Source: Methanofollis ethanolicus
GTDB lineage: Archaea > Halobacteriota > Methanomicrobia > Methanomicrobiales > Methanofollaceae
Reading direction: 5' to 3'
Assembly (NCBI RefSeq): GCF_001571385.1
Contig: NZ_BCNW01000001.1
Coordinates: forward strand, 1,922,001-1,986,000
Length of the DNA: 64,000 bases
Position numbers and translations under genes: made by a program. Of this stretch, positions 1 through 64,000 are shown one piece after another. The number at the start of each line of letters is the position of its first letter. Positions within the stretch are counted from its first letter, which is position 1. The notes below the pieces were generated by a model. The model ran no database searches. It was not told the DNA's origin and saw only the letters and a program-made list of their open reading frames with translations.

Positions 1-813
1 GACCACTATGAGGGAACGGACTTTGATCTGACGGCAGGCATCGCCGCCGGGCCCTTCGGAAACCCGTACAGGTACCTCGGTCCCGCGGACGCCCACACCA
101 ATTTCCAGAACGATACCTCCATCGAGGTGCGGCCGGGTGCGAACCCGCGGCCTGTCTCGGCGATCTTCTGCAGTTACAGTTATGTTGCGGAGGCGCGGTC
201 CGGCCTCCCCGACCCTGTCGGCGGCGTCCTCTGGTTCGGCCCTGCCGTGGCCTACGAGACAGTGTACGCCCCGATCTACGCCGGGTCGGAGGATGTCTCG
301 ACGTCCTACACGACCGGGACGCGGACGGAGTACGACCCCGACGCCGCCTACTGGACATTCGATTTCGTGACCAACTGGGCGATGCTCCGCTATGACGCGA
401 TGATCGAGGACATCCTGGCAGAACAGGTCAGACTCGAAGCAGAGTCGATGAGGCTGGTCGGGGAGACCGATGCAGAGGCGGCAGGGATGATCGCCGCGGG
501 CGACGAAGCCAGCGCCCGCCGCCTCCTCACCAATGTCACCGTGCAGAGGGGCGATGAGATCATCAACGAGTGGCAGGACCTCTCGGCGATGCTCATCGTG
601 AAGTACTCGAACGGCCTCGTCACCGACCCGGCGACGGAGGACGTCGACGAACCCGGATATCCGGCATGGTGGTACCAGGAGGCAGGATACCAGTACGGCC
701 CCAGGGTCTACGACCTCGAACGCCTCCGCGCCACGCCGGGCCTGAACTACACCGGCGAGAGCGTGTGGTTCCCCAAAAACGTCTCTATCGACCAGATCCT
801 GGAGAGGATCTGA
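1..813 (+). CDS. C69-family dipeptidase, C-terminal part (5' end outside window)
   Basis: The reading frame is open from the first base, so the gene begins upstream of the window and only the last 270 codons are visible. The visible start reads DHYEGTDFDL followed by AAGPFGNPYRYLGP, which is the conserved core of peptidase family C69 (PepD/U34 dipeptidases, Ntn-hydrolase fold). The processed N-terminal cysteine nucleophile would lie in the missing part. The rest (WFGPAVAYETVYAPIYAG, then a helical region with many Glu/Ala) fits the C-terminal half of this family. These enzymes hydrolyse dipeptides. Seven bases after the stop a run of eight T probably ends transcription. An M3 peptidase follows in the same orientation. 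Confidence 0.85.
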   Translation, partial: DHYEGTDFDLTAGIAAGPFGNPYRYLGPADAHTNFQNDTSIEVRPGANPRPVSAIFCSYSYVAEARSGLPDPVGGVLWFGPAVAYETVYAPIYAGSEDVSTSYTTGTRTEYDPDAAYWTFDFVTNWAMLRYDAMIEDILAEQVRLEAESMRLVGETDAEAAGMIAAGDEASARRLLTNVTVQRGDEIINEWQDLSAMLIVKYSNGLVTDPATEDVDEPGYPAWWYQEAGYQYGPRVYDLERLRATPGLNYTGESVWFPKNVSIDQILERI

Positions 814-818
814 TCCTT

Positions 819-826
819 TTTTTTCC
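819..826 (+). terminator. T-run terminator after dipeptidase
   Basis: Eight consecutive T residues lie directly after the stop codon of the C69 dipeptidase. Archaeal RNA polymerase terminates at such oligo-T runs. About 90 bases then separate this from the next start codon, enough for a separate promoter. Confidence 0.5.
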
Positions 827-916
827 CTGCGAGACTCCTGTCTCTGAGGATTGGGCCGGAAACATCTCGTACGCCTTTATCCCCCATCAGAGAGACCTAA
901 CGATCACTGATCCCCC

Positions 917-2995
917 ATGCATACCAGCGTTCGCCCCATCCATCTATGGGCACTTCTCCTGATCGCCGTCTCCCTCATGACGGCAGGGTGCCTCCAGGAC
1001 AGACCGCAGGACGGCCCCGTCTCCGTGCCGGAAGAGACGAGTCCCATCCAGACGCACTACTCCCCCGGCGAAATTACCCGGTTGAGCGAGGCCGCAGAGG
1101 AGACTGCAAACGCCTCTCTCAACGCCATCGCCGAGATCCCTCCGGAAAAACGCACCTTCGAGACCACGGTCCTCGCCTTCGACCGGGTCATGGCCGATTA
1201 TTCCGATGCGGTCGCTCCCCTTACGCTGATGGGATATGTGTATCCCGATGCCGGGATCGCCGCCGAGGGCATGGCCTGCGAGGAATCCACATCCGCCTTC
1301 AAGACCGCCGTTTTCACCCGGCGCGACCTCTACGACGCCCTCCGCGGCCAGACGCCACACACGCCCGAGGAAGCCCGCCTATACGACATGACCATCAGGG
1401 ACTTCGAGAAGAACGGCCTGAACCTCCCGGACGACCGTCTCGCGAAGGTCAGGGAGATGCGGACTGAGTTGAGCGGCCTTGAGATCCGGTACGCGGCCAA
1501 CCTGAACAACGATAACACCACGCTTGAGTGTACAGCCGACGAACTCGCTGGAATACCGCCGGCGGCGATGGCCGCGTTCTCGCAGACCCCGCAGGGGACA
1601 TATATCGTCACCATGAAGTATCCCGACTTTATCGCGGTGATGACCTATGCCGACAATGTCGAGACACGCACGAGGATGTACGAAGCGTCCAGCAACCGGC
1701 AGGCGGAGGCGAACACCGCCCTGCTCGAAGAAGCAATCGTCCTGCGCCAGAAAATTGCACGGGAACTGGGGTACGCCACATGGGCCGACTACCAGACCGA
1801 CGGCAGGATGGCCGGGAACACGAGCACTGTGATGGGCTTTCTCACCTCCCTGCAGGCGCCCCTGAAGGGAAAGTACGACGACGAGATGGAAGACCTCCTC
1901 ATCCTGAAGAAGAGTCTGGACCCGGCGGCAACGGCCGTCGACCCCTGGGACATCACGTACCTCCAGGAGAAACAGAAGACGCAGGAGTACGCCTATGACG
2001 AGGAGGAGGTCAGGGAGTACTTCCCTCTCGACACCGTCCTTCATGGCCTCTTCGAGACCTACGGGACCCTCTTCGACATCAAGTTCTCCGAGGTCGGGGA
2101 CGCTCAGGTCTGGTCTCCCGATGTCAGGCTGTATGCGGTGACGGACCGGGCAGACAACGAGACGATCGGTTACCTGTACCTCGACCTCTATCCGCGTGAC
2201 GGGAAGTACGGGCACTTCTGTGCGGCCCCGCTGGTCGGCGGGAGGCTGAAAGACGGCACGTACGCGACGCCGGTCGTTGCGATCCTGGGGAATTTCAACA
2301 GGCCCGAGGGTGAAAGGCCGTCTCTTCTCTCAATGTACGAGATAGAGACGCTCTTCCACGAGACCGGGCATGCGATGCACCATCTCCTGACGACCGCACC
2401 CTATGGCTCCCTCTCCGGGTTCAACGTGGCGTTCGATTTCGTCGAGACTCCCTCCCAGACACTTGAGGAGTGGGCATGGGACCCCGAGGTCCTGGAGTCG
2501 GCATCTGGCCATTATACAAATGCGTCCAGAAAGATTCCGGCAGACCTTCGCGACCGCGTCATTGCGGCGCGAAACGTCGGTACAGGGACTTTCTACACCC
2601 GCCACCTCCTCGCCGACTCTCTTGAGGATATGCGTTTCCACACTGCGACAGGCCCCATCAACGTGACCGAGGTCTGGTACCAGACCTGTGAGGACGTGAC
2701 CGGCACGCGGCCCCCTGCCGGCACCCATCAGCCTGCATCGTTCGAGCACCTCATGGGCGGATACGATGCTGGCTATTACGGGTATCTCTGGTCGAAGGTC
2801 TATGCCCTCGATATCGTCGACGAGTTCAAGGAGGACGGCATGACCAACCGGACTCTCGGCATGACATTCAGGGATGAGGTCCTGTCGAGGGGCAACATGG
2901 AGGACGGGATGGTGCTCCTTGAGAATTTCCTGGGGAGAGAGCCCGGGGTGGAGGCGCTGTACCGGCACATAGGGATAAATAATTCAAAGGCATAA
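917..2995 (+). CDS. M3-family oligopeptidase, lipoprotein
   Basis: Zinc metallopeptidase of family M3 (thimet oligopeptidase / oligopeptidase F type), 692 residues, the usual size of the family. The active-site helix reads FHETGHAMHH with H481-E482 and H485 as zinc ligands and catalytic Glu. The protein starts with a signal peptide ending in the lipobox TAGC (Cys25), so it should be exported and tethered to the outer face of the membrane, unlike the cytosolic members of the family. It probably trims peptides taken up or released outside the cell, in keeping with the neighbouring dipeptidase. A short inverted repeat follows the gene. Confidence 0.92.
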   Translation: MHTSVRPIHLWALLLIAVSLMTAGCLQDRPQDGPVSVPEETSPIQTHYSPGEITRLSEAAEETANASLNAIAEIPPEKRTFETTVLAFDRVMADYSDAVAPLTLMGYVYPDAGIAAEGMACEESTSAFKTAVFTRRDLYDALRGQTPHTPEEARLYDMTIRDFEKNGLNLPDDRLAKVREMRTELSGLEIRYAANLNNDNTTLECTADELAGIPPAAMAAFSQTPQGTYIVTMKYPDFIAVMTYADNVETRTRMYEASSNRQAEANTALLEEAIVLRQKIARELGYATWADYQTDGRMAGNTSTVMGFLTSLQAPLKGKYDDEMEDLLILKKSLDPAATAVDPWDITYLQEKQKTQEYAYDEEEVREYFPLDTVLHGLFETYGTLFDIKFSEVGDAQVWSPDVRLYAVTDRADNETIGYLYLDLYPRDGKYGHFCAAPLVGGRLKDGTYATPVVAILGNFNRPEGERPSLLSMYEIETLFHETGHAMHHLLTTAPYGSLSGFNVAFDFVETPSQTLEEWAWDPEVLESASGHYTNASRKIPADLRDRVIAARNVGTGTFYTRHLLADSLEDMRFHTATGPINVTEVWYQTCEDVTGTRPPAGTHQPASFEHLMGGYDAGYYGYLWSKVYALDIVDEFKEDGMTNRTLGMTFRDEVLSRGNMEDGMVLLENFLGREPGVEALYRHIGINNSKA

Positions 2996-2997
2996 AA

Positions 2998-3016
2998 ATT
3001 CAGGAAATACCTGAAT
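2998..3016 (+). terminator. Hairpin after M3 peptidase gene
   Basis: A perfect 7-base inverted repeat, ATTCAGG and CCTGAAT, encloses the loop AAATA just after the stop codon. No long T-run follows, so it could be a terminator, an mRNA 3'-end stabiliser, or an operator for the next operon. Confidence 0.35.
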
Positions 3017-3100
3017 CATTCATAATTATGGATTGCATGATACCCTTTTTCACACCGTGAAGAAAAAAAAGTTTCTAGAACCAGACCCGCCACAAAACCA

Positions 3101-3128
3101 AAAATAATATATGGGATTTCCCCCATAT
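3101..3128 (+). promoter_or_regulatory. AT-rich promoter region with inverted repeat
   Basis: The stretch AAAATAATATATGGG is TATA-like and overlaps a perfect inverted repeat, ATATGGG (3109-3115) and CCCATAT (3122-3128) with a 6-base spacer. A palindrome that covers the TATA/start region is a common operator arrangement. It precedes the four-gene operon beginning at 3281 and lies at the step from GC-rich to AT-rich sequence. Confidence 0.4.
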
Positions 3129-3280
3129 TGAAAATCAGTCAATAGCATCGATGGATGTTATGCATGGAGCATGTGTTCCATGGTATCCGGGATGGTGATC
3201 CCATCGAAAGATACACCGCAAACGGTGACGTTTGCCGATCCATTTTGTTATTGGCTCTAAGCACAATTGGAGTCAATAAA

Positions 3281-4126
3281 ATGAGCAATCAACAAGACGT
3301 TAATTTCAAGGTCGGTATTGTTGGCCTTGGATCGGTTGGTTCTGCTGTTAAACACGCACTGAGTTTCTACTATCCCTGCACCGGTTATGACATAAAAGGT
3401 ATCGGTTCATGGAGTGACATTCTGGAAACACAGGTGACTTTTATCACCGTTTCGACGCCGGAAGGCATTGACAGTCGCCTTGACTGTTCAGCGGTTGATA
3501 ATGTTTTGTCCCGGCTCAACGAAAGTGGGCATTCCGGTATTTGCGTGATAAAAAGCACTGTTGGAGTTGGGTATACAGATTCAGCGGTGAGACGTTTCCC
3601 GTGTCTGCGAATCGTTTACATGCCGGAATTTTTACGCGAAAAAAGCAACTTCACCTGGTTTGTCAACCCTGACAGAATCGTTGTAAGCGGAGACGATCAG
3701 GATATCGATACTGTGCTGGAATTATTCACCTGGGTAGACGGGCTCTATGACACGGTGCCGGTTTTACGGATGTCTTATATCGAAGCAGAAATTGGAAAAC
3801 TTGCTCATAATGCAAGAATTGCACTCCTCGTTAGTTTCACAAATGAAATTGAACAGATTTCTCAGGAACACGGCGCCGATCCAAACCGGGTAATGAGTGT
3901 AATCCATGCCGACAGACGCGTAAAGTCCCAGGAACATCTGCGACCGGGACTTGGTCCCTATGGCGGGAAGTGCGTCCCGAAAGATACCAGGGAACTGATC
4001 AATGCCTCACGCAATACGATACTCCTCAAAGCGGCAGAGACTGTAAATAACACTCTCCTGAACAAGAGGTTTCCCCTCGATGTGAAAACTGCCGTCTCAC
4101 AACCGACTGAGAAACGGATCTGCTAA
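3281..4126 (+). CDS. Short UDP-glucose/GDP-mannose dehydrogenase-family protein
   Basis: 281 residues from the ATG at 3281 (an upstream in-frame ATG at 3155 would add 42 residues with no family likeness). The N-terminus carries the NAD-binding signature GIVGLGSVGSA (G15, G17, G20). The motif PYGGKCVPKD places the catalytic cysteine at C231, as in dehydrogenases that oxidise a nucleotide sugar twice to a uronic acid. The protein stops soon after this central region, so the C-terminal UDP-sugar-binding domain of the usual 400-450-residue enzymes is missing. It may have another substrate or work with the large protein that follows 17 bases downstream. First gene of a tight operon in an AT-rich island. 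Confidence 0.8.
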   Translation: MSNQQDVNFKVGIVGLGSVGSAVKHALSFYYPCTGYDIKGIGSWSDILETQVTFITVSTPEGIDSRLDCSAVDNVLSRLNESGHSGICVIKSTVGVGYTDSAVRRFPCLRIVYMPEFLREKSNFTWFVNPDRIVVSGDDQDIDTVLELFTWVDGLYDTVPVLRMSYIEAEIGKLAHNARIALLVSFTNEIEQISQEHGADPNRVMSVIHADRRVKSQEHLRPGLGPYGGKCVPKDTRELINASRNTILLKAAETVNNTLLNKRFPLDVKTAVSQPTEKRIC

Positions 4127-4143
4127 GGGGGCACGAGAAAATT

Positions 4144-7100
4144 ATGACGCAACTTGCTGTACTTATTGCCACAAAAAACCGCCCGGAATCCCTGAAAAAT
4201 GCGCTTCATTCGATTATCCGTCAGACAACTCAGCCGGATACAATTTTTGTTGTCAGTGATTGTGATTCCGAACACGAGAAAGCAACAGATCGAATTATCC
4301 ATGAGATTGCCCTGACATTTCCACAAATTCGCTTGATAGAAAATCAGAGGACAAAAAATCTCTCCGGCGCAATAAACACAGGGCTTCAAACTCTTATTGA
4401 AGATAATTACATCCCTGAATCTACATACTGTGCCCTTCTTGATGACGACGATGAGTGGGAACCGGAGTATCTCTCCCTCTGCCTCGAAAAAGCCGAATCA
4501 GAAAACCGGGATGTTGTTATATCGGGCCTTATCCGTCATGAAAAGCAGGATGTTGATGGGGTGCGATTATCTATCCCTGACGCTCTTAGTGTCGGTGATT
4601 TTTTTGTTGGAAATCCCCATGTCCAGGGTTCAAATCTTTTTGTCCGGTTCTCGACACTTCTTGCAGCAGGGGGGTTTGACGAAAATCTGGAAAGTACGAC
4701 AGACAGGGATGTATGTATTCGAATACTCGATCTGAGTTCATGCAAGGTTGGGTATATTCAAAAACATCTGGTACATCACTGGGCTCTTCCCAATACAAAC
4801 CGGCTTTCTGAACCGCAGTCCCCCCGTAAGATTCAGGGTTTAACAGAATTTTACAACAAATATGCTCCACGCATGAACTCTCAGGAACAGGATGCATTCA
4901 GGCATCGTGCCCTGAAGCTGTTTGGATGTGAAATTCATTCCGTTGGAATGCCTGATGGAGCCAAATCGATACCTCTAGACAGACCACGTTGTTATCAAAC
5001 CGAATCAACAGTTCCTCTGGTCGTTGGTTTCATTGCGACGCGGATGACATCCACTGAAAGTCTCCTCAACGATCTTCATGCTTTTTTTGGGGATTCTTCT
5101 GGTATTCGAAGGGTTGTAATCTGTGACAACACACCATCAACCGAAGTTCTCAAACAGTTGCTTGGTCGCGAACAGTATCGATCGCTGAACTGCACGCTGA
5201 TCAGCAGAAAAACCATCGATGAAGAATGTGATGCAGGAGTATTTGGATCATATCTGCAGGATAAAGAACAACGGAAGGGTATTTCTTCAGGAAGGACTGT
5301 CCTTCATCACCATCTTTACAAAGAGGCCAAAAAAATACCCGGTTCTGTTGTATGGGTGTTGGACGACGACATAAGGCTCGAATATCTCACAAATGAGCAT
5401 ACTATTGTCAAATTGTCCTATCAGGATGTGCAGGACACAATAGTGAGACTGAAAAGTCAGGGTATTAGCATCGCCGTTGGAAAAATAACCGGCGACGCGC
5501 CGCTCCCAGTGCATAGTACTCTTCGGGTTCAACTTCTCGATATTTTCTCAGAATTGAAACGCAGGGAACAGGTACTAGTCTCTGAATCTTCAGGGCAAAA
5601 AAATACTCAAATCAAGCATATTCACCAGACTGATAACTTATCTGGGAAATTTCCGGATTATTACTATGACTATTCGGGCGAACACACTGCACACCTTGAA
5701 TTGCCTTTTCGAGAATCACTGATGGAAATCCCGACAATTGATGATCTCATCCAGAAGATCCCTGAAATCGGGTTTGGGAAAAATATCTCCCGTCCGGTTA
5801 TAACCCAACCCTGTTCATCCTGTAGCAAAGTGTCTGTATCATCGCCGTCCATTATCCCTCGGGGAGGGAATACCATCGTTCTCAATCTGGAGTGTCTTCG
5901 TGAATTTCCCAACCTGTCTCCCAGAATTGGACAATTGAATGCCCGCCGCGGGGATACGTTCTGGTGTATCCTCAACAATCGCATCAAGGCGACCAGGGTA
6001 GGTTTATTCCCCCTTGCCGTACGGCAGGAAAGAACATCTGAAACGACGCGGGCACATGATTTTAGCACACTTCTTGCAGATTTTTATGGCAGTGCCTTCA
6101 TCCGTGCGATGGATCAGTACTATGAGAGAAAAATTCAGGAAACCGGTTCCGTTCCCCGTCGTCTCAGACTCTCAATAGATAATAATGGCAGGGAAATGAT
6201 CTCGTCACTGTTCGGGAGTCATCTGAATAGGAGACTTTCCCATTTTGTAATGAATGCCTATCGCATTCGGGGTTTAATCGGTTCAATTGAGAATACATTA
6301 GAGTCAGAAGTCTTTTGTGATGTCCAGAGGATCTACGAGGTACATTCATTCCTGAACTCACTGAAACAACTCTACTCTCCTGAGAATATCTGGAAGACCT
6401 ATCATGAGGGGAAGTGCTGGAACCGTACTGACCTGGATCTGTTTCTCGGTCATTTCAAAGAATATGTGAAGACCTATCACCACAACCTTTCCCAGGAGAT
6501 TTGTCCGGAACATATCAGATATGCAAAACAGGTTACGGAAAGAATCCTTAGGAAAAGATATCGCGACATATCGATTCCCCTGCGGAACATAGGGTATGGT
6601 CATGAAGGAGCCGTATTCACTGATGGCAAAAACGTGTACAAATATTTCTATGCAGGCCTGGCGAATTTTCAGGAAGCCCGCCTTGAAATCCTCAGGAAAA
6701 AGGTATTAAACAGCAGTTCTCTTCCCCATTTGAGTTCTCTTACCGATATTATTGAGGAAAATGGAGAACTGATCTTTGTCATGTCCTATGAAGGCGATAA
6801 AGAATATTCGGGTGGTCACCTCCAGGATATACTCGCAATTCTGAATGAATGCAAAGAATCCGGCATCGCATTTACAAATTTTCATCCAAAGAACCTGATT
6901 GTCAATGGTGATACGCTTAAATTGGTAGATATCGGAGATTCGATTGTTCCGTACAATGAAAAAGAATTCCTTCAGATGTGCAGAAGGGCATATCTTACGT
7001 GCCGCTGGTATTTCCGAAAAGATATATCAGAATTGATGTCGACCGCTCTCTTTGACCCGGACCTGCCTGAACTCTGTGGGTTTAACTATTTTTTCGAGGC

Positions 7101-9354
7101 TACGAAGAAAAAAACAAAAAATGATCTTGTTAACGAAAAAATAGTTCAATTGGTTGCTGAAAGCCGTCCCACAAGGATTTTTGATTATGGATGTGGAAGA
7201 GGATCAATTGCAGAAAGACTAGCAGACATGGGGTATCGTGTGTTTGCGTATGATCCAGATCTTTCAGTCCTTCGTAAGAACTCTACCAACCCTATTAAAG
7301 CTCATTATGTTGACCCCAACGAATTGGCACACCTGATATTGTGTGGTGAGAAGTTTGACACTGTGGTCTGTAGTCTGGTTCTCTGTACAATCAGCGATAA
7401 CACGGAAGTAAAGGAGGTCATGGGAAATATCCGTAAGCTGGTTTCAGATGACGGTGAAGTAATTGTTGCTCTTTGCAATCCTTTTTCATCATTTGTTCCG
7501 GAATCTGAGACCCATATCAAGTTGGACCTTCCTGAGGATACGAAATATCAAAAACAATTTTGTTACCAGAAAAGAATGAAGGAAACCGGCAAGATTCGGT
7601 ATGAATGCCACAGGCCGTTCTCATGGTACAAACACCTTTTCCACCAGCATGCCTTTGAAATCTCGGGAATTGAAGAAGTCAAAACACTGGACATTCAAAA
7701 CCTCTGTCCTTCCAGTGATTTCATCATCCTGAAGTTAAAACCTCTCAATATCCCGGAAAACCACAGTGTCTCACTTCTCATCCGTGCGGGTGCAATGGAA
7801 TGGGAGACAATCGATCTTCAAATCCGACACATTGTTAGTCAATTGGAAGGACCTCAGACTTTTTTAGAAAAAATCGTGGTCACGGATAACTATACGGGCC
7901 CATTCGCACGCCAATATTCTCAGGCAAACCTGATGGATTTCAAAAGGAAACTTGACCGTCTCGTTGCTGAAGGAATAATTGATATGGTGGTGACCGCACC
8001 TGAAGATCCCTCAATCATTGAAGACACCAACATAAGATGGTTTAATGTTTCTTCAGCGAACCCGCGTAGTCGGAATGGTCAACCGACCTTTATGGCGCTT
8101 TTCGGGTTTGAACAGTGTCGGGGAGATTATATTCTCCATATGGATAGCGACTGCATCATCGCACGAATGGACCGTGACCATGATTATCTGGGAGATATGG
8201 TCAGTATTTTCCAGTCCGATCCAAATGCCCTTACAGTTTCATTCAATATCGCAAAATCTGATGATGAACCATACACACGGGATAGTCAGGGGAAAAAATG
8301 GCGAACTGAAGTGCGATGTGGGCTGATATCGAGGGCTCGAATTCTATCGTCACTTCCTCTCCCGAATGATGCAGATGAATCAGGCGCACTTCAACTTGCC
8401 TGGCATCGTGCTCTCGATACCAAACTTGTTCAATCAGAATGGCAGTCCTATCGTGGGGGAGACCGGCGAACATTTTTCATCCATGTTCCCAACACCACAA
8501 AAACCAATGGTAATTTTTGGTTCACTGTGCTCGGGTCTGCGGAACAAAAGAAGATTCCAGAGATCCAGAATAATTCCGTTGATCTCATAGGAACAATGAA
8601 TGACTGGGTCGGTTCTCTCAGTAATGAATGTGTATTCATCATCCGTGGAAAAGATGTTCCCATTTCAAAATTGCGACGATGTATGGATTCGGTAGATCGG
8701 CAAACAGACTCCAGCTTTGGCCTGGTCTTCATCGATGCAGGATCCTTGAATCCAGTTCCCGAGTATATCAAAGAAGTCCTTTTACCCACATGGGGGGAGA
8801 GGGCCCGTGCATTTCTCAATTTTTCCCCCCTGACGTCTCTTGAAAACAATGTAATTGCTATTCGAGATATCTGCTCAAATCCGGACAGTGTCATTATCAC
8901 ATTGGATATGGACGATGCCCTCATCGGGACTGATGTCATCGAGTGCCTCAGAGAAAAGTATCGCCAGGGGGCAGATTTGACCGTAGGGTCCATGATACGA
9001 ACAGATAAATCATGTGATTATCCAGCAATATTCGAGGATGTCCGGAATGCACGGGGCGGCAATGTCTGGCAGCACCTGAGAACATTCAGGAAATATCTCT
9101 TTGATGCTATCCCGGAATCCTATTTCAAAATTGATACCGGTTGGATTTCCTTTGCCGAAGACTGGGCTTTTATGATTCCCATGGTTGAGATGGCAAGACA
9201 TCCGCTCTATGTCAATAAGATTCTGTACTTCTACGAACCCACGGGGAATAAAGACCCGGCAACCAGGCTCCGCCGGGAAGATATGATCGCTAAAATTGTC
9301 GAGAAGAATCCCCTGAACCGAGATTTCTGCATCTTAAGGGGCGGTATGGAATGA
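4144..9354 (+). CDS. Giant glycosyltransferase / kinase-like / methyltransferase protein
   Basis: 1736 residues, a chain of modules. Residues 3-260: family 2 glycosyltransferase (ATKNRPESLKNALHSI; acidic metal site DDDDEW at 100-105). About 290-480: a second GT-A-like domain with LDDD at 406-409. About 815-1000: a protein-kinase/aminoglycoside-kinase-like domain with a glycine-rich stretch GYGHEGAVF, K833, an HxxN catalytic-loop likeness (FHPKN, H914, N917) and VDIGD (D929) in the place of DFG. About 1005-1160: class I SAM methyltransferase with motif I DYGCGRG at 1014-1020. About 1250-1500: a third GT-A with MDSD (1334-1336). About 1535-1730: a fourth with LDMDD (1588-1591). No signal peptide or clear membrane segment. 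It overlaps the next gene by ATGA. The combination suggests assembly and decoration of a phosphorylated, methylated glycan, but the product is unknown. Confidence 0.8.
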   Translation: MTQLAVLIATKNRPESLKNALHSIIRQTTQPDTIFVVSDCDSEHEKATDRIIHEIALTFPQIRLIENQRTKNLSGAINTGLQTLIEDNYIPESTYCALLDDDDEWEPEYLSLCLEKAESENRDVVISGLIRHEKQDVDGVRLSIPDALSVGDFFVGNPHVQGSNLFVRFSTLLAAGGFDENLESTTDRDVCIRILDLSSCKVGYIQKHLVHHWALPNTNRLSEPQSPRKIQGLTEFYNKYAPRMNSQEQDAFRHRALKLFGCEIHSVGMPDGAKSIPLDRPRCYQTESTVPLVVGFIATRMTSTESLLNDLHAFFGDSSGIRRVVICDNTPSTEVLKQLLGREQYRSLNCTLISRKTIDEECDAGVFGSYLQDKEQRKGISSGRTVLHHHLYKEAKKIPGSVVWVLDDDIRLEYLTNEHTIVKLSYQDVQDTIVRLKSQGISIAVGKITGDAPLPVHSTLRVQLLDIFSELKRREQVLVSESSGQKNTQIKHIHQTDNLSGKFPDYYYDYSGEHTAHLELPFRESLMEIPTIDDLIQKIPEIGFGKNISRPVITQPCSSCSKVSVSSPSIIPRGGNTIVLNLECLREFPNLSPRIGQLNARRGDTFWCILNNRIKATRVGLFPLAVRQERTSETTRAHDFSTLLADFYGSAFIRAMDQYYERKIQETGSVPRRLRLSIDNNGREMISSLFGSHLNRRLSHFVMNAYRIRGLIGSIENTLESEVFCDVQRIYEVHSFLNSLKQLYSPENIWKTYHEGKCWNRTDLDLFLGHFKEYVKTYHHNLSQEICPEHIRYAKQVTERILRKRYRDISIPLRNIGYGHEGAVFTDGKNVYKYFYAGLANFQEARLEILRKKVLNSSSLPHLSSLTDIIEENGELIFVMSYEGDKEYSGGHLQDILAILNECKESGIAFTNFHPKNLIVNGDTLKLVDIGDSIVPYNEKEFLQMCRRAYLTCRWYFRKDISELMSTALFDPDLPELCGFNYFFEATKKKTKNDLVNEKIVQLVAESRPTRIFDYGCGRGSIAERLADMGYRVFAYDPDLSVLRKNSTNPIKAHYVDPNELAHLILCGEKFDTVVCSLVLCTISDNTEVKEVMGNIRKLVSDDGEVIVALCNPFSSFVPESETHIKLDLPEDTKYQKQFCYQKRMKETGKIRYECHRPFSWYKHLFHQHAFEISGIEEVKTLDIQNLCPSSDFIILKLKPLNIPENHSVSLLIRAGAMEWETIDLQIRHIVSQLEGPQTFLEKIVVTDNYTGPFARQYSQANLMDFKRKLDRLVAEGIIDMVVTAPEDPSIIEDTNIRWFNVSSANPRSRNGQPTFMALFGFEQCRGDYILHMDSDCIIARMDRDHDYLGDMVSIFQSDPNALTVSFNIAKSDDEPYTRDSQGKKWRTEVRCGLISRARILSSLPLPNDADESGALQLAWHRALDTKLVQSEWQSYRGGDRRTFFIHVPNTTKTNGNFWFTVLGSAEQKKIPEIQNNSVDLIGTMNDWVGSLSNECVFIIRGKDVPISKLRRCMDSVDRQTDSSFGLVFIDAGSLNPVPEYIKEVLLPTWGERARAFLNFSPLTSLENNVIAIRDICSNPDSVIITLDMDDALIGTDVIECLREKYRQGADLTVGSMIRTDKSCDYPAIFEDVRNARGGNVWQHLRTFRKYLFDAIPESYFKIDTGWISFAEDWAFMIPMVEMARHPLYVNKILYFYEPTGNKDPATRLRREDMIAKIVEKNPLNRDFCILRGGME

Positions 9355-10025
9355 AACCCGGGGATTATGTACTTAATCTCATCAAAAACGCACCAAAAAA
9401 TCGTCGGACAATCGCACTCATTCGGCATTCAAAGAAAGAATCGTTTAATGGGATTCCTGACGAGCTTCGTGATTCTGTTGGAATTACTGAGGAGGGCATT
9501 GTAATGGCCAGAGAATTTGGTGAAGCAATGAATCAAATCCCCTCTGTACAGAGACTTCTCCTTGGTCATACCATAGCGAAAAGAGCGGAGATGACGGCCC
9601 AGTCAATTTTTGATGGATATTGTTCTGACGGTCAGGCAAGGATTCTCGGATGCGAACCGACAATAACAAGTCCGGTCGTAAATCTCGATAATCTGGTAAA
9701 GGTAAGAAACACGTTCGGGTGGCCAAATCTCATCATAAAATGGTTGGATGAGAAAATTCCCGGAAATACCCTTCGGAACCCGCATGAATATACTGATGAG
9801 ACATTGGGGTATTTGTTGCAGTATCCGGGACCGGGCATGGGCGAGTTATTAATCCTCGTTGCTCATGACATTACTCTCTTTCCCTTAATCTACAGTTTAT
9901 TTGGTGAAAAGATAAAGTCAATCGAATTTCTCAATGGTATCGTCATTTCAGCGGATACAAAAATTGCTGAAATTGCATTTGTTGATGCAAAACACTCATT
10001 CAAGACGGAGCGTAGAATTTTATGA
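9351..10025 (+). CDS. Histidine phosphatase-superfamily protein
   Basis: 224 residues, start ATG overlapping the stop of the giant gene (ATGA). The N-terminal motif LIRHSKKE gives the R25-H26 pair of the phosphoglycerate-mutase-like histidine phosphatases, where the His is phosphorylated during catalysis. The second histidine is seen in VAHDITLFP (H172). These enzymes remove phosphate from sugars, nucleotides or proteins. The sequence RHSKKESFNG departs from the classic RHGET, so the substrate cannot be inferred by family. Tight coupling to the kinase-bearing upstream gene suggests an opposing phosphorylation/dephosphorylation pair. Confidence 0.8.
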   Translation: MKPGDYVLNLIKNAPKNRRTIALIRHSKKESFNGIPDELRDSVGITEEGIVMAREFGEAMNQIPSVQRLLLGHTIAKRAEMTAQSIFDGYCSDGQARILGCEPTITSPVVNLDNLVKVRNTFGWPNLIIKWLDEKIPGNTLRNPHEYTDETLGYLLQYPGPGMGELLILVAHDITLFPLIYSLFGEKIKSIEFLNGIVISADTKIAEIAFVDAKHSFKTERRIL

Positions 10026-10594
10026 CCGATCGAAAGATGATTGCAGTGATTGGTGATGCAAATTTGCCGGAAAACTCTGAAAAATATATTCTGGCGGAAA
10101 AACTTGGTTGTTGTCTGATCGATAATGGATTTCAATTGATTACCGGTGGACTTGGCGGAGTTATGGAGGCAGCCTCAAAAGGGGCAAAAAATTCCTCCCA
10201 TTATCGGTCTGGTGATACAATAGGTATTATCCCAGGCAATGATCCGTGTGAAGCAAACCAGTACGTCGATATTTGTATACCTACTGGTCTGGACATTGGC
10301 CGGAATATTATAGTTTCAAATGCAGATGCGGTCATTGCAATCGGTGGAGGTGCAGGCACACTTTCTGAGATGGCGAATGCCTGGGCTTTAAAGCGCTTGA
10401 TTATAGGATATCGTGTTGAAGGATGGAGCGGAAAACTCGCCGACCAGAAAATTGATTCCCGCAATAGGTACCCTGAGATCTCTGAAGATCGGATCTATGG
10501 CGTTAACACAGAGATTGAAGCTTTAAATGTGCTTAAATTATTGCCCCGGTATGATAGGAGACATAAAAGAATCATAAAAAGAGGCAGAGAATGA
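10022..10594 (+). CDS. SLOG/LOG-type Rossmann nucleotide-binding protein (TIGR00725-like)
   Basis: 190 residues; start ATG overlaps the stop of the phosphatase gene (ATGA). The protein has the SLOG layout: MIAVIGD at the N-terminus, GGLGGVMEA (42-50) and GGGAGTLSE (108-116), the last matching the PGGxGTxxE site of LOG nucleoside-monophosphate phosphoribohydrolases. The leading proline of that site is Gly here. It could hydrolyse a nucleoside monophosphate or bind a nucleotide-derived signal. Last gene of the 3.3-10.6 kb operon. A relic of a SLATT-like gene tail follows about 115 bases downstream. Confidence 0.8.
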   Translation: MTDRKMIAVIGDANLPENSEKYILAEKLGCCLIDNGFQLITGGLGGVMEAASKGAKNSSHYRSGDTIGIIPGNDPCEANQYVDICIPTGLDIGRNIIVSNADAVIAIGGGAGTLSEMANAWALKRLIIGYRVEGWSGKLADQKIDSRNRYPEISEDRIYGVNTEIEALNVLKLLPRYDRRHKRIIKRGRE

Positions 10595-10703
10595 ATTTAT
10601 TTTTAAAACACTCTAAAGAAATCACTACTTATCGATCTTATTACCCTCTGCTCTCCCATCCGTCACTGAAAAAAAGACGCACCTTCACGCTTGCACCCCG
10701 TAC

Positions 10704-10810
10704 AAACAAAATCCAGACTGGAAGATAATGTTGATTGTCAAGCAACTTCATCCTGCCTGAATCTCATGATGTCAATCCTTTTCAAATATCTGAGACCAGA
10801 TTTTGCCTTT
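10704..10810 (+). pseudogene. Relic of the 3' end of a SLOG-SLATT-type gene
   Basis: Bases 10710-10760 read in frame NPDWKIMLIVKQLHPA followed by a stop. The last codons of the SLOG-SLATT gene at 43674-45285 read NQDWRITLIVRQLHPA and stop, and the DNA matches closely across this stretch. The likeness resumes after the stop: CTGAGACCAGATTTTGCC here and CTGAGAACAGATCTTGCC near 45303. No upstream part of such a gene is visible. This is therefore the decayed end of a second copy, not a random match; synonymous and conservative differences suggest it was once a coding sequence. Confidence 0.7.
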
Positions 10811-10865
10811 GATCTTCGGGGAAGGGGAAGTCCAAACCCCTTCGCACGATCTCCCCTAAGCCCCC

Positions 10866-11720
10866 TCACTCCCTCTCTGAACACACACCCTGCGGCCGCG
10901 TCGCCGGGTCGCGGAGGTACTCCATGACCCTGTCCATTACCTCCGGGTTCTTCGGCAGGGTGATATGGCAGTACAATTCGGGGTGCTCCCCCAGCCTTGC
11001 AGAGTCTATCGGGAGGATGTCCATACCCGCCCCAGGCAGGTACGCATCGGTGTGCGGCACGATGCCGTCGCCGGCATAGGTCGTCTGCCACTCCCCTTCA
11101 GGACCAAGTGTCCAGGTCTTCCCCTCGAAGTACGGGAAGAAGGCGGGCGTGGCAGAGAGGTTGGCAGTGAGGATCAACCTGTAGGCGATGTCGTCGCGGC
11201 CCTTCGCACCCCGCAGCGCGGCAATGGTCCTGCTGTGCGGGCGGACCTCCTGGGCGATGACGTCGTCGGCAGGATCATAGCGGTGGGGCACGAAGACCCC
11301 GGCAAGGCGGTCGAGAATCTGCGGGCCATGTTCGGGATCGTTGAAGAGTTCTGAAAGGGAAGACCCGTTGTTCGGCGTGCCAATGCAGATCAACTGCCTG
11401 ACTCTCTCTTCCCTTTCCATGACTTCGAGGAGGTAGCGGGCAATGCAGCCCCCGACGGAGTGGCAGACCATATCGACAGGGCCGGCATAACCGGTCTCCT
11501 CCCGCATCAGAGCGATATAGTCCCCGAATGCAGCGGCGATCTCGGTGAGCGGGGTGTTGCTCATCATTCCGCTGTAGTCGAAGACCCAGTATGGTATCGA
11601 TGCACTCTCCATCTGTGGGACCAGGCGTTTCCAGACGCCAGGATGACTCTTCCACCCATGGACCAGGACCACCGGACATTTTCTTTCCTCTCTTGATCCA
11701 TCTCCCATCCCGGAAATCAT
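10866..11720 (-). CDS. Alpha/beta-hydrolase, lipase-like
   Basis: 284 residues. The oxyanion-hole motif VVLVHGWKSHPGVW sits near residues 17-30 and the nucleophile elbow is VCHSVGG, with S88 as the serine nucleophile (C replaces the usual first G of GxSxG). DMVCHSVGGCIARYLLE is typical of triacylglycerol lipase / PGAP1-like esterases. There is no signal peptide, so it should act in the cytosol on an unknown ester. A TATA-like TATAAATG sequence lies just upstream of the start (about 11730-11740), so the mRNA may have almost no leader. Confidence 0.8.
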   Translation of the reverse strand: MISGMGDGSREERKCPVVLVHGWKSHPGVWKRLVPQMESASIPYWVFDYSGMMSNTPLTEIAAAFGDYIALMREETGYAGPVDMVCHSVGGCIARYLLEVMEREERVRQLICIGTPNNGSSLSELFNDPEHGPQILDRLAGVFVPHRYDPADDVIAQEVRPHSRTIAALRGAKGRDDIAYRLILTANLSATPAFFPYFEGKTWTLGPEGEWQTTYAGDGIVPHTDAYLPGAGMDILPIDSARLGEHPELYCHITLPKNPEVMDRVMEYLRDPATRPQGVCSERE

Positions 11721-11834
11721 TGTACATCATTTATACCGAATCACCATTACCCTTTTGTCGGGCCAGGTCCTCCGCAAGTCGGTTCTCTCCGCTCCAGGAA
11801 AAGATATATGGCATGGCCTATATGTCCACGGCAT

Positions 11835-12413
11835 ATGGGCAGCACGACCCGAGCACTTGAGAAGGAGTCCTGGGACTGGAAAGACGAGTTCGCCGACCTT
11901 GGCGACGACCCGGCGGCGTCCCTGATAGAGAAACTCGCCGACGACGATATCGCCGTGCGGTGGAAGGCCGCGTGGGCCCTCGGCCATCTCGGCGACAGCC
12001 GCGCCGTCGACCCTCTCATCGCCTCCCTGGACTTCGCCGGCCCCATGGTCGTGGGAGAAGGGACATTCACCCTGAACATGGCCGCCGCCTGGGCCCTCGG
12101 GAAATTGAAAGACCCGCGGGCGGCCGACTCCCTCATCCAGGGCCTCTCCAGCGCCTGCTCAGACTATGTCTGGGTCGCGGCCTGGGCCCTCGGCGAGATC
12201 GGGGACAGACGGGCGGTCGGCCCCCTGCAGGAGGCGAAGGAGAGGGACGAGTTCGAGTGCGTCTGGCAGGGCGACGCCTCGTGGAGCGAGAGGGTGTCCG
12301 ACCCTGCGGAGAATGTCGTCCTCACCGCCATCACGGAGCGGACATTCCACGGCCCGGAGACGCCTGTCGAGAGGGCGCTCGAAAAACTGGGCGAAAAAAA
12401 GGATTACACCTGA
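11835..12413 (+). CDS. HEAT-repeat protein (PBS-lyase-like repeats)
   Basis: 192 residues from the ATG at 11835; an in-frame ATG at 11808 would add nine residues. Repeats of the form DDDIAVRWKAAWALGHLGDSRAVDPLIASL and SDYVWVAAWALGEIGDRRAVGPL are recognised as short HEAT repeats, at least three in the first 150 residues. Such proteins form helical solenoids that bind partners; they also occur as chaperones or lyases for bilin cofactors, but nothing here points to bilins. The gene ends on the base before the stop codon of the convergent DUF5518 gene. Confidence 0.75.
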   Translation: MGSTTRALEKESWDWKDEFADLGDDPAASLIEKLADDDIAVRWKAAWALGHLGDSRAVDPLIASLDFAGPMVVGEGTFTLNMAAAWALGKLKDPRAADSLIQGLSSACSDYVWVAAWALGEIGDRRAVGPLQEAKERDEFECVWQGDASWSERVSDPAENVVLTAITERTFHGPETPVERALEKLGEKKDYT

Positions 12414-12764
12414 TCAGTCCCGCATCGCCCCCGCGATGGCCCCGCCGATAAAGGCGAGGATGCCGAGGTACAGGAAGACGCCGACGACGAGCAGGGTGCC
12501 GACGAAGAACCCCGCGAGGAAGCCGACGCCCCCAAGGAAGGCGGTCGCACCGATCAGGATCAGAATGGCGACGATGACCCCACCAAGTATGCCGGCAAGC
12601 GCCCCGGCCTTGCCGCCGTTCCACGCTCCCCCCCGTGCGATGTACCCCGCGGCAAACCCGCCTGCGAGGGGCCCGACCACCGGGACGACGAGGTCGACGA
12701 TCACCATGATCACCCACCCGACGACGACGCCGAGCCAGAAATTCCCGTTTTCTCCCTCTGCCAT
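12414..12764 (-). CDS. DUF5518-like small membrane protein
   Basis: 116 residues from the ATG at 12764 (a GTG three codons upstream is less likely). Three to four hydrophobic segments rich in Gly, Ala, Val and Ile, for example WVIMVIVDLVVPVVGPLAGG and FVGTLLVVGVFLYLGILAFI, with a conserved-looking GAWNGGKAGALAG loop. This is the pattern of the archaeal DUF5518 integral membrane family, whose function is not known. It converges on the HEAT gene with no spacing at all. Confidence 0.65.
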   Translation of the reverse strand: MAEGENGNFWLGVVVGWVIMVIVDLVVPVVGPLAGGFAAGYIARGGAWNGGKAGALAGILGGVIVAILILIGATAFLGGVGFLAGFFVGTLLVVGVFLYLGILAFIGGAIAGAMRD

Positions 12765-12921
12765 ATGACTCACCCGGCCGTCGATAGGTGGAGGGGCATG
12801 ATAAAAGTATGCGGGCCGGGCGAGGGGGAGTTCCCGAAATGTTCCGACCGCTCAGGGTCGGTTGCCGCCGCACCTCCGCCGCCATCACCTTTTTGTCGTC
12901 CGCTGTCCATGTAGTAGGAGA

Positions 12922-13005
12922 GCGAGGGTAGCCAAGTCGGCCAAAGGCGCCGGACTTAAGATCCGGTCACGAAGGTGTCCATGGGTTCGAATCCCATCCC
13001 TCGCA
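12922..13005 (+). tRNA. tRNA-Leu (anticodon TAA)
   Basis: 84 bases fold into a class II tRNA. The acceptor arms are GCGAGGG at 12922 and CCCTCGC ending at 13004, with discriminator A at 13005. The anticodon stem CCGGA/TCCGG encloses the loop CTTAAGA, giving anticodon TAA for Leu. A long variable arm (TCACGAAGGTGTCC region) and the T-loop GGGTTCGAATCCC are present. CCA is not encoded. No intron is seen. It borders the AT-rich island 13.0-18.9 kb; tRNA genes are frequent integration sites, but no repeat of its 3' end was found. Confidence 0.95.
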
Positions 13006-13304
13006 TTCTTTCTGTGGGTTATAGTTAGTAGTGAAAAATGCCACTATCGGAATAGAGACCTAGTGACTCTGTTCAACCCTCCATGAATCGGTCGGTCGTT
13101 CCCATGACTTGCTGAAGTTTGGATTCAAGACCTTGTTCAGATCGTATCTTCTTTTCGCTGTTATTCAAGCAACTTAAACTTCTCTATAAAGAGCAGGTTT
13201 TGGAGAGTCTGATACCTGAGATGTAGAGCATGAGCACTACGTATAGTATTTATTAGTCTTGCCATTAAATATGGATTAAATGGGCCTATTCTGGAGTTGA
13301 AGCG
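13006..13304 (+). promoter_or_regulatory. Upstream region of the 13.3 kb gene, with TATA box and mini-ORF
   Basis: No gene is seen in these 299 bases. A TATA-like AGTATTTATTAG lies near 13245-13256. About 25-30 bases downstream an ATG at 13280 opens a six-codon frame (MGLFWS, stop at 13298-13300). The Shine-Dalgarno GGAG (13293-13296) of the following gene (ATG 13305) lies inside this mini-ORF, so the two could be coupled in translation. Confidence 0.3.
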
Positions 13305-14034
13305 ATGAAAACGTATCTATCCCTCTCTGAAGATAGTATGATGGCCTTAAAAGAATGTGAAAAATCTGGCGCGAAAGTCTGTTTGAGTGCAATACCCATT
13401 GTTGGTGCTGCCCTAGACGAAATCGCTTTTGAAGGTCGCGGTCGGATGTATCAGAATAGATTAAACAAGTTCATAGAATTGCTTAAAGAGTATATGAGTT
13501 CAGTTCGGGAAGAGGAGATCGATTTTACCTACTTAAAAAGCGATGAGTTTGGCGACATCTTTGAGGCGATCATCCGAAAAGTGTTATTAACGGGGTCTGA
13601 GGAGAAAATCAATCGCTTCAAGATGATCCTTGTTCAAGACATGAAAAACACCTATCATTCGGACTATAGAAACGTATCTTGATGTCGTATCGAAAATCAA
13701 TGAAGATCAAATCACGATACTCAACGAATATCGGAAATTCAGAGAAAATCCGTCAGCTGAAGATGGTATACCTAAACGCAATTTAGTTGATGGTGGAACT
13801 GCAGGGAGCAAAAAAACGATAATCTCCTCCCATCGTTTACCTTCGCATTATGACCTCGAACAGTCAAAATATCTGTTTTACATTCAGGATCTAGTCTCAA
13901 AGTCCCTCCTCTTTGATGATGGATTGGGACGGATTGGAATCGCTCCCTTTGAAGCGCTGGAAATAACCGATTTTGGTTGTGAATTTTTAAACTATATTGA
14001 GGGATATGAAAAGGAAAATGGCAGTTTGACCTAA
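13305..14034 (+). pseudogene. Frameshifted helical protein of unknown function
   Basis: The first frame runs 13305-13682 (125 residues) and stops. In the +1 frame the coding pattern continues at once from about 13669 (ETYLDVVSKINEDQITILNE) to a stop at 14034, so one gene of about 242 codons seems broken by one extra base near 13660-13675. The N-terminal part has a short hydrophobic stretch (AIPIVGAALDEIAFEGRGR) and then amphipathic helices; the C-terminal part (FEALEITDFGCEFLNYI) resembles a small winged or helical domain. I do not recognise the family. Base use is AT-rich like its neighbour, unlike the flanks. Either a decayed gene or a sequencing error. Confidence 0.55.
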
Positions 14035-14180
14035 GTTTGAGTTTTGATAAGTAAAAGAAACCCTAAGATAGGATCAAAGTTCTGTCCATTTTTTGCAGAA
14101 CATTCCTTATGCCCTCTTGGATCTCCAATATCTGTTTATCATTAACCGCGCCCTTGAGTTAGCAATGTGCCTGTACGATG

Positions 14181-17100
14181 TTACATTTTTTGCAACACCC
14201 CAAGACCATCCCGTTCAATTTGATTGAGGGAGATAATCGGAATTTCAGGATCCAAGTCATGGAGATAGGCTGAGGGAATTGCCTCTGATGTTAATACCAG
14301 TGATTTTACTTGATACTGTTTTGATAGGCGTGAAAAATATCTTATTACTATATCGTAGTTTTCTTTGAGCCATGTATCCCGCCTTTTATGCTTCGCTATC
14401 CAAGAATCCTCTTCTTCAGATCCGTGGTAAAATCTGACAATTTCATTTGCCATTTCCCGGGCATTTCTCCCGAAATTGATATTTTTACATTCTATTGAAT
14501 AGATCACACCATTTACTTCATCAATTCCGAGAACGTCAACATCTCCTAAATTGTCCCAATTCGATTTTTTCTCAATGGATATAGGTATGTCAATATTTTT
14601 CTTGACAAACCACGTTGAATTTTTACTGAACCACTCTTCAACGTAACTAGTAAATTCACCCCCCTTCAAGAGGAGAATTTTATGAATAAAAGATTTCATT
14701 TCTGGCGTGGAAAATGTTACATCATACCTTCCATTAGCAATCAATTCCGCAATATATTTGAGGGATCTTTCAGACTGTAACGACCCCCACATTATGATGG
14801 GGTCGTCTTTGGGTTCTGAACCAATAAGTAGCGGCCTCCTTGTATGGGATAACCTTCGGCGAAACTTCCAAGGAGCAATATCTGCCTCAAAACTGTATCC
14901 TCTAGGTGGGTCTTCCCATGATCTTCGTTTTTTAAGTGAAAATTCTTTTATTGCTAGGTTAACATCTTGATCAGTCCAGCTTAATGCCTGTTTGACACGT
15001 TTTTTGAATTCGCTTATATTAAGAGAATATACAGGACCTTGCTGTTCTGGGCAAATAAATAATTCTGTACTATGAATTAAGCAACAAAAGAACCTACTTA
15101 ATTGAGTTGTATCAAATCCGAATTCGGTTGAAACAGCTTTGTCCATCTCCTCAAGTAATACTATTTTCCTTGGAAGATCCTGTTTTTTCTCGCAATCGAA
15201 TACTTCTTTATAACCATCATAGGATCCCTCTACGTATTCTTTTGTTTTCTCCTTGAGAAATGCTATATATTTGGCTTCTAAGTCTTGCATTGGAATATAA
15301 ATTCTGCCTGCTTCACCGTATTGAAATTCTGACTGAAGAATTTGATTGTAATAAAAATCAGCAGCTGTAGCCCAATCTATGAAGTTATGAAGAATTGCTA
15401 GCATTTTGTCAATATCATCAGAATTTGACTGTTTATTCCCGTATGGGGGTTCAGCAACTATTATTTCAATTAAAGTCCTTACACATAACATTGTTTGGTC
15501 GATTCTTGAGAGTTTTTTCATCACAGTCTTTGGATATTCAGAATCGTCGGGATAGCAAGCAATTTGATATGGTACCAAAAAATGCATTTCTTCCCCCATA
15601 TGCAAAATTGAATCGTTTAGCCCTATAAGAATTGTTAGAATTTCATCCCCCCGGTATTGTTTAACCAACGATTTTAGTCTCTTAAGATATACTTCAACAA
15701 TTTTTTTACAGATCTCAATTTTCTCAGATTGGGTGAGATTTTCGGCGAATTTACATTCTTTTAGTTCACTCATAAGACCAAGCGATTGCTCTTGCACATC
15801 ATGATACTGAATTAATCTCGGTTCTGGGAAATTACCGTCACTTAGAAGGCCATTGCTCAAATTAGAAAATAGAAGCAATTGCTTTTTAATTCCGAGTGGC
15901 GCGTAGTTCTTAATTATACTGTCTATCTGTTGGCTAGTGAGAGAACTCTCACCCAATTCTCCTTCAATAAAGTAGGAGATTGCCCTTAATAGCCCGTTTA
16001 ATAGTACACGCTCGCCAGAATTGTCCGAGCCTATTATTTGCTTTAAAAAGGTTTGGGGAATGAAGAATACGATATTTCTTCCTTTTATTTGGATTTGAAA
16101 AGAATCATCTCCACTATTATTGTCTAAGAATGCCTTACTAGTATGACACCAATTCTCAATATTCTCACACTTCAAAAAGATATGAATAGGATTGGTTCCG
16201 AGAGGCTTAAGATATTCTTTTAATCCAGGGGTGAACTGTGAGAGCCAATATGCAATTGTTTTTGTAAAATCCTTAACAATTTCAAATGTCTCAAATGCAA
16301 GTTCGTCAACAGTGTCGTAATACAATATCCAAAGTGGCTGATAGTAACCTTCAACCTCATACCCAAAACAATTTGAAACCAGTTCTTCCAGTTGATATAT
16401 TGGAATTTGTGAATCAAAATAAGCGTTCACCACAGGAGCATAAATGGTCTGATCCCCCTCTCCCAGAGGGACAAGATGCGAATCGTACATACGCGCTACT
16501 TTTAGCCTAAGTTTTTTTCCCAAACCAGGAGGTATTGGTACAACTTTTGGAAAATTTCGAGATTCTAGGATTAGTGTGTCTTTTTCTTGGTAAAATGAAA
16601 ATATATCAAGAAAAGAGTATGAAAAATAATGATAGTAATCAGAGGCATCTGAAGCGGCTTTAACATATTTCCATAGCGTGAGCCGATCACACATTCCAGA
16701 CAAACTGATTATTTTTAAATTTTCAGCCGAGATCAGTAGTGTACGTATTTGTTCGATGTTTTGATACTTGAGATAGGATTCACGCCCAATATGGCCGATA
16801 ATCTTCAAAATAAAAATGTCAGTAGAACTGCTTAGATCCTTCTTCAAACTACCAAGAACTTCTATGTCTCTCTTTCGGATCTTCTCAATTAATTCCTTTG
16901 TATCCCATTCACCCTTTGGATTTTTGATGTCGTACCCTTCAACAGGATCACAAATTAATTGGACATAAGCAATTTTATCTGAATCTATACGAAATAATCC
17001 CTCCTCAACGGGTAGAGTTTCGTTGAGTGGCGGGAAAAGATAGTCCAACAGATCATAGCCCATTAAAAAGAGATATTTAAGCGAATTTGACCATAATATC

Positions 17101-18023
17101 TCACGATAATATTTAGCAAAATCGTACTCGATATGATATTCTATTGCGGTTTGAATTATGTTGTGCCTTAATGCACAAAGTAAGGAGATCGGATTTAACA
17201 CAACAAACTCGCTGCCGAAGTTAACTAGCGGTGAAATCGCTAACTGATTACTACCAGGATCAAGATTTTGAAATTTTTCACTTCCAATATCTGAGATGAA
17301 TGGAATTATCACCTCGTTGATTGCGGGAATTATTTTTTCAATTTCCTTCTTTTGGAAAGTTACTGCGTCTTTATAAGTAATGAATTCACTATCCGTTGGA
17401 AGGCTGATATCCTCTCGTTTGCTTGTCCAATCATGAGGGGTGTCCATGTATCGGCGATGGCCCAATCTTCTTGCTATTTCATTACTTATAGTCAAAATTG
17501 CTAAAGACCTAGACAATACATCCTTATTGAAATCATCTGGGAATTCATCTTGACAGGAATTAATAGTAATGAAAATATTTTCAAGAATTAAGTTTTCTTC
17601 GTGATAGATGCTTGGATAAACATTATTATCACCATTTAAATAGGAGATATTTTCTGTGAAAAGGTGTTCTGGGGGGTCTTCCTTTAATCCTATATCGCTA
17701 ATTGTTGGGAGATATCTATTGAGATGCTGACAAAAGTCTTCGATGTCAATACAAGTATCTCCAAACCTTTTTATTGAGCAGGCTACCTGAGCCGCAGCCT
17801 CAAGTCTAACTGCATGATAGTCGTTTTCAGGAACAAGTTGAAGCCCTCCAATTGTGGCAATAAGATCCTCCCCTCTAAGGGTTCTAAAATATGATTTTAA
17901 TAAACCAAATTCTGCTTTTGGAACCTTTGAAAATACATCATCGAATCTACCATAGCAGCAGTTTTTATATTTCTTTCCACTCCCACAGGGGCAAGGGTCG
18001 TTTCTGCCTATTTTTCCACTCAT
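14181..18023 (-). CDS. Large SEC-C zinc-finger protein with PD-(D/E)xK nuclease-like C-terminus
   Basis: 1280 residues from the ATG at 18023, chosen over a GTG eight codons upstream because GAGGGAG (18036-18045 complement) is a good ribosome-binding site for it. The N-terminus is a SEC-C zinc motif, PCPCGSGKKYKNCC (C11, C13, C22, C23). The centre, about 1100 residues, is not recognised and is largely helical. Near the C-terminus LGDVDVLGID and SIECKN place D1163, E1178 and K1180 as in PD-(D/E)xK nucleases, followed by a helix (NAREMANEIVRFY) and a further strand region. The gene is AT-rich, stands alone, and lies between tRNA-Leu and a cas1 remnant. A DNA- or RNA-cutting defence role is possible but unproven. 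Confidence 0.7.
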   Translation of the reverse strand: MSGKIGRNDPCPCGSGKKYKNCCYGRFDDVFSKVPKAEFGLLKSYFRTLRGEDLIATIGGLQLVPENDYHAVRLEAAAQVACSIKRFGDTCIDIEDFCQHLNRYLPTISDIGLKEDPPEHLFTENISYLNGDNNVYPSIYHEENLILENIFITINSCQDEFPDDFNKDVLSRSLAILTISNEIARRLGHRRYMDTPHDWTSKREDISLPTDSEFITYKDAVTFQKKEIEKIIPAINEVIIPFISDIGSEKFQNLDPGSNQLAISPLVNFGSEFVVLNPISLLCALRHNIIQTAIEYHIEYDFAKYYREILWSNSLKYLFLMGYDLLDYLFPPLNETLPVEEGLFRIDSDKIAYVQLICDPVEGYDIKNPKGEWDTKELIEKIRKRDIEVLGSLKKDLSSSTDIFILKIIGHIGRESYLKYQNIEQIRTLLISAENLKIISLSGMCDRLTLWKYVKAASDASDYYHYFSYSFLDIFSFYQEKDTLILESRNFPKVVPIPPGLGKKLRLKVARMYDSHLVPLGEGDQTIYAPVVNAYFDSQIPIYQLEELVSNCFGYEVEGYYQPLWILYYDTVDELAFETFEIVKDFTKTIAYWLSQFTPGLKEYLKPLGTNPIHIFLKCENIENWCHTSKAFLDNNSGDDSFQIQIKGRNIVFFIPQTFLKQIIGSDNSGERVLLNGLLRAISYFIEGELGESSLTSQQIDSIIKNYAPLGIKKQLLLFSNLSNGLLSDGNFPEPRLIQYHDVQEQSLGLMSELKECKFAENLTQSEKIEICKKIVEVYLKRLKSLVKQYRGDEILTILIGLNDSILHMGEEMHFLVPYQIACYPDDSEYPKTVMKKLSRIDQTMLCVRTLIEIIVAEPPYGNKQSNSDDIDKMLAILHNFIDWATAADFYYNQILQSEFQYGEAGRIYIPMQDLEAKYIAFLKEKTKEYVEGSYDGYKEVFDCEKKQDLPRKIVLLEEMDKAVSTEFGFDTTQLSRFFCCLIHSTELFICPEQQGPVYSLNISEFKKRVKQALSWTDQDVNLAIKEFSLKKRRSWEDPPRGYSFEADIAPWKFRRRLSHTRRPLLIGSEPKDDPIIMWGSLQSERSLKYIAELIANGRYDVTFSTPEMKSFIHKILLLKGGEFTSYVEEWFSKNSTWFVKKNIDIPISIEKKSNWDNLGDVDVLGIDEVNGVIYSIECKNINFGRNAREMANEIVRFYHGSEEEDSWIAKHKRRDTWLKENYDIVIRYFSRLSKQYQVKSLVLTSEAIPSAYLHDLDPEIPIISLNQIERDGLGVLQKM

Positions 18024-18169
18024 TTTCCACTCTTCTCCCTCGCACACAAAGGGGGGTGCAGAAAGTTGATTTCGAAGAAAATCAAGCTAATAGTTGTCTC
18101 TATCTCCACTACGCATCAATCTTGTGAAACTAATCGGTAATTATCGACCAGAATGAAAAGAAAATGAGA

Positions 18170-18883
18170 TCAATATGAGGATGGAAGCGTCTTTTTGAGT
18201 TGATCCCACTGCATCAAACGCTCAACAACATGTTGATTGAGGGAAAACGGCTTATCAGCCTGCGCGTTCTGCTTCATGTAATGCAATGCTCCCTTTGAGA
18301 AACCGAGTTTTTTCCAGTCACTGTAGGAGATGCTAAGGATCTTCTTGCGTATATCAACCGTATCAACCCTGTCAACCTGATACTCCGGCTTCATGAAATC
18401 AAGACTGCGCTTCTTGCCTGTCAGATAGTGCGCCAGCTCCCGACATTTCAACAGCATCACATAACTCCACATCAACTCCTTGCCCTGATACTCAACCGTC
18501 TTGTTGAACCACGCGTTGACCTCCTCCGTCACCTTCCGCGCTCCGGTGGGCCGCAGCCGGAGCGCATAATTCTCCGTCCTCACGAAGTCCTTCGTGTCCA
18601 TCACATCCCTCTCAACGAGGTTGATCACCGCCAGATCCACCAGGAACCGGAACAACTCCTGCATGTCGTAGGCCAGACTGTTCTTGCCCGGCTGCATCTC
18701 ATGGAGGAAGCCCACATGCGCATCAAGCCCCATGCTGTTGATGACCCACAGGCACTCGGCTTCGAGAAGCGCATACCCATAGTTCAGCATACAGTTGACC
18801 TGATCCCCCGCTCCCGAAGGCCGTGTCCTGAAACGCGAAATAGGGACGGCTCGCCGTGCTCCCTCGCCCTGATCGCATCGCAC
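18170..18883 (-). pseudogene. cas1: cas1 remnant, C-terminal domain only
   Basis: 237 codons from a GTG that follows AGGAGG. From residue 27 on the sequence is the C-terminal catalytic domain of Cas1: NCMLNYGYALLEAE, GLDAHVGFLHE and NSLAYDMQELFRFLVDLAV. H61 and D73 match the metal-binding His and Asp of Cas1. The N-terminal beta domain and the preceding catalytic Glu motif are absent; residues 1-25 look unrelated to Cas1. Integrase activity in spacer acquisition should therefore be lost. No other cas gene and no repeat array is visible nearby. The intact downstream frame and the good ribosome site leave open that a short protein is still made. Confidence 0.8.
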
Positions 18884-19045
18884 CGCGGGCCTCCTTTAAT
18901 CATCGGACCAGAGCGACGAAGCTGGGGGCGCCCCCCGCGACCAAAAATGATCCTGAGCAAATACGGCGGGCCATCGACAGACCCCTCCACACTTTCAGCC
19001 CCCGCACAGCCCACCTTTATCGGACCTCCGCCCTGTTCTCTCTTC

Positions 19046-19186
19046 ATGCCATACACATCCGGCGACAGACCCGGCAAAGGAAGATACCTCTGCCTCGGGT
19101 GCGGAAAGGTCCTCACCCTCGACCACACCACCGAAACCCTCCCGCCGTGCCGCATCTGCAAAGGTGACGAGTACCAGAAGGAATGA
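19046..19186 (+). CDS. Small zinc-ribbon protein
   Basis: 46 residues. The sequence begins MPYTSGDRPGKGRYLCLGCG and continues to TLPPCRICKG, giving two CxxC pairs (C16/C19 and C35/C38) of a rubredoxin-like zinc ribbon. Short proteins of this form, with the GDRPGKG start, recur in archaea and bacteria. The longer open frame upstream is only antisense to the cas1 remnant; this ATG is the first that gives family-like sequence. Function unknown. A strong inverted repeat starts 13 bases after the stop. Confidence 0.7.
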   Translation: MPYTSGDRPGKGRYLCLGCGKVLTLDHTTETLPPCRICKGDEYQKE

Positions 19187-19199
19187 GCCGTTTCGCTGT

Positions 19200-19250
19200 G
19201 AGGGGATCACGGTGCTCATGTGTGCCGTGATACGAGCACATGATCCCCTC
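19200..19250 (+). repeat. Long imperfect inverted repeat
   Basis: GAGGGGATCA (19200-19209) pairs perfectly with TGATCCCCTC (19241-19250). Inside, TGCTC (19213-19217) can pair with GAGCA (19234-19238), and CACGG with CCGTG, giving alternative stems. It lies directly after the zinc-ribbon gene, so it may be that gene's terminator, a small structured RNA, or a relic of a mobile element end. Confidence 0.5.
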
Positions 19251-19606
19251 CCGCAATGGAGACAGATATGTGCGGATCACAGAACCCGGCGACCGCTCCC
19301 GCCCGGCAGGTACCGATACCGGCTGCCCTTTCCTATACACTGCTGCGGGAGGGGAGACTTTCCCTGCCCCCCCCCAAAAATTCGCGCCGATTTCCGCCGT
19401 TTTTCCCGCCCTTCTCCCCCTCGATCCCGGGCACTATCATATCCGAACCTCTGCCCCCACAAAACGCCCATCCAGGCCCTCCGAAATCGCGCAATTTCCT
19501 GCCGAATACGCACAACATCCTCAAAATGGGTGTCCCCCAAAAGGCGGCCATACCACCGTATTTTATGGGCAGAAGAGACGAAACAGAGGTCATAACGGCG
19601 AGATCA

Positions 19607-19630
19607 GGGAGGGGGAGTGGTCCCCCTCCC
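19607..19630 (+). repeat. 10-base perfect hairpin
   Basis: GGGAGGGGGA (19607-19616) and TCCCCCTCCC (19621-19630) form a perfect stem with the tetraloop GTGG. No T-run follows. Neighbouring genes are more than 250 bases away on both sides, so its owner is unclear. Confidence 0.45.
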
Positions 19631-19778
19631 GATGGTCTCCCCTCAGGCGAGGTCGTCCCCATATCCCCATCATGACGATATACCCGGGGTGAATCGGTCC
19701 CTGGAATGAGAACCCCTATCGCGACTTTGTGATCAGTGCGGGGTGCCGGTCGACCATATCCCGGCCAAACTATTTAGA

Positions 19779-19791
19779 ACATATTATATGT
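19779..19791 (+). promoter_or_regulatory. Palindrome in the promoter of the 19.9 kb operon
   Basis: ACATAT-T-ATATGT is a perfect 13-base palindrome in an AT-rich stretch about 107 bases before the start codon at 19898. It could be an operator for a dimeric regulator. TATA-like sequences surround it. Confidence 0.35.
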
Positions 19792-19897
19792 AAACAGATA
19801 AATTTCATACTATTATCGATTCGGGAGAATCTTTTGACCGGTTTGATACATTTTCACTTTCCTTAGTCAGCCTGAACTTCCGGGGTGTTAAACGACG

Positions 19898-20905
19898 ATG
19901 ACAACGAATGATAGGTTAAACGGAATTCGTGAGAAATGCAGAGACGCAGCGTCCGGTGCTGCCGATATGGCAACTGCAATGACCAACTCCGCATCGGCCA
20001 GTATCTCCACAGGTGTCAGAGAAATGCGCGAGAAATCGGCGTTATCTTCACAGAGAGGTGCGGATAACGGCGTTTCTTCTCGGGATGGAGATACCTACGC
20101 AGCGGCGGAAGCGGGCGAATGCGTGCTCTCCGGCGAGTTGTGTGTCTGCAGTGCGACGGACGACAGAGCGGAGATCACGATTACGCACTCTCCGGGCGAG
20201 GTTATGAAAAAGTGTGCGCAGACCAGAATCGACGGGTTCAAAGAGGCCCTGCACGACAGAAAACTGCTGACTGTTGCGGGAATCATGGCTCTAATCTGGC
20301 TGATCCTCTCCCTCCTCCCGGCAGTGGGGATTAATCCTGCACCTGTCCAGTCCCTCTCCTTTGTGACCTTTGCGCAGGGAGGACTGACCGGCGGCATTCC
20401 CGGATTTATCGGCGGCCTCGTCGGGAAAGGCCTGATCGCCTACTTCGTGACGCTCATCATCGTCGGAGGGATCTCCGGGGACGAGATCTTTTCGGGCATC
20501 CGCTCTCTTTTTGCACACTTCTCCGGAGGGAAATGGGATCTGGCATCTGTTTCGCCCCTTCTCATCGGCGGCGGGGCAGCGCTTTTCATCTACAACTTCC
20601 TGGCCGGAACATCGACGATCCTGAACTGCATGGTGGGTGTCGTTGCGTTTCTCATCGCAACCCGTTCGCTGATGACCAGGTCGGGCTGCGTACGAAAAGT
20701 CTTTGCTGCGGTCTTTGCCCGGGACGGCAAGACCGATTCCGGACATCTTACGAGAGTCATGGCAGGATGGGCAGGAGGATTTGCTCTCGGCGTTGTCCTC
20801 TCGGTCGTGGGCGGCTATATCTGCTACATTGCCGGATTCATCTTTCTGGTCGTCGGCGTCCTTCTCATGTATGCCGGTGAAAGGAAGGGAGGTGTTGCGG
20901 CATGA
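19898..20905 (+). CDS. Multi-pass membrane protein of unknown function
   Basis: 335 residues. The first 120 are polar, with Ala/Ser/Thr-rich helical sequence, and the rest has about six hydrophobic segments, for example TVAGIMALIWLILSLLPAVG, YFVTLIIVGGI and VAFLIATRSLM, ending with a Gly/Val-rich pair (GFALGVVLSVVGGYICYIAG; FLVVGVLLMYAGE). The architecture recalls YIP1-like membrane domains, but no signature is certain. It overlaps the 1057-residue secreted protein by four bases, so the two are surely co-translated and probably act together at the membrane. Confidence 0.65.
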   Translation: MTTNDRLNGIREKCRDAASGAADMATAMTNSASASISTGVREMREKSALSSQRGADNGVSSRDGDTYAAAEAGECVLSGELCVCSATDDRAEITITHSPGEVMKKCAQTRIDGFKEALHDRKLLTVAGIMALIWLILSLLPAVGINPAPVQSLSFVTFAQGGLTGGIPGFIGGLVGKGLIAYFVTLIIVGGISGDEIFSGIRSLFAHFSGGKWDLASVSPLLIGGGAALFIYNFLAGTSTILNCMVGVVAFLIATRSLMTRSGCVRKVFAAVFARDGKTDSGHLTRVMAGWAGGFALGVVLSVVGGYICYIAGFIFLVVGVLLMYAGERKGGVAA

Positions 20906-23900
20906 GGCTGACGGCACACATTCTGGTCGTCATCTGTGCGGTCGCACTCCTCTCCGGGACCGCGGCTGCAAGCTATTCGCTCAGCGATACGAACGCGTAC
21001 GACTACAAACTGGCCCCCAAGTACGTCCACAGCATGGAAGGAGACGAATATGTTGTCGAAATGCCGATTGAAGTCTACAAGAAAGGGACAGACAAGCTTC
21101 TTGCAACCGAGAACACTCTGCTGATCGTCGGCAACCTGGGAAAGATCGAACCCCAGGCCGGGAGGGTGGATGTCTCGAGTCTCCCAAAAGACGTCTCCAA
21201 GTACACATACGGCGACCTTTCCGTCGATGAAGTGCAGGGCACGGGCAAAGTTACCGGCAGCCAGTATATCATAACGAACTTCGGTCTCAATCAGAAATAC
21301 AAAACCGTCAGCGACTTTGCGTCGTATCTTAAGACAGACCTGCAAAATTCGGTGAAAGGCTCCAGCGCGAAGATAGAGTACGTCGACAAAACGATAAACG
21401 GGCATCGCGTTGTCGGGGTGCTCGAGATAAGGGACGACACCAACTGGAAGGCCGGAGGGATACGGACAGACAACCACCGGAGCAATACCTTCACCTACTA
21501 CGTCATCAGGGAAGATTTCTATCCGGCGGGTTCGGGGCTTGCTTACTTTAAAATAAACGGCAATTTCGACTACACCCACACGATGGGCAGAGTGCTGTCG
21601 AGTTATCCCTATCCTTCTGAGAGTCAGGTGAACACAGCAATCTCCGAGATGGACAGGGCGCTTGCCGACGCGATGACGTTCCTGGACTCAGTCGTCAACG
21701 ACGCGGCAAACGCAAAAGCAAAGCTCATTGTCGGGAACTATGACGAGGTTTTCGGCGGCTACGGGGCCGGCACGTTTTCCCTTAACACTCCTGCGGGAGG
21801 TGCCGGCGAGACCGACTACGGCATACCGCTCGTGGTCGTCGCCGGGATCTTCTCCGCGGGCGCCGCCCTTGCAGGCGCTGCAGCCGCGGCAGGCGGTCAG
21901 GGGAGCAGTGAGACGGAGCGCACAAGCACCTACAAAATGCGGGTCCGAAAAGACTTCGGCGACATCATCGTCCGCGGCGAGAAACCCGAGACACTCTATG
22001 CCCAGATGGTCGAGACCACGGCAGAGGGAGAGGTGATCGAAAGAGACGACCTCACCGCGGCATTATCGATAACCTCCGGAGGCGGGCTTCGTGTCGAAGA
22101 CCAGACGCTCACCGGCGGCTATATGGCGGCTTCCGTCTCCGCGGACGAATACGAGCAGGCCGAAGAGGGTATCGTCAGGGTATCGTACACCGGAAAAGGC
22201 GGATCTTTTACGAACAACATCCATTTCCACATAATCGGAGAACCGACGCTCAGATTCCCCGAACAGGGGAAGTCCATGGACATGCGGCTGAACGTCCTCT
22301 ACGGCGACGGGAAGACATACGACGTCGAGGTCGAACTCGTCGACTTCCTGGAGCCGCCGAAGGATATCACGATCACGCAGCTCGACGAGGCGCCGCTTTC
22401 GAGTTCCCTGGAAAAGGTCGACGAGACGCACTACACGGCAAAGATCGTCAACACGAGTCCCCTCCCCGAGGTGGGCGCCCAGGTACAGAGTTTCATTGTA
22501 CGGGTCATCGCCACCCGCGCCGACGACGAGACTGTCGAAGAGAGCTTCACGGTAAACTTCTACCCCGAAGGCATCAGCGTCACCGGTGTCGTCTACGATA
22601 AAGAAGGGCATGCGCAGTTTGCGGCGTACGACGACCAGGACACGGAAGAAGACGACGTTGCAAAAACGAGTTTTGCTGTCAATCTCGCCGTCAGGACGAC
22701 TGAGAACGGCAAAGACGTGGTAAAACTCCTGGAAGGAGCGGAGTACACGCCCGAGTTCGGCGAGATGAAGGGGACGGAGCAGCGGACTGAGGTCCTTGTC
22801 AGGAAGTTCAAATACGCCATTGAAAAGAGGCAGGACAACACCGACAAGACGTACCTCTTCGTTCCGTCCCAGCAGATCGGTGAGGCGAAGAACAACCCCT
22901 ATTACCTGACCCTCCCGATCGCCTGCGAGTACGGCGACACGACCTATGAACTCGATCTTCCGGTCCGCCTTATCGGAGACCAGCTTGGAGTACGCAGCGA
23001 CCGCGAGACCGAACTTGCCCTCCTGAAGAAGAGGATCCAGAAGTTCGGCATCAATGCCGATGTCGCCCTTTTCCTCAGAGAAAACGCAAAGGACCTCTCT
23101 GCCGACGAGCTTCGCCTGATCAGCAAGAAGATCGTCTACGACTCGATCGTGTACCACACGCAGGAATCGGCAGACTTCATGCAGACTGCCAGTTCCATGG
23201 ACAGCTGGATTACCTATCTCTCCATCGTCAAATGGTTCGGCGACCAGGCGTTCTCGTACCTTGCAACCGTCTATACGGGGGCGGCAGGCGAGGCGATTCT
23301 CACGCCGACGAAGGAGCTCACCGTCGAACTGATCGGCGAGCTCTCGGCCGACCTCTTCATGGGCAACGGGGTGAACTGGAAAGAGGTAAAGGTGGGCCAG
23401 CATATCTCCGAGATGATCGAGAACTACACCAAGTCGTGCTTCGAGGATATCCAGAAGGCGAATCCGAAGAAACTCGCCCAGGTTATCGCGGGGCTCTGCG
23501 TCTTCAACCTGGTGCGCCACTACACCTTCGATCTCGACGAGAACGGGAAACGCAGCCTGTATAATGCGATTGTCTCATCGTTCTCCGACATCTCGCTTGA
23601 GTTCTTCAAGAACAAGTTCGGAGGCTTCCTCAAGGACAAGATCAACGACCCGTCGTCCGGCGTCTCCAGACTCCTGAACTCGTCGGCGGCCAGGATGCTC
23701 GAGGACCTGATGCCCGAGGGCAAACTCTCGGTTCCGGGCGTGAACACCCTCATGGAGGATGCAATGGTGGGCAAAGCCCTCCAGAAGTACGTGGAGGAGG
23801 TGTTCGGTTTCGGTGCGTCGTATGTGACGCAGACGGCGGGCAAACTTGCTGCCGAGACCCTCTTCGTCAAGGTGACGGTAGGAGTCCCTGATTCGGACAG

Positions 23901-24075
23901 GGAGATCGACTGGTATGTCGTCGTGGACCCGGTCAAGGCGGCCGACAAGCTCTTCGAGTACATCTTCACGTCGCTCTACGAGTCCTTCCCGTTCCCGACT
24001 GCGGAGAAGGGAGTCGCCTGCGACCCGCGTGACCCCATCTACATGAACCCGGAGAACAACCAGAAGATCGGATGA
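20902..24075 (+). CDS. Large exported, membrane-anchored protein of unknown function
   Basis: 1057 residues, start ATG overlapping the preceding stop (ATGA). A signal peptide covers about residues 1-23 (HILVVICAVALLSGTAAAS). Residues 24-300 form a mixed domain with many Lys/Asp/Tyr; a hydrophobic Ala/Gly-rich segment at about 306-335 may span the membrane. Residues 345-680 look like tandem beta-sandwich domains (IVRVSYTGKGGSF; FIVRVIATRADDETVEESF). The C-terminal third, from about 690, is helical. I do not recognise a family. The pairing with a membrane protein suggests a surface complex. Confidence 0.65.
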   Translation: MRLTAHILVVICAVALLSGTAAASYSLSDTNAYDYKLAPKYVHSMEGDEYVVEMPIEVYKKGTDKLLATENTLLIVGNLGKIEPQAGRVDVSSLPKDVSKYTYGDLSVDEVQGTGKVTGSQYIITNFGLNQKYKTVSDFASYLKTDLQNSVKGSSAKIEYVDKTINGHRVVGVLEIRDDTNWKAGGIRTDNHRSNTFTYYVIREDFYPAGSGLAYFKINGNFDYTHTMGRVLSSYPYPSESQVNTAISEMDRALADAMTFLDSVVNDAANAKAKLIVGNYDEVFGGYGAGTFSLNTPAGGAGETDYGIPLVVVAGIFSAGAALAGAAAAAGGQGSSETERTSTYKMRVRKDFGDIIVRGEKPETLYAQMVETTAEGEVIERDDLTAALSITSGGGLRVEDQTLTGGYMAASVSADEYEQAEEGIVRVSYTGKGGSFTNNIHFHIIGEPTLRFPEQGKSMDMRLNVLYGDGKTYDVEVELVDFLEPPKDITITQLDEAPLSSSLEKVDETHYTAKIVNTSPLPEVGAQVQSFIVRVIATRADDETVEESFTVNFYPEGISVTGVVYDKEGHAQFAAYDDQDTEEDDVAKTSFAVNLAVRTTENGKDVVKLLEGAEYTPEFGEMKGTEQRTEVLVRKFKYAIEKRQDNTDKTYLFVPSQQIGEAKNNPYYLTLPIACEYGDTTYELDLPVRLIGDQLGVRSDRETELALLKKRIQKFGINADVALFLRENAKDLSADELRLISKKIVYDSIVYHTQESADFMQTASSMDSWITYLSIVKWFGDQAFSYLATVYTGAAGEAILTPTKELTVELIGELSADLFMGNGVNWKEVKVGQHISEMIENYTKSCFEDIQKANPKKLAQVIAGLCVFNLVRHYTFDLDENGKRSLYNAIVSSFSDISLEFFKNKFGGFLKDKINDPSSGVSRLLNSSAARMLEDLMPEGKLSVPGVNTLMEDAMVGKALQKYVEEVFGFGASYVTQTAGKLAAETLFVKVTVGVPDSDREIDWYVVVDPVKAADKLFEYIFTSLYESFPFPTAEKGVACDPRDPIYMNPENNQKIG

Positions 24076-24408
24076 TCCTCTTCCCCTCTATTTTGCGAGT
24101 CTCACGGCTATTCATCGCCGAACGGATCAGAACTCCAACGACGACGCTACAGCATGATACAATGGTGCTAGAACGGATCACATACCTGGACGGTTATGAT
24201 ACACCCGATAGCAGCACTCCGTTTCTGGTGCTGGACTCGTACCTATCATATAGATGTGTGGAGCAGACACCCGCATGTGTGTGAGACTCCCTTCCCGGCA
24301 GATCGAAACATATCGACTCTGGGCCGTGGAGCATGATTTCGGCGACATTGAAGAAAGAATATATACAATGGTCATTACTGAACCGGCTGAAGACAGGGGT
24401 GAACGGAT
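24076..24408 (+). promoter_or_regulatory. Intergenic region with promoter for the 24.4 kb operon
   Basis: 333 bases with no convincing gene. GAATATATACA near 24356-24366 is a TATA box candidate about 45 bases before the ATG at 24409, and AGGGGTGA just upstream of the ATG may serve as ribosome-binding site. The short word GAACGGATCA occurs twice (about 24120 and 24171), which may be chance. Confidence 0.4.
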
Positions 24409-25113
24409 ATGCCGAAACTGCTCGACACAGTCTCCGAAAAACCGGTCATCCCGCCCGGGCATTCGATCAAAGCACCCCGCTCTGCAGCGATCGCCGGCAT
24501 CATTTTTGCCGTCCTGTACGGTTCATCCCTGGTACTCATGGTCCTCTCGATCCCTCCCTATGCTCTCGCCGATTATGAATGGGTGCGAACTCACGCAAAA
24601 ACGGTTGAATTTGCACTGATCATGGTCCCGTTCTCCGGGATCGCCTTTCTCTGGTTCATCGGCGTGATCCGGGATCAACTCGGCGATGTCGAGGACCGGT
24701 TCTTCTCCACGGTATTCCTTGGTGGCGGCCTTCTCTTCCTGACCCTCACGTTTATCGCAGCGGCATTCGTGGGAGGGCTTCTGAGCAGTTATGCCCTCCT
24801 TTCGAGCACCGTGATAGAGAGCGGCGTCTTCCTCTATGGCAGGACGATGATCTATCAGGTTCTCAACCTCTACGCCATCCGCATGGCGGGCGTGTTCATG
24901 ATCTCCCTGGGGACGATCTGGCTCCGCACCGGGGTGATGCACCGCGCCTGGGCTCTCGTAACCTATGCGCTGGCCCTGGTGCTGCTGCTGAGCATCGGTT
25001 TCTCCCTGTGGGTGCTCCTGATCTTCCCGGCATGGGTGCTGGCTGTCAGCGTCCACCTGCTCGTCCTGAACCTCCGCAATCCGCCCGATGCGGTAAACGG
25101 CGAGGTGCACTAA
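24409..25113 (+). CDS. Membrane protein, about five transmembrane segments
   Basis: 234 residues. After a 24-residue polar N-terminus come hydrophobic segments AAIAGIIFAVLYGSSLVLMV, FALIMVPFSGIAFLWFIGVI, GGGLLFLTLTFIAAAFVGG, a segment near VLNLYAIRMAGVFMISLG and VTYALALVLLLSIGFSLWVL. The loop after the second segment (RDQLGDVEDRFFSTVFLGG) resembles unannotated membrane proteins found in many bacteria and archaea. Function unknown. It is 13 bases from the DUF2254 gene and probably co-transcribed with it. Confidence 0.65.
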   Translation: MPKLLDTVSEKPVIPPGHSIKAPRSAAIAGIIFAVLYGSSLVLMVLSIPPYALADYEWVRTHAKTVEFALIMVPFSGIAFLWFIGVIRDQLGDVEDRFFSTVFLGGGLLFLTLTFIAAAFVGGLLSSYALLSSTVIESGVFLYGRTMIYQVLNLYAIRMAGVFMISLGTIWLRTGVMHRAWALVTYALALVLLLSIGFSLWVLLIFPAWVLAVSVHLLVLNLRNPPDAVNGEVH

Positions 25114-25126
25114 ACGCTGGTGCCGC

Positions 25127-26452
25127 ATGAGCAACGCGAAGATACGGCGGGCCCGGATCCGGTACACCCGGGATCGGATACGGGTGAATTTCTGGTTCAC
25201 TCCCCTGCTGATGTCGGCAGGCGCGATCATCCTCGCCGGGATCCTGCTCTGGGTGGACGCCCGTATCCCCTATGACTTTACTGCGATCAGCCGTCTCGTC
25301 CTGAAGGGCGGCGTTTCCGAGACACGCATGTTCCTGATCAACCTGGGCACGACCATTCTCCTCACCGCAGGCGTGGTCTTCACCCTGCTCACTCTGCCGC
25401 TCTCCACGATGGCGTCCCAGTACGGCTCCCGATTGATCCGGCTTTTCATGGGCGATCGCACGACGCAGTTCGTCCTGGGCATGTTCGTGAGCACGGTCGT
25501 CTACTGCTGGGCCGTCGCCGAGTCTCTTCCTCTGGAGGAGGAAGGCTGGCAGATCCCGCAGCTCACCCTGACCGCAGCGGTGCTCCTGCTGCTCGTATCC
25601 TTCGCCTCATTGATCCTGCTCGCCCAGCATCTCAGCACCATGATCCAGGCTCCCACGATCGTGGGGAAGGCAGGAACGGAGCTGCAGGACGCGATCTGCT
25701 CCCTGGCTCAGGAAGAGCCGTGGAGCGGGCCGGACGGGGGATCGCCGGATCTCATGGCGGAGGCCGGCGGCCACCCGGTACGGGCGATGAAGGCAGGCTA
25801 TATCCGGTTCATCGATCACGACCACCTTCTGGCGGTTGCGAACGGGAAGGACGCCGTCATCGAACTGCGGATAAAGACCGGCCACTTCGTCGGGCGCGGG
25901 GTCGTCCTTGCCCTCGTCCGGCGAGCCGGAAAGGTGGACACGGGGCTCGATAGAGAGGTGCAGCACGCTATCCACATCGGAGACCAGCGTTCGCCCGCGC
26001 AGGACGTCGTCTATGCCGTCACCCTGCTCACGGAGACTGCGCTGCGGGCGATGTCGGACAACGATTCCTACACGGCGATGATGTGTCTGGATTATCTCGG
26101 CGAAGGCCTGGCACTGTACCTCAGGCAGGGCGAACCGACCTCCCGCTATCATGACCGTTACGGCCGTCTCCGCCTCGTGACCGAGCCCGTGACCTTTGGC
26201 GAACTCGTCAGCGAGTCCTTCGACACCCTCCGGCATGCAGGGCGGGACAGCGCCCCGGTTCTCCGTCACATGCTCGACGTGATTGCGGCTGTCGGCACGG
26301 AGGTCACCTCCCCCGGCCCCTGCCAGACCCTACGCCGCCAGGTCTCACTCATCCGGGATGAGGTTCGGACGAGCAGCCTGATCGACGAGGACCGGCGCTC
26401 GATCTGCCGGAACGCTGACCTCGTGGAGGCGGCACTGCCATGTGCGGGGTGA
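25127..26452 (+). CDS. DUF2254-family membrane protein
   Basis: 441 residues. The N-terminal half has four hydrophobic segments and the DUF2254 hallmark ASQYGSRLIRLFMGDRTTQFVLGMF; the C-terminal half is soluble, beginning about residue 190 with a conserved GYIRFIDHD region. Members of this family are predicted inner-membrane proteins of unknown role, often near ion channels. Here it stands between another membrane protein and an MscS channel, which suggests a function in envelope or osmotic stress. Start ATG follows a gap of 13 bases. Confidence 0.8.
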   Translation: MSNAKIRRARIRYTRDRIRVNFWFTPLLMSAGAIILAGILLWVDARIPYDFTAISRLVLKGGVSETRMFLINLGTTILLTAGVVFTLLTLPLSTMASQYGSRLIRLFMGDRTTQFVLGMFVSTVVYCWAVAESLPLEEEGWQIPQLTLTAAVLLLLVSFASLILLAQHLSTMIQAPTIVGKAGTELQDAICSLAQEEPWSGPDGGSPDLMAEAGGHPVRAMKAGYIRFIDHDHLLAVANGKDAVIELRIKTGHFVGRGVVLALVRRAGKVDTGLDREVQHAIHIGDQRSPAQDVVYAVTLLTETALRAMSDNDSYTAMMCLDYLGEGLALYLRQGEPTSRYHDRYGRLRLVTEPVTFGELVSESFDTLRHAGRDSAPVLRHMLDVIAAVGTEVTSPGPCQTLRRQVSLIRDEVRTSSLIDEDRRSICRNADLVEAALPCAG

Positions 26453-26501
26453 TACCAGACGCCAGAGCCACGATCGGGAACGAGCCGGAGGGACGATTGA
26501 G

Positions 26502-27581
26502 ATGAACGTGACTCCAGACTCTATCACAGGTGTCGGTGCCCAGCTGGCAGAAGCCTTTATCATTCTTTTCGTGACCGGCGTCGCCGTCGTCGCCGCCCGG
26601 GTCATTATGCGTCGGTGGTTCTGGCCGGCGCTCCGAAAACCGCGTCTGGCACCGAGCCGGCAGATGCTCTCGCTTATCGAACGGTTCGTCTATCTGTTCA
26701 TCATTATCTTCGGCCTGCACCAGGTCTTCCGGGTCGTCGCACCGGATCTTCTCTTCTTCGAATCTATCTTCTTCCTCCTCTACTGGGTCCTGGGAATGTA
26801 CTTTGCGGTACGCCTCATCTCTGCCACTGCCGATTGGTACCTGGGCACACTCGCTCCCGGGTTCGAGGGAACGACCCACGAGAAAGTCGTGCCTCCCATA
26901 AAATACATCCTGTATATCATCATCTTCGCACTGGCCTTCATCATCCTCATGGACTTCTTCGGGATCACCGGGACAGCCCTCACGACGAGCCTCGCCGCAC
27001 TCGGCGTGACGACGCTGGTCGTGGGACTTGCCGCCGAGAACATCATCAACGACGTCATCACCGGACTCGTGATCAGAGTCGACCAGCCCTTCCGGCCGGG
27101 CGACCGTATCGAGATCCAGGAACTGAACACCTGGGGCGATGTCCAGGAGGTCGGCTGGCGGTCAACGCGAATCCTCACCCGGGATAAACGTATGGTCACG
27201 ATCCCCAACTCTCTCATCGGCAAGAACCTCGTCACGAACTACTCTATCCCCAACACGTTCTTTCGGGTCGAAACGGACGTGGCCGTGGCATATGGTGCGG
27301 ATATCGAATCCGTCCGGCAGATGATACGGGAGGCCGTGGAGGAGCAGGACTGGGTGGTGAGGGATAGGCCGATTCAGGTGCTGCTATGGGAGTTCCGGGA
27401 GACCGGGGTGCTGATCCGGGCCAGGTGCTGGATAGAGGACTACGTCGATACCCGGATCGTGGTGGACCAGTTAAACACGGCGATCTACAGGCGGATATTC
27501 GAGAGAGGCGTCATCTCAGGGCCGGCATCGGATATCGTCCTCCATACGCCGGAGGGCGAAGAGAAGAGAATAAACGAGTGA
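26502..27581 (+). CDS. MscS-family mechanosensitive ion channel
   Basis: 359 residues from the ATG at 26502, preceded by GGAGGG at about 26487; an in-frame start 20 codons upstream overlaps the preceding gene and looks spurious. Hydrophobic segments at about 10-35, 60-80, 85-105 and 140-165 lead into the pore helix region (TSLAALGVTTLVVGLAAENIIN), then the MscS beta domain with PFRPGDRIEIQ and GDVQEVGWRSTRIL, and the alpha/beta C-terminal vestibule domain. Such channels open on membrane tension to release solutes in hypo-osmotic shock. Last gene of the three-gene membrane operon. Confidence 0.92.
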   Translation: MNVTPDSITGVGAQLAEAFIILFVTGVAVVAARVIMRRWFWPALRKPRLAPSRQMLSLIERFVYLFIIIFGLHQVFRVVAPDLLFFESIFFLLYWVLGMYFAVRLISATADWYLGTLAPGFEGTTHEKVVPPIKYILYIIIFALAFIILMDFFGITGTALTTSLAALGVTTLVVGLAAENIINDVITGLVIRVDQPFRPGDRIEIQELNTWGDVQEVGWRSTRILTRDKRMVTIPNSLIGKNLVTNYSIPNTFFRVETDVAVAYGADIESVRQMIREAVEEQDWVVRDRPIQVLLWEFRETGVLIRARCWIEDYVDTRIVVDQLNTAIYRRIFERGVISGPASDIVLHTPEGEEKRINE

Positions 27582-27741
27582 TCATCCCATCCCGGCGGAT
27601 ACGATCTCATCGATTCAGAGGAGGAAACACGGTCATCGGCCCCGGGCCGGCAATCGGTAGCCGGGGCATGGATACACTGACGCGGTTCCTTCTTTCCTCA
27701 GCCAGACGTGCGGGAACTCCCGGCCGCATGAAAAAAGGAAT

Positions 27742-29232
27742 TCAATGAAGTTTACTGCTCCCCATCTCCTCGAGATGTCGCATCACGGCGTCCAGATTGA
27801 ACGCGGCCGGCTTCTGGCGCGGAGGGAACTTTGTAAATGCCTCGATCTCCGCTGCGACGAGCGCCTGCATGCCATAGACCAGGTATGCATGGGAGATCAT
27901 CCAGTCGTAGTAGGTGTTCGAGTTCTCGTCGGCCCGCTCGAACGGGTCCCGCCGCAGGTTGAACATCTTCGGGATCCGGAGCGGCACGAACGGTTCCATC
28001 CAAGTTGCGAGTTGCTTTGCCCGCTGTTCCATCAGCACGACCTTCCAGTCCTTGTGCCGGATGCCGAGGATATCGCCGTCGTCGCTGATATAGAAGAAGG
28101 TCTCGCGCGGACTCTCCGCGACGTCTCCTGTCAGGTACGGGAGCATATTGTACCCGTCGATATGCACCCTGAAGGTCTTCGACCCGGCCTGATGCCCTGC
28201 GAGGAGTTTCTCCTTGATCGCCGGGTCGCCGGCGGCCGCCAGGAGCGTCGGCAGCCAGTCCTGGTGGGCGACTATCCCGTTGAGCACCGTTCCGGCCTTG
28301 AACGTGCCGGGCCAGCGCACAAACGCCGGGACGCGCCATCCCCCCTCCCAGTTCGTGTTCTTTTCTGACCTGAACGGGGTGATCGCAGCGTCCGGCCAGC
28401 TGTTGAAGTGCGGCCCGTTGTCGGTCGAGTACATCACGATGGTGGTGTCTGCGATACCAAGCTCGTCCAGTTTGTCAAGCATCCGCCCGATGTTCTCGTC
28501 GTGGGCCACCATCACGTCGTTGTAGAACCCCTGGCCGCTCTTGCCTTCGTGTTTTTCGGCACAGTGGGTCCGGAAATGCATGGCCGTGGTATTGTACCAG
28601 ACGAAGAACGGCTTCCCGTTTTTGTGCGCTCTTTCGATGAACTCAAGGGCATGGTCGGTTATCTCCTCGTCGATCGTCTCCATGCGCTTCTTCGTGAGGA
28701 GCCCCGTATCCTCGACCGTCTGCCCGCCCTGACCGTCCGACACGGTGTGAAGGACGCCTCTCGGCCCGAAACGCTCTTGAAATGCCGGGTTCTTTGGATA
28801 GTCCGGTTCTTCCGGCTCCTCCTCGGCATTCAGGTGATAGAGGTTGCCGAAGAATTCATCGAACCCGTGCATCGTCGGCAGGAACTCGTCCTTGTCGCCG
28901 AGGTGGTTCTTTCCGAACTGGCCCGTGACATACCCCAGCGTTTTTACGAGTTCCGCGATGGTCGGGTCCTCCTTCTGGAGGCCGACATCAGCCCCGGGCA
29001 TCCCAACCTTGGTCAGCCCCGTCCGGATCGGGTTCTGGCCGGTGATGAAGGCGGCCCGCCCTGCGGTGCAACTCTGCTGGCCGTAGTAGTCGGTGAAGGC
29101 GATGCCCTCGTTGGCGATGCGGTCGATGTTGGGTGTCCGGTAGCCCATCTGGCCCCGGTTGTTGTAACTGATGTTCCACCAGCCAATATCATCCCCCCAG
29201 AGAATGAGGATATTTGGATGTTCTTTTGCCAT
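27742..29232 (-). CDS. Sulfatase (arylsulfatase type)
   Basis: 496 residues. The metal-binding start ILILWGDDIGWWN (D14, D15) and the formylglycine signature CTAGR (C55-R59, pattern CxAxR) show a type I sulfatase whose Cys must be oxidised to formylglycine. Further family features are HFRTHCAEKHEG, VMYSTDNGPHFNSWP (D/N metal ligands) and EKNTNWEGGWRVPAFVRWPG. No signal peptide, so it should work in the cytosol, consistent with activation by the oxygen-independent maturase encoded next to it. Substrate is an unknown sulfate ester. A good TATA box and AGGAGGA precede the ATG. Confidence 0.92.
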   Translation of the reverse strand: MAKEHPNILILWGDDIGWWNISYNNRGQMGYRTPNIDRIANEGIAFTDYYGQQSCTAGRAAFITGQNPIRTGLTKVGMPGADVGLQKEDPTIAELVKTLGYVTGQFGKNHLGDKDEFLPTMHGFDEFFGNLYHLNAEEEPEEPDYPKNPAFQERFGPRGVLHTVSDGQGGQTVEDTGLLTKKRMETIDEEITDHALEFIERAHKNGKPFFVWYNTTAMHFRTHCAEKHEGKSGQGFYNDVMVAHDENIGRMLDKLDELGIADTTIVMYSTDNGPHFNSWPDAAITPFRSEKNTNWEGGWRVPAFVRWPGTFKAGTVLNGIVAHQDWLPTLLAAAGDPAIKEKLLAGHQAGSKTFRVHIDGYNMLPYLTGDVAESPRETFFYISDDGDILGIRHKDWKVVLMEQRAKQLATWMEPFVPLRIPKMFNLRRDPFERADENSNTYYDWMISHAYLVYGMQALVAAEIEAFTKFPPRQKPAAFNLDAVMRHLEEMGSSKLH

Positions 29233-29236
29233 ATGT

Positions 29237-29273
29237 TCCTCCTTGAGGATCTGGCGGCCCGGTATTATTTATA
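29237..29273 (-). promoter_or_regulatory. Promoter and ribosome site of the 27.7 kb sulfatase
   Basis: On the minus strand TATAAATA (29266-29273) lies about 35-40 bases before the ATG, and AGGAGGA (29237-29243) is the ribosome-binding site. The same TATA octamer is found before the other sulfatase gene (33166-33173), which suggests each sulfatase has its own strong promoter. Confidence 0.6.
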
Positions 29274-29376
29274 CAATATTTATATTTTTATAATAATCAA
29301 AAAGATATGGGATGGACGTGGCATCGCTGATCTGAAAGAACACTTCTCCCAGAAGATAGGTCGTGCCGATCCTGCT

Positions 29377-30600
29377 TCACGGGCGCTTTCGCATCCTATA
29401 TTTGCCCTTTCCCATCATCCTCATAATCTCCCCTGCTGATCTGCCTTTCCGGATCAGGTCGGCCATGATCCTCATATACGGGTCTGCATGCGCAAAAAAA
29501 TCCCTGTAACCCTTGCAGAGATAGTTCAACCCGGCCTCTCCGTCGGGCGTCTCGACGAAGCGGTTCTTCGGGCACTCCCCGTTGCAGACCGTGAGGAACT
29601 CGCACGCCCGGCAGTACCGGGGAAGGGTATCACGCTTGGCCAGACCGAACTGCCGCTGCTTCTCCGAGTTCACCAGGTCGGCCACCGGCGTCGTGAGAAT
29701 GGTGCCGAGGTAGTGGTCGGGTTCGACGAAGTGGTCGCAGGAGTACAGGTCCCCGTTGTGCTCGAGCGCCACCCCGAGGCCGCACGTAGGGCCGAAGACG
29801 CAGACCGTCCCGGCCATCCCGAGCCAGCCCGCGAGAGCCCCGTCGAAGTTCAGGACAAACATCCGGCCCACGTCCCGCCTGACCCACTCGTCGAAGATCG
29901 CGACGAGGAACCGGCCCCACTGGGCGGGACGGACGGAGCGGTCGGTGACCGTGGTCCCCTCCTGGAACCCGGTCTCGTTCTCCCGTTCCACGATGGGGAT
30001 GAACTGGACATAGGGCGTGCGGAGTTCGTCGCGGAAGAAGCGGTACACCTCCAGCGGACGGTCGGCATTCGTGCGGTTGACCGTGCAGAGGATGTTGAAC
30101 GCGACATGGTGCTTCTGGAGGAGACGGGCGGCCCGTAGGACGCGGTCGAAGGTGCCGCGGCCCCCCCTGTCCCGCCGGTAGACGTCGTGGAGGTCGCGGG
30201 GGCCGTCCATGCTCAGGCCGACGAGAAAAGTGTTGTCGCGGAAGAACCGGCACCACGCATCGTCCAGGAGGATGCCGTTCGTCTGGAAGGTGTTCTCGAT
30301 ACGGGTGTCCGGGTCGGCATACTTCTTCTGCACCTCAACGGAGCGCCGGAAGAAGTCCAGGCCCATCAGGGTCGGCTCCCCTCCCTGCCAGGCGATCGTG
30401 ACGCGGGGGACGCGGTGGCCCTCGATGGTCTGGCGGATGAACCGCTCCATCACCTCGTCGGTCATCCTGAAGTCGCTGCCCGGGTACAGCCCTTCCTTCT
30501 TCAGAAAGAAGCAGTAGGCACAGTCGAGATTGCACCGTGCGCCCGTCGGTTTCGCCATGACATGGAAGGCGGGTGGCGTCCCGCCGTCATATCCGCTCAC
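29377..30600 (-). CDS. Anaerobic sulfatase maturase (radical SAM/SPASM)
   Basis: 407 residues from the GTG at 30600, which has GGAGGGG seven bases upstream; the open frame extends far upstream but that part is antiparallel-frame noise from the sulfatase gene. CNLDCAYC (C23, C27, C30) holds the radical SAM 4Fe-4S cluster and WQGGEPTLMG the SAM-binding stretch. The C-terminal SPASM region (CVFGPTCG, YSCDHFV, YCRACEFLTVCNGECPKNRF) binds two auxiliary clusters. These enzymes oxidise the sulfatase Cys or Ser to formylglycine without oxygen, as needed in a strict anaerobe. The gene lies between its two likely substrates. Confidence 0.93.
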   Translation of the reverse strand: MSGYDGGTPPAFHVMAKPTGARCNLDCAYCFFLKKEGLYPGSDFRMTDEVMERFIRQTIEGHRVPRVTIAWQGGEPTLMGLDFFRRSVEVQKKYADPDTRIENTFQTNGILLDDAWCRFFRDNTFLVGLSMDGPRDLHDVYRRDRGGRGTFDRVLRAARLLQKHHVAFNILCTVNRTNADRPLEVYRFFRDELRTPYVQFIPIVERENETGFQEGTTVTDRSVRPAQWGRFLVAIFDEWVRRDVGRMFVLNFDGALAGWLGMAGTVCVFGPTCGLGVALEHNGDLYSCDHFVEPDHYLGTILTTPVADLVNSEKQRQFGLAKRDTLPRYCRACEFLTVCNGECPKNRFVETPDGEAGLNYLCKGYRDFFAHADPYMRIMADLIRKGRSAGEIMRMMGKGKYRMRKRP

Positions 30601-30622
30601 TCGGTCCCCTCCGTTTTTACGA

Positions 30623-30731
30623 GAGGGACCGGGGTTAAACCCCGTCCCTCCTTCGCCCGGATCAGTGTCCTTGCGAGAGATAAAGGTGAGGTGCCTGTAT
30701 CGGGATCGCGCGACCTCTCCTGCAGGAGAGG
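30623..30731 (-). promoter_or_regulatory. Two strong hairpins between sulfatase and maturase genes
   Basis: Within the 155-base spacer, GAGGGAC-c-GGGGTT (30623-30636) pairs with AACCCC-GTCCCTC (30638-30650) to form a 13-pair stem with one bulge. A second structure is the perfect 18-base palindrome CCTCTCCTGCAGGAGAGG (30714-30731), extended by CGCGC/GCGCG on the outside. Such paired structures between co-oriented genes may reduce read-through or protect the upstream mRNA, so that less maturase than sulfatase is made. Confidence 0.5.
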
Positions 30732-30755
30732 GGCGCGACCCCAACGGTTTGCATT

Positions 30756-33104
30756 CTAATCCCGCATCACCCAGGCCGTGACCTCCTTCTCGAAGTCGAT
30801 GTAGGGTTCTCCGCTCACGTCCACCACCACCCGCTCGATGGTTCCGCCGGTGAAGGCAAACGGTGCGGCATAATCCGGCGATACCGGGGACCCGCTGTCG
30901 CGGCCGACGCAGAGGCCGTCGCCGGTGAGGGAGAAGTATCCGGGCTGAGTCTTGATCCTTCCTTCTCCCACCTTCTTCATGTCCACATACAGGGTGAGGG
31001 TGCCCATCGTACTCTTTGTCTCCGCATCCTCCCCGTCCCTGGCGAACTCCGCGGTGAAGACGTGCCTCCCGGCGGGCACGGCGCCTTCCGAGGAGATCTT
31101 CTGGATGGCGTCCCCGAGCCAGTTGTAGACATAGTGCAGGCGCCCGTCTGCGATGTACAGGCTGTGGCCGCCGGCCACTCCGCCGTGGGCGAAGAGCACA
31201 CCCCGGGCGTCCGGACCGTCGATAACGGCGCCGGCGGCGATGGCGTACGATCGCCTGCGGATGTTGACGGCCACCGACTCCGGAACCTCGGCGGTGCCCG
31301 AGTAGTAGACATAGCGGTTCCTCGGTTTCGAGGGCTGGGGCCGCGGCGATGTTAAGATCTCCATGGCGGTGCGGTCGTCGAGAGGCATCCCATGGTAGAT
31401 GCCCGCATAATAGAACCACAACCCCTTGAGCGTCTTGAGCATGTCCGGATTCAGGTCGGCCAGATTTTTCATCTGGGCACGGTCCTCTGTCAGGTTATAG
31501 AGTTCCCAGACATCGTGTTCGAAGTTGCTCCAGCCGGAGATTGGCGGGTGAACGGTGTTCGCGAGCCAGCCCTGGTGATAGATCGCCCTCATGCCGAGCA
31601 TCGCATAGAACTGGGTCTCCCGCCCGGGCGCATCGGGATCCGTAAAACTGGCCTTGAAACTCTCCCCCTCGAGGGGGTTCTGGGTGTAGCCCTTCAACAC
31701 CTCCGGCGGCTCGACTCCCAGCAGTTCGTAGAGGGTGGGGACGATGTCCACGGCGTGGATGTACTGGTGACGGTTCTCCCCGCGGGCAGCGATGCCGCGG
31801 GGCCACGCCACAAGGCACATGTCCGCGAGTCCCCCCTCGTAGCCGGCGAACCGTTTCCAGTAGGGGAAGGGGGTGTCGAACGCCCACGCCCATCCGCTGC
31901 AGTAGTGGTTGTAGGTCCCGGGCCCCCCCAGCTCGTCGATATGGGGGAGGTTTGCCTCGACCGTATCAGGTACGTTGTTGAAGAATTTGTTCTCGTTGAA
32001 CGAGCCGCTGGGCCCGCCCTCGGCGCTGGCGCCGTTGTCTGATACCACGACGATGATGGTGTTCTCCAGCTGGCCGGACTCTTCCAGGTAATCGAGGATC
32101 CTTCCGATCTGATCGTCAGTATAGGTGACGAAGCCGGCATACACCTCTGCCATGCGGATGAACAGCTTCTTCTCGTCATCGCTCAGCGATTCCCACGGGA
32201 GTACGAAGTCGAGGGCGGGCCAGGGCTGGCCGTCCGGCCCGGTAACTCTGGGCTCGCCGTGGGGGTTGATGGGCGAAAGTTCGGTGTCTTCCGGCAACAG
32301 CCCCATCTTCTTCTGGTTCGCCAGGATCTGCTCGCGGATCTTCTCGTAGCCCATATCGAACCGGCCCCTGTACCGGTCGGCCCACTCCTTGAAGACGTGG
32401 TGCGGGGCGTGAGAGCACCCAGGGCAGAAGTACATGAACCAGGGTTTCTCTGGAGCGATGGTCTTCGAGTCGCGGATGAACTCGATCGCTTTATCGGCTA
32501 TATCCTTCGAGAGGTGGTAGCCTTCATCCGGCCGATACGGTTGCTCTATCGGATGATTGTCATAGACGAGATCGGGATACCACTGGTTTGTCTCTCCTCC
32601 CAGAAAACCGTAGTAACGCTCGAATCCCCGTCCGAGCGGCCATCGACCCTTCCACGAGGACATATCGGTCTCTTCTCCCGGGGTCAGGTGCCACTTGCCG
32701 ACAGCGTAGGTGTTCCAGCCCCGTTCGTTCAGCACCTCCGAGATGAACCCGTTCTCGAAGGGAATACGGGCGGAAAGCCCCGGAAAACCGGCGGACCCCT
32801 CCACGATGCAGGCCATGTCGTTGCTGGTGGCGTTTCTGCCGGTGAGCAGGCACGAACGGGTGGGCGAACAGAGTGCGGTGGTATGGAAGTTGCTGTACCG
32901 TATGCCCATATCGGCAATGCGCTGCATGGTGGGCGTCTCGATAGGCCCTCCGAATACGTCCATTGCCCCGTAGCCCACGTCGTCCCAGACGATCATCAGG
33001 ATGTTGGGGGCCCCCTCAGGCCCCAGGGGCTGTATGAATGGATCCCAGTCAGGCACCGAATCCCGGATGTCGAGATTGACCGTGCCCTTGAATTTGTGTG
33101 CCAT
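30756..33104 (-). CDS. Sulfatase, long form
   Basis: 782 residues from the ATG at 33104, preceded by GGGAGGAGG. The metal site MIVWDDVGYG and formylglycine motif CSPTR (C79-R83) mark a type I sulfatase. HAPHHVFKEWADRYRGRFD, VVVSDNGASAEGG and WAFDTPFPYWKRFAGYEGG are typical of the long arylsulfatases of about 780 residues known from actinobacteria and others. The last 150 residues form an extra beta-sandwich-like domain (GGVAGGHSLYIADGRLHYVYN). No signal peptide is seen. Together with the shorter sulfatase and the maturase this makes a self-contained sulfate-ester hydrolysis module. Confidence 0.92.
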   Translation of the reverse strand: MAHKFKGTVNLDIRDSVPDWDPFIQPLGPEGAPNILMIVWDDVGYGAMDVFGGPIETPTMQRIADMGIRYSNFHTTALCSPTRSCLLTGRNATSNDMACIVEGSAGFPGLSARIPFENGFISEVLNERGWNTYAVGKWHLTPGEETDMSSWKGRWPLGRGFERYYGFLGGETNQWYPDLVYDNHPIEQPYRPDEGYHLSKDIADKAIEFIRDSKTIAPEKPWFMYFCPGCSHAPHHVFKEWADRYRGRFDMGYEKIREQILANQKKMGLLPEDTELSPINPHGEPRVTGPDGQPWPALDFVLPWESLSDDEKKLFIRMAEVYAGFVTYTDDQIGRILDYLEESGQLENTIIVVVSDNGASAEGGPSGSFNENKFFNNVPDTVEANLPHIDELGGPGTYNHYCSGWAWAFDTPFPYWKRFAGYEGGLADMCLVAWPRGIAARGENRHQYIHAVDIVPTLYELLGVEPPEVLKGYTQNPLEGESFKASFTDPDAPGRETQFYAMLGMRAIYHQGWLANTVHPPISGWSNFEHDVWELYNLTEDRAQMKNLADLNPDMLKTLKGLWFYYAGIYHGMPLDDRTAMEILTSPRPQPSKPRNRYVYYSGTAEVPESVAVNIRRRSYAIAAGAVIDGPDARGVLFAHGGVAGGHSLYIADGRLHYVYNWLGDAIQKISSEGAVPAGRHVFTAEFARDGEDAETKSTMGTLTLYVDMKKVGEGRIKTQPGYFSLTGDGLCVGRDSGSPVSPDYAAPFAFTGGTIERVVVDVSGEPYIDFEKEVTAWVMRD

Positions 33105-33165
33105 ATTTCCTCCTCCCAATGTGCTTTAATCACAGCACTGGATCGGGACACGATATATCCGATAG

Positions 33166-33173
33166 TATTTATA
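33166..33173 (-). promoter_or_regulatory. TATA box of the long sulfatase gene
   Basis: TATAAATA on the minus strand, about 62 bases upstream of the ATG at 33104. It is identical to the octamer before the other sulfatase gene. A leader of about 35 bases with GGGAGGAGG would result. Confidence 0.5.
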
Positions 33174-33228
33174 TTGGTAATTGGATGGTCTGAGAGAAGA
33201 TGCAATCGGAGAAACACGGAACCGCTTT

Positions 33229-34140
33229 TTATCCGGGCGGCGCCCGTTTTGCCAGGGTCTCCTCGGGACCCACAGGAGCGGGCGCTTCAACTCGCCGGCC
33301 CAGTTCGCCGCCGATGACCATCAGCAGCACGAGCCCGACCAGCCCCACCACGAGGACCATGACGAGGACGTCGGGGTCGGTGAAGTTGAGCCCGGCGACG
33401 GCGGTCGCCGCTCCGAGGTTGCGCTGGGCCGTCCCGAGCCCCATCACCCGTCGCGTCGCCCCGTCCCGCCCCCCGAGGAGGTATCCGATGGCGAATGCCG
33501 CGAGCAGGAAGAGGACCGAGGCGATGATGGCGGTCGAACCGACGACGCCGACGAGGTCCCCGAAGTAGCCCACGAAGAACGCGACGACGAGGACGATGAG
33601 GGCGAGGCCGGATGCCTGGGACATTGCCGGTGCGACGCTCTCTGCAATCTCCTCGTAGCGCGCCCGGACAACGAGGCCGACGACCAGGGGGAGGAGCATC
33701 AGGAAGATGAGCGACCGTGCGATGTCCCAGGCACTGATCGTGACGCCGGTAAGCGCAAGCGGGAGGACGAGAGGGAGGTAGCCGATCGTCACGACCATGA
33801 GGAGCACCATCAGCCCCACCGAGAAGGCGGGGTCTCCCCTGGTGATCTGCGCCAGTTTGGGCAGGAAGGGGGCGCCTGCAGAGAGGGCGACGATCAGCAG
33901 CCCGATGGTGAGTCCCTCGCTGAGGGGAAGAGCGGCGAGGACCAGGAGAGCGACGGCAGGGACGAGGACGAAGTTCGCCAGCAGGGCGAGCAACACCAGG
34001 CGTATGCCCTTCAGAGGTGCGAGAATCTGCGGCACCGTCAGGGTGAGCCCCATCGCAAGCATGCTGCAGACGACGAAGACGAGCACGGCAAGTTGACCGA
34101 AGACGAGAATGAATTCAGTGAAGGGGAGTGTTTCGACCAT
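33229..34140 (-). CDS. BASS-type (bile acid:sodium symporter-like) transporter
   Basis: 303 residues with nine to ten hydrophobic segments. The start FGQLAVLVFVVCSMLAMGLTLT and the stretches LLANFVLVPAVALLVL, LSAGAPFLPKLAQITRGDPAFSVGLMVLL and MGLGTAQRNLGAATAVAGLNF (the crossover region with polar residues in the membrane) are characteristic of the bile acid/sodium symporter superfamily. Members carry organic anions such as keto acids or sulfated steroids with sodium. Its position upstream of two sulfatases makes import of a sulfated organic acid an attractive but unproven idea. It has its own start region and may be transcribed separately. Confidence 0.85.
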   Translation of the reverse strand: MVETLPFTEFILVFGQLAVLVFVVCSMLAMGLTLTVPQILAPLKGIRLVLLALLANFVLVPAVALLVLAALPLSEGLTIGLLIVALSAGAPFLPKLAQITRGDPAFSVGLMVLLMVVTIGYLPLVLPLALTGVTISAWDIARSLIFLMLLPLVVGLVVRARYEEIAESVAPAMSQASGLALIVLVVAFFVGYFGDLVGVVGSTAIIASVLFLLAAFAIGYLLGGRDGATRRVMGLGTAQRNLGAATAVAGLNFTDPDVLVMVLVVGLVGLVLLMVIGGELGRRVEAPAPVGPEETLAKRAPPG

Positions 34141-34369
34141 ACCGGCATCGACCTGGACAGAGAATCCGGTTTTCCCATGGGGGAATTTTTATAAAAATAT
34201 TGCGGCCCTGCGCGATATGCCGGAAAAAATCCCTGTACATGCGACACACGCCGGGAGAGGGATCTCTCGCCACCTGCGATCGCCGTGCGTCATATATATA
34301 GCCGTGCTGCAGATGGAAGGCCGTCCCCATCGACCGCTGTCGGGAATGCACATCCGGGTACAAGATATG

Positions 34370-34869
34370 CTACGCCCGGGGTCGATCCAGGGCCTCGCAC
34401 AGGTTCTGCGAAATCATGATGGGGACCGTCTGGAACCCCACGACAAAGATCAGCACGTTGACGAGATCGATATTCAGGACAGGCGAAGCGATCCTGACTG
34501 CCCGACCCAGAAACAGGGTCATGGGGAGGGATAAGATCATCACAAGAGACGCATAGAGGATGGGGCCGTGGGTGCCTGGTATATGGGGGTGAAGAGGGGG
34601 TACAGCGGCATGAGCGGGGCCATCCCGATCAGGAGAATGCCGAAGGCGATCTCCGGGTCGAGGCCCAATCCCCGGACAATAAGAATGGCGCCTGCGGGAA
34701 TGACGATGAAATTGAGCACACGCGCCCTCACGAGAGGAAATGTTCGCGTCTTCCTGATTTCAGAGACCAAGAGGTTCGGGCCGAGGGAGATGAGCGTGGA
34801 TATGACAGGGGAGACGCCGATCGCGATCCCGATCCGCTGGAGATCGATTCCAGACAGTTCCTCCTGCAT
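34370..34869 (-). pseudogene. Broken BASS-type transporter fragment
   Basis: The first frame (34540-34869, 109 codons) carries two to three membrane segments resembling the N-terminal half of BASS transporters, ending LLIGMAPLMPLYPLFTPIYQ. After a shift of frame near 34550 the coding pattern continues as GPILYASLVMILSLP and LVNVLIFVVGFQTVPIMISQ to a stop at 34370. Together this is about 165 codons, roughly half a transporter, so it is both frameshifted and truncated. It lies just upstream of the intact transporter and may be a diverged former partner or duplicate. Confidence 0.55.
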
Positions 34870-34911
34870 GCAGACCGGTTTCCTTTCGTGATGCGTTCGC
34901 GGAATCTCACC

Positions 34912-36207
34912 TCATCTGCCAGGACCCGTCGTCGCCTCGTCGCCCCACCGGGTGGGGAGGTCCGCCGCCGCCTCTTTTTCGGGCGCGGCATCGTGGAGCG
35001 CCCCGGCATGACGGCTATACCGTGCAATCGCCGGATTGGCCGATATCCCGTGGGCAAACACGCTCAGCATGACGGTCGCGACGGCGGCCGCGGCCAGGGT
35101 CCGCATTCCCGGCAATGCTCCCGCCTCCTCCAGGGTCGTGAGCATGAGCACGATGGAGGCGAGGCCGCGGGGGCCGAACCACCCCAGAAACACCACCGTT
35201 CGCGCGTTCAGCCGGGTGGCGACGAGGGAGACGGCGACAGGGACCATGCGGACGACGGTGAGGCTCAGCACCGCATAGAGGAGCACGACGAAGGTGACAT
35301 GCTCGAAGAGGAGATAGGAGATGACGCCGAGGATGAAGAAGACGAGGTGGCCGAGCACCTCCCCTTCGGCCACGGTGAAAACGATGAGCGACGTCACGAC
35401 CTGCCGGTAGACGGCCCCGGTGGCAAACCCGGCGACGAACGCGGCGATGAAACCCGATCCTCCCAGGAGGTCGGCGAGGACCCAGGCGATGATGGCGATC
35501 CCCATGAGCGCGATCCACTCGTAGGTGTGCGCCATCCATTCCTTCTCCGCCGCCCTGCTCAGCACCCACCCGCAGGCATACCCCACCGCGCCGCCGACGA
35601 GCACGGCAATGCCGATCTGGACGAGAGCGAGGACGAACAGGTCGCCTGACCCCAGGGCATATGTTTCCTCCCCGACGGCGAGGGCCCAGAGGATGGTGAG
35701 CACCGGGATCACCGCGCCGTCGTTGAGGCCTGCCTCCACATTGAGGGCCTGGCGTATCCGCAGGGGCACCTTGTCGCTGGTCACGATCGCCTCGCCGAGC
35801 GCCGCGTCGGTGGGTGCGAGGAGGCAGGCGAGGATGGCCGCCTCGAGGAGGGAGAGGTCGGTGAGCAGCACCACCGCGGCAATGACGCCTGCAATGATGG
35901 TCAGGGGCAGACCCAGGAGCAGCAGGCGTGCGGGGAGGTCGCCGCTCACTTTCAGGGCATGGATGTTGATGCGGGACGCGTCGGAAAAGAGCGTGAGCAC
36001 CAGCGCGGTTTCCGCCAGCAAAAGCACAAGAGACCTCTCGACGGTCAGGGTGACGAGACCGATGCCCCCCGTCCCGAGAAGCAGGCCCGCGGCGACGAAG
36101 ACCATCGGCGCGGTGATCACCGTCCTCTCGATCCGGCGGGAGACGAGGCTGTAGAGGAAGAGCACGGTCACGAAGGCGGCAAGGAATACGAGTGTTTCGT
36201 CTACCAT
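34912..36207 (-). CDS. CPA1-type cation:proton antiporter
   Basis: 431 residues from the ATG at 36207 (the open frame upstream of it lacks family likeness). Twelve or so hydrophobic segments are visible. The ion-binding motifs are LAPTDAALGEAI (TD pair) and VEAGLNDGAVIPV (ND pair), as in NhaP-type Na+/H+ or K+/H+ antiporters. GWFGPRGLASIVLML is another family signature. A cytosolic regulatory domain is lacking. It exchanges cations for protons and would help sodium or pH balance, which is central to methanogen energetics. Divergently arranged with the following permease gene. Confidence 0.9.
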   Translation of the reverse strand: MVDETLVFLAAFVTVLFLYSLVSRRIERTVITAPMVFVAAGLLLGTGGIGLVTLTVERSLVLLLAETALVLTLFSDASRINIHALKVSGDLPARLLLLGLPLTIIAGVIAAVVLLTDLSLLEAAILACLLAPTDAALGEAIVTSDKVPLRIRQALNVEAGLNDGAVIPVLTILWALAVGEETYALGSGDLFVLALVQIGIAVLVGGAVGYACGWVLSRAAEKEWMAHTYEWIALMGIAIIAWVLADLLGGSGFIAAFVAGFATGAVYRQVVTSLIVFTVAEGEVLGHLVFFILGVISYLLFEHVTFVVLLYAVLSLTVVRMVPVAVSLVATRLNARTVVFLGWFGPRGLASIVLMLTTLEEAGALPGMRTLAAAAVATVMLSVFAHGISANPAIARYSRHAGALHDAAPEKEAAADLPTRWGDEATTGPGR

Positions 36208-36451
36208 TCCATCACGAAATCCTCCATGCTCTCTTTTTTTCGACTCCTCCGTACCTGCCGGGGTCGGAACGGAAAATGTGGTCTCTCCCGGCGTTATGCC
36301 TCCATAGGGACGTTTTTCGCGGGTCGGGTGTATGGTGGCGAACATATATACCTTTCGAGATAGTCTGAGATCCTTCGATGCTCTGGCCGGGGAGACCCTA
36401 TTGGCCCGCGAACCCCTATCCGGCTGGCGGGACGCAGGAGGGGGCGGCCGG

Positions 36452-38035
36452 GTGACCCTCCCGGTCGACGCCGGGATCACGCTCGCCCTCCTGGCGGTCA
36501 CCTTTCTCCTCCTCTTTGCAACGAGGCTGCCGCCGACGGTGATCTTTCTGGGGGCGCTCACCGCCGCGATCACCCTGGGTCTCGCCCCGGTCACCGACCT
36601 TCTCAAGGGGTTCTCCAACCCCGGCGTCCTCACCGTCGGCGTCCTCTTCATGGTCGCCGAGGGGATGTACTCCACCGGGGCCATCACCCTGATCGCGGAC
36701 CGCGTCGTCGGCCTCCCCGCCACCCTGACGGCCGCACAGGTCAGTGTCCTGGGGCCGGTGGCGCTCGGCAGCTCCTTCCTGAACAACACCCCCCTCGTGG
36801 CCATGATGATCCCGGTGGTCCGCGATATCGCCCGGAGCACGCAGCTTGCGGCGTCCCGCCTCTACCTCCCCCTCAGCTACGCCTCCATCCTCGGCGGGGC
36901 CTCGACGCTCATCGGGACGTCGACGAACCTGATCATCGCCGGCCTGATCATCGATGCGATCGCGGCCATGGGGGCGGAAGCCCCTCCCATGGAAAGGGCG
37001 AGCATCTTCTTCCCGACGCCGGTGGGCCTGGTCGCGGCCGCGGTTGGTCTCATCTTCCTGGTCCTCGCGGGCCCGCGGCTCCTCCCCGGCCGAAAGAAGG
37101 AGGAGGGGGAAGAGGCGGTGCGGCGGCTCTACGGTGCCGAGTTTTTCATCGCCGCTGACTCGTATCTGCGGGGAAAGACCCTCGAGGCGTCGGGCCTGGC
37201 GCATGCAGAGGGCTTTCGCCTCGCCTCGGTCCGCCGCAGCGGTCGGCCGGCGCCCGCCGTCGAGCCCGGACTCACGCTCCGGGAGGGAGATGTCCTCACC
37301 TTTTCCACCGATACCGACGGCCTGCCGGCGCTGTGGGCGACCATCGGCCTCGTCCCTCTCAACACCCTCTCGCCGCAGGACACAGAGCGCCACCGCCACC
37401 GTCTCGTGGAGGGAGTGGTATCCCCGCAGAACTCGTATCTCGGCCGCACCATCGGAGACCTGCCCGCCCCCAGGGAGCCCTACGAGGTGAAGATCGTGGC
37501 TCTCTCCCGCAACGGCACCCCGCCGGCCGAACCTCTCCGGGAGGTGCGCATCGAGGCAGGGGACAATGTGGTCCTCGAGGTGAACGATCCCTTCTTCTTC
37601 CAGAACCGCAACGAGCAGGAGTATCTGATCCTCAAGCGTCTCCGGGGATACCGGATCAAGATGGAATCGTCCGGCGGCCTGGTTGTTGCAGCACCGGTCT
37701 ATTTCGGGTATGTCCCGGCCATGACAAAGGCATGGCTCGACCGGCTCGTGCCGTACATCGGGATGGATATGTCCCCGACATTTCCCGGTTCCTGCCCGGT
37801 CTCCTTCATCTTCGTGCAGAACATGCCTGACCCGTCACTCTTCGAGCCGGCACTCCGTTCATTCACGGACGCGGTGGCGATGTCCAACCTTGCTGTGCGG
37901 GAGTGCATGATCGCACCAGACTGCGAGAGGGGAGTAAAACCGCCGGTCACGGAAAGGCCCGACCAGATGGAGCGGGAGTACGCGCTGGGGAGGGACCTGA
38001 TCGCAATGCGTCCTGAGGCAAAAAATGAGTTTTAA
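36452..38035 (+). CDS. SLC13-type permease N-terminal half fused to flavodoxin-like C-terminus
   Basis: 527 residues from the GTG at 36452, supported by GGAGGGG seven bases upstream. Residues 1-220 are the first half of an SLC13/DASS permease ([35 protein letters not shown]). Two TrkA-C-like domains follow (about 225-310 and 325-400), ending [28 protein letters not shown]. At about 37660-37682 the sequence changes to [27 protein letters not shown], which is the middle of an NADPH-dependent FMN-reductase/flavodoxin-like fold, and runs to its end. The second membrane half of the permease and the first half of the flavoprotein are both missing. A deletion that joined two genes in frame is the simplest reading. 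Transport is probably lost. It overlaps the next, convergent gene by four bases. Confidence 0.75.
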
Positions 38036-39396
38036 TTTTTGAAACTGTGGATGGGCGCGGGGATCCTGCCGCCGCGGTTGACGAAGTCCGCACAGCCGAA
38101 CCTGTTGACCGGTTGAATGGGCGCATGGCCGAGGAGGCCGCCGAACTCCACCGTGTCCCCGACGCCCTTCCCGACGACCGGGATGAGGCGGACGGCGGTC
38201 GTCTTCTGGTTCACCATGCCGATCGCCGCCTCGTCGGCGATGATGCCGGCGATCGTGGTCGCGGGCGTGTCGCCCGGGACCGCGATCATGTCCAGGCCGA
38301 CAGAGCAGACACAGGTCATGGCCTCCAGTTTTTCGATCGTCAGGGCCCCGCGTTTGACGGCGTCGATCATGCCCTGGTCCTCGCTGACCGGGATGAAGGC
38401 GCCGCTGAGGCCGCCGACGAAGGAACTCGCCATGACGCCCCCTTTCTTCACCTGGTCGTTCAGGAGGGCGAGGGCGGCGGTCGTCCCCGGCGCGCCGACA
38501 GACTCAAGCCCCATCTCCTCCAGGATCTCGGCCACGCTGTCCCCGACGGCAGGGGTCGGCGCCAGGGAGAGGTCGACGATGCCGAAGGGGACGCCGAGCC
38601 TCTCCGAGGCCTCCTGCGCGACCAGCTGGCCGACGCGGGTGACCTTGAATGCCGTCTTCTTCACGGTCTCGCAGAGCACCTCGAAGTTCGCGCCCCGCAC
38701 GCTTTCGAGGGCGTGCTTGACGACGCCCGGCCCGCTGACGCCGACGTTGATGACGGCGTCAGCCTCGGTCACGCCGTGGAAGGCGCCGGCCATGAAGGGG
38801 TTGTCGTCGGGAGCGTTGCAGAAGACGACGAGTTTCGCACACCCGAGGGAACTGTTCTCCTGCGTCGCCTCCGCCGTCTCCTTCACGATCTCCCCCATCA
38901 GTTTGACGGCGTCCATGTTGATCCCGGTCCTGGTGGAGCCGATATTCACCGAACTGCAGACCCTCTCCGTGGACGCGAGGGCCGCGGGGATGGAGTGGAT
39001 GAGGTCGCGATCGGCCTTCGTCATCCCCTTGGAGACGAGGGCCGAGTAGCCGCCGAGAAAGTTCACCTGCATGTCGCGTGCGGCCTTATCGAGGGTCCGG
39101 GCGATCGTCACGAAGTCCTCCGGACAGGTGCAGGCCCGCCCACCCACAAGTGCGATCGGGGTGACGGAGATGCGTTTGTTGACGATGGGGATGCCGTACT
39201 CGGTCTCGATCTCCCTGCCGGTGGAGACGAGGTCCTGTGCGACGCGGGTGATCTTCTCGTAAATATTTTTGTTCAGGGTGTCCAGGTCGGCGTCGCAGCA
39301 GTCCAGGAGGCTGATGCCCATCGTGATGGTGCGGACATCGAGTTTCTCCTGCTCGATCATCGTGTTCGTCTCATTGACCTCAAAGAGAGTGATCAT
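38032..39396 (-). CDS. UPF0210 (PFL/DUF711) family protein
   Basis: 454 residues from the ATG at 39396, with GAGAGGT as ribosome site. The sequence [51 protein letters not shown] and [18 protein letters not shown] identifies the highly conserved UPF0210 family, distantly related to glycyl-radical enzymes but without a known reaction. In many bacteria and archaea it is always preceded by an ACT-domain protein (UPF0237), as here, 11 bases upstream, so the two very likely form an amino-acid-regulated enzyme. Confidence 0.92.
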
Positions 39397-39407
39397 CCGA
39401 ATACCTC

Positions 39408-39680
39408 TCAGATACGGTGCATTTTTATGAAAATGTCCTCGTGCTGGCATCTGATCTTCACGCCGATCTCGTCGCCGAGGGTCTCCAGTTCATGCACCAT
39501 CTCGCCGAAGGGTCTGGAGGACCTGCTGGTGTCGACGATCATCATCATGTTGAAATACCCCTGCACGATGGTCTGGGAGATGTCCTCGACATTGATCTGG
39601 TTGGCGGCGAGGTAGGTGCAGACCTTCGCGATGATCCCGACGGTATCTTTCCCGACGACAGTGATGATGGTTTTTTTCAT
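39408..39680 (-). CDS. UPF0237 ACT-domain protein
   Basis: 90 residues, a single ACT domain: [32 protein letters not shown] is the ligand-binding Gly/Asp turn and first helix. ACT domains sense small ligands, usually amino acids. The ATG at 39680 is chosen because the sequence before it has no ACT likeness and AGGGACGAG lies just upstream. It is the partner of the UPF0210 gene downstream and should regulate it. Confidence 0.9.
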
Positions 39681-40242
39681 GCTCTCGTCCCTAGAGTACA
39701 TTGGCGGTCTTCGGGGATTAATATCGTCATAACGGAAAACATGGATATTCGGTTGGATCTCTCCCTGGTCTTTCCCGCCAGGTTCCAAAAAAGAGCTCAG
39801 AATATTGGCATTTGCGGCCCAGATTTAGAAATAATCCCAATATTACCCATTTTTTCTCCCAGAAGGGGAGAGAATGGTCCCCTATCTTTCAGGCGAGGGA
39901 AGATATACCGTCAGATCGGCTAATCCGAGCTCATTTCTGCTTCATCTCTTCCATCTTGACGAAGGTCGGCGGGATTGGGTTCGTCTCCCCGCTGTCCCGG
40001 ATACTGCGGAGCACGGCATTCAGTGTTCTGATGCGGAAGAGAGTTTTGGAAGGGAAAAGGCAAAGATGATAGCCAGAGATAGAAACTGTCTTCTGAAGAC
40101 TATAGATTGTGGCGTTTTTCCACATAACAGATATATCGTGTAAATATATCCAACATAATTAGAATTTTAAATACGGATAAAAAAGAAAATAATTTAAAAT
40201 AGTGATGTTAATTGCATAGCGAAACCGTAGGGAGATCCTATA
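39681..40242 (+). other. Intergenic region before the transglutaminase-like gene
   Basis: 562 bases without a convincing gene; the open frames are short and overlap. Base composition changes here from GC-rich to AT-rich near 40090, where the accessory stretch 40.1-45.3 kb begins. TTTAAATACGG at about 40167-40177 is a TATA-like element before the gene at 40243. Confidence 0.4.
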
Positions 40243-41202
40243 TTGACAAAGAAGAGATATTTGCTTGTTTCAGGACTCGCGGTGCTGGTCATTATGATCA
40301 TAATGACCTTCTGCTCCGGGTGTTCATCATTCACTTCCAGTGATGACAGTAGCGAAAAATATACGTACACTTCGCCCTCAACGACACCGAGTAAATTCGT
40401 GAGACCGACACCACTAGCCAGTCCCCCGCCGACACCGAATAAATTCGTGAGACCGACACCACCGCCTAGGCCCCCAACAACACCGAATAAATTCGTGAGA
40501 CCGACACCACCGCCTAGGCCCCCAACAACACCGAATAAAATTGTGAGACCGACACCACCGCCCAGGCCCCCAACGACACCGAATAAAATCGTGAGACCGA
40601 CACCACCGCCTAGACCCGTGAAATCATTTGAACAGCAAAAAGCAGAAAAGATCAAAGCAGCCATGGATTATAGAAATCCAACAACAAGAGATTATGCGTT
40701 GAAATTAGTTAACAAAAAGAGTGCCGGGAACTACAACATCGATCAGATCTGTGATATGTGGGAGAAAGTGAATGATAAATGGACCTATGTGAATGATCCT
40801 CAAGGAGGAGATTACTTCTCCCCGGCGAGCAGGACAATAAATCTGGGGTTAAAAGGGGACTGTGATGATTTCGCCATATTGATCGCGTCGCTTGTCGAGG
40901 CGATTGGAGGGGCCAGCAGGATCAAATCGGCCCAAAGTCCGGATGGAGGTGGTCATGCATATGCCGAAGTATATATTAGCGACGATAAAAAGAAAGTTGA
41001 TAGTCTCTGCAAGGATATCGCACAAAGGTATCATTGCCATTCTGTCCATTATTCAACCGATCTCGAACCGAACGGGAAAAAGACCTACTGGCTTAATCTC
41101 GATTGGTCTGCAAAACACCCAGGTGGTCCATACTATAAGGACACCGGTTCGGTCGTAGCATATTACCCGGATGGACGGTGGAAAAAGATCACCCACCGAT
41201 AA
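40243..41202 (+). CDS. Transglutaminase-like lipoprotein with proline-rich tandem repeat
   Basis: 319 residues from a TTG start (GGGAGAT lies about 9 bases upstream). A hydrophobic signal segment ends in CSGCSS, a possible lipobox. Residues 45-125 are five near-identical copies of a 16-residue unit of the form TPNKFVRPTPPPRPPT, a stiff stalk. The C-terminal domain is of the transglutaminase/cysteine-protease type with the triad C207 (GDCDDFA), H238 (GGHAYAEV) and D287 (NLDWS). It would act outside the cell, as a protease or cross-linking enzyme. The gene lies upstream of the TIR/SLOG pair in the same direction but with its own spacing of about 200 bases. Confidence 0.8.
   Translation: MTKKRYLLVSGLAVLVIMIIMTFCSGCSSFTSSDDSSEKYTYTSPSTTPSKFVRPTPLASPPPTPNKFVRPTPPPRPPTTPNKFVRPTPPPRPPTTPNKIVRPTPPPRPPTTPNKIVRPTPPPRPVKSFEQQKAEKIKAAMDYRNPTTRDYALKLVNKKSAGNYNIDQICDMWEKVNDKWTYVNDPQGGDYFSPASRTINLGLKGDCDDFAILIASLVEAIGGASRIKSAQSPDGGGHAYAEVYISDDKKKVDSLCKDIAQRYHCHSVHYSTDLEPNGKKTYWLNLDWSAKHPGGPYYKDTGSVVAYYPDGRWKKITHR
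40384..40620 (+). repeat. Five-copy 48-base coding tandem repeat
   Basis: A unit of 48 bases (16 codons) beginning ACACCGAATAAATTCGTGAG repeats five times in frame; copies two to five differ by only a few bases, for example TTCGTG, ATTGTG and ATCGTG. The first copy is more diverged. The near-identity points to recent expansion, so the copy number probably varies between strains. Confidence 0.85.
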
Positions 41203-41378
41203 TATCCTTCTCTTTTTTCTTGATTTGCAGGATTCAAATTCCATTAATATTTGAAAAATAGATTTGGGCCATATTGTATCAGGAATATCTGAAGAATCAG
41301 TGTAAACCTGAACCTGTTAATTTTGGCAAATATATGTTGTTATTATACAGATACCGGAAGACATACAAAAAAAGAGAT

Positions 41379-41390
41379 GGATTTATATTG
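41379..41390 (+). promoter_or_regulatory. TATA box of the TPR-TIR gene
   Basis: GATTTATATTGG lies about 30-35 bases before the ATG at 41419. Archaeal transcription starts about 25 bases after the TATA box, so the mRNA would begin only a few bases before this ATG. This supports 41419 as the start over the TTG at 41323. Confidence 0.45.
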
Positions 41391-41418
41391 GGCCTGTTAC
41401 AATGAATCAGTGATTGAA

Positions 41419-43662
41419 ATGGGCCTTTTCTGGAAATCTGCAGATGATTGGATTGCCAAAGGGAATGAATACCTTGAAAACAATAGTTTCGAAGAAGCAG
41501 TGAATTGCTTCTGTAAGGCGATTGATAAGTCCCCAGATTCGGGAGTTCCCTGGTATTATCTTGCGTATTCTTTTTTCTACTATGGAGATGATATGGAAGA
41601 GGAGGCAGAGAAATATATCGATCAGGCCCTCAGCCTCGAACCGGACGAATGGTATTCCCTTGCTCTGAAGGGACATATCCTGTCGTATCTGAGAAGATAT
41701 GAGGAGGCTGTGGAATGCTATGACCATGCTCTTTCATTGAACCCGGATGCGGAAGATGCATGGTTCAGGAAAGGGAAGGCCCAGTATTTTCTTGATAATA
41801 TGGCCGATGCCGCAGCATGTTTTGAACGTGTTCTCAACCTGAATCAGGAAAACGGAGAAGGCTGGAAGTGTTTGGGGACAATACATTCCGATCTCGACGA
41901 AAATGACGATGCATTATACTGTATCGATCGGGCACTCACTCTAAACGCGCAGGATGCGGAGGTCTGGAGCAAGAAAGGCTCTCTACTCCATAATCTCGGG
42001 CAGAATGAAGAAGCATTAGAATGCCTGAACACCGCACTCAGTCTCAATCCAGAGGATTGGACATCATGGGAATGTAAAGGAACGGTTCTCGTCGATCTGG
42101 AAGATTTTTCCGGAGCCATTGAAGCGTTCGACCACGCCATTGCATTGAATGAGAGTGCAGAAGAGCCCTGGCTCCAGAGAGGAAGGGCACAGATCGAAAC
42201 GGGAGATATGGCAGGTGCTGCATCAAGTCTCGACCATGCCATCTCTCTAAACCAGGACAATGGAACTGCATGGTGGCTACAGGGCATCGTACATATGGAA
42301 CTTTCCGAGAATAATGACGCCTTAAAGTGTTTCGAACGTGCTCTGGCCATCGATGCCGAAGACGTGGACGTGTGGTACAGGAAAGGAACTGTTCTTTCTC
42401 TCATGATCAGGGACAACGAAGCCCTGGAATGCTTCGACGAAGCCCTGCGTATTGATCCCGGCAATCCGGAAATCCTCACAGAGAAAGGAAAAACCCTGCT
42501 TGATCTCTCTCGATCTGAAGAAGCACTGGCGTGTTTTGAGGCCGCCCTGGCGGATAATCTCGATTTAATGGATGCGATGTTATTTAAGGGGGCTGCACTC
42601 GCGGACCTGAATCGTTACGAGGAAGCGCTTCGATATCTGCATGAGTCCCGCAGAGGTATTGAAGATAATCCAGATGCTGAGGCTTTCCTTCTGGCACTGG
42701 AAGGAATGTGCTATGCGGAGATGAACAATCCGGTCGAGGTCAAGAGCCACTTTAACCATGCCCTGATCAAAAGCCCGGGTAATCCCCATATTCTCGCAAT
42801 GAAAGGGCTCTCCCTTTCGGAGTTCAATCTCCCGGAAGAGGCGATGCGAGCCTGCGAAGAGGCACTGGCCACCGATCCAGAGAACGAAACTGCTCTCTTA
42901 GGGAAAGGGCTCACCTGTGTCTGTATGGGGGACGCAAGCAGAGGCCTTGAGATACTCAAACAGATACCCTCGCAAAGACCTAACTCCTTTCTTCTCTGTT
43001 GCAAAGCCCTCGCTCTTCTGATGCTCCACAGACAACAGGAAGCGCTCTCCCTCTGTGACCAGGCGATGACGATCGATCCCTATGAGTCACGTGCCTGGTC
43101 CACAAAAGGTCTCTGTTACCTGAGCCTAAAACGCCCCGACCTTGCACGCGACTGTTGCAGGAAAGCGCTGGATATCGATCCGTACAACCTGGATGCAAAA
43201 AAATTCCTTGAAAGAATCGATGGAACGGATACAAAGACCACTCCTCCCCCGAAACCCGGCGCAAAAAAAATGGTTTTCATCAGCCACTCCTCAAAAGATG
43301 GGGATATTGCCGGGATGCTCTGCACGAAACTTGAAGATTCGGGTCTCGGCTGCTGGATCGCACCGCGGGATATCCCTCCAGGCCGGGATTACCATGAGGA
43401 GATCATCGATGCCATCGAAACCTGTCCCGCCATGGTATTGATCTGCTCGTCAAACTCAGTTGCGTCCAGACATGTGAACGGAGAGGTGAAACGGGCCTTT
43501 GATAAGGCTACGATCATCATCCCGCTCAGGATCGAAGAGACGCAACTCTCCAAGGCAATGCAGTACTGCATCAGCGACGCACAGTGGGTCGATGCATTCA
43601 ATGGGATAGATGCGCAGATCGCTGAAACAATCCGAAAAGCGATCTTGAGTGCTCTGAACTGA
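41419..43662 (+). CDS. TPR-TIR protein
   Basis: 747 residues from the ATG at 41419. Residues 10-600 are a long array of tetratricopeptide repeats (for example EAVECYDHALSLNPDAEDAWFRKGKAQYFL), about 16-17 units. From about residue 615 a TIR domain follows: MVFISHSSKDGDIAGMLCTKLEDSGLGCWIAPRDIPPG, LICSSNSVASRHVNGEVKRAF and IIPLRIEE. E689 in the helix after CSSNS matches the catalytic Glu of NAD-consuming TIR enzymes. TPRs would sense a trigger or a partner; the TIR would make or consume a nucleotide signal. The SLOG-SLATT gene starts 11 bases after the stop, so the two are one operon. Confidence 0.9.
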   Translation: MGLFWKSADDWIAKGNEYLENNSFEEAVNCFCKAIDKSPDSGVPWYYLAYSFFYYGDDMEEEAEKYIDQALSLEPDEWYSLALKGHILSYLRRYEEAVECYDHALSLNPDAEDAWFRKGKAQYFLDNMADAAACFERVLNLNQENGEGWKCLGTIHSDLDENDDALYCIDRALTLNAQDAEVWSKKGSLLHNLGQNEEALECLNTALSLNPEDWTSWECKGTVLVDLEDFSGAIEAFDHAIALNESAEEPWLQRGRAQIETGDMAGAASSLDHAISLNQDNGTAWWLQGIVHMELSENNDALKCFERALAIDAEDVDVWYRKGTVLSLMIRDNEALECFDEALRIDPGNPEILTEKGKTLLDLSRSEEALACFEAALADNLDLMDAMLFKGAALADLNRYEEALRYLHESRRGIEDNPDAEAFLLALEGMCYAEMNNPVEVKSHFNHALIKSPGNPHILAMKGLSLSEFNLPEEAMRACEEALATDPENETALLGKGLTCVCMGDASRGLEILKQIPSQRPNSFLLCCKALALLMLHRQQEALSLCDQAMTIDPYESRAWSTKGLCYLSLKRPDLARDCCRKALDIDPYNLDAKKFLERIDGTDTKTTPPPKPGAKKMVFISHSSKDGDIAGMLCTKLEDSGLGCWIAPRDIPPGRDYHEEIIDAIETCPAMVLICSSNSVASRHVNGEVKRAFDKATIIIPLRIEETQLSKAMQYCISDAQWVDAFNGIDAQIAETIRKAILSALN

Positions 43663-43673
43663 AGCAGATTACT

Positions 43674-45285
43674 ATGAACACCCCACAAAAACCCATACAA
43701 ACCGAGATCAGAATCGGCGTCACCGGCCACCGTACCGTCGGCCCACGCCCCGAGATCCTCCGACAGATCCACACAGTTCTCACGACTATCGACGGTCTTC
43801 TGGAAAATACGCCTCACCAGTACCGTGTCATCTCGCCTCTTGCCGAGGGTGCCGATCGCGTTGTCGCTGAGACTGTCCTTGGATGGACAGGAGGGGATGG
43901 GGATATGGTGCTCCCTCCTGCCCTCGACGTGATCCTTCCTTTTGAAAAAGAAAAATATCTGCAGGATTTCAAGACGCAATCTTCCAGAAAAGAGTTTGAG
44001 GCTCTCCTCGGGAAAGCGGCATCGACGAGTGTACTGGACACAGACGGACCGCGAGAAGAGGGATATGAAGATGTGGGACATGCGGTCGTCGATCGCTGTG
44101 ACCTGCTCATTGCCATATGGGACGGGAAGCCGGCTGCCGGGCGGGGGGGGAACCGCTGATATCGTCAGTTACGCCCGGGAAATGGGAAGGGCTTACATTC
44201 ACATCGATCCGGATGGCGGGACCTCTGTCCTCTCGGAAACAAACGTATTTTTCAAGGGTCTCCGTCATCTAAACACCTTGAATGCGGAGCAAACGCCTGG
44301 AGGAACAGACGAGGAGATGTGCTGGTTCAGCGAGACACTCCGGAATGGCTGTGCGAAGTACGGATTGTCCAGCGACCTGATAGCACCCCTTGAAGAGGAC
44401 ATTATACCGGCCTTCGCCCGGATTGATCAACTGGCAATGCACTATCAGAAACGCCATCTCAACGCGGGAACCATGATCGCACTCCTTGCCACCCTTGCGG
44501 TAGCGACGGTCACGATTCAAGTGCTCTTCATCCCCCATCACCCAGAAGTGCTCTGGCTGGAGTTCCTCGAAATGGCTACGATAATCGGGACAATCATCAT
44601 ATCCCGGCGCGGCGAATGGCACAGGAAGTGGATCGAATACCGCATCATCGCCGAGCAACTCCGGGCATATCCCTTTCTCATCCTCGCGGGCATGAACCCG
44701 ACAGAGAGACGGGGAACTGACCCTGGAGATCACGGCGCCGACGATTGGACTGGAATGGTGATCGCCGATTTCTGGAAGCACCCGCCGTCTCTACCGGAAT
44801 CTATTCACGAGAACAACACGGCGATTTTTAACTTTATCACCGGGGAATATCTTGAAGACCAGGCCAGATACTATAGAAAAGCAAACAGTCGCCATGAAAA
44901 CAGGGATGAAACCCTCGAAAAAGTGGGGATCGGCCTATTTATCATTACCATGCTCGCCTCTGCACTCCACGCCCTGGGAGTTGGTCACAGTTCGGCGGCC
45001 CATGATGCAGTGCTCCAGATTCCGGCGCTTCTCACATTCTTTGCCATTTTGCTTCCCGCATCTGGAGGTGCTCTGGCAACAATACAGGTACAGAGAGAGT
45101 ATCGCAAAAACGCCCTTCGTTATGACGCTATCGCCAGACAACTCACCATACTGATCAGACGGATGAGAGCAAGTCAGACGCTGGAGACCTCCAGAGAGAT
45201 CCTTGGGGAAGCCTATGCCCTTATCACCAGCGAGAATCAGGACTGGAGGATAACATTGATTGTCAGGCAACTTCATCCTGCTTAA
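43674..45285 (+). CDS. SLOG-SLATT membrane protein, frameshifted at a G8 tract
   Basis: Two frames make one protein. The first (43674-44159) has a SLOG-like nucleotide-binding domain: RIGVTGHRTVG (13-23), SPLAEGADRVVAE (54-66) and DLLIAIWDGKPAAGRGG (143-159). The frame is broken at a run of eight G (44143-44150). With seven G it continues GGTADIVSYAREMGRAYIH to 45285, giving 536 residues. The C-terminal half has four hydrophobic segments (AGTMIALLATLAVATVTIQV; LEFLEMATIIGTIIIS; VGIGLFIITMLASALHALGV; PALLTFFAILLPASGGALATI) and helices such as WIEYRIIAEQLRAYPF, as in SLATT/DUF4231-type membrane effectors. Downstream of a TIR gene it should be the signal receiver and membrane-damaging effector. 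Either switched off, phase-variable or a sequencing error. Confidence 0.8.
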
Positions 45286-45848
45286 ATCTCACCGTTGGCT
45301 CTCTGAGAACAGATCTTGCCCATCCTTTCCCTGTTGCCGAGGGAACGCTAAATTTCTGGCTCCGTAGAATCCCTCATAGATGGATCGGTGTATCCCTTAT
45401 CCCATGGGGAGATACGTAGATCCACCGCCTTCCTCACAATCTAACCGGGGGACTACGCCCCCGGGCCCCCGCTCAGGATTGGACCTTGAATGGGTAAATC
45501 CTGCATTTTGAAGAGGAGACTGCCCTCCACCCCCTATCCTAATGGCAGGGGGACCGGGGGGCGGCAGCCCCCCGGCAGAGGCACTCCAAAACAGGATTTC
45601 TACAGAGCCAGATTTCTTCCTTTTCCTTCACTCCGATCGAAAGCCGCGGAGACGGCATGTTGCTCGGTGCAATCTCACGTGCTGTCTCCATGCCTACCCT
45701 CGACAGCAATATCATGAAAATCGCACTCTCACCATATCAGAGGTCGTCGATTTATCGACAGCATATTGGTAGTCCCTAAAGTAGGTGCAGAACAATGTTA
45801 GGGATTTTTCACGGCCCAGGATACACGGAAAAAAGAAGAGGGTGCAGG
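45286..45848 (+). other. Intergenic region with GC-rich hairpins
   Basis: 563 bases without a convincing gene; overlapping open frames at 45490-45772 are low-complexity. It holds two perfect GC-rich hairpins: CCGGGGG-actacg-CCCCCGG (45445-45464) and CCGGGGGG-cggcag-CCCCCCGG (45554-45575). The second belongs to a repeat also seen near 59003-59053. Confidence 0.5.
45531..45580 (+). repeat. Intergenic GC-hairpin repeat, copy 1
   Basis: CCCCTATCCTAATGGCAGGG followed by the 8-base hairpin CCGGGGGG/CCCCCCGG. The block 59003-59053 has the same order (CCCCTCCAATTCTAATAGTG, then CGGGG...CCCCCCGG) with several changes. Both lie between genes and seem to be members of a small dispersed palindromic family. 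Confidence 0.4.
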
Positions 45849-46112
45849 TCAATCAGGGACCTGGAGGGAAGGTTCGATCTGGCGCTGCATCAGGGCGGCA
45901 AAGCCGACCCCGCCAATGAGGTCGAAGACACCGAAGAGGAGGACGTGCAGGCCGTCGATGCCCGCGGCGGCCATGCCCGGGAGGCCGATGCCGCCGATAT
46001 TCATCGAGAGGACGATCAGCAGGACCTGGGTGACCGCCGCACCGGTGACAAGGTGGAGGACGCTGGATGGGATGTCGCACCGCATGAGTACGTGTGGGTC
46101 GACCAGCGTCAT
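45849..46112 (-). CDS. Small membrane protein, unknown
   Basis: 87 residues from an internal ATG at 46112 (MTLVDPHVLMRCD); the open frame begins at 46160. Two hydrophobic segments, LVTGAAVTQVLLIVLSMNIGGIG and HVLLFGVFDLIGGVGFAAL, are separated by a Gly/Ala-rich turn. No family is recognised. No strong ribosome site is seen, so the start is uncertain, and the gene itself is only moderately supported. Confidence 0.45.
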   Translation of the reverse strand: MTLVDPHVLMRCDIPSSVLHLVTGAAVTQVLLIVLSMNIGGIGLPGMAAAGIDGLHVLLFGVFDLIGGVGFAALMQRQIEPSLQVPD

Positions 46113-46363
46113 CAATTTTTGCAAATGAACATCTCGCACGTTTTTTGATATTGCATTCAAATTTGTAATACACGAGCAATTTCGTCTTTTTTACACGACG
46201 ATAAAGAGACATGACAGATTGACTGACCCTTCAGCGGGAGGAATAGTGTGAAAAAAAGCATGGGGACTGCACCGGGCAAGCGTTTCAGGCCAGTCTATTT
46301 AATAATAATATTTATATAATATTGTGATTATTAACAGGACGAAGAACAGGAGGGGGGAAGGAG

Positions 46364-46660
46364 ATGACAAAGCAGAGCGTAAAAGTGCGCCGCCTTGGCG
46401 TGATGTCCGTTGCATTCTTTTTTGCAATTCTGAGTGCCCTGTATGGCCTTGTCGCGGGAATCGTCGCTGTCACGATGGCCATATCTGGAACTGATCTGGG
46501 GATCATCGCCGCGATTACTGCGGGGATCGGAGGGATTCTCCTCACCATCGTGCTCTGGGCGATCGGCGGATTCATCGGCGGCGCGATTGCGGCGGTGATC
46601 TATAACTTCGTCTTCGCCGCGTCCGGAGGCATCCAGGTCGACCTCGACGTGGAGTCCTGA
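46364..46660 (+). CDS. Small membrane protein (DUF3566-like)
   Basis: 98 residues with an excellent ribosome site (AGGAGGGG, then GAAGGAG) before the ATG and AT-rich TATA sequence at about 46300-46325. The N-terminus KVRRLGVMSVAFFFAILSALYGLVAGIV has the RRLGVMSVA opening of DUF3566-like membrane proteins; two further segments (IIAAITAGIGGILLTIVLWA; FIGGAIAAVIYNFVFAASGG) follow. It ends with an acidic tail. Function unknown. Confidence 0.7.
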   Translation: MTKQSVKVRRLGVMSVAFFFAILSALYGLVAGIVAVTMAISGTDLGIIAAITAGIGGILLTIVLWAIGGFIGGAIAAVIYNFVFAASGGIQVDLDVES

Positions 46661-46791
46661 ACTGGAAACCTGATCTTCTTTTTCTTTACCCTTCAGGTCC
46701 AAAGAACCGGATCTCTTCCCGTGGATAGAGAGCGGGGCTGGTCCCTCCCTCGAACACATATTCATCGAAAAAAGGGAGGGAGAAACATCAG

Positions 46792-47217
46792 TTATGCCAT
46801 GCTCTGCGTGATGATGCCGTCCATCTCTGCGATGATCCCGGCGAGCGCCTCAGGGACCACACCGCCGACGGCCCGGACCGTCTTCCCCCCGGCTGTCACC
46901 TCATAGGAGAAGAGGTCGTACCCCTGCTGTGCGGGGGCGTACTTGTCCTGGAGGGAGAGGAAGGCCTCGGAGGTCGTCATCGATTGTATCCTCTGGAGAT
47001 CGTCGGCTTCGAGAGCGACCTCGGAGAGGTCGCCGTGGCGGGAGACCTCTGCGGTCCCGTTCTCGTACACGACGACGGTGTCGTTGAACCCTGCAAACCC
47101 GCCTGTCCTGTGATATTCGACCACGACAGGGGACGACGTGTCGGCCGAGGTGCACCCGGCCGTCCCGGCGAGGGCGAGGATACAGCCGAGAAAAAGGAGA
47201 GTCAGGATCTTTTTCAT
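46792..47217 (-). CDS. Lipoprotein of unknown function
   Basis: 141 residues. The signal peptide KKILTLLFLGCILALAGTAGC ends at a clear lipobox (AGTAGC, Cys22). The mature part has a beta-rich start (PVVVEYHRTGGFAGFNDTVVVYENG) and helical end; this resembles a family of small archaeal lipoproteins with a FxGxxD turn, of unknown role. It would sit on the outer membrane face. Confidence 0.7.
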   Translation of the reverse strand: MKKILTLLFLGCILALAGTAGCTSADTSSPVVVEYHRTGGFAGFNDTVVVYENGTAEVSRHGDLSEVALEADDLQRIQSMTTSEAFLSLQDKYAPAQQGYDLFSYEVTAGGKTVRAVGGVVPEALAGIIAEMDGIITQSMA

Positions 47218-47285
47218 GATAGGAGATGGACCTCTGTCGGCATAACTCTCTCGAACACTGCGAATATTTTCGAAGTCTCGCCTGT

Positions 47286-48120
47286 TCAGCGGGCCCGGAC
47301 GAACGTCCCCTCCCTGTACTCGCGGAACGCCTCCTCAAGTTCCTCATTGGTATTCATCACGATCGAGCCCGACCCGGCGATCGGTTCGCGGATGGGCCTG
47401 CCCGAGAAGAACAGGAAATGCAGGGAAGAGAGAGGAGAACCGATCGTGCCCTCGTCACCGTCACCGAAGAGGGCGCACTGGTATTCCCTGAGGTCCAGGG
47501 CCCCGAAACGACCCGACCCCCCGATGACATAGGCATAGACAGTGTGCCCAAGCCTCACGCCGTGGACGAAGACTGCACCCGGTGCCATCGTGACGTCGAA
47601 GACGTCGGGTTCAGCGACGATCTCCCGGACAGGGCCGTCGACCCCCTCCCGCCACCCCGCGATCACCCTGACCTCGCTCCGTCCCCATCGCGGACCACCG
47701 TGATCTTCCGACCTGATCTCCGGGTAGCGCGGCTCCATCATCCTGTGCGAGCGGGGCAGGTTCACCCGGAACTGGAAGCCACCCATCTTTCCGCCGACAG
47801 GTTTGGGCATTTCCGGGTAGACGAACCCCACCCCTGCGGTCATCCACTGCACGTCTCCCGCACCGATGGTCCCGGCATTGCCGATGCGGTCTGTCACCGT
47901 GCTCCACCCACCCGTCGAGCATGATGGTGACCATCTCGATGCCACTGTGCGGGTGCCAGGGAAAACCGTTAAGATAGTCCTCCAGATGGTCGGACCTGAA
48001 GCCGTCGAGCATCAGGAAGGGATCGAAGAGCGGCACCTCCCGGTGGCCGAAGACCCGCTGCAGCCTCACCGACACCCTCCACTATCTCCCGCGCCTCGAA
48101 GGCCCGGGCGACCCCCGTAT
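47286..48120 (-). pseudogene. Pirin-family gene broken by two frameshifts
   Basis: The coding pattern passes through three frames. The N-terminal piece reads VARAFEAREIVEGVG (about 48070-48115). It continues in another frame as RLQRVFGHREVPLFDPFLML and HPHSGIEMVTIMLDGWVEHGD (about 47900-48075). The third piece reads RIGNAGTIGAGDVQWMTAGVGFVYPEMP to a stop at 47286. HPHSGIE and the GDVQWMTAG stretch are the metal-binding cupin motifs of pirin. Frame changes fall near 48068 and 47893. With the frame restored it would be a full-length pirin of about 275 residues, so the breaks are recent or are sequencing errors. Confidence 0.75.
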
Positions 48121-48192
48121 CTGTGGCATGCGAACGGAGAGGCGACGTCGGCCTATAGGATCTACCCCGGACAAAAAAAGGTCGAGAATAAA

Positions 48193-48417
48193 TCAGGAGA
48201 TATGGATGACCTCGACCGGGCACCCCTCCGCGGCCTCCCGCACGCAGTCTTCCAGTTCTTCGGGCGCCTCTCCCTCCGCAGGATCCCCTCCGGCCCTGTA
48301 TTCTCCGACGATCTGGCTCAGCGTGTCGTCAGGGCTCTCCTCAAACACATCAGGACAGGTCTCCCAGCACAGGGCACACCCCGTGCAGTCCTCGCGGTCA
48401 ATAGTGATCCGTACCAT
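48193..48417 (-). CDS. Small ferredoxin
   Basis: 74 residues from the ATG at 48417, preceded by AAGGAGGAAGG; the open frame nine codons upstream is not needed. The cluster motif DCTGCALCWETCPDVF (C12, C15, C18?, C22 region) and a later CVREAAEGCPVEVIHI give the Cys set of a single-cluster 3Fe-4S or 4Fe-4S ferredoxin. Strongly acidic, as usual for an electron carrier. It would serve an unknown redox partner in the cytosol. Confidence 0.88.
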   Translation of the reverse strand: MVRITIDREDCTGCALCWETCPDVFEESPDDTLSQIVGEYRAGGDPAEGEAPEELEDCVREAAEGCPVEVIHIS

Positions 48418-48667
48418 GGTCCTTCCTCCTTCGTAGACACCCAAGATACACCGATCTCATATAATCCTTCGGTCTCCGGAGTGCAGGGCGGTCGGCCGGA
48501 TCCGGCAGGGCCACGCGGAGATCCCGAACGCCCGTACTCTTCACGCGCGGATGCGATATCTTCAACGGGTCCGGCACATCACCCCCCCATGAACGGCCTC
48601 ATGAACCCCTTCCGGGACGGACATCACTATATGGAAACCTGGTTCGGACTCCCGTTTTCGGTGGAGA

Positions 48668-48948
48668 ATGGTGCTCCTCTGGTGGGCCCTTCTCCTTGCC
48701 ATCGGCTGGCTGGTGTACCGCGACGCCGAGCAGAGGGGAATGAACGGCCTGCTCTGGTTCATCCTGATCATCCTCCCCTCTGTCGGGACCATCTTTCTCA
48801 TCCTCTACGTCCTCGTGAGGGAAACGTCTGACCGGAGTCAGGTCTCAGAGAGGGACCGTGCGCTCGATATGCTCAAGGAGAGAGATATACAATGGGGGAG
48901 ATATCGGAGGAGGAATACAGACGGAGAAAAAAGGAACTGGAAAGATAA
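48668..48948 (+). pseudogene. SHOCT-domain membrane protein, frameshifted
   Basis: The first frame begins MVLLWWALLLAIGWLVYRDAEQRG and has a second membrane segment (WFILIILPSVGTIFLILYVLV), then a helix ending ALDMLKER near 48887. In the next frame the sequence continues YTMGEISEEEYRRRKKELER and a stop at 48948, the SHOCT motif that ends many short membrane proteins. Removing one GA from the run GAGAGAGA at about 48880-48888 would restore a protein of about 92 residues. As it stands the first frame runs on to 49228 with noise. Confidence 0.65.
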
Positions 48949-48974
48949 AGGTGTCCCGGAACACCGGGAGACAT

Positions 48975-49277
48975 CTACCACCGGAACTTCTCCTGCTTTC
49001 TGGCCATCTCGTCGAAGGGGAGGAGGGCGTACCCGTGCACCTTCCCGAAATCGTCCAGTTCGATCTCCAGGTACAACTGAAGATCGCCGTGCTCCATCAC
49101 CACCGTCGCCGGGTCTCCTCCTTTCTGCACAAAGCCCCAGTCTCCAAGATCTCCTGCGATGTCGGCAAAAGGTTTGCCGCCATGAGCATCAAAGAGCGCT
49201 TCCACTTTCTCCATCATCTCGACCCTGAAGTCCTGGCCGACCATCTGCGGACCGATCATTGTCACCGTCTCCTGCAT
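48975..49277 (-). CDS. Hypothetical protein, 100 residues
   Basis: The sequence ETVTMIGPQMVGQDFRVEMMEKVEALFDAHGGKPFADIAG and DLQLYLEIELDDFGKVHGYA is balanced and acidic, with no low-complexity part, and looks like a real small cytosolic protein with an alpha/beta pattern. No family is recognised. Several Met codons within the first 20 residues leave the start open. It converges on the frameshifted SHOCT gene. Confidence 0.55.
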   Translation of the reverse strand: MQETVTMIGPQMVGQDFRVEMMEKVEALFDAHGGKPFADIAGDLGDWGFVQKGGDPATVVMEHGDLQLYLEIELDDFGKVHGYALLPFDEMARKQEKFRW

Positions 49278-49927
49278 GAAATGTCACCACGAATATAAAA
49301 ATATGAACATACGCAGGCACATCGGCAGCCAGACAGAATTATGCCCATATTCAATGAGATAAGAGGACTTTATCACCCAACAGACAGTCAGGAAAGGGCC
49401 ACCTGACGCCCGGAGCAGGAACTGCGAGGGGAACATTAAAGTGCATATCCTGGACCTGAACCGGGCATAGCGGACCAGACACAGAAACAATAATGATATT
49501 CTTTTGTTTTCCCCGTGGACACTCCCCAGAATCGGCATATATCTACCTCAATCCCGCAGAGGTTTGAGATTTCAATCATACTATCGGGAGCATAACAGGC
49601 CGGATGGATAAAATATAAATATAATCATCGTGTAGTGACGATACGACCGAACCACGGGGGGACGGTTTTCGTTCAGATTCAATCGTCAGGTATCTTCTCT
49701 GACCTGTCACACGGCAGACATGCGTGACTCCGGGGTCTAAAAGAGTTACGGCCCAGGGCACTGCGACAGGATGGATCCTGAACAGACGACAGAGGGGATC
49801 GTATCTCTGGATTATCCGTCAGAACCCCCGAAGAGCGACCCGGCGACCCGCCCCCGCAGGGCACCGCTCTTGTGCATTCGGTCACAGCCTCACCCCATCT
49901 ATAGACCACCCTGAGGAGGGACCATCC
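49278..49927 (+). promoter_or_regulatory. Intergenic region upstream of the glycan operon
   Basis: 650 bases without a convincing gene. AAAATATAAATATAATC (49608-49624) is a strong TATA candidate about 300 bases before the first gene of the glycan operon, which would give a long leader if used. The open frame starting at 49724 is in frame with the glycosyltransferase but lacks family likeness before 49928. Confidence 0.4.
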
Positions 49928-51058
49928 ATGAAAATACTCCAGATCGTTCCCTACTGTCTCCCCTATCATGGCGGGCAGGAGCGCTATGTCTACAACCTCA
50001 GCAAATATCTTGTCAGGCACGGCCATGACGTCGAGATCATCACCTCGAACTATCCATACAGCCAGAAGTGCGAGACCTCAGAAGGCATCAGAATAACCCG
50101 GCACCGCTGTCTCGCCCGCCCCATGAGAAACCCCCTCACCCCCGCGTTCATGACCCTGACGCGGGAGAGCAGGGAGTGCGACATCGTCCATACCCATAAC
50201 GAACACAGCACCGCCGCCATGGCGGCTGCGTTTCTCAGGAACGGCAGGTGCGCCCCTCTCATCCTGACCTGCCACGGCCAGTTGATCTTCGGCGACAATT
50301 TCAGGGACACCCTGGAAAAGGTCTACAGCAAGACCATCGGCAGGGGCATTTTTTCCCGTGTGGACAGGATCGCCGTGAACTCCACGGACGACAGGGACTA
50401 TGTCCTCTCCATCAACGCCTCCGTCTCGGACAAGATCGATATCCTCCACAACGCCATCGACCCCGAATTTTTCGACAGCGTCAGGGGCGCAAACGGGATC
50501 TTCGACCTCAGCGGCAGGACCAACCTCCTCTATGTCGGCAGGTTGATCCGGAGAAAGGGCCTGGAATGGTTGATCAGAGCGATGGCCATCATCAAGCAGT
50601 CGGGCAATGGCCGGGACGTCAGGTGCATCCTGGTCGGCGAGGGGGAGGACAGGGAATACTTCGAGCGCCTGATCAGGGAGCAGGGAGTCGAAGGGTCGGT
50701 GGTGCTGGCAGGCGACGTCGGTCTCGACGAACTCGTATACCTGTATCGGCACGCCGACCTCTTTGTCCTCCCATCACTCTCCGAAGTCTGCCCGACCGTC
50801 GTGCTGGAGGCGATGTACTTCGGCATGCCTGTCGTCACGACCGACATTCCCGGGGTTAGGGACCACTTCGCGGGATCTGCTCTCCTTGTGCCGCCGAAAG
50901 ACGAGGCATCGCTCGCGCGCGCGATCTTGAGCGTCATCGACGATAAGAACCTGACGGCCAGACTCGCCCGGGCAGGACAGGACCTGGTCACCGGGAAATA
51001 TGTCTGGAGCCGGGTCTCGAAGGCCTACGAGTCGATATACCGCTCGATGGGGGCGTGA
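49928..51058 (+). CDS. Glycosyltransferase, family 4 type
   Basis: 376 residues from the ATG at 49928, which has GAGGAGG upstream. The start MKILQIVPYCLPYHGGQERYVYNL and the C-terminal donor-sugar domain (NLLYVGRLIRRKGLEWLIRA; LFVLPSLSEVCPTVVLEAMYFGMPVVTTDIPG) are typical of GT-B retaining glycosyltransferases. The acceptor and donor are unknown. First gene of a seven-gene operon with overlapping or near-touching genes that builds a surface glycan. Confidence 0.92.
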   Translation: MKILQIVPYCLPYHGGQERYVYNLSKYLVRHGHDVEIITSNYPYSQKCETSEGIRITRHRCLARPMRNPLTPAFMTLTRESRECDIVHTHNEHSTAAMAAAFLRNGRCAPLILTCHGQLIFGDNFRDTLEKVYSKTIGRGIFSRVDRIAVNSTDDRDYVLSINASVSDKIDILHNAIDPEFFDSVRGANGIFDLSGRTNLLYVGRLIRRKGLEWLIRAMAIIKQSGNGRDVRCILVGEGEDREYFERLIREQGVEGSVVLAGDVGLDELVYLYRHADLFVLPSLSEVCPTVVLEAMYFGMPVVTTDIPGVRDHFAGSALLVPPKDEASLARAILSVIDDKNLTARLARAGQDLVTGKYVWSRVSKAYESIYRSMGA

Positions 51059-51060
51059 AG

Positions 51061-52245
51061 ATGCGGGTGGGACTGTTTACGACCGATTTCCCCTATAAAA
51101 AACCCTTTGTGGACGAGGTCCCCGAAGGCGGTGCCTATGTCAGGAGCGGCGTCGGCGAGGTCGTCTATCACCTTGCCCTGGAACTGGAGAAACTCGGCCA
51201 TGAGATCGGGATCTTCACGACCTCGGCCGACAGAGACGACCACACCGAGGAGACGGGCGGGATTACGGTTTTCCGGTACGGGAAAGACCTGAAACTTGCG
51301 GAGACCGAGATCTCCCTGAAGTACCTGCGGGGGCGGGACACCCCGTCCCTCGACGTCATCCACCTCCACGCCGGGTCGCCGCCTGCCACCCTTGCGGCAC
51401 TCGGCCATCTCAGAAAAAACCGGACGCCCTTTGTCGTCACCCATCACCTCGACCCCGACATGGGGTCGGGAAACCTCCTCAGGCGGGCATTGCTGTACGG
51501 CTATTCAGGATATTACCTGAGACAGTCTTTTGCAAAGAGCGACCGGATCATCGCCCTGTCGCAGGAGGTCGTCGCCTCGTCCCCGCACCTCCGGCCTTTC
51601 CGGGATCGGATCAGCGTCATCCCGAATGGGATCGATATCGCCGAACTGGAGACGCCCCTCGCGAAAAAAGAGTGCAGGAACAGGTTAGGACTCCCGGACG
51701 AGGGAACGATCGTCCTCTTCCTCGGGAACCTCGTGCCCCGGAAAGGGCCGCACGTCCTCCTCACGTCGATGCAGACCGTCCTCAGGGAGGCGCCCGACAC
51801 CACCCTCGTCCTTGCCGGGACGATCACGCCCTTCGGGGAGGGCCTCAGGGAAGAGGCGCGGGCCCTCTCCCTGGAGAAGAACGTCGTCTTCACCGGGACC
51901 GTGGGGGAGGAAACGAAAAAGATGCTGTACCATGCCGCGGACATCTTTGCCCTCCCCTCCTTCGGGGAGGCGTACCCCCTCACCATCCTGGAGGCGGCCG
52001 CGTGCGGACTGCCGGCGGTGGTGAGCGGGCTTGCAGTCTTCAGGGCCCAGGTCCGCGACGGCGAGAACGGACTCTTCAGCAGGACTGGCGATCCTGGGGA
52101 CCTCGGCGCAAAAATTCTCCGCCTGATCGCTGCGAGGGAGGAGAGGGAGAGAATGGGCAGGAATGCACGGTCTGCCGTGCAGAACCTGAACTGGGACAGG
52201 ATCGCCGCGGCACACCAGGCAGTCTACGAGGAGGTGCTCAGGTGA
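51061..52245 (+). CDS. Glycosyltransferase, family 4 type
   Basis: 394 residues from the ATG at 51061; a GTG two codons earlier overlaps the stop of the preceding gene and is also possible. GT-B fold: GGAYVRSGVGEVVYHLALELEKLGHEIGIF in the acceptor domain, and VLFLGNLVPRKGPHVLL with DIFALPSFGEAYPLTILEAAACGLPAVVS in the donor domain. The E-x7-E pattern of GT4 (FGEAYPLTILE) is clear. Part of the surface-glycan operon. Confidence 0.92.
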   Translation: MRVGLFTTDFPYKKPFVDEVPEGGAYVRSGVGEVVYHLALELEKLGHEIGIFTTSADRDDHTEETGGITVFRYGKDLKLAETEISLKYLRGRDTPSLDVIHLHAGSPPATLAALGHLRKNRTPFVVTHHLDPDMGSGNLLRRALLYGYSGYYLRQSFAKSDRIIALSQEVVASSPHLRPFRDRISVIPNGIDIAELETPLAKKECRNRLGLPDEGTIVLFLGNLVPRKGPHVLLTSMQTVLREAPDTTLVLAGTITPFGEGLREEARALSLEKNVVFTGTVGEETKKMLYHAADIFALPSFGEAYPLTILEAAACGLPAVVSGLAVFRAQVRDGENGLFSRTGDPGDLGAKILRLIAAREERERMGRNARSAVQNLNWDRIAAAHQAVYEEVLR

Positions 52246-53249
52246 GGGTCGGCATCATCGGCCCCCTCTCCGGCGAGGAGGACGAGGGGTTCAGGAATGT
52301 CACCGCACGGTTTGTCGAACACCTCGGCAACCGCCACGACGTCATCCCCCTCGACGTCGGCGGGATCTCCTCCCCCCTCTTCTGGAAGATGGTGCGGGAC
52401 GTCTCCCCCGATGTCGTCCACTACATGACAGCACCGACATTCTCCAGTTTCCTGGCGCTGAAGGCGGCGAGGGCCCTCTCCAGAAACGACACGAAACTGG
52501 TGATGTCGGCCCTGCACCCGAATTGCCTCCCTGTGCTCAGGAACCCGGTCGTCCGCGCTCTCGTCCCCCGTTTCCCGCCCGACCTCATCATCACCCAGTC
52601 GCCGGAGGCATCCCGCCTCCTGAAAGAGACCGGGGCGCGGGTACGGCTTCTTCCGCACGGCGTCGATACCGTGAGGTTCAGGCCGGTTGCTGTGGGTGAG
52701 AAGGGGAGGCTGCGGGAGAAGTACGACCTCGACAGGGACGTCTTCGTCCTCCTCCATGTCGGCCACGTCAAACCCGACCGCGGCCTCGGACAACTTCTCC
52801 GGCTCCAGCAGACTATCCCGGACTGTCAGGTCGTCATCGTCGGGAGCCCCCGCTTCGCGCGGGACCGAAAATATGCAGCGTACCTCAGGGAGCACGGGTG
52901 CATCGTCATGGAGGGATATTACAGCCGGATCGAGGAACTCTACCAGCTTGCCGACTGCTACGTCTTTCCCCGGGGAAAGACGCTCTTTCTCCCCCTCACG
53001 GTCATGGAGGCGATGGCCTGCAACCTCCCGGTGGTTACCGCCCCCTTCGACGGGATCACGCCGTTCTTCCCTGAAGGGAAGGGCCTCTTCGTCGCCAGGT
53101 CGGGAGAAGAGTATTCAGGATATGTGCGCATGGCACTGGAGGAGAGAGGGACAGTCGCAACACGGGAGAAGGTGCTCCCCTGCTCCTGGGGCCGCGTGGC
53201 CGACGAGATCAGTGGCATGTACCGAACGCTCTGCGGAGGAAGACCATGA
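52242..53249 (+). CDS. Glycosyltransferase, family 4 type
   Basis: 335 residues from a GTG that overlaps the preceding stop (GTGA). N-terminal MRVGIIGPLSGEEDEGFRN; later LLHVGHVKPDRGLGQLLRLQ and DCYVFPRGKTLFLPLTVMEAMACNLPVVTAPFDG show the GT-B donor site with the E of TVMEAMAC. Shorter than usual for GT4. It overlaps the next gene by four bases. Confidence 0.85.
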   Translation: MRVGIIGPLSGEEDEGFRNVTARFVEHLGNRHDVIPLDVGGISSPLFWKMVRDVSPDVVHYMTAPTFSSFLALKAARALSRNDTKLVMSALHPNCLPVLRNPVVRALVPRFPPDLIITQSPEASRLLKETGARVRLLPHGVDTVRFRPVAVGEKGRLREKYDLDRDVFVLLHVGHVKPDRGLGQLLRLQQTIPDCQVVIVGSPRFARDRKYAAYLREHGCIVMEGYYSRIEELYQLADCYVFPRGKTLFLPLTVMEAMACNLPVVTAPFDGITPFFPEGKGLFVARSGEEYSGYVRMALEERGTVATREKVLPCSWGRVADEISGMYRTLCGGRP

Positions 53250-53911
53250 GACGAGGAAAGATCATCTGCTTTACCGGGATTGACGGGTCAGGGAAGACGA
53301 CCCTTGCAAAGTATCTGACTGACGAACTGCACAGGCGTGGGGTCGACACCCGGTATGTCTATGGACGGTATCAGCCCGCCGCGCTCAGGCCCCTGATGTA
53401 CCTGGGGAAACTCCTCTTTTTCCGGAACAAGGATATGTTCCAGGACTACTCCGATTATGCGGGGTCGAAGAAGGAGACGGCACAGGAGCACACCCTGCTC
53501 GCCCGCCTCTATCAGCGCCTCCTCTTCTGGGAGTACGCCCTCCAGTTGACCCTCAGGGTCTCCCTCCCGGTCGCCCTCTTCAACAGGACCCTTGTCTGCG
53601 ACCGTTATATCATCGACACCATCGTCACCGACCTCGCCGTCGACTTCCACTACTCTGAGGAGGAGGTGGAGGAGGTGATCCGGAAGATGTACGGCCGTTT
53701 CCCGCGGCCAGACATCACCTTCCTGATCGATCTGCCCGAAGAGGTAGCAATGAAACGAAAGGACGACACGCCCTCTGTCCGGTACCTTGAGGAGAGGCGG
53801 CGGCTGTACCTCATGTCGGCGGCGACCGTCGGCGCCGTCGTCCTCGACGGGTCTCTGCCAGGCGAGACGATCAGGCAGAGCGTCCTCAGGTACACGGGGA
53901 TGGCGTCATGA
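53246..53911 (+). CDS. Thymidylate-kinase-like P-loop kinase
   Basis: 221 residues, start ATG overlapping the previous stop (ATGA). The Walker A motif GIDGSGKTT (residues 11-19) and the DRY-like CDRYIIDTIVTDLA with a following Walker-B-like DITFLIDLP are those of dTMP-kinase relatives. It is embedded in a glycosyltransferase operon, so it may phosphorylate a lipid, a sugar or a nucleotide for glycan synthesis, not thymidylate in general metabolism. The LID region is short. Confidence 0.85.
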   Translation: MRRGKIICFTGIDGSGKTTLAKYLTDELHRRGVDTRYVYGRYQPAALRPLMYLGKLLFFRNKDMFQDYSDYAGSKKETAQEHTLLARLYQRLLFWEYALQLTLRVSLPVALFNRTLVCDRYIIDTIVTDLAVDFHYSEEEVEEVIRKMYGRFPRPDITFLIDLPEEVAMKRKDDTPSVRYLEERRRLYLMSAATVGAVVLDGSLPGETIRQSVLRYTGMAS

Positions 53912-55389
53912 CGCGGCTTGCCGTGATCGGGATCGACAGCATGGACTCCCTGCTTGTCGACGCCTTTATCGACGACCTGCCGAACCTCAGGCGACTGAAG
54001 GAGGCATCACCGCCGATCGCCATGCACTCGGTCTTTCCCCCGGACTCTGACACGGCATGGGCGACCATCTACACCGGCCTGAACCCGGCTGAGCACGGGG
54101 TGGTCCACTTCGTCGACCCCCTGGAGAAGACCTCGATCTACCAGACAGACTACCTCGACTCATCCCTGGTGCGGGGCAGGACCTTCTGGGACGCTGCAGG
54201 GGAGGCAGGAAAGAAGGTCTGTGTCGTCAACCCGCATATCGGGTACCCCGTCTGGGCGGTCAACGGCACGATGGTGAGCAGGAGCCCGAAGAATACCGGC
54301 GTCCAGGCTTATCCCGAGACCGCCGCCGTTATCGCCGGCGACGGCCTCCTGATGCCCGACAGGATCCCTGACTCGAAAGGGGAATACCAGGAGTACCTCG
54401 AACGCCTCGAATCCGTCGTCAGGAAGGAGGCCGCCGTCGCCGGAGACCTGATGCGCTCGACCCGGTGGGACCTCTTCTTCTTTTATTCCTCGGCCCTCGA
54501 CTTTGTCCAGCACATCTTCTGGAATTACTGCGACCCGAAGGATCCCATGTATCCGGGCGACGACAACCCCTTCCGGGACACCATCAGGCACTTCTACCGC
54601 ACCTACGACGAGGTCGTCGGGTCCCTCACCACCGACCTCCCGCCCGACACCGCCGTGATCGTCATGAGCGACCACGGCCACACGATGCGGCCGTCAGACC
54701 TCGTCAACATCAACGAGGTCCTGCGGCTGAAGGGCTATCTTGTCGCGAACAACGGGATCTCGGCGCCGATAAAAAATGCCGGGGAGAAGGCGAAAAGGGC
54801 GGCGGTGAACATCATCCAGAGGACGGCACTCCGCGGGACCGCTCTCAGGATCCTCAGGAAACACCCGGGGATCAAGGAGTACTACACGGTCCCCTCGTCC
54901 ATCGACTTCGGTCGGACGGTGGCGCACTGCACCGACCTCTCCGGCATGAAGGCCTACAACTACGGGGGGATCCTCGTTGCGCGGGAGAAACTGGGGGAGA
55001 AGCGGTACGACGAGGTGAGGAGGGAGATCATCGACCTCCTCACCTCGTACACCCTGCCAGGCGGTGCACCGGCCTTCGAGTGGGTCCGTGAAAGGGAGGC
55101 ACTCTACCAGGGGCGGCACCTGGACAAGTACCCGGACATCCTCTTCAAACTGAGGGAGGGGTACGGTGCTGGTTGGGCGATCCACGAGTCGGTCTTCTCG
55201 ACGTCGAACACCCACAGTTTCTATCCGGGTTCCCACCGGGGGGACACCCCGGTCTTCTTCCTCCGGGCACCCGGCGCCAGCAATCAGCCCCTGACAGAGG
55301 CGGGTCTGGAGGACGTCAGCCCCACGATCCTGGAGATTCTCGGAATAGGGGGAGACGGCAGGGGTGGGAGCGGAAAGAGCCTTATCTAA
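53908..55389 (+). CDS. Alkaline-phosphatase-superfamily phosphodiesterase
   Basis: 493 residues, start ATG overlapping the preceding stop (ATGA). The first metal ligand is in AVIGIDSMDS, the nucleophile Thr probably in SDTAWATIYTGLNP, and metal sites follow in DFVQHIFWNY and VIMSDHGHTMRP. This is the layout of type I phosphodiesterase/nucleotide pyrophosphatase enzymes (AP superfamily). Such proteins add or remove phospho-groups on surface glycans. No signal peptide, so it should act in the cytosol, possibly on a lipid-linked precursor. Confidence 0.9.
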   Translation: MTRLAVIGIDSMDSLLVDAFIDDLPNLRRLKEASPPIAMHSVFPPDSDTAWATIYTGLNPAEHGVVHFVDPLEKTSIYQTDYLDSSLVRGRTFWDAAGEAGKKVCVVNPHIGYPVWAVNGTMVSRSPKNTGVQAYPETAAVIAGDGLLMPDRIPDSKGEYQEYLERLESVVRKEAAVAGDLMRSTRWDLFFFYSSALDFVQHIFWNYCDPKDPMYPGDDNPFRDTIRHFYRTYDEVVGSLTTDLPPDTAVIVMSDHGHTMRPSDLVNINEVLRLKGYLVANNGISAPIKNAGEKAKRAAVNIIQRTALRGTALRILRKHPGIKEYYTVPSSIDFGRTVAHCTDLSGMKAYNYGGILVAREKLGEKRYDEVRREIIDLLTSYTLPGGAPAFEWVREREALYQGRHLDKYPDILFKLREGYGAGWAIHESVFSTSNTHSFYPGSHRGDTPVFFLRAPGASNQPLTEAGLEDVSPTILEILGIGGDGRGGSGKSLI

Positions 55390-55555
55390 AGATAGGCCGG
55401 AGATCTTGCCGGACTTTCAGGGCCCGACCGGCACCTGATAGAGGAACGGAACGACGAAAAAAAGGTAACCCGGCGATCCCCCTCCGAGGTGGAGAGAATA
55501 CATATATACCATGATGCAGATTACGACCATACGTCCGCCCCCTGAGAGGACATCT

Positions 55556-56698
55556 ATGGAACCAAAGCCTCGCATTGTCCTGATCACATCGCGGTGGTTC
55601 AAGAACCAGAACCTCTACTTTACGGCTTTGAAACTGGTGCAGATCCTGAAACCCCTTTCCCGGGACATCACCTGGATCATCACCGAACAGGAGGACAAGA
55701 ACTACCCTGCAGGCGAGTTCACGCTCCTGAAGATCCCCGACCGGACGGTCGAGAGACCTCTCCTCGTCCGCCTCTGGTATCTCGTCCTCCACCAGATGCG
55801 GGTGGTCCGCCAGGTGCTCTGCCTCGGGAAGGACCAGGACATCGTGATCTTCGCATTCGGTGCCGACTACTTTGTCCTCCCGATGCTTGCCGCAAAACTG
55901 AAGGGAAAACAGGTGGCCCTCCGTACGGACGGAAGGACCTCCCGCGTCATCGGGAAGTACTGGCAGAAGAAAAACCGTCCCCTGCAGATGCTGTACCAGG
56001 GGGTCGAAGCGGTCACCTACGGAATATCCGATGCGATCATCCCGGAAAGCGAGGCCTTCATCGGCCTCTACGACCTCGGGCATTACGAGAAAAAGACCTG
56101 GCCGGGCAGTCTGTACGTCGACACGGCGCGTTTTGCCGTCCAGAAGGGGATCTCGGAGAGGGAGTACGACCTCGGGTTTGTCGGACGTTTCTCCCGCGAG
56201 AAAGGGATCGTCGAGTTCGTCTCCGCCCTCGGGACCGCGCTGCATGGAGAAGAGTGCCGGGTGGCCCTCATCGGCGACGGCGACCTCAGGGGTGAGGTCG
56301 AGGCCATCCTTGCGCGAGATCATATCCAGGCGTCTGTCGACGTCATCGGCTGGATAGACAACGCGGACCTCCCCCAGTACCTGAACACTATCAAAGTCCT
56401 TGTCGTGCCGTCGTACAGGGAAGGACTCCCCAACATCGTGCTCGAAGCAATGGCATGCGGGTGCATCGTCCTTGCCACGCCTGTGGGGGGGATACCGGCC
56501 CTGGTCAGGGACGGCGTGACCGGGTTCATCTCCGAAGACAACGCGCCTGCAACTCTCTCACGGAATATCAGGCGGGCACTGAGACACCCCGGCAGGGAGG
56601 GTGTCGGCAAGAAGGCGCGGGAACTGATCGAGCGGTCCTATACGTATGACGCCGCGGTCAGGCAGTACGGACAGATACTCGCACACATATCGTCATGA
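55556..56698 (+). CDS. Glycosyltransferase, family 4 type
   Basis: 380 residues from the ATG at 55556 with GAGAGGA just upstream; an in-frame ATG at 55511 is less likely. KPRIVLITSRWFKNQNLYF opens the acceptor domain; LGFVGRFSREKGIVEFV and VLVVPSYREGLPNIVLEAMACGCIVLATPVGG form the donor site. The 167-base gap before it, with TATATATA-like sequence near 55500-55508, suggests a second promoter within the cluster. Confidence 0.92.
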   Translation: MEPKPRIVLITSRWFKNQNLYFTALKLVQILKPLSRDITWIITEQEDKNYPAGEFTLLKIPDRTVERPLLVRLWYLVLHQMRVVRQVLCLGKDQDIVIFAFGADYFVLPMLAAKLKGKQVALRTDGRTSRVIGKYWQKKNRPLQMLYQGVEAVTYGISDAIIPESEAFIGLYDLGHYEKKTWPGSLYVDTARFAVQKGISEREYDLGFVGRFSREKGIVEFVSALGTALHGEECRVALIGDGDLRGEVEAILARDHIQASVDVIGWIDNADLPQYLNTIKVLVVPSYREGLPNIVLEAMACGCIVLATPVGGIPALVRDGVTGFISEDNAPATLSRNIRRALRHPGREGVGKKARELIERSYTYDAAVRQYGQILAHISS

Positions 56699-56705
56699 GG
56701 TCATC

Positions 56706-58892
56706 ATGGAACTCTCTGCACGCGAACGTCTGATAGCCCTCGTCGGGATTCTTCTTCTCTTCGACGGGGCCTTTCTCCTGGACATACCAATCCTGCGCGA
56801 GGTGCTGGGAGCAGTGGTCATCGCGGTCATCCCGGGCATGCTGATCCTCTCCATCGTCAGGCCGGGAAAGATCACCCTGCTGGAATACTGTCTCCTTGCC
56901 GTCGGGGCGAGCATCGCCTTCCTGATGATCGGCGGACTGCTGTATAACAATCTCCTGATGTATCTCGGAATCCAGAACCCATTTTCCGGACGGTTGCTCC
57001 TCGACTTCTACAACCTGGCGATCATCGCCCTCGCCGCGGTCTGGTACATCGCCAATAACGATAGGTCGTTTTCTCTCCCGGATCTGTCGATGAAGGCGGC
57101 GGACATGGCGTTCCTCCTGCCGGGTCTGGTCTTCCCGTCACTGAGCGTCCTTGGCATGCACCAGATCAATACGGCCGGGAACAACCTCCTCCTTCTCGGC
57201 CTCCTGATCGCCGTCCTCGTCTATATCGCCGCGCTGAGCATCTGCCATGCAAGGGTCTCGCCCTGGCTCATGCCTGCCGCCATCCTGCTCCTGAGCGTCA
57301 CCCTCATCCTGCCGCTCGCCCTCAGATCGAACTATATCATCGGGACCGACTCGCACTTTGAGTATTTCACCTTTATAACCACGCTGGAGAACGCGCACTG
57401 GTCCATCATCGGGAGCGCGCAACTCGACTCGTGCCTCAGCATATCTATCCTGCCGTCGGTCTTCCAGATCTTCACGGGCGTCCCGCCGATGATGCTTTTT
57501 AAGGTTCTCTTTGCATTGATATTCTCGATCTCTCCCCTGATCGTCTATAGCATTGCAAAACAGTACCTGGCCAGGGTCTATGCCTTTCTCGCCGCGGCAT
57601 TTTTCATGATCCAGCCTCAGTTCATGACGGCCGCATCGAACAGCAGGACTGTCCTCGCCCTGCTCTTCTTTATGCTGACCATCATGCTGCTCCTGAACGA
57701 GGGGCTGAATCCTGCACGGAAGAAGGCTCTGATCGTCCTCTTCATCGCTGCCGCAATTTTTTCCCACTACTCGACGTCGTTTATCTTCTTTGGAATCCTG
57801 GTTTTTGCATGGGTCGGGACCGGCATCCTCTCCCTCAGGTACCCTGTCCGTCCCGCGCCGTCGGTCGATATCCTGGTGATCTTTCTTGCCCTGATGTATG
57901 TCTGGTACGCCCTGGTCACGGTCGTTCCGTCGCAGATGTTCCTGGAGTTCATCGACAAGACCATTGAAAACCTGGACCAGTTCCTGACGCCAGGGACGCG
58001 CGGCCAGGACGTCCAGAGGTTATTCGGCGCACATGCTCTCGACAAGGGCCTCCCCTATGTTGTCCAGCTGGCACTGTCCTGGGTCAGTATCGGCCTCATC
58101 GCGATCGGGTCTCTTGCAGTGGCCCTGGACCTCAGGCGCACGGTCCTTCCGGGCAGGGAGACGGCGGAGTACCTGAAGAAAAAGTTCAGCGGCCTGTTTT
58201 TTGTCCTGGTCATCATCGTCACCGGTCTCCTCGGCCTGATGGTCGTCGTGCCCTATGTCTCTGACGGATACGACCTCGCCCGGGTGCTCCCCCTCTCCAA
58301 CACGATCCTTTCGGTCATGTTCGTGGTCGGGGGGATTGCGATTGCCGAAGCCCTGCGTTTTGTCGTACGGTACCCTGAAGAGAGGGGACGGAGAGAGCAG
58401 CACCTGACCCCTTCGCGGGGCGGCGGACGGGACATGCTGCTGAAGATGTCGCTGGCGGTGATCCTTGTCGTCCTGCTCCCGTACTTCCTCTCGGTGACGG
58501 GCGTCCTGCACACCCTGTACGGCGACCACCGCGATGTCGTCTTCCATGCGGACGGGCCGCAGTACGACATGAAGTATGTCCATGAAACGGAAGCACAGGG
58601 CGCAGTCTGGTTAAAACAGAGGATGGATCCGGAGATGAGAATTTTTGCCGACGGCTTCGGGATATCGCGGCTGATGAGTCTGGGTATGATGCCGCCCTCG
58701 TCTCTTGCCTCCTTTGTCCAGTACGGCTGGGTCTCTCGCGAGAGTTATGTCTATCTCAGGCACAAAAACGTGGTGGACGGCAACCTTATCGATTTCGACG
58801 GGAAATACCGCGACATGGACGAGTTCGCCCAGCTTTTCCGGCACAAGAGTAAGGTTTACGCCAATGGCGGGGCCACGATCTGGACCGGGTGA
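56706..58892 (+). CDS. DUF2206-like multi-pass membrane protein
   Basis: 728 residues from the ATG at 56706 (GAGGTC upstream). At least 13 hydrophobic segments fill residues 8-430 and 480-620, followed by an extracellular-looking C-terminal domain (DGPQYDMKYVHETEAQGAVWLKQRMDPEMRIFADGFG). An acidic residue pair in an early loop (GTDSHFEYFTFI) resembles the active loop of lipid-phosphate-using glycosyltransferases (GT-C). The family is annotated DUF2206 or predicted membrane protein. It may transfer or export the glycan built by the preceding genes. Confidence 0.75.
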   Translation: MELSARERLIALVGILLLFDGAFLLDIPILREVLGAVVIAVIPGMLILSIVRPGKITLLEYCLLAVGASIAFLMIGGLLYNNLLMYLGIQNPFSGRLLLDFYNLAIIALAAVWYIANNDRSFSLPDLSMKAADMAFLLPGLVFPSLSVLGMHQINTAGNNLLLLGLLIAVLVYIAALSICHARVSPWLMPAAILLLSVTLILPLALRSNYIIGTDSHFEYFTFITTLENAHWSIIGSAQLDSCLSISILPSVFQIFTGVPPMMLFKVLFALIFSISPLIVYSIAKQYLARVYAFLAAAFFMIQPQFMTAASNSRTVLALLFFMLTIMLLLNEGLNPARKKALIVLFIAAAIFSHYSTSFIFFGILVFAWVGTGILSLRYPVRPAPSVDILVIFLALMYVWYALVTVVPSQMFLEFIDKTIENLDQFLTPGTRGQDVQRLFGAHALDKGLPYVVQLALSWVSIGLIAIGSLAVALDLRRTVLPGRETAEYLKKKFSGLFFVLVIIVTGLLGLMVVVPYVSDGYDLARVLPLSNTILSVMFVVGGIAIAEALRFVVRYPEERGRREQHLTPSRGGGRDMLLKMSLAVILVVLLPYFLSVTGVLHTLYGDHRDVVFHADGPQYDMKYVHETEAQGAVWLKQRMDPEMRIFADGFGISRLMSLGMMPPSSLASFVQYGWVSRESYVYLRHKNVVDGNLIDFDGKYRDMDEFAQLFRHKSKVYANGGATIWTG

Positions 58893-59582
58893 ATGAAAGG
58901 AGGGTTCGAAGGTCGAAGACCGTCTCGAATCCCTCCGGGCGTCCCCGAACTTAGGATCGGACCGGGGAAGACAGAACCGGAAATAAATGGGGAAAATTCC
59001 ATCCCCTCCAATTCTAATAGTGGGGAGATCGGGGAGCTCTGCCCCCCGGAGAAGAACGCCGATCTGCCGCCGCCATAGATACTCACGGATCCCGGATCCG
59101 GGCAATATCCGCCCCCTCTCCCTCCTCCTCGGCGGCACCGGGGGGACCGGGAGAGGGGGCGGCATTACCTGAAGTCATACCGACGGCGAGAGGGCGTTGA
59201 GTCCTGCCGGATTTTGTCCTGTTTCGCCCACAGGCCCCGGCATTCCGGGATCGCCGGATCTCCCCGGTACGGCCCCGGATGGGAGGCGCAATGCCCAGAT
59301 CGGGGGTTGATTCGAGCGTATTTGACCCGGATGCACCTGGCAGAGCAGCACTTGATTGGGAAGAAACAGGGTATCACAGGGAGAGAGATTGCCGTATCCC
59401 TGCCTATCCTGATGATGGGGGGTGCGACCGAAGGGAGCTTGAAAAAACCGTAGGTTTTCGAGTGGTGACCATAAGAAGTCGAGAATTCCCGGCAAGCAGG
59501 AGGACGGAAATTATCACCGGGCAAAAGTGCGTGCGACCCTGGAGGGAGAGGGGAATTAAAAAAAAGGTTAGGGGCGGATCAT
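58893..59582 (+). other. Intergenic region between glycan operon and surface protein
   Basis: 690 bases without a convincing gene. A GC-hairpin repeat lies at 59003-59053 (see its own entry). The genes on both sides point towards this region, so it should hold two terminators; a run of eight A at about 59560-59567 would be a T-run for the minus-strand gene. Confidence 0.45.
59003..59053 (+). repeat. Intergenic GC-hairpin repeat, copy 2
   Basis: CCCCTCCAATTCTAATAGTG followed by CGGGG...CCCCCCGG, matching in order and spacing the block at 45531-45580. The hairpin here is imperfect. It lies between genes. Confidence 0.4.
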
Positions 59583-62500
59583 TTACGCGTTGCTGATCGC
59601 CCATTTCACGGCTGCGTCGAAGAGCGCCCACCCTTCAGGTGTGGTGCTGGCTGCGACCTGGTCGTGGAGGAAGAAACCGACACGGGGTGCGGGTGCCTTC
59701 ATGCCGACCATATCGGCGCCGGTGTCATAGGCGAAGACCGTCACCTTGTCGGGCTGACCGACAATGGTGGCGACCTTCGTTGCACCTGCAGACGGAAGGC
59801 CGTACATCTCCGAACCGGCAGTGCCGGTGACTTTCACCGTGCCTTCGAGGCCTGCCGCGAGCGGGCTTGCCGCATCGGCGATGGCCACCTGCGTCTGGCT
59901 TGCAGCCGCAGAGTAGTCGGTGCCGCGGGAGGTGCCGGTCATCCTGAGGTCGTCATAGAGCCAGGCCTCGCAGGAGATCACCGGCACGGCGACGTTTCTG
60001 AGCGTCGTGCCGACAGTCCCGCCGCCAAGGCTGGACGAGATGATGACCAGATCCTTGCCTTCTACATCTGCTGCAGTGACAAGGTTGTCTTCCTTCGTTG
60101 TCACGGTGTAGCCCGCGGATTCGAGGTGCTTCTGGATCGCAAGGTCACCGGTTTCCAGGGTTGCTTTCCCGGTGATGAACAGCACCTTTGCAGGTTCGCT
60201 GGGTTCGGGTGTGGGTTCGGGTGTGGGGTCAGGGGTCGGGGAGACTTCCGTCGAACCGTCCGTACCCGCAGCCCACTTTACAGCTGCATCGAAGAGCGCC
60301 CACCCTTCGGGTGTGGTGCTGGCTGCGACCTGGTCGTGGAGGAAGAAACCGACACGGGGTGCGGGTGCCTTCATGCCGACCATCTCGGCGCCGGTGTCAT
60401 AGGCGAAGACCGTCACCTTGTCGGGCTGACCGACGACGGTGGCGACCTTTGCCGCACCTGCAGACGGAAGGCCGAACATCTCGTAGCCGGCGGTGCCGGT
60501 GACTTTCACGGTGCCTTCGAGGCCGGCGGCGAGCGGGCTCGCCGCATCGGTGATGGCCACCTGGGTCTGACCTGCAGCCGCGGCGTAGTCGGTGCCGACC
60601 ACGGTGCCGGTCATCTTGAGGTCGTCGTACTGCCAGGCCTCACAGGAGATCACCGGCACGGCAACGTCCTTGAGAGTCGCACCGACAGTCCCGCTGTTGA
60701 AGCTGGACGAGATGATCACGACGTCCTTGCCCTCCGCATCTGCCGCGGCAACAAGGTCGTCTTCTTTCGTCGTTACTGTGTAGCCCGCGGACTCGAGGTG
60801 GTTCTTCACCGCTTTGTCGCCGGGGCTCAGGTACGAGTTCCCGATGACCAGCAGCACCTTTGCAGGTTCGCCGGGCCCGGGTGTGGGTTCGGGGGTCGGT
60901 TCCGGCGTGGGTTCGGGGGTCACGTTCCCTGAATCGCCGGCTTCAGCCGCCCATTTCACGGCTGCATCGAAGAGCGCCCACCCTTCGGGTGTGGTGCTGA
61001 TTGCGACCTGGTCGTGGAGGAAGAAACCGACACGGGGTGCCGGGGCCTTCATGCCGACCATCTCTGCGCCGGTGTCATAGGCGAAGACTGTCACCTTGTC
61101 GGGCTGACCGACGACGGTGGCGACCTTTGCCGCACCTGCAGACGGAAGGCCGAACATCTCGTAGCCGGCGGTGCCGGTGACTCGCACGGTGCCTTCGAGG
61201 CCTGCCGCGAGCGGGCTCGCCGCATCGGTGATGGCCACCTGGGTCTGACCTGCAGCCGCGGCGTAGTCGGTGCCGACCACGGTGCCGGTCATCTTGAGGT
61301 CGTCATACTGCCATGCTTCGCAGGAGATCACCGGCACGGCAACGTCCTTGAGAGTCGCACCGACAGTCCCGCTGTTGAAACTGGACGAGATGATCACGAC
61401 GTCCTTGCCCTCCGCATCTGCCGCGGCAACAAGGTCGTCTTCTTTCGTCGTTACCGTGTAGCCTGCGGACTCAAGGTGATCCTTCACAGCTTTGTCGCCG
61501 GGGCTCAGGTATGAGTTCCCGGTGATCAGCAGCACATCCTTGCCATTGTCCGATTCAGGGGTGGGTTCGGGTGTGGGCTCGGCCGTGGGTGTCGGGGTTG
61601 GTGTGATGGTTGGTGTGGGTGTTGGAGTTGGGATCGGTGTGGGCTCAGGTGTCGGGGTCGGAGTCGGCGGGATCACCGGACCAATGACCTTGGTGCCGAT
61701 GAAGTTGGTCTTCGCGCCGGTCACCTCGACATTGGAGACCTGCACCAGACCGTTCGCAGAGGCCTGGTTGTTGATACCTGTTGCATATCCCGAGATCTTC
61801 GAGTTTGCGACCTGGATGGACGCTGGAGCGGAGACCTTCGACTGCACCCTGATGCCTGCGGTCGAGCGGGCCTTGTCGGACGAGATGGTCAGCCCGTTCA
61901 TGTTCACCTTGGAGCCGCCAGCAAGGAAGAGGACTGGTTCGGGGGAGTTCGCAACCGAAGACGATGCGATCTGCAGACCGCCCGCACCGACACTGAGGAT
62001 GCGGAAACCGATCAGTGAGCCCTTGTCGCTGGACCCGCTAATGGAACTGCCGTCGGGGTAGTCGCACATAAAGCCGACGATGTTGTCCTCGGAGATACAG
62101 TTCTCAAGGGTCATGCCCTCCATGACGATGTACCCGGCACCGAAGTCGGGGCTGGGTGCGCCTGTCTTCTGCTTATAGCCGTTGTCACGGCTGACACAGT
62201 CGATGAGCCTGACGTTCTTCAGCGTCGGGGGCGGTTCGGAGTGGAAACCGGACTCCCAGGTGCCCTCGGCGACGCACCTGGTATAGGTGACGTCCTGGAC
62301 AGTGTCGATGTACTCGGCGATGTCGAAACCGACATCCCAGGCCTCGCCGTACTGGTGCCTCTCACCATAGTACTGGTCGTACCTGCCGCAGTTGATGGCC
62401 TGGCAATCCGTGTACCTGATGTTCTTGACGACAGAGGGGGTACCCCAACCGGCACCGTTGTGGACAAAGCCCCAGCGGTCGCAGTCGATCGCCTTACAGT

Positions 62501-63008
62501 TGATGAACTGGATGTCTTCGACTGTCTTGCTGTACGCGTAGATTATGAAGGCGGCCATGTACGAGTTGTCGACATTGTACACCTTCACATTTTCAATGAT
62601 GTGGTGGGACGAACTGATGTAGACGCGTCCTTTCCCGTTGATCTGGAGATCGGACACTTTTACATTGCTCACGCTGGAGAGAGAGACTGCTGCGGATGAG
62701 ACAAAATTCAGAAATGTCGCATCTTCGCCTTCCCCTTTGAGGGTCGTGGAACTTTTCGGGACGACATTTCCGTCCAGGGTGTAATGACCCTTGGAGAGAA
62801 CGACCGTACCGCCTGCGGGGAGGGCAGCAAGTGCCTTGTTGATCTCAACCTGATCGCTCGTGCCGTCACAGACATAATCTGCCTGATTTTTTACTAAGTT
62901 GCTGCTGTCGCTTGCTGCAACAACAAGGGATGCCGCGCCTGCTGCCTGAACAAGACAGGAAAGTAGGGCTAATCCCGCAACTAGTGTTAATAGTGATGCT
63001 AATCTCAT
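59583..63008 (-). CDS. Large surface protein: beta-helix plus three tandem domains
   Basis: 1141 residues. A signal peptide covers about residues 1-25 (LASLLTLVAGLALLSCLVQAAGA). Residues 30-450 form a right-handed parallel beta-helix of the pectate-lyase type (many turns like TLENCISEDNIVGF). A Thr/Pro/Glu linker follows. Then three copies of a domain of about 190 residues start at VLLITGNSYLSPG, VLLVIGNSYLSPG and VLFITGKATLETG, each containing HLESAGYTVTTKED, DVAVPVISCEAW and RVGFFLHDQVA. They are separated by PTPEPTPEP linkers. The domain resembles ThuA/amidotransferase-like folds but is not identified with certainty. It should be exported and surface-bound or released. Confidence 0.85.
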   Translation of the reverse strand: MRLASLLTLVAGLALLSCLVQAAGAASLVVAASDSSNLVKNQADYVCDGTSDQVEINKALAALPAGGTVVLSKGHYTLDGNVVPKSSTTLKGEGEDATFLNFVSSAAVSLSSVSNVKVSDLQINGKGRVYISSSHHIIENVKVYNVDNSYMAAFIIYAYSKTVEDIQFINCKAIDCDRWGFVHNGAGWGTPSVVKNIRYTDCQAINCGRYDQYYGERHQYGEAWDVGFDIAEYIDTVQDVTYTRCVAEGTWESGFHSEPPPTLKNVRLIDCVSRDNGYKQKTGAPSPDFGAGYIVMEGMTLENCISEDNIVGFMCDYPDGSSISGSSDKGSLIGFRILSVGAGGLQIASSSVANSPEPVLFLAGGSKVNMNGLTISSDKARSTAGIRVQSKVSAPASIQVANSKISGYATGINNQASANGLVQVSNVEVTGAKTNFIGTKVIGPVIPPTPTPTPEPTPIPTPTPTPTITPTPTPTAEPTPEPTPESDNGKDVLLITGNSYLSPGDKAVKDHLESAGYTVTTKEDDLVAAADAEGKDVVIISSSFNSGTVGATLKDVAVPVISCEAWQYDDLKMTGTVVGTDYAAAAGQTQVAITDAASPLAAGLEGTVRVTGTAGYEMFGLPSAGAAKVATVVGQPDKVTVFAYDTGAEMVGMKAPAPRVGFFLHDQVAISTTPEGWALFDAAVKWAAEAGDSGNVTPEPTPEPTPEPTPGPGEPAKVLLVIGNSYLSPGDKAVKNHLESAGYTVTTKEDDLVAAADAEGKDVVIISSSFNSGTVGATLKDVAVPVISCEAWQYDDLKMTGTVVGTDYAAAAGQTQVAITDAASPLAAGLEGTVKVTGTAGYEMFGLPSAGAAKVATVVGQPDKVTVFAYDTGAEMVGMKAPAPRVGFFLHDQVAASTTPEGWALFDAAVKWAAGTDGSTEVSPTPDPTPEPTPEPSEPAKVLFITGKATLETGDLAIQKHLESAGYTVTTKEDNLVTAADVEGKDLVIISSSLGGGTVGTTLRNVAVPVISCEAWLYDDLRMTGTSRGTDYSAAASQTQVAIADAASPLAAGLEGTVKVTGTAGSEMYGLPSAGATKVATIVGQPDKVTVFAYDTGADMVGMKAPAPRVGFFLHDQVAASTTPEGWALFDAAVKWAISNA
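59590..61540 (-). repeat. Three-copy coding tandem repeat (about 672-678 bases)
   Basis: The three domains of the surface protein recur with a spacing of 678 bases between copies one and two and 672 between copies two and three, measured at the same point (tttgtcgccg at 61491 and 60813, aaggtcaccg at 60141). Copies one and two are almost identical in DNA, copy three is more diverged. This suggests a recent duplication and a likely site of recombination. Confidence 0.85.
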
Positions 63009-63425
63009 ATACTATCCTCTTAATCCGTTCGTTCTTCACCTTCTGCTCGTTTTTTGGTTTTTTGTATTACAAATAATTAGTTTCGAGTAGCCACATATAA
63101 ACAATTCTATTTTATAATATCCGCATAATTATCGAGTATTATTGGATAATATGGAGATAGATGACAATAAAAATATAAGGGCGCTCAGAAATGATATTGG
63201 ATTGAACAATTTATATATATAACAAAGAGCACATGACCGAAGAGCCAGGAAAATATCTCCCCCATCTTCAGAACATTGCTACAGGACAAATTGCTAAAAT
63301 AACTTCATTGTCGGGACTATTAAATATTTTTAATCGCAATATCATTTTCAGACAAAAGGAATCAAATGTCATTCACCAGGCACTTGTGGGCCGGTTATGC
63401 AATTAAAAAAAGAAATGGCCACGAA
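63009..63425 (-). promoter_or_regulatory. AT-rich promoter region of the surface protein
   Basis: 417 bases with no gene, strongly AT-rich. On the minus strand several TATA-like stretches (for example ATTATTTGTAATAC near 63064-63080 and TATATAAATTG near 63209-63222) lie upstream of the ATG at 63008. Without mapping, the one in use cannot be chosen. Confidence 0.4.
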
Positions 63426-64000
63426 TTATATAGTGATCACATTGCAATTTATAAAATTTTTCTCTGACCCTATCACCGACACATTCGCGACCTTCACACG
63501 TCCCCGATTCTCCGCCAGGTTGACGATACCCGGATCATACCCCGAGATCACGCTGTCCCTGACAAAAATTCCGTCCGGGTTTCGTGCCAGTGCATTCACG
63601 GTAATCCCGGCAGCAGGGCGCAGGGTCTGGGAATGGATCGCCATATCCTCCAGGGTGACGTTCAGTGTCGGCCCGGTCCAGACATAGACCGGTTCAACGG
63701 TGTCCTCGGTGGCGCATGAGCGCAGGTGCAGACCTTTTTCTCCGATGGTCAGCATCAAAAAACCCTTCTCCGACCCCCTATCAAGACAATTGACAAGGTA
63801 ACTGTCATCGACCCTGGAACAGTGAAAGCCTGCGGTATTGTTTTCAGAGGTACAGTTTTCAAGGTACATCCCCTCATTCACCAGAAATCCTGCACCGAAG
63901 TCCACCTCTTCTCCACCAATCTTCTGTTTCTGGGCATTATCACTGCTGGTACAGTTTATGAGTCTTATATTGGTAAGAAGGACGTGAGATTCGGCATGAA
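63426..64000 (-). CDS. Beta-helix surface protein, partial (5' end outside window)
   Basis: The frame is open to the window edge, so the start lies beyond 64000. The visible 190 codons read NIRLINCTSSDNAQKQKIGGEEVDFGAG, then GMYLENCTSENNTAGFHCS and SVISGYDPGIVNLAENRGRVKVANVSVIGS, a parallel beta-helix that closely follows the equivalent part of the preceding protein (VRLIDCVSRDNGYKQKTGAPSPDFGAG). It ends shortly after the helix, without the tandem domains. It is a paralogue, probably from gene duplication. Confidence 0.8.
   Translation of the reverse strand, partial: HAESHVLLTNIRLINCTSSDNAQKQKIGGEEVDFGAGFLVNEGMYLENCTSENNTAGFHCSRVDDSYLVNCLDRGSEKGFLMLTIGEKGLHLRSCATEDTVEPVYVWTGPTLNVTLEDMAIHSQTLRPAAGITVNALARNPDGIFVRDSVISGYDPGIVNLAENRGRVKVANVSVIGSEKNFINCNVITI

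Follow-up and report, generated by a model that had tools for sequence, protein, structure and literature searches.

A four-gene operon in Methanofollis ethanolicus joins a 1736-residue multi-domain protein (BIG) to a truncated sugar dehydrogenase (DH), a histidine phosphatase (HP) and a SLOG-family protein (SLOG). We put the probability at about one half that this mobile operon makes a soluble, tailored oligosaccharide or glycoside. Judged from sequence comparisons, the four genes very likely serve one pathway, because catalytic sites are conserved, partner genes are fused and BIG and SLOG are inherited together. Fusions, co-inheritance and conserved domains thus support the idea of the initial annotation that a functionally linked gene set makes a modified glycan.

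The operon lies in a window of 64,000 nucleotides, the whole stretch of DNA analysed here (Table 1). Its description as four genes that overlap or nearly do so was right, also in its coordinates: all are on the forward strand, separated by 17 bp between DH and BIG and overlapping by 4 bp at each of the other two junctions. Although DH could also start at 3155, homology and a GGAG-type ribosome site favour the start at 3281. The AT-rich island reported initially was also recovered, with a GC content of 0.41-0.46 in the operon compared with ~0.60 outside. A scan for sigma-70 promoters gave no excess over shuffled sequences, as expected for an archaeal host.

An M3 peptidase gene lies upstream of the operon and an alpha/beta hydrolase gene downstream; a HEAT-repeat gene is also named nearby. 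In one congener (L105), the peptidase and hydrolase genes adjoin with ~50 bp between them and the operon site is empty, and in three others (L106, L107, L108) the site is taken by different gene(s). We conclude that this is a variable chromosomal site at which the operon was gained or lost as a block. The gene found there in the latter three congeners encodes ~350-365 residues, is unrelated to the operon and is either the sole gene at the site or accompanied by small ORFs. All four genes are also present in another genome of the genus (G010), where BIG is 93% identical. Horizontal movement as a mobile cassette is the best reading of these data.

Table 1. Operon genes, domains of BIG (with their coordinates in the window) and the radical SAM gene rSAM_A of related loci.
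Feature	Extent	Coordinates	Strand	Description
DH		3281-4126	+	UDP-glucose/GDP-mannose dehydrogenase-like
BIG	1736 residues	4144-9354	+	Multi-domain
GT1	BIG residues 1-275	4144..4968	+	Family-2 glycosyltransferase, D100-D103
M	BIG residues 276-669	4969..6150	+	Probable GT-A-like; D407-D409
Helical linker or bundle	BIG residues 670-800	6151..6543	+	AlphaFold secondary structure
KIN	BIG residues 801-985	6544..7098	+	Protein-kinase-like; K833, N917, D929; Asn912
MT	BIG residues 985-1198	7096..7737	+	Class I SAM methyltransferase, D1014-G1020, D1037
GT3	BIG residues 1196-1500	7729..8643	+	GT-A glycosyltransferase, D1334-S-D1336
GT4	BIG residues 1500-1736	8641..9351	+	GT-A glycosyltransferase, D1588/D1590/D1591, RGGNVWQHLR, DWAFMIP
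HP		9351-10025	+	Histidine phosphatase superfamily
SLOG		10022-10594	+	TIGR00725 / SLOG cluster-4 protein
rSAM_A (L028)		12765-13580	-	Compact radical SAM family, extra conserved cysteines
rSAM_A (L017)		10821-11753		Compact radical SAM family

The domain order of BIG is GT1, M (probable GT-A), kinase-like (KIN), SAM methyltransferase (MT), GT3 and GT4, and 168 of its residues are invariant in 12 full-length relatives. BIG has no transmembrane segment or hydrophobic segment of the membrane-anchor type and is thus predicted to be soluble. The initial annotation counted four glycosyltransferase-like domains. GT1, GT3 and GT4 are supported, each combining a GT-A fold or a family-2 profile with an acidic metal-binding motif. 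GT1 matches Pfam PF00535 (E 2.7e-29 for the entire BIG, strongest over residues 6-143) and keeps a DDDD.W motif in relatives; GT3 stands as a separate gene at three loci (L028, L029, L030); and GT4 has PDB profile matches to GalT1, TagF-type enzymes and chondroitin synthase. The best Foldseek match of the GT3-GT4 AlphaFold model (pLDDT 87.7) was the chondroitin polymerase K4CP.

The second domain of that count, M, is only a probable glycosyltransferase of the GT-A type, because it yielded no Pfam family, no PDB sequence match and no strong profile match. Its D407-D409 (DDD) is invariant, RGGNT and RR.D motifs are conserved, and the alpha/beta order in the AlphaFold model is compatible with GT-A. 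M also aligned weakly with GT1 (hhalign, probability 16.6%) and weakly matched the GT3-GT4 profiles. The folds of both M and KIN were read from sequence and one AlphaFold model of middling confidence (pLDDT 79.7), which also shows, again at middling confidence, long helices at BIG ~640-800, a region checked for a coiled-coil ruler. AlphaFold alignments comprised nine sequences.

A SAM methyltransferase at D1014-G1020, as annotated initially, was confirmed by several Pfam models, including PF13489 (4.2e-9), and by a class I methyltransferase fold in the predicted structure (AlphaFold and Foldseek). The kinase-like assignment of KIN held in part. KIN matches protein kinases by PDB profile (E 3.4e-5), and Pfam Pkinase matched 5 of 11 members, in every case below threshold. 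K833, N917 and D929 are kept and are invariant among the 12 full-length relatives, so ATP binding is plausible. However, the segment corresponding to HRDLKPEN reads T-N912-F-H-P-K-N917, with Asn where the catalytic-base Asp is expected. Asn occupies this position in 20 of the 23 relatives with a readable motif, and Asp was found only in L037, L038 and L071. Ordinary phosphotransfer by KIN is therefore doubtful, and the Asn speaks against the phosphorylation proposed initially. No BIG-type SLOG was seen at the three loci with the Asp-type KIN; the methyltransferase region looks degenerate in L037, the only one of these three sequences inspected for it. In L028 and L029, KIN has a gene of its own.

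The same unusual union of glycosyltransferase, kinase-like and methyltransferase modules (PMC11231755; PMC3482155) suggests, as an alternative, that BIG is a counterpart of WbdD or of K. pneumoniae O7 ORF6 and polymerises a surface polysaccharide, which it then caps by phosphorylation and methylation. The resemblance of GT3-GT4 to the dual-glycosyltransferase chondroitin polymerase is consistent with this explanation. We nevertheless consider it rather unlikely, as O7 ORF6 needs its Asp441 where BIG and most relatives have Asn, BIG lacks a membrane segment, the named near-flank genes are not ABC-transporter or polyprenyl-initiation genes, and the scheme has no role for SLOG.

DH had been described as a dehydrogenase without its usual sugar-binding end. 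Pfam indeed detected the N-terminal and central domains of the UDPG_MGDP_dh family (PF00984, 2.8e-19; PF03721, 8.5e-12) and no C-terminal UDP-binding domain (PF03720), and the score against TIGR03026 was below the cut-off (136.6 bits; cut-off 189.8). The NAD motif is kept, and the catalytic K173, N177, C231, K234 and D235 are present in columns that are invariant in nine homologues. In L028, L029, L037 and L038, a truncated DH is followed directly by GT1 in the same chain, which suggests that GT1 provides the sugar-nucleotide binding of DH. The truncated DH may itself be inactive on nucleotide sugars.

HP alone had no Pfam match. Its R25-H26, R78 and H172 correspond to the RH motif, the second Arg and the second His and align with fused homologues, of which that in L037 matches His_Phos_1 at 2.9e-15, in agreement with the histidine phosphatase annotated at first. 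HP follows GT4 in the same chain at six loci (L037, L038, L042, L043, L066, L071) and follows GT3 in L069. Together with DH-GT1, these fusions tie all four genes into one pathway. HP and DH are not universal members, being missing beside several bacterial loci that have BIG and SLOG.

The initial SLOG assignment was upheld by scores above the cut-offs of both TIGR00725 (111.2 bits; cut-off 106.9) and PF18306 (LDcluster4; 5.3e-33, 114.2 bits; cut-off 26.3). The catalytic residues of LOG enzymes have been defined, and the Moco carrier protein, which is among the nearest solved relatives of SLOG, has lost the Arg (PMC5379747). R94 and E116 of SLOG align with the catalytic Arg/Glu pair of LOG and do not vary within the BIG-linked clade, which also has its own C-terminal extension (G134-W-S-G, R149-Y-P). 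The motif GGGAGTLSE lacks the Pro of the PGGxGTxxE of LOG, and the Lys and Asp with which LOG enzymes contact adenine are absent as well, which makes N-glycosidase action on nucleoside 5'-monophosphates uncertain. A nucleotide-linked compound, the alternative product of the initial annotation, is possible.

SLOG adjoins or closely trails BIG at twelve loci, the distance being ~900 bp in one of them, L064; no SLOG was found nearby at the BIG loci L014 (short contig) and L070. In a comparison with 19 further SLOG proteins from these and related hosts, the BIG-linked SLOGs formed one clade (support 97/96; 98% of bootstrap trees), separate from the TIGR00725 proteins that the hosts have of their own. 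Pairwise BIG distances correlated with those of SLOG (Mantel r 0.79, p 2e-4, 12 pairs); the clade test is the stronger result because shared host descent adds to this correlation. The initial annotation had made co-occurring relatives its test beforehand, and they were found: SLOG near 12 BIG loci, a single clade, and fusions.

BIG is rare in the sampled genomes, in which genes were called mechanically. Any BIG match at 1e-25 was limited to 7 of 393 genomes of its own phylum and 1 of 289 genomes from the class that includes Roseovarius. In Planctomycetota, the GT3-GT4 profile matched in 16 of 392 genomes, several of them with single glycosyltransferase domains only. Full-length BIG was found among archaea in Methanoregula, Methanogenium, Thermoplasmatales and Methanomassiliicoccaceae, and among bacteria in Poribacteria, Rhodobacterales and sampled Planctomycetota. 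Archaea and bacteria share the catalytic positions of the glycosyltransferase, methyltransferase, DH and SLOG units. Apart from two partial relatives, a search of plasmids added nothing to the BIG-SLOG set.

Other versions of the locus distribute the same units differently. In archaea, L028 and L029 have split versions with KIN, DH-GT1, GT3 and another GT2-like gene, together with two radical SAM genes, one of them radical SAM/SPASM and the other rSAM_A. In L037 and L038, the same extra genes accompany KIN-GT3-GT4-HP and DH-GT1. rSAM_A is further found beside L013, L017, L040, L068 and L069. It was present in 3 of 199 genomes of the order, always at BIG-type loci, and in 1 of 72,556 plasmids, beside a BIG relative; because we knew of these loci already, what the searches add is that rSAM_A was absent elsewhere. 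Among the neighbours of other versions are sugar-tailoring proteins: radical SAM proteins, an epimerase and a full UDP-sugar dehydrogenase. Identification of the radical SAM neighbours as MoaA was rejected (score far below cut-off). At Thermoplasmatota-type loci, genes with an NYN domain (RNase-like) lie beside DH (L013 9324-9836; L070 2666-3247), and these two showed no homology to each other by BLAST.

The patchy distribution and the variable site would also suit a role in conflict or defence, with a modified nucleotide-glycan signal or toxin that is sensed or processed by SLOG and directed against viruses or competitors. SLOG-fold proteins are effectors in Thoeris defence, a PD-(D/E)XK protein and an SMC-like protein lie by L017 and L013, respectively, and a match to Upx is located 3.6 kb downstream in the window. 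However, DH, HP and SLOG gave only weak and partial PADLOC matches, on which ground we rejected membership in a defence system, the neighbours in other hosts are metabolic, and BIG was unmatched in 50,697 phage records; we regard this explanation as unlikely. Phage origin was rejected by the same search, and relatives were present on two IMG/VR contigs (putative viral). The Upx match (139.7 bits, residues 500-1261) lies in a 1288-residue protein with an N-terminal SEC-C motif, encoded at 14181-18047 on the minus strand in a second AT-rich island just past tRNA-Leu (12922-13005), and is probably a defence gene at a tRNA-side site.

On a Pseudoalteromonas plasmid (L039 11977-18499), a BIG-related GT1-KIN-M protein is followed downstream by a GTP cyclohydrolase II-NADAR fusion, an asparagine-synthase-like gene and an arylamine N-acetyltransferase-like gene; the cluster looks like a different pathway on the same GT1-KIN-M core. 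NADAR/COG3236 is an N-glycosidase of the riboflavin pathway (PMC4921024). That the acceptor is a GTP-derived heterocycle, and the product a pterin- or flavin-precursor glycoside, is suggested by this cluster and by the kinship of SLOG with the Moco carrier protein but is improbable, since the cluster comes from a single plasmid, the scores of the radical SAM proteins fall well short of the MoaA cut-off, and the window operon has no heterocycle-forming gene.

For the soluble, tailored oligosaccharide or glycoside that we favour, we infer each chemical step, the order of steps and the product: sugar transfer, methylation, sugar oxidation and phosphate removal from the protein families, and a nucleotide-derived acceptor, which is a guess, from SLOG and the one RibA-NADAR case. 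BIG would act as a cytoplasmic assembly line in which GT1, GT3 and GT4, probably joined by M, transfer three or four sugars from nucleotide-sugar donors while MT methylates the growing product. DH would oxidise a sugar held by GT1, which would replace its own lost UDP-binding domain. KIN may bind ATP or a phosphorylated intermediate and, with its Asn, is less likely to be an ordinary kinase than a module for binding or for non-canonical transfer. SLOG and HP, both from phosphate-processing families, would prepare or release an acceptor that carries phosphate and may derive from a nucleotide: SLOG would cleave a nucleoside monophosphate as a LOG-like N-glycosidase, and HP would remove a phosphate. 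A LOG-type enzyme and a phosphatase also occur together in the pathway of the nucleoside natural product angustmycin (PMC8599513).

Literature searches for this gene set found none, and no described pathway matches it. More speculatively, and with low expectation, we propose an undescribed class of mobile pathway in archaea and bacteria that would produce a multiply glycosylated, methylated compound, its acceptor freed from a nucleotide by a SLOG N-glycosidase and a different transfer carried out by a kinase fold with Asn for Asp. The system may be a variant of multi-module glycan assembly, and a categorically new pathway is possible. The gene set is conserved, moves horizontally and occurs in both archaea and bacteria; it couples glycosyltransferases with a member of the SLOG family and with a kinase-like fold in which a conserved Asn replaces the catalytic Asp. 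Identifying its product would reveal what role TIGR00725/SLOG cluster-4 proteins can play in a pathway, the TIGR00725 model carrying no function name, and which reaction a kinase fold with an Asn base supports. The fusions and split versions offer ready-made single-domain proteins for each step.

That glycan capping can employ glycosyltransferase, kinase and methyltransferase modules is known from WbdD and O7 ORF6 (PMC3482155, PMC11231755). Like O7 ORF6, which is arranged as methyltransferase-kinase-CBM-coiled coil-GT-GT and requires its catalytic Asp441 (PMC11231755), BIG joins two GT2 modules with a kinase-like domain and a methyltransferase in one chain. O7 ORF6 differs in its domain order, catalytic Asp, coiled-coil region and ABC-exporter pathway, and it has no SLOG, HP or truncated DH as partner. 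WbdD of E. coli O9a (PMC3482155) likewise unites a kinase-like domain and a methyltransferase in one glycan-acting protein, but it has no glycosyltransferase domains and terminates the chain of a polyprenol-linked glycan made at the membrane. BIG has the methyltransferase in the same chain; because it lacks the catalytic Asp and no Wzm/Wzt ABC exporter is among the named near-flank genes (peptidase M3, alpha/beta hydrolase, HEAT-repeat), we did not group it with these two proteins.

The closest fold match of the tandem GT-A domains GT3-GT4, the chondroitin polymerase K4CP (PDB 2z87), shares 12% identity with them and has no other modules. SLOG has the fold of LOG/TIGR00725 proteins, of AgmA from the angustmycin pathway (PMC8599513) and of the Moco carrier protein (2iz5), with the Arg and Glu of LOG, and differs from them in having GGGAGT for PGGxGT, altered adenine-contact residues and the clade-specific C-terminal extension. 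DH shares with the UDP-glucose 6-dehydrogenase family (TIGR03026) the NAD-binding and central domains and the catalytic Cys, Lys, Asn and Asp; it differs in its shortened N-domain and in the loss of the UDP-binding C-terminal domain, the place of which is taken by GT1 in the fusions.
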